Under the pieces are notes generated by a model. That model was not told the DNA's origin. It did no database searches and saw only the letters and a program-made list of their open reading frames with translations. Source: Gemmatimonadota bacterium (GTDB taxonomy: Bacteria; Gemmatimonadota; Gemmatimonadetes; Longimicrobiales; Longimicrobiaceae). From it: a stretch of DNA of 13,941 nucleotides. Position numbers and translations under genes: made by a program. Where the stretch lies: the NCBI GenBank assembly GCA_019348475.1, contig JAHWJJ010000060.1, positions 1 through 13,941 on the forward strand. The letters run 5' to 3'. Below, one piece after another: positions 1 to 13,941 of the stretch. Position 1 is the first letter of the stretch, and each line of letters begins with the position of its first letter.

Positions 1-527
1 CGGCGTCCCCTGCCCCGCCGCGCGCCTTCCGGCCGCCGCCCCACCCGCCGTTCGGAATGCCGGCGCCCATGCCGGCGAACCGCGACTCGCGCACCGGGCT
101 GACGCTGCGGGGCGAAGGCGGGCGGCTGGTGGTGGTGAACGTGCTGGCGGGGACGGCGGCGTGGGAGGCGGGGGTGAACGCGGGGGACGAACTGGTGGCG
201 CTGGACGGGTTCCGCATCCCCGCGCCCGAGTGGCTGAACGCGCGGCTGCTGGAGTACAGCCCCGGCGCGCAGGTGGGGCTCACGGTGTTCCGCCGCGACG
301 AGCTGCTGACGCTGCCGCTGCGGGTGGACGCGGGCCCGCCGCAGCGATGGGTGCTGCGCCCCCTGCCCGACGTGACCGAGCAGCAGCAGGCGGTGCTGGC
401 GCACTGGCTGCGCACGGTGGTCCCCGACGAGGCGGTGCAGGACCCCGGGCTGCCCCCGCCCCCCGGCTGGATGCCCCCCGCGGCGGCCACGCGGTCCGGG
501 GTTGACGCCGCCGCCGGAAAGGTGTAG
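1..527 (+). CDS. M61 family glycyl aminopeptidase-like protein, C-terminal part (PDZ domain); cut by left edge
   Basis: The reading frame is open from base 3 to a TAG at 525-527, so only the last 174 or so codons are here and the start lies outside the window. A proline-rich linker is followed by a PDZ-type segment that reads GLTLRGEGGRLVVVNVLAG, then an AWEAGVNAGDELVALDGFRI core and TVFRRDEL. This is the order found at the C-terminus of M61 (glycyl aminopeptidase) metalloproteases, where a PDZ domain follows the catalytic domain. The zinc site is not in view, so catalytic activity cannot be judged. Family knowledge suggests an exported or periplasmic peptidase. The final codons overlap the -35 and -10 boxes of the downstream tRNA promoter. 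The M61 assignment is fairly secure from the pattern, but another PDZ-bearing protease remains possible. Confidence 0.75.
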   Translation, partial: ASPAPPRAFRPPPHPPFGMPAPMPANRDSRTGLTLRGEGGRLVVVNVLAGTAAWEAGVNAGDELVALDGFRIPAPEWLNARLLEYSPGAQVGLTVFRRDELLTLPLRVDAGPPQRWVLRPLPDVTEQQQAVLAHWLRTVVPDEAVQDPGLPPPPGWMPPAAATRSGVDAAAGKV

Positions 528-530
528 GTT
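502..530 (+). promoter_or_regulatory. Promoter of tRNA-Pro
   Basis: TTGACG (502-507) and TAGGTT (525-530) are separated by exactly 17 bases, a good sigma-70 type promoter. Transcription would start near 537, about 38 bases before the mature tRNA 5' end. The promoter sits inside the last codons of the preceding peptidase gene, with the -10 box starting on its stop codon. Confidence 0.6.
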
Positions 531-574
531 TTCCGCTCTCCACACGCGCTCCGGCGCGGGTGAAGACCGGGGTT

Positions 575-648
575 CGGGACGTGGCGCAGCCCGGTAGCGC
601 ACCTGAATGGGGTTCAGGGGGTCGCCGGTTCAAATCCGGCCGTCCCGA
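575..648 (+). tRNA. tRNA-Pro (anticodon GGG)
   Basis: A full cloverleaf can be folded. The 7-bp acceptor stem CGGGACG (575-581) pairs perfectly with CGTCCCG (641-647), with discriminator A at 648. The D arm GCGC...GCGC is present. The anticodon stem CCTGA/TCAGG encloses loop ATGGGGT, so the anticodon is GGG (proline). The T arm GCCGG-TTCAAAT-CCGGC is intact. CCA is not encoded. The 3' part from 606 onward is duplicated twice downstream, which marks this gene as the integration target of the island. In that reading the 3' half seen here formally derives from the inserted element. Confidence 0.95.
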
Positions 649-650
649 CT
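606..650 (+). repeat. att-like core repeat, copy 1 (left end of element 1, within tRNA-Pro)
   Basis: This 45-base segment, from the anticodon loop through the T arm and acceptor 3' strand to two bases past the discriminator, is repeated without mismatch at 3637-3681 and 5958-6002. Copies 1 and 3 also match for several more bases downstream (GTCGTAAG). The tRNA 3'-end location is the classic target of tyrosine-recombinase elements. Confidence 0.9.
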
Positions 651-660
651 GTCGTAAGTG

Positions 661-694
661 AAGGCCCTCCAACGCTTTAGCGCTGGAGGGCCTT
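661..694 (+). terminator. Hairpin terminator behind tRNA-Pro (copy 1)
   Basis: Arms 661-675 and 680-694 pair over 15 positions with one mismatch around a TTTA loop, starting AAGGCCCTCC. It lies 13 bases after the tRNA. Related but different hairpins follow the two tRNA fragments at 3692-3724 and 6010-6047. Confidence 0.75.
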
Positions 695-710
695 CTCGCG
701 TCAGAGGGGG

Positions 711-733
711 CGTGTATGTTTTTGTGTATGTTT
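711..733 (+). repeat. Arm-like repeat, element 1 left
   Basis: Two TGTATGTTT units lie 12 bases apart within a 23-base stretch that recurs identically at 3510-3532 near the other end of element 1. It starts 61 bases inside the att-like core. Position and pairing resemble arm-type binding sites of tyrosine integrases; this role is inferred. Confidence 0.6.
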
Positions 734-762
734 GTTTCGGGGATCTGTAGCCACCGCGAGGC

Positions 763-954
763 TCACGAGCGCCCTCCCTGCACCACGATGCCGAGCTTCC
801 GCACCGGCTGGGTGACGGCGAGGGCGATCTCCTCCGGGTCCTCCGTCAGATAGCAGTTGCGCAGGCTGCGCGGGTCCTTCCGGCCCTGGGCGTCCATGCG
901 CGCCTTCTCCGGGTGGTGCCGGCGGCCGTGGAGCAGGAGGGCGACGGTGGGTGG
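763..954 (-). pseudogene. Probable 3' remnant of a tyrosine recombinase (integrase) gene
   Basis: On the minus strand a frame runs from just after an in-frame TAA (955-957) to a TGA at 763-765 and encodes 63 residues with no obvious start signal. Its middle reads KDPRSLRNCYLTEDPEEI, followed by ALAVTQPVRKLG. This resembles the extreme C-terminus of phage-type integrases, where the catalytic tyrosine sits in a (W)KD-x-T-L-x-x-CY-x-x-x-D context; the candidate tyrosine codon is 850-852. The R...HxxR part of the active site is absent, so it could not work alone. Its location fits: integrase genes commonly lie next to the attachment site. The match is by eye, and an unrelated orphan ORF is possible. 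Confidence 0.5.
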
Positions 955-1031
955 TTATCCGTAGCCGCCTTCCGTTCCCTGCCCGGTGGGCGACTGAGGT
1001 TACTCTGAACCGAGGTCCTCATGTAGTTTAA

Positions 1032-3407
1032 TCACAGCGCCGCGCGCCTCAGCCATTGTGCATTCATCGCGACGATCACGGTGCTCGCCGACATCAGGAT
1101 GGCCCCGAGGGCGGGGTGCAGGATAATGCCCCACGGCGCTAACACGCCGGCCGCGAGCGGGATGGCGAAGATGTTGTAGCCGGCGGCCCACCAGAGGTTC
1201 TGGATCATCTTGCGGTAGGTGGCCTTCGACAGCGCGACGATGCGGGGTACGTCGCGCGGGTCGCTGCGCACGAGCACCACGTCGCCCGCCTCCACGGCCA
1301 CGCCGGTCCCAGCCCCGATGGCGATCCCCACGTCCGCGGTCAGCAGCGCGGGGGCGTCGTTCACACCGTCCCCCACCATCGCCACGCGCTTCCCCTGAGC
1401 CTGCAGCTCCTTAATCTTCTCTGCCTTCTGGCCCGGCAGCACCTCCGCGAAAACCGTATCGATCCTGAGCTCCCGTGCGACCGCCTCAGCGACCGGCCTC
1501 GCGTCACCCGTCAGCATCACGACCTCGATACCCTTGTCGTGCAGACGGCGGATGGCCTCCCGCGACTCGTCGCGGACCGCGTCCGCCACGGCGAAGACGG
1601 CATGGGCCCGGCTCCCTTCCAGCAGGTAGATCGCTGCCTGGCCCCGGCCTGCCGCCCGCTCCGCCGCCTCCAGCAGCCCGGGGGCGGGCTCCACGCCCTG
1701 CATGCGCAACAGCGCCGGACCGCCCATCAGCAGCTCGCGTCCATCGAGGTCAGCCCTCACGCCGTGCCCGGGAATCGCCTCGAAGCCGCGCACCTCCGGG
1801 ATGCTCACGGCACGCTCCTCCGCCGTGCGGACGATTCCCTGCGCGATCGGGTGCTCGGAGTCGCGCTCCACCGCAGCCGCAATGCCGAGCGCCTCCGCGT
1901 CCGACAGCCCGTCCGCGGTTGTCATCTCCACCACGCGGAACTCGCCCAGCGTGAGCGTACCGGTCTTATCGAAGACGACGGCATCGAGGTTCCGGGCGTC
2001 CTCGAGCCCGCGCCGATCCCGCACCAGGAGGCCGTTGCGGGCCCCGAGCGTGGTCGAGATGGCGATCACCAGCGGGATCGCCAGGCCGAGCGCGTGTGGG
2101 CAGGCGATGACGAGCGTCGTGACCACGCGCTCGATGGTGAAACCCCACTCCGCCCCGAGCGCCTGCCAGACGACGAGCGTGAGCGCGCCGGCACCGACGG
2201 CAACGAAGGTGAGGAAGAACGCGGCCCGATCCGCCAGCGCCTGGGCCCGGCTGCGGGAGGTCTGCGCCTGCTCTACCAGCCGCATGATGCCCGCGAGCGT
2301 GGTCCGCTCGCCGGTCTTGGTGACCTCCACCCGGAGCGAGCCCGACCCGTTCACCGTAGCCGCGATAACCTCCTCGCCCTCCAACTTCTCCACGGGACGC
2401 GACTCGCCCGTGATCATCGACTCGTTGACCGCGCTCCTGCCTTCGCGAACCACGCCGTCGGCAGGGATGCTCTCGCCCGGCCGGATCAGCACCAGGTCCC
2501 CGTCATGAAGCTCCGCGATGGGCACCTCCTCGGTGCTGCCGTCCACGATGCGCGTGGCGGTGCTCGGGAGGAGCTTCGCCAGTTCGGAGAGCGCCCCCTG
2601 GGCCTGAATGATGGACCGCATCTCCATCCAGTGGCCCAGCAGCATGATGGTCACCAGGGTCGCCAGCTCATCCCAGAGCGGCATCCCGGGGAAGCCCAGT
2701 AGCACGGCGACGCTGAAGACGAAGGCAACCGTGATCGCCAGTGAGATCAGCGTCATCATTCCGGGCAGCCGGTCCTGCAGCTCCCGCGAGGCGCCCTGGA
2801 GGAAGACCCACCCGCCGTAGACGAAGACGATGGTGCCGAAGACGGGGGCGATCCACTCGGAGCCGGGGAAGTGTGGCGGATGGAAGCCCGTCAGCTCCGG
2901 GAGCATGTGCCCCCATATCACGGTGGGGAGGGTCAGCGCCAGCGACAGCCAGAACTTGCTCCGGAACATGTCCGGGCTGTGGCCGGCATGCTTGTCGTGG
3001 CCACCGGGCGCACCCTGCGCCCCGTGGCCCGCATCGGCACCATGCTCTACGTGCGCGCCGTGCCCCGTGGCAGCGGTGTGTCCGCCATGAGCCTCGTGCC
3101 CGTGGTGCGCCGGGTGCGTGGGCGAGGCGCTGGAGCCGGGAAGATCTCCAGAGGGATGTTGCAGCTCCGGGTGCTCGGGGTACCCCGGCTCGGCCGGCGG
3201 CTCCTCCGCCGGCGCGTGCTCGCGGACGTGCGAGTGCCCGTCATGCTCAGGATGCTCGTGGTGCGGGGGATGGGCACCGTGCGGGACCTGCCCGCCCGGT
3301 GCCGCGTCCCTGCGGGCCACATCGCCGTGGCTCGGATGAGCCGGTCCTGCCTCGGGATTGGAGGCGTGATGATCCCTGTGGTGGTGCCGATCCGGATCCT
3401 TCGTCAT
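1032..3407 (-). CDS. copB: CopB-type copper-translocating P-type ATPase (P1B-3), His-rich N-terminus
   Basis: This 791-residue heavy-metal ATPase exports copper across the inner membrane using ATP. The first 143 residues hold 31 histidines in HHH, HxH and GH patterns, a cytosolic metal-binding extension instead of CxxC domains. Transmembrane helices begin near residue 150. Visible motifs are TGES (333-336), the ion-binding CPH motif (436-438) that defines the P1B-3/CopB subclass, phosphorylation site DKTGTLT (480-486), SEHP (517-520), GDGVND (679-684), and late-helix signatures YN (744-745) and MSAST (772-776). All catalytic residues are intact. The start at 3405-3407 is chosen because a GGAGGGAG ribosome site precedes it; the longer frame to 3554 would run through the arm-like repeat. 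It is the only intact cargo gene of element 1, with no adjacent CopY, CueR or CopZ gene. CPH enzymes are assigned to Cu(I) or Cu(II), and the sequence does not decide which. Confidence 0.92.
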   Translation of the reverse strand: MTKDPDRHHHRDHHASNPEAGPAHPSHGDVARRDAAPGGQVPHGAHPPHHEHPEHDGHSHVREHAPAEEPPAEPGYPEHPELQHPSGDLPGSSASPTHPAHHGHEAHGGHTAATGHGAHVEHGADAGHGAQGAPGGHDKHAGHSPDMFRSKFWLSLALTLPTVIWGHMLPELTGFHPPHFPGSEWIAPVFGTIVFVYGGWVFLQGASRELQDRLPGMMTLISLAITVAFVFSVAVLLGFPGMPLWDELATLVTIMLLGHWMEMRSIIQAQGALSELAKLLPSTATRIVDGSTEEVPIAELHDGDLVLIRPGESIPADGVVREGRSAVNESMITGESRPVEKLEGEEVIAATVNGSGSLRVEVTKTGERTTLAGIMRLVEQAQTSRSRAQALADRAAFFLTFVAVGAGALTLVVWQALGAEWGFTIERVVTTLVIACPHALGLAIPLVIAISTTLGARNGLLVRDRRGLEDARNLDAVVFDKTGTLTLGEFRVVEMTTADGLSDAEALGIAAAVERDSEHPIAQGIVRTAEERAVSIPEVRGFEAIPGHGVRADLDGRELLMGGPALLRMQGVEPAPGLLEAAERAAGRGQAAIYLLEGSRAHAVFAVADAVRDESREAIRRLHDKGIEVVMLTGDARPVAEAVARELRIDTVFAEVLPGQKAEKIKELQAQGKRVAMVGDGVNDAPALLTADVGIAIGAGTGVAVEAGDVVLVRSDPRDVPRIVALSKATYRKMIQNLWWAAGYNIFAIPLAAGVLAPWGIILHPALGAILMSASTVIVAMNAQWLRRAAL

Positions 3408-3636
3408 GCTCCCTCCCGGGCGGTTGCGTGGCGCGCGATCGGAAGTCCGCCAGTTCAATGCCGTGCCCCCCGTCGCACGCACGAGCGCACCGTCCGCGAT
3501 GGGGGGGACCGTGTATGTTTTTGTGTATGTTTCTACCCGCGCAAACCTCATCAAAAGCCGTTTTGGATGCAGCAGGACCCATCAAAAAAGCTAGGAATTC
3601 CGCCATCTTGCGCAATCTTGATGATGAGTTAACTTA
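3408..3636. other. Right end of element 1: non-coding, AT-richer
   Basis: This stretch holds the copB ribosome binding site, the second 23-bp arm-like repeat, and then about 100 bases (3537-3636) clearly richer in A and T than the surroundings, with runs such as CATCAAAAAAGC. I see no gene and no well-spaced promoter that I would trust for copB. The composition shift fits an integrase or integration-host-factor binding region; that is inference. Confidence 0.45.
3510..3532 (+). repeat. Arm-like repeat, element 1 right
   Basis: Identical over 23 bases to 711-733, again with two TGTATGTTT units 12 bases apart. It ends 104 bases before core copy 2. The corresponding repeat of element 2 ends 106 bases before core copy 3. 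Confidence 0.6.
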
Positions 3637-3681
3637 AATGGGGTTCAGGGGGTCGCCGGTTCAAATCCGGCCGTCCCGACT
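3637..3681 (+). repeat. att-like core repeat, copy 2 (tRNA-Pro 3' fragment at the element 1/2 junction)
   Basis: Identical to 606-650 over 45 bases. The upstream acceptor strand, D arm and 5' anticodon strand are missing, so this is not a functional tRNA. It marks the junction between the two elements. Confidence 0.9.
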
Positions 3682-3691
3682 ACGATAAGCG

Positions 3692-3724
3692 AAGGCCCTG
3701 CATCGTGTTACGATGCAGGGCCTT
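3692..3724 (+). terminator. Hairpin behind tRNA fragment (copy 2)
   Basis: Perfect 14-bp arms 3692-3705 and 3711-3724 around loop TGTTA, followed by TT. The first 8-9 bp of each arm (AAGGCCCT) match the hairpins at 661 and 6010, while the inner part differs. It lies 10 bases after the tRNA fragment, so this element carries its own terminator next to its tRNA end. Confidence 0.75.
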
Positions 3725-3753
3725 TTCGCTTCTCCCCCTCCACGCGACAGGTT

Positions 3754-3773
3754 GGGGTATGAGCTGGGGTATG
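3754..3773 (+). repeat. Arm-like repeat, element 2 left
   Basis: Two GGGGTATG units (3754-3761, 3766-3773) lie 12 bases apart, 72 bases inside core copy 2. The same unit is paired again near the right end of this element. Confidence 0.55.
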
Positions 3774-3778
3774 TGAAC

Positions 3779-3898
3779 TTAGCGGGCCGCCATCTCCGGG
3801 AATTCAGGTGCGAGTTCCTCGGCATTCTTTCCCCACCCGTACCTGGACAGAATTTCCTTGCCCTGCGCTCCTCTCGTTCGTACGATGCGAGTCTCCAT
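3779..3898 (-). CDS. Small ORF of 39 codons, possible recombinase 3' remnant
   Basis: ATG at 3896-3898 and TAA at 3779-3781. The product, which begins METRIVRTRGAQGKEILSRY and ends with PEFPEMAAR, is not recognised. Its stop lies 98 bases past core copy 2, close to the 113-base spacing of the recombinase-like remnant in element 1, so it may be the last exon-like scrap of this element's integrase. It sits just downstream of the SEDS-like gene, whose stop is at 3908-3910. No clear ribosome site precedes it. It could also be a chance frame. Confidence 0.3.
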   Translation of the reverse strand: METRIVRTRGAQGKEILSRYGWGKNAEELAPEFPEMAAR

Positions 3899-3907
3899 TC
3901 CGAGTGA

Positions 3908-5068
3908 TCACACGATCCCAATCCGGAGATCGAAGACCGTCCCTTTCTCTGCAGGCTGCTCGTCCCGCGCTCGGCTCTGCACGGCGGCGGTGGACCGCAC
4001 CGGGCCGGGGAGGAACGCCAGGCTGAGCACGTACCCCACGACCGCGCTTCCGCCGTAGCCAACGAGCGGCGTGGGATAGTTTCCGGCTGCGGCGGCCACC
4101 ACGATCCCAAGCCACAAGGTCCCGAACACGGCGCACGCGTCGCCGTTCCCCGAACCGAGCTTCCTCCCCGGGATTGCCGGAAACGCAAGCAGCACCGTGC
4201 CGCAGACCACCGCCAGACCCGCCATCACATGGACCTCGAACGCCGTGTAGAGGATCTTGTCCACGTACGGCACAGCCGGGAGCGTGTCGGGTCGAAGCAG
4301 TGTCACCGCAAACCCGGTGGCAGCGATCCCAAGCGCCGACCCCACCCAGAGGTCACGCCGACGCACCACGAGCACTGCCAGAGCGGACGCGAGCACGCCC
4401 GCCATTGCACGGTCCGGCTGAAGCGCCAGCGCGACCGCGCCCAGGATCACTCCCAGCGTGGACAGGATGTCCCGCTGCCGCGCGAACGCGACCAGCATCG
4501 TGGGAAGGAGGACGAGGCTGATCTGCACGGAGACGCCAGCAATCCGGATCCACCGGGAGGCACCCTCAACCGAGACCCCGAAGAGCGTTGTCGCGAGCAG
4601 TACGGCGCCGAAGGCGAGCGTCACCCCGCCCGGCAGGAGCGGCGCCTCCCCCGCGTGGGGGCGCAGAAGGCCATACAGCGCGAGGCCCATCAGGAGAGCC
4701 AGCACGTTGATGGCTAGATAGAGCGCCGGCGCCCCGGCTGCGGTCATGTACGCCAGCCCCAGCCCGGTGGCCGCGATCGCGCACGCCACTCCGACCGTTC
4801 GCGGGTTCCCGCGAAGGTCTTGGAACATCGAATCGAGCGCGACGGTGCCGCGCGCGCGCCGGCTCGCTTCCTTGATGCTGTCGAGGCGCCCGAACTCGGC
4901 CTCGGCGCGGCGCAGCGCGTCCTCGCGGGAAAGCCCCGCATGCTCGTGCCGCTCGGCCTCGCGCTCGAGGTGAAACCTCAACTCCTCGTCGAGCTCCCGA
5001 TCAAGCGCGTCGCGGTCGAACAGCGCGCGCATTCGGTAGCGTACGACGTTCCAGATCTCGCTCAGCAT
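3908..5068 (-). CDS. Permease-prefix / FtsW-RodA (SEDS)-like hybrid membrane protein
   Basis: 386 residues. Residues 1-90 (MLSEIWNVVRYRMRALFDRD onward, with DEELRFHLEREAERH and EDALRRAEAEFG) match the prefix domain found in front of acidobacterial-type orphan ABC permeases. The rest, 92-354, is not an FtsX/MacB permease. It is a string of about eight hydrophobic segments carrying the ordered signatures of SEDS proteins: RWIRIAGVSVQISL (172-185), LQPDRA (216-221), LPAVPYVDKIL (263-273) and YPTPLVGYGGSAVVGYVLSL (331-350). SEDS proteins polymerise peptidoglycan glycan strands. The large extracellular loop of the family looks shortened and TDFIF is replaced by VDKIL, although Asp270 may be the equivalent acid, so enzymatic activity is uncertain. 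The start is chosen at 5066-5068, where the prefix domain begins, with a GGGGTGA ribosome site that includes the padR stop. Only 5 bp separate it from padR, so the two are very likely co-transcribed and PadR-controlled. Confidence 0.7.
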   Translation of the reverse strand: MLSEIWNVVRYRMRALFDRDALDRELDEELRFHLEREAERHEHAGLSREDALRRAEAEFGRLDSIKEASRRARGTVALDSMFQDLRGNPRTVGVACAIAATGLGLAYMTAAGAPALYLAINVLALLMGLALYGLLRPHAGEAPLLPGGVTLAFGAVLLATTLFGVSVEGASRWIRIAGVSVQISLVLLPTMLVAFARQRDILSTLGVILGAVALALQPDRAMAGVLASALAVLVVRRRDLWVGSALGIAATGFAVTLLRPDTLPAVPYVDKILYTAFEVHVMAGLAVVCGTVLLAFPAIPGRKLGSGNGDACAVFGTLWLGIVVAAAAGNYPTPLVGYGGSAVVGYVLSLAFLPGPVRSTAAVQSRARDEQPAEKGTVFDLRIGIV

Positions 5069-5073
5069 CGTGG

Positions 5074-5406
5074 TCACCCCATCTTGAGCAGCAGCGACAC
5101 GGCTCTCGTGAGCCGCTCCCAGGCGTCGGCCTCCGCGTCGAGCTGATTGCGGCCCGCACGCGTGAGTTCGTAGAACTTGGCTTTGCGGTTGTTCTCCGAC
5201 GCTCCCCATTCGGCGCGCACCCAGCCACGTCGCTCCAGGCGGTGCAGCGCGGGATAGAGCGAGCCCTGGGGCACTTGCAGAACGTCGCGCGACACGTGCC
5301 GGATGCGCTCGGAGATCGCCCATCCGTGCAGTGGCTCAGCCGATAGAGCTTTCAGAATGAGCAGGTCGAGCGTGCCCTGGGGTAGGTAGAGGCGGTCGTC
5401 GGTCAT
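5074..5406 (-). CDS. PadR family transcriptional repressor
   Basis: 110 residues, the usual length of short PadR proteins. The N-terminal winged helix-turn-helix reads LPQGTLDLLILKALSAEPLH, followed by GWAISERI and a recognition-helix region QGSLYPALHRLERRGWV (about 47-63). The C-terminal helix (ELTRAGRNQLDAEADAWERL) is for dimerisation. The start at 5404-5406 is preceded by GAGGA at 5-base spacing; a longer frame to 5559 would include the promoter and is rejected. PadR proteins typically repress their own operon and an adjacent membrane-protein gene. Here the partner is the SEDS-like hybrid gene 5 bp downstream, and a near-perfect palindrome overlaps the promoter. The ligand is unknown. Confidence 0.92.
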   Translation of the reverse strand: MTDDRLYLPQGTLDLLILKALSAEPLHGWAISERIRHVSRDVLQVPQGSLYPALHRLERRGWVRAEWGASENNRKAKFYELTRAGRNQLDAEADAWERLTRAVSLLLKMG

Positions 5407-5429
5407 GGAAGTCCTCGTAAGGTCGCCAA

Positions 5430-5450
5430 TACAATAGACAGTCTCTTGTA
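5430..5450. promoter_or_regulatory. 21-bp palindromic operator of the padR operon
   Basis: The sequence has the form TACAA-t-AGAC-a-GTCT-c-TTGTA: 10-base arms around a central base with a single mismatched pair. It covers the -10 box and most of the spacer of the padR promoter, which is ideal for autorepression. Binding by this PadR is inferred from position. Confidence 0.65.
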
Positions 5451-5459
5451 GAAGCGCAA
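5431..5459 (-). promoter_or_regulatory. Promoter of the padR / SEDS-like operon
   Basis: On the minus strand TTGCGC (5459-5454) and TATTGT (5436-5431) are separated by exactly 17 bases. The start codon of padR follows 24 bases after the -10 box. Confidence 0.6.
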
Positions 5460-5460
5460 G

Positions 5461-5834
5461 GGGTAGATGCCGTGGCCCAGATCTCGACCACCGGTGCCCC
5501 CGCCCTCTTGCCTGTGCCTGCGACTCGCATAACGACCTGTGTTCAGCGGTGGAAGGCACGTGACTCGTCCAATTTACTGGACCGGACCCACTTCTCGCGG
5601 TGGACCTGGGCGTGGTCGCATGGTCGACGGCGAAGCTCCCGTCGTGAGGCGCTTCCGCGATCCCATCGCCATGCTGACGGAAGATGGGATCCGGCTGGAC
5701 ATCGCCAACCTATATGCGGAGGTCGAGCCCGCCCGGACCGGGTAGCTCGTGTTGGCGAATCCATTGGTTCCGAACCGCTCTGCTGGCAGCGAACTGAGCC
5801 GCGCGCCATGAAGGCTCTCGAAGCCTGTGGGCTC
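5461..5834. other. Upstream region of element 2 without a confident gene
   Basis: Between the padR promoter and the right arm-like repeat no recognised gene is seen. One short plus-strand frame, ATG at 5620-5622 to TAG at 5743-5745 (41 residues, ending with DIANLYAEVEPARTG), has protein-like composition, but no ribosome site precedes it and I do not recognise it. It may be the tail of a lost gene. Confidence 0.35.
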
Positions 5835-5851
5835 GGGGTATGTGGGGTATG
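5835..5851 (+). repeat. Arm-like repeat, element 2 right
   Basis: Two GGGGTATG units (5835-5842, 5844-5851) lie 9 bases apart and match the units at 3754-3773. They end 106 bases before core copy 3. The intervening DNA is AT-richer than its surroundings, as in element 1. Confidence 0.55.
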
Positions 5852-5957
5852 AGATGCACGTTGGAAAGCCGCGAATCACGATCACATACCGCATGGCCTT
5901 GGCATGCAAATACTTGTGGTTGCGCGTGTTAAACAAGCACCTCCTGGCTAGTGGCTT

Positions 5958-6002
5958 AATGGGGTTCAGGGGGTCGCCGGTTCAAATCCGGCCGTCCCGA
6001 CT
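5958..6002 (+). repeat. att-like core repeat, copy 3 (right end of element 2)
   Basis: Third identical 45-base copy of the tRNA-Pro 3' end. The following bases GTCGTAAG match copy 1 rather than copy 2. It lacks the 5' half of a tRNA and is not a functional gene. It probably marks the outer boundary of the island. Confidence 0.9.
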
Positions 6003-6009
6003 GTCGTAA

Positions 6010-6047
6010 GCGAAGGCCCTGCAACGGTTTCGTTGCAGGGCCTTCGC
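6010..6047 (+). terminator. Hairpin behind tRNA fragment (copy 3), possibly the original tRNA terminator
   Basis: Perfect 17-bp arms 6010-6026 and 6031-6047 around a GTTT loop. If integration displaced the native 3' end to the right, this would be the ancestral tRNA-Pro terminator. Confidence 0.7.
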
Positions 6048-6159
6048 GCGTACTGGCCAGGGGTGGGATAACCCTGGGACCTTGGGCGCGGCTCCGCCGG
6101 ATCGGCACCGGCTCCGGAAGGTCATTGCGGATCTCGCGCCGTGACACAGCTGCCTCGCC

Positions 6160-6880
6160 CGCCGTCCGCGCATTCGTCATCGGCGCGAACCGGTGGGAAG
6201 AAGCGGATCGGTGGCCGCTCCCTGGCGCACGGGAGCGAGTCTACTTCCCCCCGAGCCGGGGCAGCGCCGGCGGCACCGGGACTGCGGCCGGAACGGGACT
6301 GCTGCTCGGCCGCAGGCCGAAGGACTCAGCGGCGGACAGCTATCGCTACGATCCCAGCGACCCGGTGCCGACCGTCGGGGGCGCCAACTTCCACCTCTTC
6401 CACTCGAACCTCGGCCCGCTTGACCAGCGGGAAGTCGAGCAGCGCAGGGACGTGCTCTCCTATACAACGCCGCCGTTCGATGCTGGCGCTGTCCTCGCGG
6501 GACCGGTCTCCGCCACGCTGTACGTTTCCTCGACGGCGCGCGATGCGGACTTCACCGCCAAGCTGGTGCTGGTGCGCCCCGACGGCTACGCGCGCATCGT
6601 CGAGGACGGGATTATCCGCGCCCGTTATCACGACTCGCTGCGCCGGCCGGAACTCCGTGCCCGTCACCATCGAGCTAGGCGCCACAGCGCACGAGGTGGC
6701 CGCGGCGCGCGGCTGCGGCTCGAGGTGTCGAGCGGCAACTTCCCGAAGTACGACCGGAACCCGCAGACGGGAGAGAATCCCGCCACCGCGACGGTCCTTG
6801 CGCCCGCGACGCACACGGTCCATCACGGCGGCGCGTACCCTGCGGCGCTGCGGGTGTGGCTGCGGAAAGCGCGGCGCTGA
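6160..6880 (+). pseudogene. 3' remnant of a CocE/NonD family (X-Pro dipeptidyl-peptidase-like) hydrolase gene
   Basis: The recognisable part begins at PAVRAFVIGANRWEEADRWP and continues through YRYDPSDPVPTVGG, GPLDQREVEQRRDVLSYTTP, GPVSATLYVSSTARDADFTA and EDGIIRARYHDSLRR to RLRLEVSSGNFPKYDRN and a normal C-terminal end. This is the C-terminal third of CocE/NonD hydrolases, covering the end of the alpha/beta-hydrolase domain and the jelly-roll domain. The catalytic serine region (about 350 residues) is missing. A second defect is visible inside: VPVTIELGATAHEVAA is encoded in the next frame over, so the frame changes at about 6648-6653 and changes back at about 6700-6712. The gene is truncated and doubly frameshifted and should be non-functional. 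Confidence 0.8.
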
Positions 6881-7056
6881 CGAGCCGTCCGCCTTGCGAT
6901 TACCGCTCCGTCGCCGAAGCGCGATTCGTCGCGCCCCCGTTCTCGAACACGGCCACCCGCCGCATCGCGCTCGACCTCGAGCCGCTCGGCCAGGAAGCCG
7001 AGCCGGCCTGAGCCGGCCAAAGCCTTGATCCGCGAGCGCGCGGCCATCGCGCCGGC
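6881..7056. other. Decayed sequence between hydrolase remnant and bla-type operon
   Basis: No intact gene. One plus-strand frame ending at 7009-7011 gives DYRSVAEARFVAPPFSNTA and a further short tail, which looks protein-like but has no start and is not recognised. It may be another gene remnant. Confidence 0.3.
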
Positions 7057-7085
7057 TTGACGCGTGGTGCGAATGGTGCTAATGT
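7057..7085 (+). promoter_or_regulatory. Promoter of the BlaI-M56-esterase operon
   Basis: TTGACG (7057-7062) and TAATGT (7080-7085) are separated by exactly 17 bases. The -10 box lies inside the first 19-bp operator-like repeat, so repressor bound there would block RNA polymerase. Confidence 0.7.
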
Positions 7086-7169
7086 GTTAGCACGGTGCCA
7101 ATGGGTTAGCACTGTGCCAATGGCTTAGCACTGTGCCAATGGGTTAGCACGGTGCCAACGGGTTAGCAT
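7075..7169 (+). repeat. Five tandem 19-bp operator-like repeats
   Basis: Units at 7075-7093, 7094-7112, 7113-7131, 7132-7150 and 7151-7169 are directly adjacent, with consensus KGTGCCAATGGGTTAGCAC. The first contains a perfect dyad, GTGCTAA-TGTG-TTAGCAC; the other four keep TTAGCA but have C in place of T in the left half, so the symmetry is imperfect. They lie between the -10 box and the BlaI-type start codon. Binding by the encoded repressor is inferred from position and dyad shape. Confidence 0.75.
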
Positions 7170-7225
7170 GCACTCCGCCCCAGCGACGGCGGAGCACGGT
7201 TCCTCCAGTCCCCGGGAGCGAGGCG

Positions 7226-7618
7226 ATGACGGCAGGCGGAGTTCACCCCGATCTCGGGCGCCGCGAGCGCCAGATCATGGATGTCCTCTATCAGCTGGGC
7301 CGGGCGAGCGTCGCCGACGTGCGCGAGCTGCTCCCCGACCCGCCCAGCTACTCGGCGGTTCGGGGGATGCTCAGGCTCCTCGAGGACAAGGAGTACGTGC
7401 GCCATGTGCAGGAGGGCGCCCGCTACATCTACTCGCCCAGGCGCTCCCGCTCGCAGGCAACCAAGCCAGCGCTCCGTCATCTGGTGCAGACGTTCTTCCA
7501 GGGCTCCACGACCGCCGCAATCGCGTCACTCGTCGAATCCGCCGAGTCGCTGAGCGACGATGATCTCGACCGGCTTGCCGCGATGGTCGAACGGGCCCGC
7601 CAGCGGAAAGGAAGATAG
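7226..7618 (+). CDS. BlaI/MecI/CopY family transcriptional repressor
   Basis: 130 residues. The winged helix-turn-helix (about 8-70) reads LGRRERQIMDVLYQLGRASV, then ADVRELLPDPPSYSAVRGML, then LEDKEYVRHVQEGARYIYSP, typical of BlaI/MecI. The C-terminal part with HLVQTFFQGSTTAAIASLVE is the dimerisation domain, in which BlaI-type repressors are cleaved when the paired sensor protease is activated. A GGGAG ribosome site lies 7 bases before ATG 7226. It is directly followed, after one base, by an M56 protease gene. It should bind the five tandem repeats upstream and repress the operon. The inducing signal cannot be read from the sequence. Confidence 0.93.
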   Translation: MTAGGVHPDLGRRERQIMDVLYQLGRASVADVRELLPDPPSYSAVRGMLRLLEDKEYVRHVQEGARYIYSPRRSRSQATKPALRHLVQTFFQGSTTAAIASLVESAESLSDDDLDRLAAMVERARQRKGR

Positions 7619-7619
7619 A

Positions 7620-9326
7620 ATGTTCGTCTCCATGCCGGATGCTGCCGCCTTCCTGGGCGAATGGGCATTACGCGCCACCCTGCTGCTCACGATCGCGGCC
7701 GGTGCTGCGGCGTGCGCGCGCCGCGCGTCGGCGGCGCTGCGCCACGCCGTCTGGACTGCGGCGATCGCCGGCGTCATCGCCATGCCGCTGTTCGGGGTGG
7801 CGTCGGCCGCATCCCCGCTTCAAGTGCCCGGCCTGCATTTCGTCACGAGCTCCGTTCCACCCGCCATGCACGTTGTGTGGAGCGGCAAGGGCGCGGTTCC
7901 CGGCTTCAGCGCCGTACCCTCAGCGGGGGGAGCTGACGCCGGGGCTGCGAAAGGGGATGGGGGGCCGGGCGTGCATGAGCGATCTCGCACCCGCGCAGCC
8001 GTCGGCTTTTGGATCGGGTGGGTCTGGATGGGTGGTTCCCTCGTCGGCGTTGCTCTCCTGCTGGTCGGGTACGTGCGCGCGGTGCGTCTTGCGAGAAGCG
8101 GGACGCCGGTCACGGCACCCGAAGTGCTCCGGCGCCTGGAACAGGCGAGCACTTCGCTCGGCGTACATGCCGGCGTTGCGCTCATCGCCCGCCGCGACAT
8201 GGCCGTCCCCGGAGTCATGGGAATCTTCCGGGCCTCCATCATCGTTCCGGCGGACCTCATCGGATGGCCTGCCGAGCGACAGCGCGCGGCTTTCCTGCAC
8301 GAACTGGCGCATGTGCGGCGCCGCGATTGCCTGTCGCAGCTCCTGGCCCAGGTCGCCTGCGCGCTGCTCTGGCCGACGCCAATGGTGTGGTACGCCGCCC
8401 GGCAGAGCAGGGCGGAGCGCGAACACGCGTGCGACGATGTGGTGCTCACCACCGGCGTTGCTCCGGTGACCTACGCCGACGTGTTGCTCGATACGGCAAG
8501 GCGGGCGGGGGGTCGAGAAACGCCGCTGCCCGTGCTGGCGATGGCGCGGCGATCGCAGCTCGAGGGGCGGCTGCTCGCGATACTGGATGCGCGGCGGGGG
8601 TTGCGCCGTTCCTCGCTGTCGAGCCGCGTCGCGGTGGCGCTGCTGGTTTTCGGTGCAGCAGTGCCGCTCGCCGCGGTGGCGCCTTTGCCAGACGTTGGGG
8701 CCGCCCGCGATGTGCAAGTTGCGGCGGCAGGCCCCGCAGTGCCGATGCCGGTGGAGAAGGAGCCCTCGGAGGCGCGCAGCGCACTGCCTGCCGGAAGCGC
8801 GAGCCTTTCCGATTCCATTCGTGCCGTCGTGACTGCGCGCCATGGCGACACGCAGCTCATGCTGGCGGAGCGCGAGATCGTCGCCTTGGCGACGCGGGTG
8901 GAGCCGGAGCCCTCAGCGGTGCGCAGCGCGCTGCCTGCCGAAAGCGCGAACCTTCCCGATTCCGTTCGTGCCGTCGTGACTGCGCGCGATGCCGACACGC
9001 AACTCATGCTGACGGAGCGGGAGATCGTCTTCACCTTCACACGCGCCGGCGTCGAACGCATCGCGCGGCAGGTCGAGCGCTCGCGTGGCGCCAGCGCCTG
9101 GAACGCCGATGCCTCGTCGCGTTCAGGACCGATCGCCGGCGTAGCCAACATGCGAATGGCGTTTCCCCTTGCCACCGTATCTGCGGTGGTTGCGGACGAA
9201 GGGGCGCTGGAGCTCCGTCGGCAACCGGGAACGGGGAGCTCCAGGCCGTTCCGGTTCGAGGGCGTGGACCCTACGGACGCACGCCGCTTCGTTGCCGCGT
9301 TCGAGCGGCACAGGGGGGCACGATGA
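7620..9326 (+). CDS. M56 family membrane metalloprotease (BlaR1-like), without penicillin-binding sensor domain
   Basis: 568 residues when started at ATG 7620, which follows AAGGAAG and lies one base past the repressor stop; an upstream ATG inside the repressor gene is rejected. Membrane segments are visible near residues 11-33, 42-62, 127-155 and 336-355. The zinc protease motif HELAH (227-231) and the downstream EREHACDD (266-273) are those of M56 peptidases. In BlaR1 this domain cleaves the BlaI repressor after signal reception. There is no SxxK transpeptidase-like sensor; instead there is a C-terminal tail of about 210 residues with an in-frame duplication (378-421 and 427-470). What it senses is therefore unknown. 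Its stop overlaps the next start (ATGA), showing translational coupling with the esterase gene. Confidence 0.9.
   Translation: MFVSMPDAAAFLGEWALRATLLLTIAAGAAACARRASAALRHAVWTAAIAGVIAMPLFGVASAASPLQVPGLHFVTSSVPPAMHVVWSGKGAVPGFSAVPSAGGADAGAAKGDGGPGVHERSRTRAAVGFWIGWVWMGGSLVGVALLLVGYVRAVRLARSGTPVTAPEVLRRLEQASTSLGVHAGVALIARRDMAVPGVMGIFRASIIVPADLIGWPAERQRAAFLHELAHVRRRDCLSQLLAQVACALLWPTPMVWYAARQSRAEREHACDDVVLTTGVAPVTYADVLLDTARRAGGRETPLPVLAMARRSQLEGRLLAILDARRGLRRSSLSSRVAVALLVFGAAVPLAAVAPLPDVGAARDVQVAAAGPAVPMPVEKEPSEARSALPAGSASLSDSIRAVVTARHGDTQLMLAEREIVALATRVEPEPSAVRSALPAESANLPDSVRAVVTARDADTQLMLTEREIVFTFTRAGVERIARQVERSRGASAWNADASSRSGPIAGVANMRMAFPLATVSAVVADEGALELRRQPGTGSSRPFRFEGVDPTDARRFVAAFERHRGAR
8751..8882 (+). 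repeat. In-frame duplicated segment of the M56 gene, copy 1
   Basis: Encodes residues 378-421 of the M56 protein. The same segment recurs 147 bases (49 codons) later at 8898-9029 with mostly silent or conservative changes; shared stretches include SALPA, AVVTAR and DTQLML. Confidence 0.75.
8898..9029 (+). repeat. In-frame duplicated segment of the M56 gene, copy 2
   Basis: Second copy of the 132-base segment, offset 147 bases from the first and separated by 15 bases. Both copies are in frame, so this looks like a functional tandem duplication in the extracytoplasmic tail. Confidence 0.75.
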
Positions 9327-10699
9327 GCGGCCCGATGCGCGAACGCTTCATCGCGCTGGCACTCGCTTGCCCTGTGCTGGCGTTCGGATGCAGTGGCCTG
9401 CCGGCACCGCACGGCGCAGGTGTACCGGAAGCGGGCGGCGATCCGATCCTGCAGCGCGCCGTGTCGCTCGCCAGGCCGCTGGCGAACCCCGCAGACGTGC
9501 CGTCCCCGGCACTCGGCGCTCTTGCAAGGGCGATCGGTGATGCGCGGATCGTGATGCTCGGCGAGCCATGGCACGGCGACGGCGGCGCGATTCGCCTGCG
9601 CGGCGAGATCGTGCGCTTCCTACACGACAGCCTCGGGTTCGATGTGCTCGCGTTCGAATCTGACTTCTTCAGTACCACGCACGGCTGGGAGACGGAAGCG
9701 GCGGTCCGCGGCGCGGCAGGCGTGGCGGCCGACAACATCTATCCCTTCTGGGCCACGACCCGGGCAGCAGCGCCGCTCTGGGAATACATAGAGCGGCAAC
9801 GGGTGGGCAGCCGGCCGCTGGACGTTGTCGGGCTGGATCCGAAGCACGTGGGCGCGACGGCGCGCCGATCGCTGCCGCCGGAGCTCGAGCGGCGCCTCGT
9901 AGAATTGACGGACGTCCCCGCCGAACAACGGCGTGCATTTCACTCGGTGCTGGAGAACTACCTGAAGAGGGAGCAGGTCTACCGCCCAACGCCGGACGAG
10001 CTGGCGGTGTTCTTCACTACCCTGGAGGCTCTGGAGCGGGCCATGCGCGCGCGTCCGGCGGCCCAGCGTGAGCCGTTCTGGGAGCAGGCGGTGCGCAACC
10101 TGATCGGGGCAGGGGAATACGCGTGGCGCGGCGCGAGCCGTGATCGCGTGATGGGCGAGAACCTCCTTTGGCTGGCGACGCAGCGCTACCCCGACCGCAG
10201 GATCATCGTCTGGGCGCACAACAACCACATCATCACGGACAAGTGGATGTACTACGGGGCGCCGGATACGGTCATTCAGCGTGCCCTGCTGGGCCGGCCG
10301 CACGCCCGGATCGCCCGCGCCACCTACCTGGGAGCGGAAGCACGCGAGTACTTCGGTCCCAAGGTGTATTCGCTCGGTCTGCTGTCGCACGCCGGAACGT
10401 TCACGCCGGACATCCGCACGAACGTGGACGTATCGACAGGCGAGTTCGAGGAAGGGGAGTTCGGGGTGGTGAAGCCGCTTTCCCCCACGCCGGCCGGGAC
10501 GCTCGAGGCGGCGCTCGCGCAGGCAGGGCACCGCACCGCCTTCCTGGACCTGGCGCCGTTTCGCGGGCCGGAGGGTGCGCTGGCCGCGCGCGTCCTCGAC
10601 TACTCGGTTACGCCACCGCGGAGAATGCGGTACTGGGAGGGGTTTGACGGATTCTTGTTCATCCGGGAGACAGTGGGCCTGAACGAGCCGTGGCCGTGA
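9323..10699 (+). CDS. Erythromycin esterase family protein, likely exported lipoprotein
   Basis: 458 residues, near the usual length of Ere-family proteins plus a signal peptide. The N-terminus is a short positive stretch, a hydrophobic segment and Cys23 in AFGC, a weak lipobox, so a lipid-anchored extracytoplasmic protein is likely. Family motifs are LGEPWHG (79-85) with the conserved Glu81 and His84, FESDF (111-115), and VWAHNNHI around His299 and His302. In EreA/EreB the equivalent Glu and His residues support hydrolysis of the macrolide lactone. Many family members are not macrolide esterases, so the substrate is open. The start overlaps the M56 stop by four bases, with GGGGGG upstream, making it the third gene of a BlaI-controlled operon and the probable output of the signalling pair. 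Confidence 0.85.
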   Translation: MSGPMRERFIALALACPVLAFGCSGLPAPHGAGVPEAGGDPILQRAVSLARPLANPADVPSPALGALARAIGDARIVMLGEPWHGDGGAIRLRGEIVRFLHDSLGFDVLAFESDFFSTTHGWETEAAVRGAAGVAADNIYPFWATTRAAAPLWEYIERQRVGSRPLDVVGLDPKHVGATARRSLPPELERRLVELTDVPAEQRRAFHSVLENYLKREQVYRPTPDELAVFFTTLEALERAMRARPAAQREPFWEQAVRNLIGAGEYAWRGASRDRVMGENLLWLATQRYPDRRIIVWAHNNHIITDKWMYYGAPDTVIQRALLGRPHARIARATYLGAEAREYFGPKVYSLGLLSHAGTFTPDIRTNVDVSTGEFEEGEFGVVKPLSPTPAGTLEAALAQAGHRTAFLDLAPFRGPEGALAARVLDYSVTPPRRMRYWEGFDGFLFIRETVGLNEPWP

Positions 10700-11194
10700 A
10701 CGATCTCCGCCCGCAGGGGCGCCGAGGCTCTCGCCTGCGGCAGGAACTCCCATTCGCCTGGCGCTGGAGCGCGGGTCCGCGGCGCGGAGCACTGCGTCAC
10801 CGGATGATCAGAGAACCCACCGAGGTCGCGGTCGCCGACGACTTCGCAGATCAAGTCGATGCGTCTGGCCTCCGCGGCATTCACGCGGGCGATGATGGTC
10901 TGCTGAAGATCGATCCCTCCACTCTGACGGGCGTTCTGGACCCGTCGCTCAGGGAAACCCCGTACTGGCCGCTGAACGGCGCGACGCTGCGCCCGCCCCT
11001 GGATGCGAGCCAGCCCTCCCGCGAGCACCTGCGCGCGCGCTGGCAAACGCCGCCGGCCGCCGGTACTTGAGGCGTGCATTCCGCTGCGGAACAGGCTTAC
11101 GCCGCGGCGGACGACGCGGCCCGGGAGATGCAGCCATCCCCCGGCGCCCGCATGGGGGCGGGCCTGACCACTACACGCTGGCAAGGAGGACTCC
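10700..11194. other. Region of about 490 bp without a convincing gene
   Basis: Plus strand 10801-10950 and the opposite strand over the same stretch both give open, protein-like frames (plus: EVAVADDFADQVDASGLRGI; minus: VNAAEARRIDLICEVVGDRD). Wobble-position GC is about equal in both, so the coding strand cannot be decided. Neither has a plausible ribosome site or matches a family I recognise. It may be a decayed gene. The last few bases contain the ribosome site of the next gene. Confidence 0.4.
11183..11190 (+). promoter_or_regulatory. Strong ribosome binding site of the SOD-like lipoprotein gene
   Basis: AAGGAGGA, close to the full anti-Shine-Dalgarno match, ends four bases before ATG 11195. 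It is the strongest such site in the window and decides the start. Confidence 0.75.
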
Positions 11195-11668
11195 ATGAGA
11201 TCAGCCTGTGTAGCCGCGGCGGTGCTGCTGGCCGTAGCGAGCTGCTCACAGACACCCAAGGTGGAGACGGACCCGGAGACCGGCCGCGTGGACGTCGACG
11301 TGGAGGCACCGGGCGCGGAGGAGAGCTGGAGCGGGAATCTGAGCCCGGTGGGCGGCTCGGGGGTGTCGGGCACCGCGACGGCACGCGGGATGGGCGATGC
11401 GACGCACAGCACCGTCACCATCAGGGGCGGGCGGAGCGGCGGCGTGCACCCGTGGCACATCCACGAGGGCACCTGCGGCGACGCCAACGCGCCCATCGTC
11501 GGTCCCGCCTCGGCGTACCCGCCGCTGAACGTGGGGAGCGGCGGAACCGCCACGGCGCAGGCGCACGTCCCCGTGGAACTGAACGAGGCCAGGCGGTACA
11601 TCGTGAACGTACACGCCTCGCCCACCAACCTGGGAACCATCGTCGCCTGCGGCGTCCTGGACGACTGA
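11195..11668 (+). CDS. Lipoprotein with Cu/Zn superoxide-dismutase-like (or CHRD-like) domain
   Basis: 157 residues. The signal peptide ends in lipobox VASC, so Cys17 would be lipidated and the protein anchored outside the cytoplasm. The domain from about 45 to 155 is all-beta in character. WHIHEGTCG (87-95) aligns with the GxHxH copper-ligand strand of Cu/Zn SOD, giving His88 and His90. VNVHAS supplies His140 as the counterpart of the last copper ligand. Cys94 and Cys152 could form the conserved disulfide. The zinc loop and its His/Asp ligands are not seen, so it may bind copper without being a true dismutase. It appears monocistronic, with its own ribosome site and a terminator after it. 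CHRD-domain membership is the main alternative. Confidence 0.7.
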   Translation: MRSACVAAAVLLAVASCSQTPKVETDPETGRVDVDVEAPGAEESWSGNLSPVGGSGVSGTATARGMGDATHSTVTIRGGRSGGVHPWHIHEGTCGDANAPIVGPASAYPPLNVGSGGTATAQAHVPVELNEARRYIVNVHASPTNLGTIVACGVLDD

Positions 11669-11685
11669 TCCTGCCGCATGCAACG

Positions 11686-11718
11686 GAGCCGGCGCCGCCC
11701 GAAAGGGTGCGCCGGCTC
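11686..11718 (+). terminator. Terminator after the SOD-like gene
   Basis: Ten-base arms GAGCCGGCGC (11686-11695) and GCGCCGGCTC (11709-11718) pair perfectly, and the inner CCC-GAAA-GGG extends the stem. There is only a weak T run (TCGTG). It lies between two convergent genes and may act on both strands. Confidence 0.6.
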
Positions 11719-11818
11719 TCGTGCATCAACGCGCGGAGATGGCCGTTCTCCGCGCCTTCGCGTTCGACGGTTGGGGCCTGAGCGCGCAGGCGCAGCCCTC
11801 GTACGTCCTGTTCTGGAG

Positions 11819-13941
11819 CTACGCGTACACCCAGGCGGGGTCCCGGGCCAGCAGGCGCTCCGCGTCGTCCGCGCAGAGCGGGCGCGAAAACAGGTAGCCC
11901 TGCGCATACTGGCAGCCGAGCTCCCGCAGCACGCGCGGCTGCGCGGGCGACTCCACGCCCTCGGCCACCACGCCCACCCCCAGGCTGCCCGCGAACGCCG
12001 CGATCGCCGCGACGAACCGCGCGCGCCGCGGCTCGGATTCCATCCCGTGCACGAACGAGCGGTCGATCTTCACCGCGTCGATGGGGAACCGCTCCAGGTA
12101 CGCCAGCGACGAGTACCCGGTGCCAAAGTCGTCCAGGTGCAGCTGCACCCCCAGGCCGCGCAGCGCGCGCAGCGTTTCGATGGCCGCGTCGGCCTTGTCG
12201 ATCAACACGCTCTCGGTGATCTCCAGCCGCACGCATTCCGGCGCCACGCCGTGCCGGCGCAGCGAGCACTCCACCTGCTGCAGCAGGTCCGGCTGCAGGA
12301 ACTGCCTGGCGGAGACGTTCACCGCCAGGGTGAGCGGCGGGTCGCGCGGCGCGGCGGCGTGCCAGCCGGCCAGCACGCGGCTGGACTCATCCAGCACCCA
12401 GCGCCCCACCTCGCCGATGAGCCCCGTCTCCTCCGCAACGGGGATGAAGTCGGCCGGCAGGATGGTGCCGTGCTGCGGGTGCTGCCACCGCACCAGCGCT
12501 TCGAAGCCCACGATGCGCCCCGTCTCCAGGCGCACCACCGGCTGGTACTCCAGCCGCAGCTCGCCGTCCAGCAGCGCGCGGCGCAGGTCGGTCTCGATCT
12601 GCAGCCGCCGCATGGCCGCCGCGTGCATCTGGCGGTCGAAGACTTCATGGCGCCCCTTGCCCCGCGTCTTGGCGCGCCCCAGCGCCGCGTCGGCGTTGCG
12701 CAGCAGTTCCTCGGGGTTCACGTCGCCGCTGTCGCACAGGGCAATGCCTATGCTGGCGGAGGCGAACACTTCGCGCCCGCCCAGCGAGAACGGCACGGCC
12801 AGCGCCTGCAGCAGGCGGTCCGCCACCTGGGTGGCCTCCACGGGCGTGCCCACCCCCTCCAGCATCACCGTGAACTCGTCGCCGCCAAAGCGCGACACCG
12901 TGTCGCCGGGGCGCAGCGACTGCGCCAGCCGCGCCCCGACCTCGCGCAGCAGCTCGTCTCCCGTGCCGTGGCCCAGCGAGTCGTTGACCAGCTTGAAGCG
13001 GTCCACGTCCAGGAACAGCACGGCGAATGGGATGCCGCGGCCGCGCCGGATGCGCTCCAGCGCGTGCTCCAGCCGGTTGAGGAAGAGCGCGCGGTTCGCC
13101 AGCCCGGTGAGCGCGTCGTGCAGCGCGTCGTAGGCCAGCTGCTCGTCCACCCGCCGGCGCTCGGTGATGTCGGTGATGGCCCCCAGCGTGCCGACGACCT
13201 CGCCGCCCGCGTTGCGAAAGGGGGTGCCGTGCACCTCTACCCACCCGGTGGTGCCGTCCTTGCGCAGCGAGCGCATCTCGTATCGCTCCGCCACCCCCCC
13301 GGCGCGGCGCGCCATGCGCTCGCGGAACGGCGCCACGTCCTCGGGCGGGATCAGCACGTCCAGCCCCACGCGCCCCACCAGCTCGTCCGGCCGGTAGCCG
13401 TAGATCTCTTCCATCCGGGGGTTGGCGTACAGGATCACGTCGTCCAGGTCGGTGATCAGCAGCCCCTCGCCCAGCGACTCGGCCACCGTGCGAAAGCGGA
13501 TCTCCGACTCGCGCAGCGCCTCCTGCGCCCCGGCGCGCTCCGTCACGTCGCGCGAGTTGACCACGATCCCCGCCACGGCGGGCGCGTGCAGCAGGTTGGT
13601 CGCCGTGCACTCCAGCACGCGCCAGCCGTCGTGCGCGTGCCGGTTGCGGTAGGTCACGGAGCGCACCGCCCCGGGCGTCTGCCGCAGCTCCTGAAACACC
13701 TGCAGCAGCGCCTGGCGGTCATCGGGGTGCGCGCCCGCGAACGCATGCGTGCCCGCCAGCCGCTGCGGCGCGTACCCGAGCAGCCGCTCGATGGCCGGGC
13801 TCTGGTAGCGGACGGTGCCGTCCTCCTCCAGCACCGTGATCACGTCGGACGCGTTCTCGATCAGCGATCGGAAGTACTCCTCGCTGTGGCGCAGGGCCTG
13901 CTCCGCGCGCTCGCGCTCCCTCACCTGCGGAGGAGTGCGGG
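11819..13941 (-). CDS. PAS-PAS-GGDEF-EAL cyclic-di-GMP signalling protein; 5' end beyond right edge
   Basis: The stop TAG is at 11819-11821. The frame is open to the right edge, so the N-terminus is missing; a GTG at 13922-13924 is a possible but unproven start, and residue numbers count from it. Two PAS domains (about 14-130 and 140-258, each ending in a DVTER/DITER linker) precede a GGDEF domain with intact GGDEF (347-351) and an RPGD inhibitory site (338-341) five residues upstream. An EAL domain follows with EAL (475-477), NVSARQF, EITES, DDFGTGYSS (598-606), KIDRSF and EGVES. All metal and catalytic residues of both domains appear present, so synthesis and hydrolysis of c-di-GMP are both possible, with PAS input deciding. 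No membrane segment is visible in this part. It converges on the SOD-like gene and shows no functional link to it. Confidence 0.93.
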   Translation of the reverse strand, partial: RTPPQVRERERAEQALRHSEEYFRSLIENASDVITVLEEDGTVRYQSPAIERLLGYAPQRLAGTHAFAGAHPDDRQALLQVFQELRQTPGAVRSVTYRNRHAHDGWRVLECTATNLLHAPAVAGIVVNSRDVTERAGAQEALRESEIRFRTVAESLGEGLLITDLDDVILYANPRMEEIYGYRPDELVGRVGLDVLIPPEDVAPFRERMARRAGGVAERYEMRSLRKDGTTGWVEVHGTPFRNAGGEVVGTLGAITDITERRRVDEQLAYDALHDALTGLANRALFLNRLEHALERIRRGRGIPFAVLFLDVDRFKLVNDSLGHGTGDELLREVGARLAQSLRPGDTVSRFGGDEFTVMLEGVGTPVEATQVADRLLQALAVPFSLGGREVFASASIGIALCDSGDVNPEELLRNADAALGRAKTRGKGRHEVFDRQMHAAAMRRLQIETDLRRALLDGELRLEYQPVVRLETGRIVGFEALVRWQHPQHGTILPADFIPVAEETGLIGEVGRWVLDESSRVLAGWHAAAPRDPPLTLAVNVSARQFLQPDLLQQVECSLRRHGVAPECVRLEITESVLIDKADAAIETLRALRGLGVQLHLDDFGTGYSSLAYLERFPIDAVKIDRSFVHGMESEPRRARFVAAIAAFAGSLGVGVVAEGVESPAQPRVLRELGCQYAQGYLFSRPLCADDAERLLARDPAWVYA

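Follow-up and report, generated by a model that had tools for sequence, protein, structure and literature searches.

What has left three identical copies of a tRNA gene end, with two very small islands between them, on a single contig from the draft genome of a soil-type Gemmatimonadota bacterium? The contig, here called the window (13.9 kb; 13,941 bp), belongs to an assembly of 504 contigs with 77% completeness. A 45-bp block at 606–650, the 3′ part of tRNA-Pro(GGG), has exact copies at 3637–3681 and 5958–6002, as a preliminary description of this DNA had stated, and the core-to-core spacings of 3031 and 2321 bp delimit islands of 3.03 and 2.32 kb (Table 1). The locus has the form of a tRNA-targeting island, with a direct repeat of a tRNA 3′ end bounding variable cargo and occupancy differing among relatives. 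We conclude that the two islands are very probably CIME-like elements, decapitated of their integrases and accreted in tandem at a tRNA-Pro(GGG) hotspot of tyrosine-integrase islands.

Table 1. Features of the tRNA-Pro(GGG) locus, in window coordinates
Feature	Position	Strand	Basis or remark
tRNA-Pro(GGG), integration target	575..649	+	ARAGORN and Rfam; sole tRNA-Pro(GGG) placed
Core copy 1, attL of island 1	606..650	+	From anticodon loop to 3′ end of tRNA gene
Hairpin 1, probable tRNA terminator borne by the left end	660..695	+	Near-identical in G006 island
Left arm pair of island 1, GTGTATGTTT twice	712..733	+	12 bp apart; identical in G006 island
Integrase gene stump, last 53 codons	766..924	-	Stop at 763–765; tblastn 100% amino-acid identity to residues 408–460 of the G006 reading
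Heavy-metal (copper-type) P-type ATPase, island 1 cargo	1032..3407	-	TIGR01525 592 bits, TIGR01511 587 bits, both on ORF 1032–3554; start is our reading
Right arm pair of island 1, GTGTATGTTT twice	3511..3532	+	
Core copy 2, attR of island 1 and attL of island 2	3637..3681	+	Exact repeat
Hairpin 2	3692..3724	+	
Left arm pair of island 2, GGGGTATG twice	3754..3773	+	12 bp apart
Protein with permease prefix domain 1, island 2 cargo	3908..5068	-	NF038403 43.7 bits on ORF 3908–5323; start is our reading; no Pfam match
PadR-family regulator, island 2 cargo	5074..5406	-	PF03551 73 bits, TIGR03433 148.6 bits, both on ORF 5074–5559; start is our reading
Right arm pair of island 2, GGGGTATG twice	5835..5851	+	9 bp apart; same sequence and spacing in G016 contig C18
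Core copy 3, attR of island 2	5958..6002	+	Exact repeat
Hairpin 3	6010..6047	+	
Degenerate arm-like pair after core copy 3	6063..6081	+	By eye, from likeness to G017 and G007 arms

The two islands share one architecture, in agreement with the preliminary description. A strong hairpin follows every core in the window (RNA energies of −32.6, −36.3 and −39.2 kcal/mol; z-scores of −6.1, −9.2 and −7.5), paired arms lie inside both ends of each island, and the distance from right arms to core, earlier put at about 105 bp, is 104 bp in island 1 and 106 bp in island 2. Each island has exactly four arm repeats in a common orientation, one pair close to either end. GTGTATGTTT starts at 712, 724, 3511 and 3523 and is absent elsewhere in the window (mean of 0.00 in 200 shuffles); GGGGTATG starts at 3754, 3766, 5835 and 5844 and is likewise confined to these places (mean of 0.27, with none of 200 shuffles reaching four). 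The arms of the two islands had been called unrelated, which is roughly right for what are different arm types, but both units hold GTATG.

The exact core occurs in nine stretches of named genomes, all of them Gemmatimonadetes-type assemblies, and at up to three mismatches in 16 of 21 family genomes; we infer that the window and these relatives belong to the Longimicrobium group. Core copies beyond the tRNA gene, counted with the weaker ones in the fetched contigs, lie 42 kb downstream in G003, 27 kb and a further 44 kb in G005, 40 kb in G006 and 6.8 kb in G007. They are also present on contig C18 of G016 and in G017, which has two copies 4.06 kb apart on contig C440 and weaker copies on C31 and C410. 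The stretches from other relatives contained the tRNA copy alone at up to eight mismatches, the longest of them (G009) reaching ∼54 kb downstream and the others being shorter, several below 4 kb.

Upstream of the tRNA stands a PDZ-domain gene (an M61-type peptidase by eye); 17 stretches besides the window were searched with it by tblastn, and 11 gave matches. Downstream, genes differ among relatives, the exceptions being one block common to G006 and G007 and one common to G005 and G006, and queries with the ATPase, PadR and permease-prefix proteins gave no tblastn match at E 1e-8 in the 17 other stretches. The upstream gene and the differing downstream genes form the pattern of an integration hotspot, not that of gene order conserved by vertical descent. 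Accretion at tRNA-Pro and loss of the recombinase, as first proposed from the window alone, are supported by relatives with other islands, by loci at which one core alone was found and by a 40-kb island that has the ends of island 1 and a nearly complete integrase. Comparison of occupancy yielded single-core loci and differing islands, and neither a plain chromosomal right flank nor a precise empty junction was found.

That 40-kb island, in G006, lies at the same tRNA, measures 40,158 bp between core copies and has island 1 arm pairs at both ends. Window positions 574–929 match one of its ends at 93%, and positions 3506–3734 match the other at 86%. The arms agree at all 44 bases, whereas 12 sites differ within the 104 bp that separate the right arms from the core. 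At up to two mismatches, the 22-bp arm pair occurs four times in 154 genomes of the order, and these are the four ends of the G006 island and island 1. Adjoining the left end of the G006 island is a nearly complete integrase frame of 460 codons, which is broken near its N-terminus in the assembly, so this copy may be inactive or misread.

Within the 53-codon stump of island 1, 15 synonymous and no nonsynonymous differences separate it from the G006 integrase, against ∼44 amino-acid changes expected without constraint over the whole divergence. Because the changes are confined to synonymous sites, codon comparison indicates that the gene was under selection until recently and that its truncation is young. 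The stump retains what we take to be the catalytic tyrosine and, as read by eye, is without the presumed arginine and HxxR motifs. Island 1 looks decapitated, because the 3′ end of an integrase gene from a much larger island type is still present in it, so that it need not have been a very small cassette from the start.

The parent integrase of island 1 is barely recognised by standard models. Its uninterrupted relatives have 503–506 residues and 84–91% identity (JGI-sourced data), and the next best matches, the window stump excepted, reach at most 39% identity among 395 genomes of the phylum with up to three candidates scored per genome. Neither P0001 nor P0002, which represent this integrase, had a Pfam integrase match, and a PF00589 search of the island contigs of G006 and G003 gave none; P0002 matches PHROG 1 (integrase, E 6e-7), and P0001 is without a PHROG match. 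A homolog on contig C99 of G001 (33%, E 2e-34) passes the PF00589 cut-off at 29.2 bits, and the G145 homolog falls below it (17.6 vs 27.1 bits). By the indirect route of the PHROG match and the homolog's PF00589 match, the parent integrase is a homolog of the phage-integrase family. An AlphaFold model built from three sequences has low confidence (mean pLDDT 38), alignment A1 had no match among solved structures, and no locus encoding a P0001 relative was found in viral contigs.

The G006 island (contig C147; L031, L032) also has a chaperonin-like gene and a 1294-codon frame that matches PADLOC TmtA at 1205 bits, together with a weak LmuA match (31 bits). Five of its 22 ORFs were run against Pfam, giving one chaperonin match, and two of these five match PADLOC defence models; the genes are possibly defence cargo.

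For island 2, in which no recognisable integrase or remnant was found, the relatives are seen through the arms. The left, 12-bp arrangement occurs on contigs C66 of G016 and C452 of G017, where integrase frames of 537 and 592 codons lie next to it; since both frames continue through the tRNA antisense, the integrases themselves end earlier. A further copy of this arrangement lies on contig C31 of G017, where the integrase is in pieces. The right, 9-bp arrangement stands ahead of a core copy on contig C18 of G016, and the likeness of that right end to the right end of island 2 (z of 7.6 against shuffles) owes much to the arms. G016 thus shares the arm type at both ends and G017 at the left end only. 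A 39-codon frame at 3782–3898, considered as an integrase remnant of island 2, matched only itself in 21 family genomes and was rejected. With a stump in island 1 and no integrase found in island 2, neither island has a complete recombinase, as originally described.

A third mini-island lies on contig C440 of G017: a 4.06-kb element between two cores with TGCTATGGTTT arms at both ends, carrying vapBC-like and other genes (named by eye), in which no integrase was found. In G145, a genome of another family, tRNA-Pro(GGG) is followed by the same arm type and by an uninterrupted integrase read as 448 codons, the last residues of which (ETIAETIA) are encoded by the arm repeats. A longer C-terminal remnant of this integrase type lies on contig C18 of G016, and the G017 mini-island retains no more than roughly the final 17 codons, which are in frame with an unrelated ORF. 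The position of the arms within the 3′ end of the G145-type integrase gene helps to explain why arms are retained in decapitated elements. In G145 (contig C34, L127) and G016 (contig C18, L081), the C-terminus of the recombinase and its presumed binding sites would be encoded in the same DNA.

Arm pairs recur at similar distances from the core across these loci. In a scan with criteria chosen once the first examples were known, a left pair was present at 14 of 26 core copies, those of the window included, compared with 397 of 20,000 random positions (∼2%). A right pair, starting 123–128 bp before the core, was present at 6 of 10 non-tRNA cores compared with 351 of 20,000 random positions. The scan leaves out the copies on contigs C31 and C410 of G017 and those in G004 and G145. 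The left pair was missing at 12 of the 26 copies; core copy 3 of the window is one of these, and others are the tRNA copies of G009, G012, G014, G015, G018 and G002. The right pair was missing at 4 of the 10 (both G005 copies, G003 and G007). At the last G005 copy the left pair may be due to chance, and the first G005 core has a pair 15 bp apart, outside the spacings that the scan admitted. After 22 of the 26 cores comes a hairpin whose stem has 11 pairs or more with up to one mismatch, a count made without a random control.

The preliminary description had looked to an integrase elsewhere in the genome as a possible mover of the islands. None matching either arm type was found in the 77%-complete assembly, with 3 of 10 candidates scored for the island 1 type. 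The genome has six PF00589 matches at five places, and in the stretches around them the only core-like match is a different tRNA-like stretch on contig C94, at 11 mismatches. No further copy of either arm pair was found in the assembly in the forms searched.

Core copy 3 is followed by the degenerate arm-like pair at 6063–6081 and so may form the left boundary of a third element instead of a plain chromosomal end; the pair fails the formal repeat-pair test. No core-like stretch that could serve as the right end of such an element rose above shuffles in 6003–13,941 (best score of 12; 20 shuffles gave maxima averaging 12.8 and reaching 17). The same flank has further features. After core copy 3, a CocE/NonD hydrolase is represented by its C-terminal part alone (6125–6880), probably a truncated gene. 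About five near-identical 19-bp units at 7075–7168 (GGTGCCAATGGGTTAGCAC, 4.9 copies) lie just upstream of a BlaI/CopY-type repressor gene (7226–7618) and look like a multi-copy operator, and two 147-bp tandem copies (87% match) lie at 8743–9029 within a BlaR1-like M56 peptidase gene.

We propose the following course of events. Several island types share a common core, taken from the 3′ part of the tRNA, and differ in their integrases and arm-type repeats; comparison of the elements listed above shows that the arms stand in direct pairs, one inside each end, with set distances to the core. An integrase bound to arm pairs and core would recombine a circular element with tRNA-Pro, the exchange probably falling in the anticodon loop because identity between the core copies starts there. 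The incoming copy would restore the tRNA 3′ end and bring a new hairpin that probably ends transcription. Elements would stack by repeated integration, deletions would take out the integrase and cargo between the ends, and islands 1 and 2 would be the remains of two element types that have kept core, arms and a little cargo and no integrase.

On this course the tandem order would result from successive integration, the tRNA-proximal island probably being the youngest. Decay is graded along the locus: it is slightest in island 1, next to the tRNA; island 2 lacks any recognisable integrase, and degenerate arms are all that accompanies the third copy. This gradient, which rests on three elements, fits a newest-next-to-tRNA order. 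The islands should be inert alone, and a matching integrase should still recognise and move them; movement in trans would be possible. More speculatively, and as a tentative suggestion, minimal integrase-less tRNA-Pro islands of the Longimicrobium group might be moved in trans at this one site, with a private arm code for each co-resident or visiting integrase.

Must such islands have decayed at all? The mini-islands could instead be a standing class of non-autonomous cassettes, MITE-like for tyrosine integrases, that full-length islands with the same arms move in trans. This would suit the three mini-islands without a found integrase (3.0, 2.3 and 4.1 kb), which represent three arm types with exactly four arm units each, the integrase-bearing loci known for each arm type in other genomes, and the identity of the island 1 and G006 arms next to diverged sequence. 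However, kept arms are a biased sample, because ends that had lost their arms would go unnoticed. No mini-island was found twice, and the arms of island 1 recur in G006 only; no genome was found to combine a mini-island with a full-length integrase of its arm type, the search of G017 not being specific to the G145 type. The stump, moreover, points to recent decay, and we consider a standing class unlikely.

With both blocks between exact cores on one contig, a single composite element of ∼5.4 kb or more, integrated once and holding an internal core copy, could also be envisaged, and transfer of accreted composites is described (PMC5704250). The two blocks, however, differ in arm type, and each type is tied elsewhere to a different integrase, which makes a single integration improbable. 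That the cores are a dispersed repeat unrelated to tRNA-Pro, or an artefact of a draft as fragmented and incomplete as this one, can be dismissed almost entirely, since reads are usually longer than a 45-bp repeat, the assembled genome has the core at only these three places (at up to three mismatches), and in other genomes cores follow the same tRNA, in part accompanied by matching arms.

Decapitation and accretion, the reading we prefer, has precedents: tandem islands without an integrase are known as leftovers, and the present ones stand out for their small size and for the larger relatives to which they can be traced. The tycheposons of Prochlorococcus, in another phylum, are likewise tRNA-associated islands with varied cargo. 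Integration, decay to CIME and accretion in ICE/IME tandems are described in PMC5704250. Like CIMEs as presented there, the islands are decayed elements in tandem at one target that have lost their integration genes (a 53-codon stump in island 1) and kept attL and attR, here as exact cores with arm pairs at both ends. They differ in their size of 2.3–4.1 kb and in having arm-type repeats at both ends that are tied to particular integrases; any ICE/IME parentage would be putative, and the three cargo ORFs had no match to transfer families. In Dehalococcoides, the tandem ssrA islands, of which 15 have no integration module (PMC3146451), similarly lie downstream of one RNA gene and are bounded by copies of its 3′ end, but their target is a tmRNA and their recombinase a serine recombinase, in contrast to tRNA-Pro and tyrosine integrases here. 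A search of the literature on islands, tRNA genes and integrases in Longimicrobium and Gemmatimonadetes gave nothing on the subject, as judged from titles and abstract openings.

What the locus adds to this known kind of leftover is that the islands are small, have complete sets of arms and can be matched to parent types, and that Pfam recognises the integrases barely or not at all. It shows the shrinkage of integrase-bearing islands to minimal ones that keep every attachment signal while the parent type is still visible. The site offers a natural series of integrases that apparently use one tRNA core but different arm repeats at similar distances, and such a series would permit direct tests of arm specificity and of mobilisation in trans.
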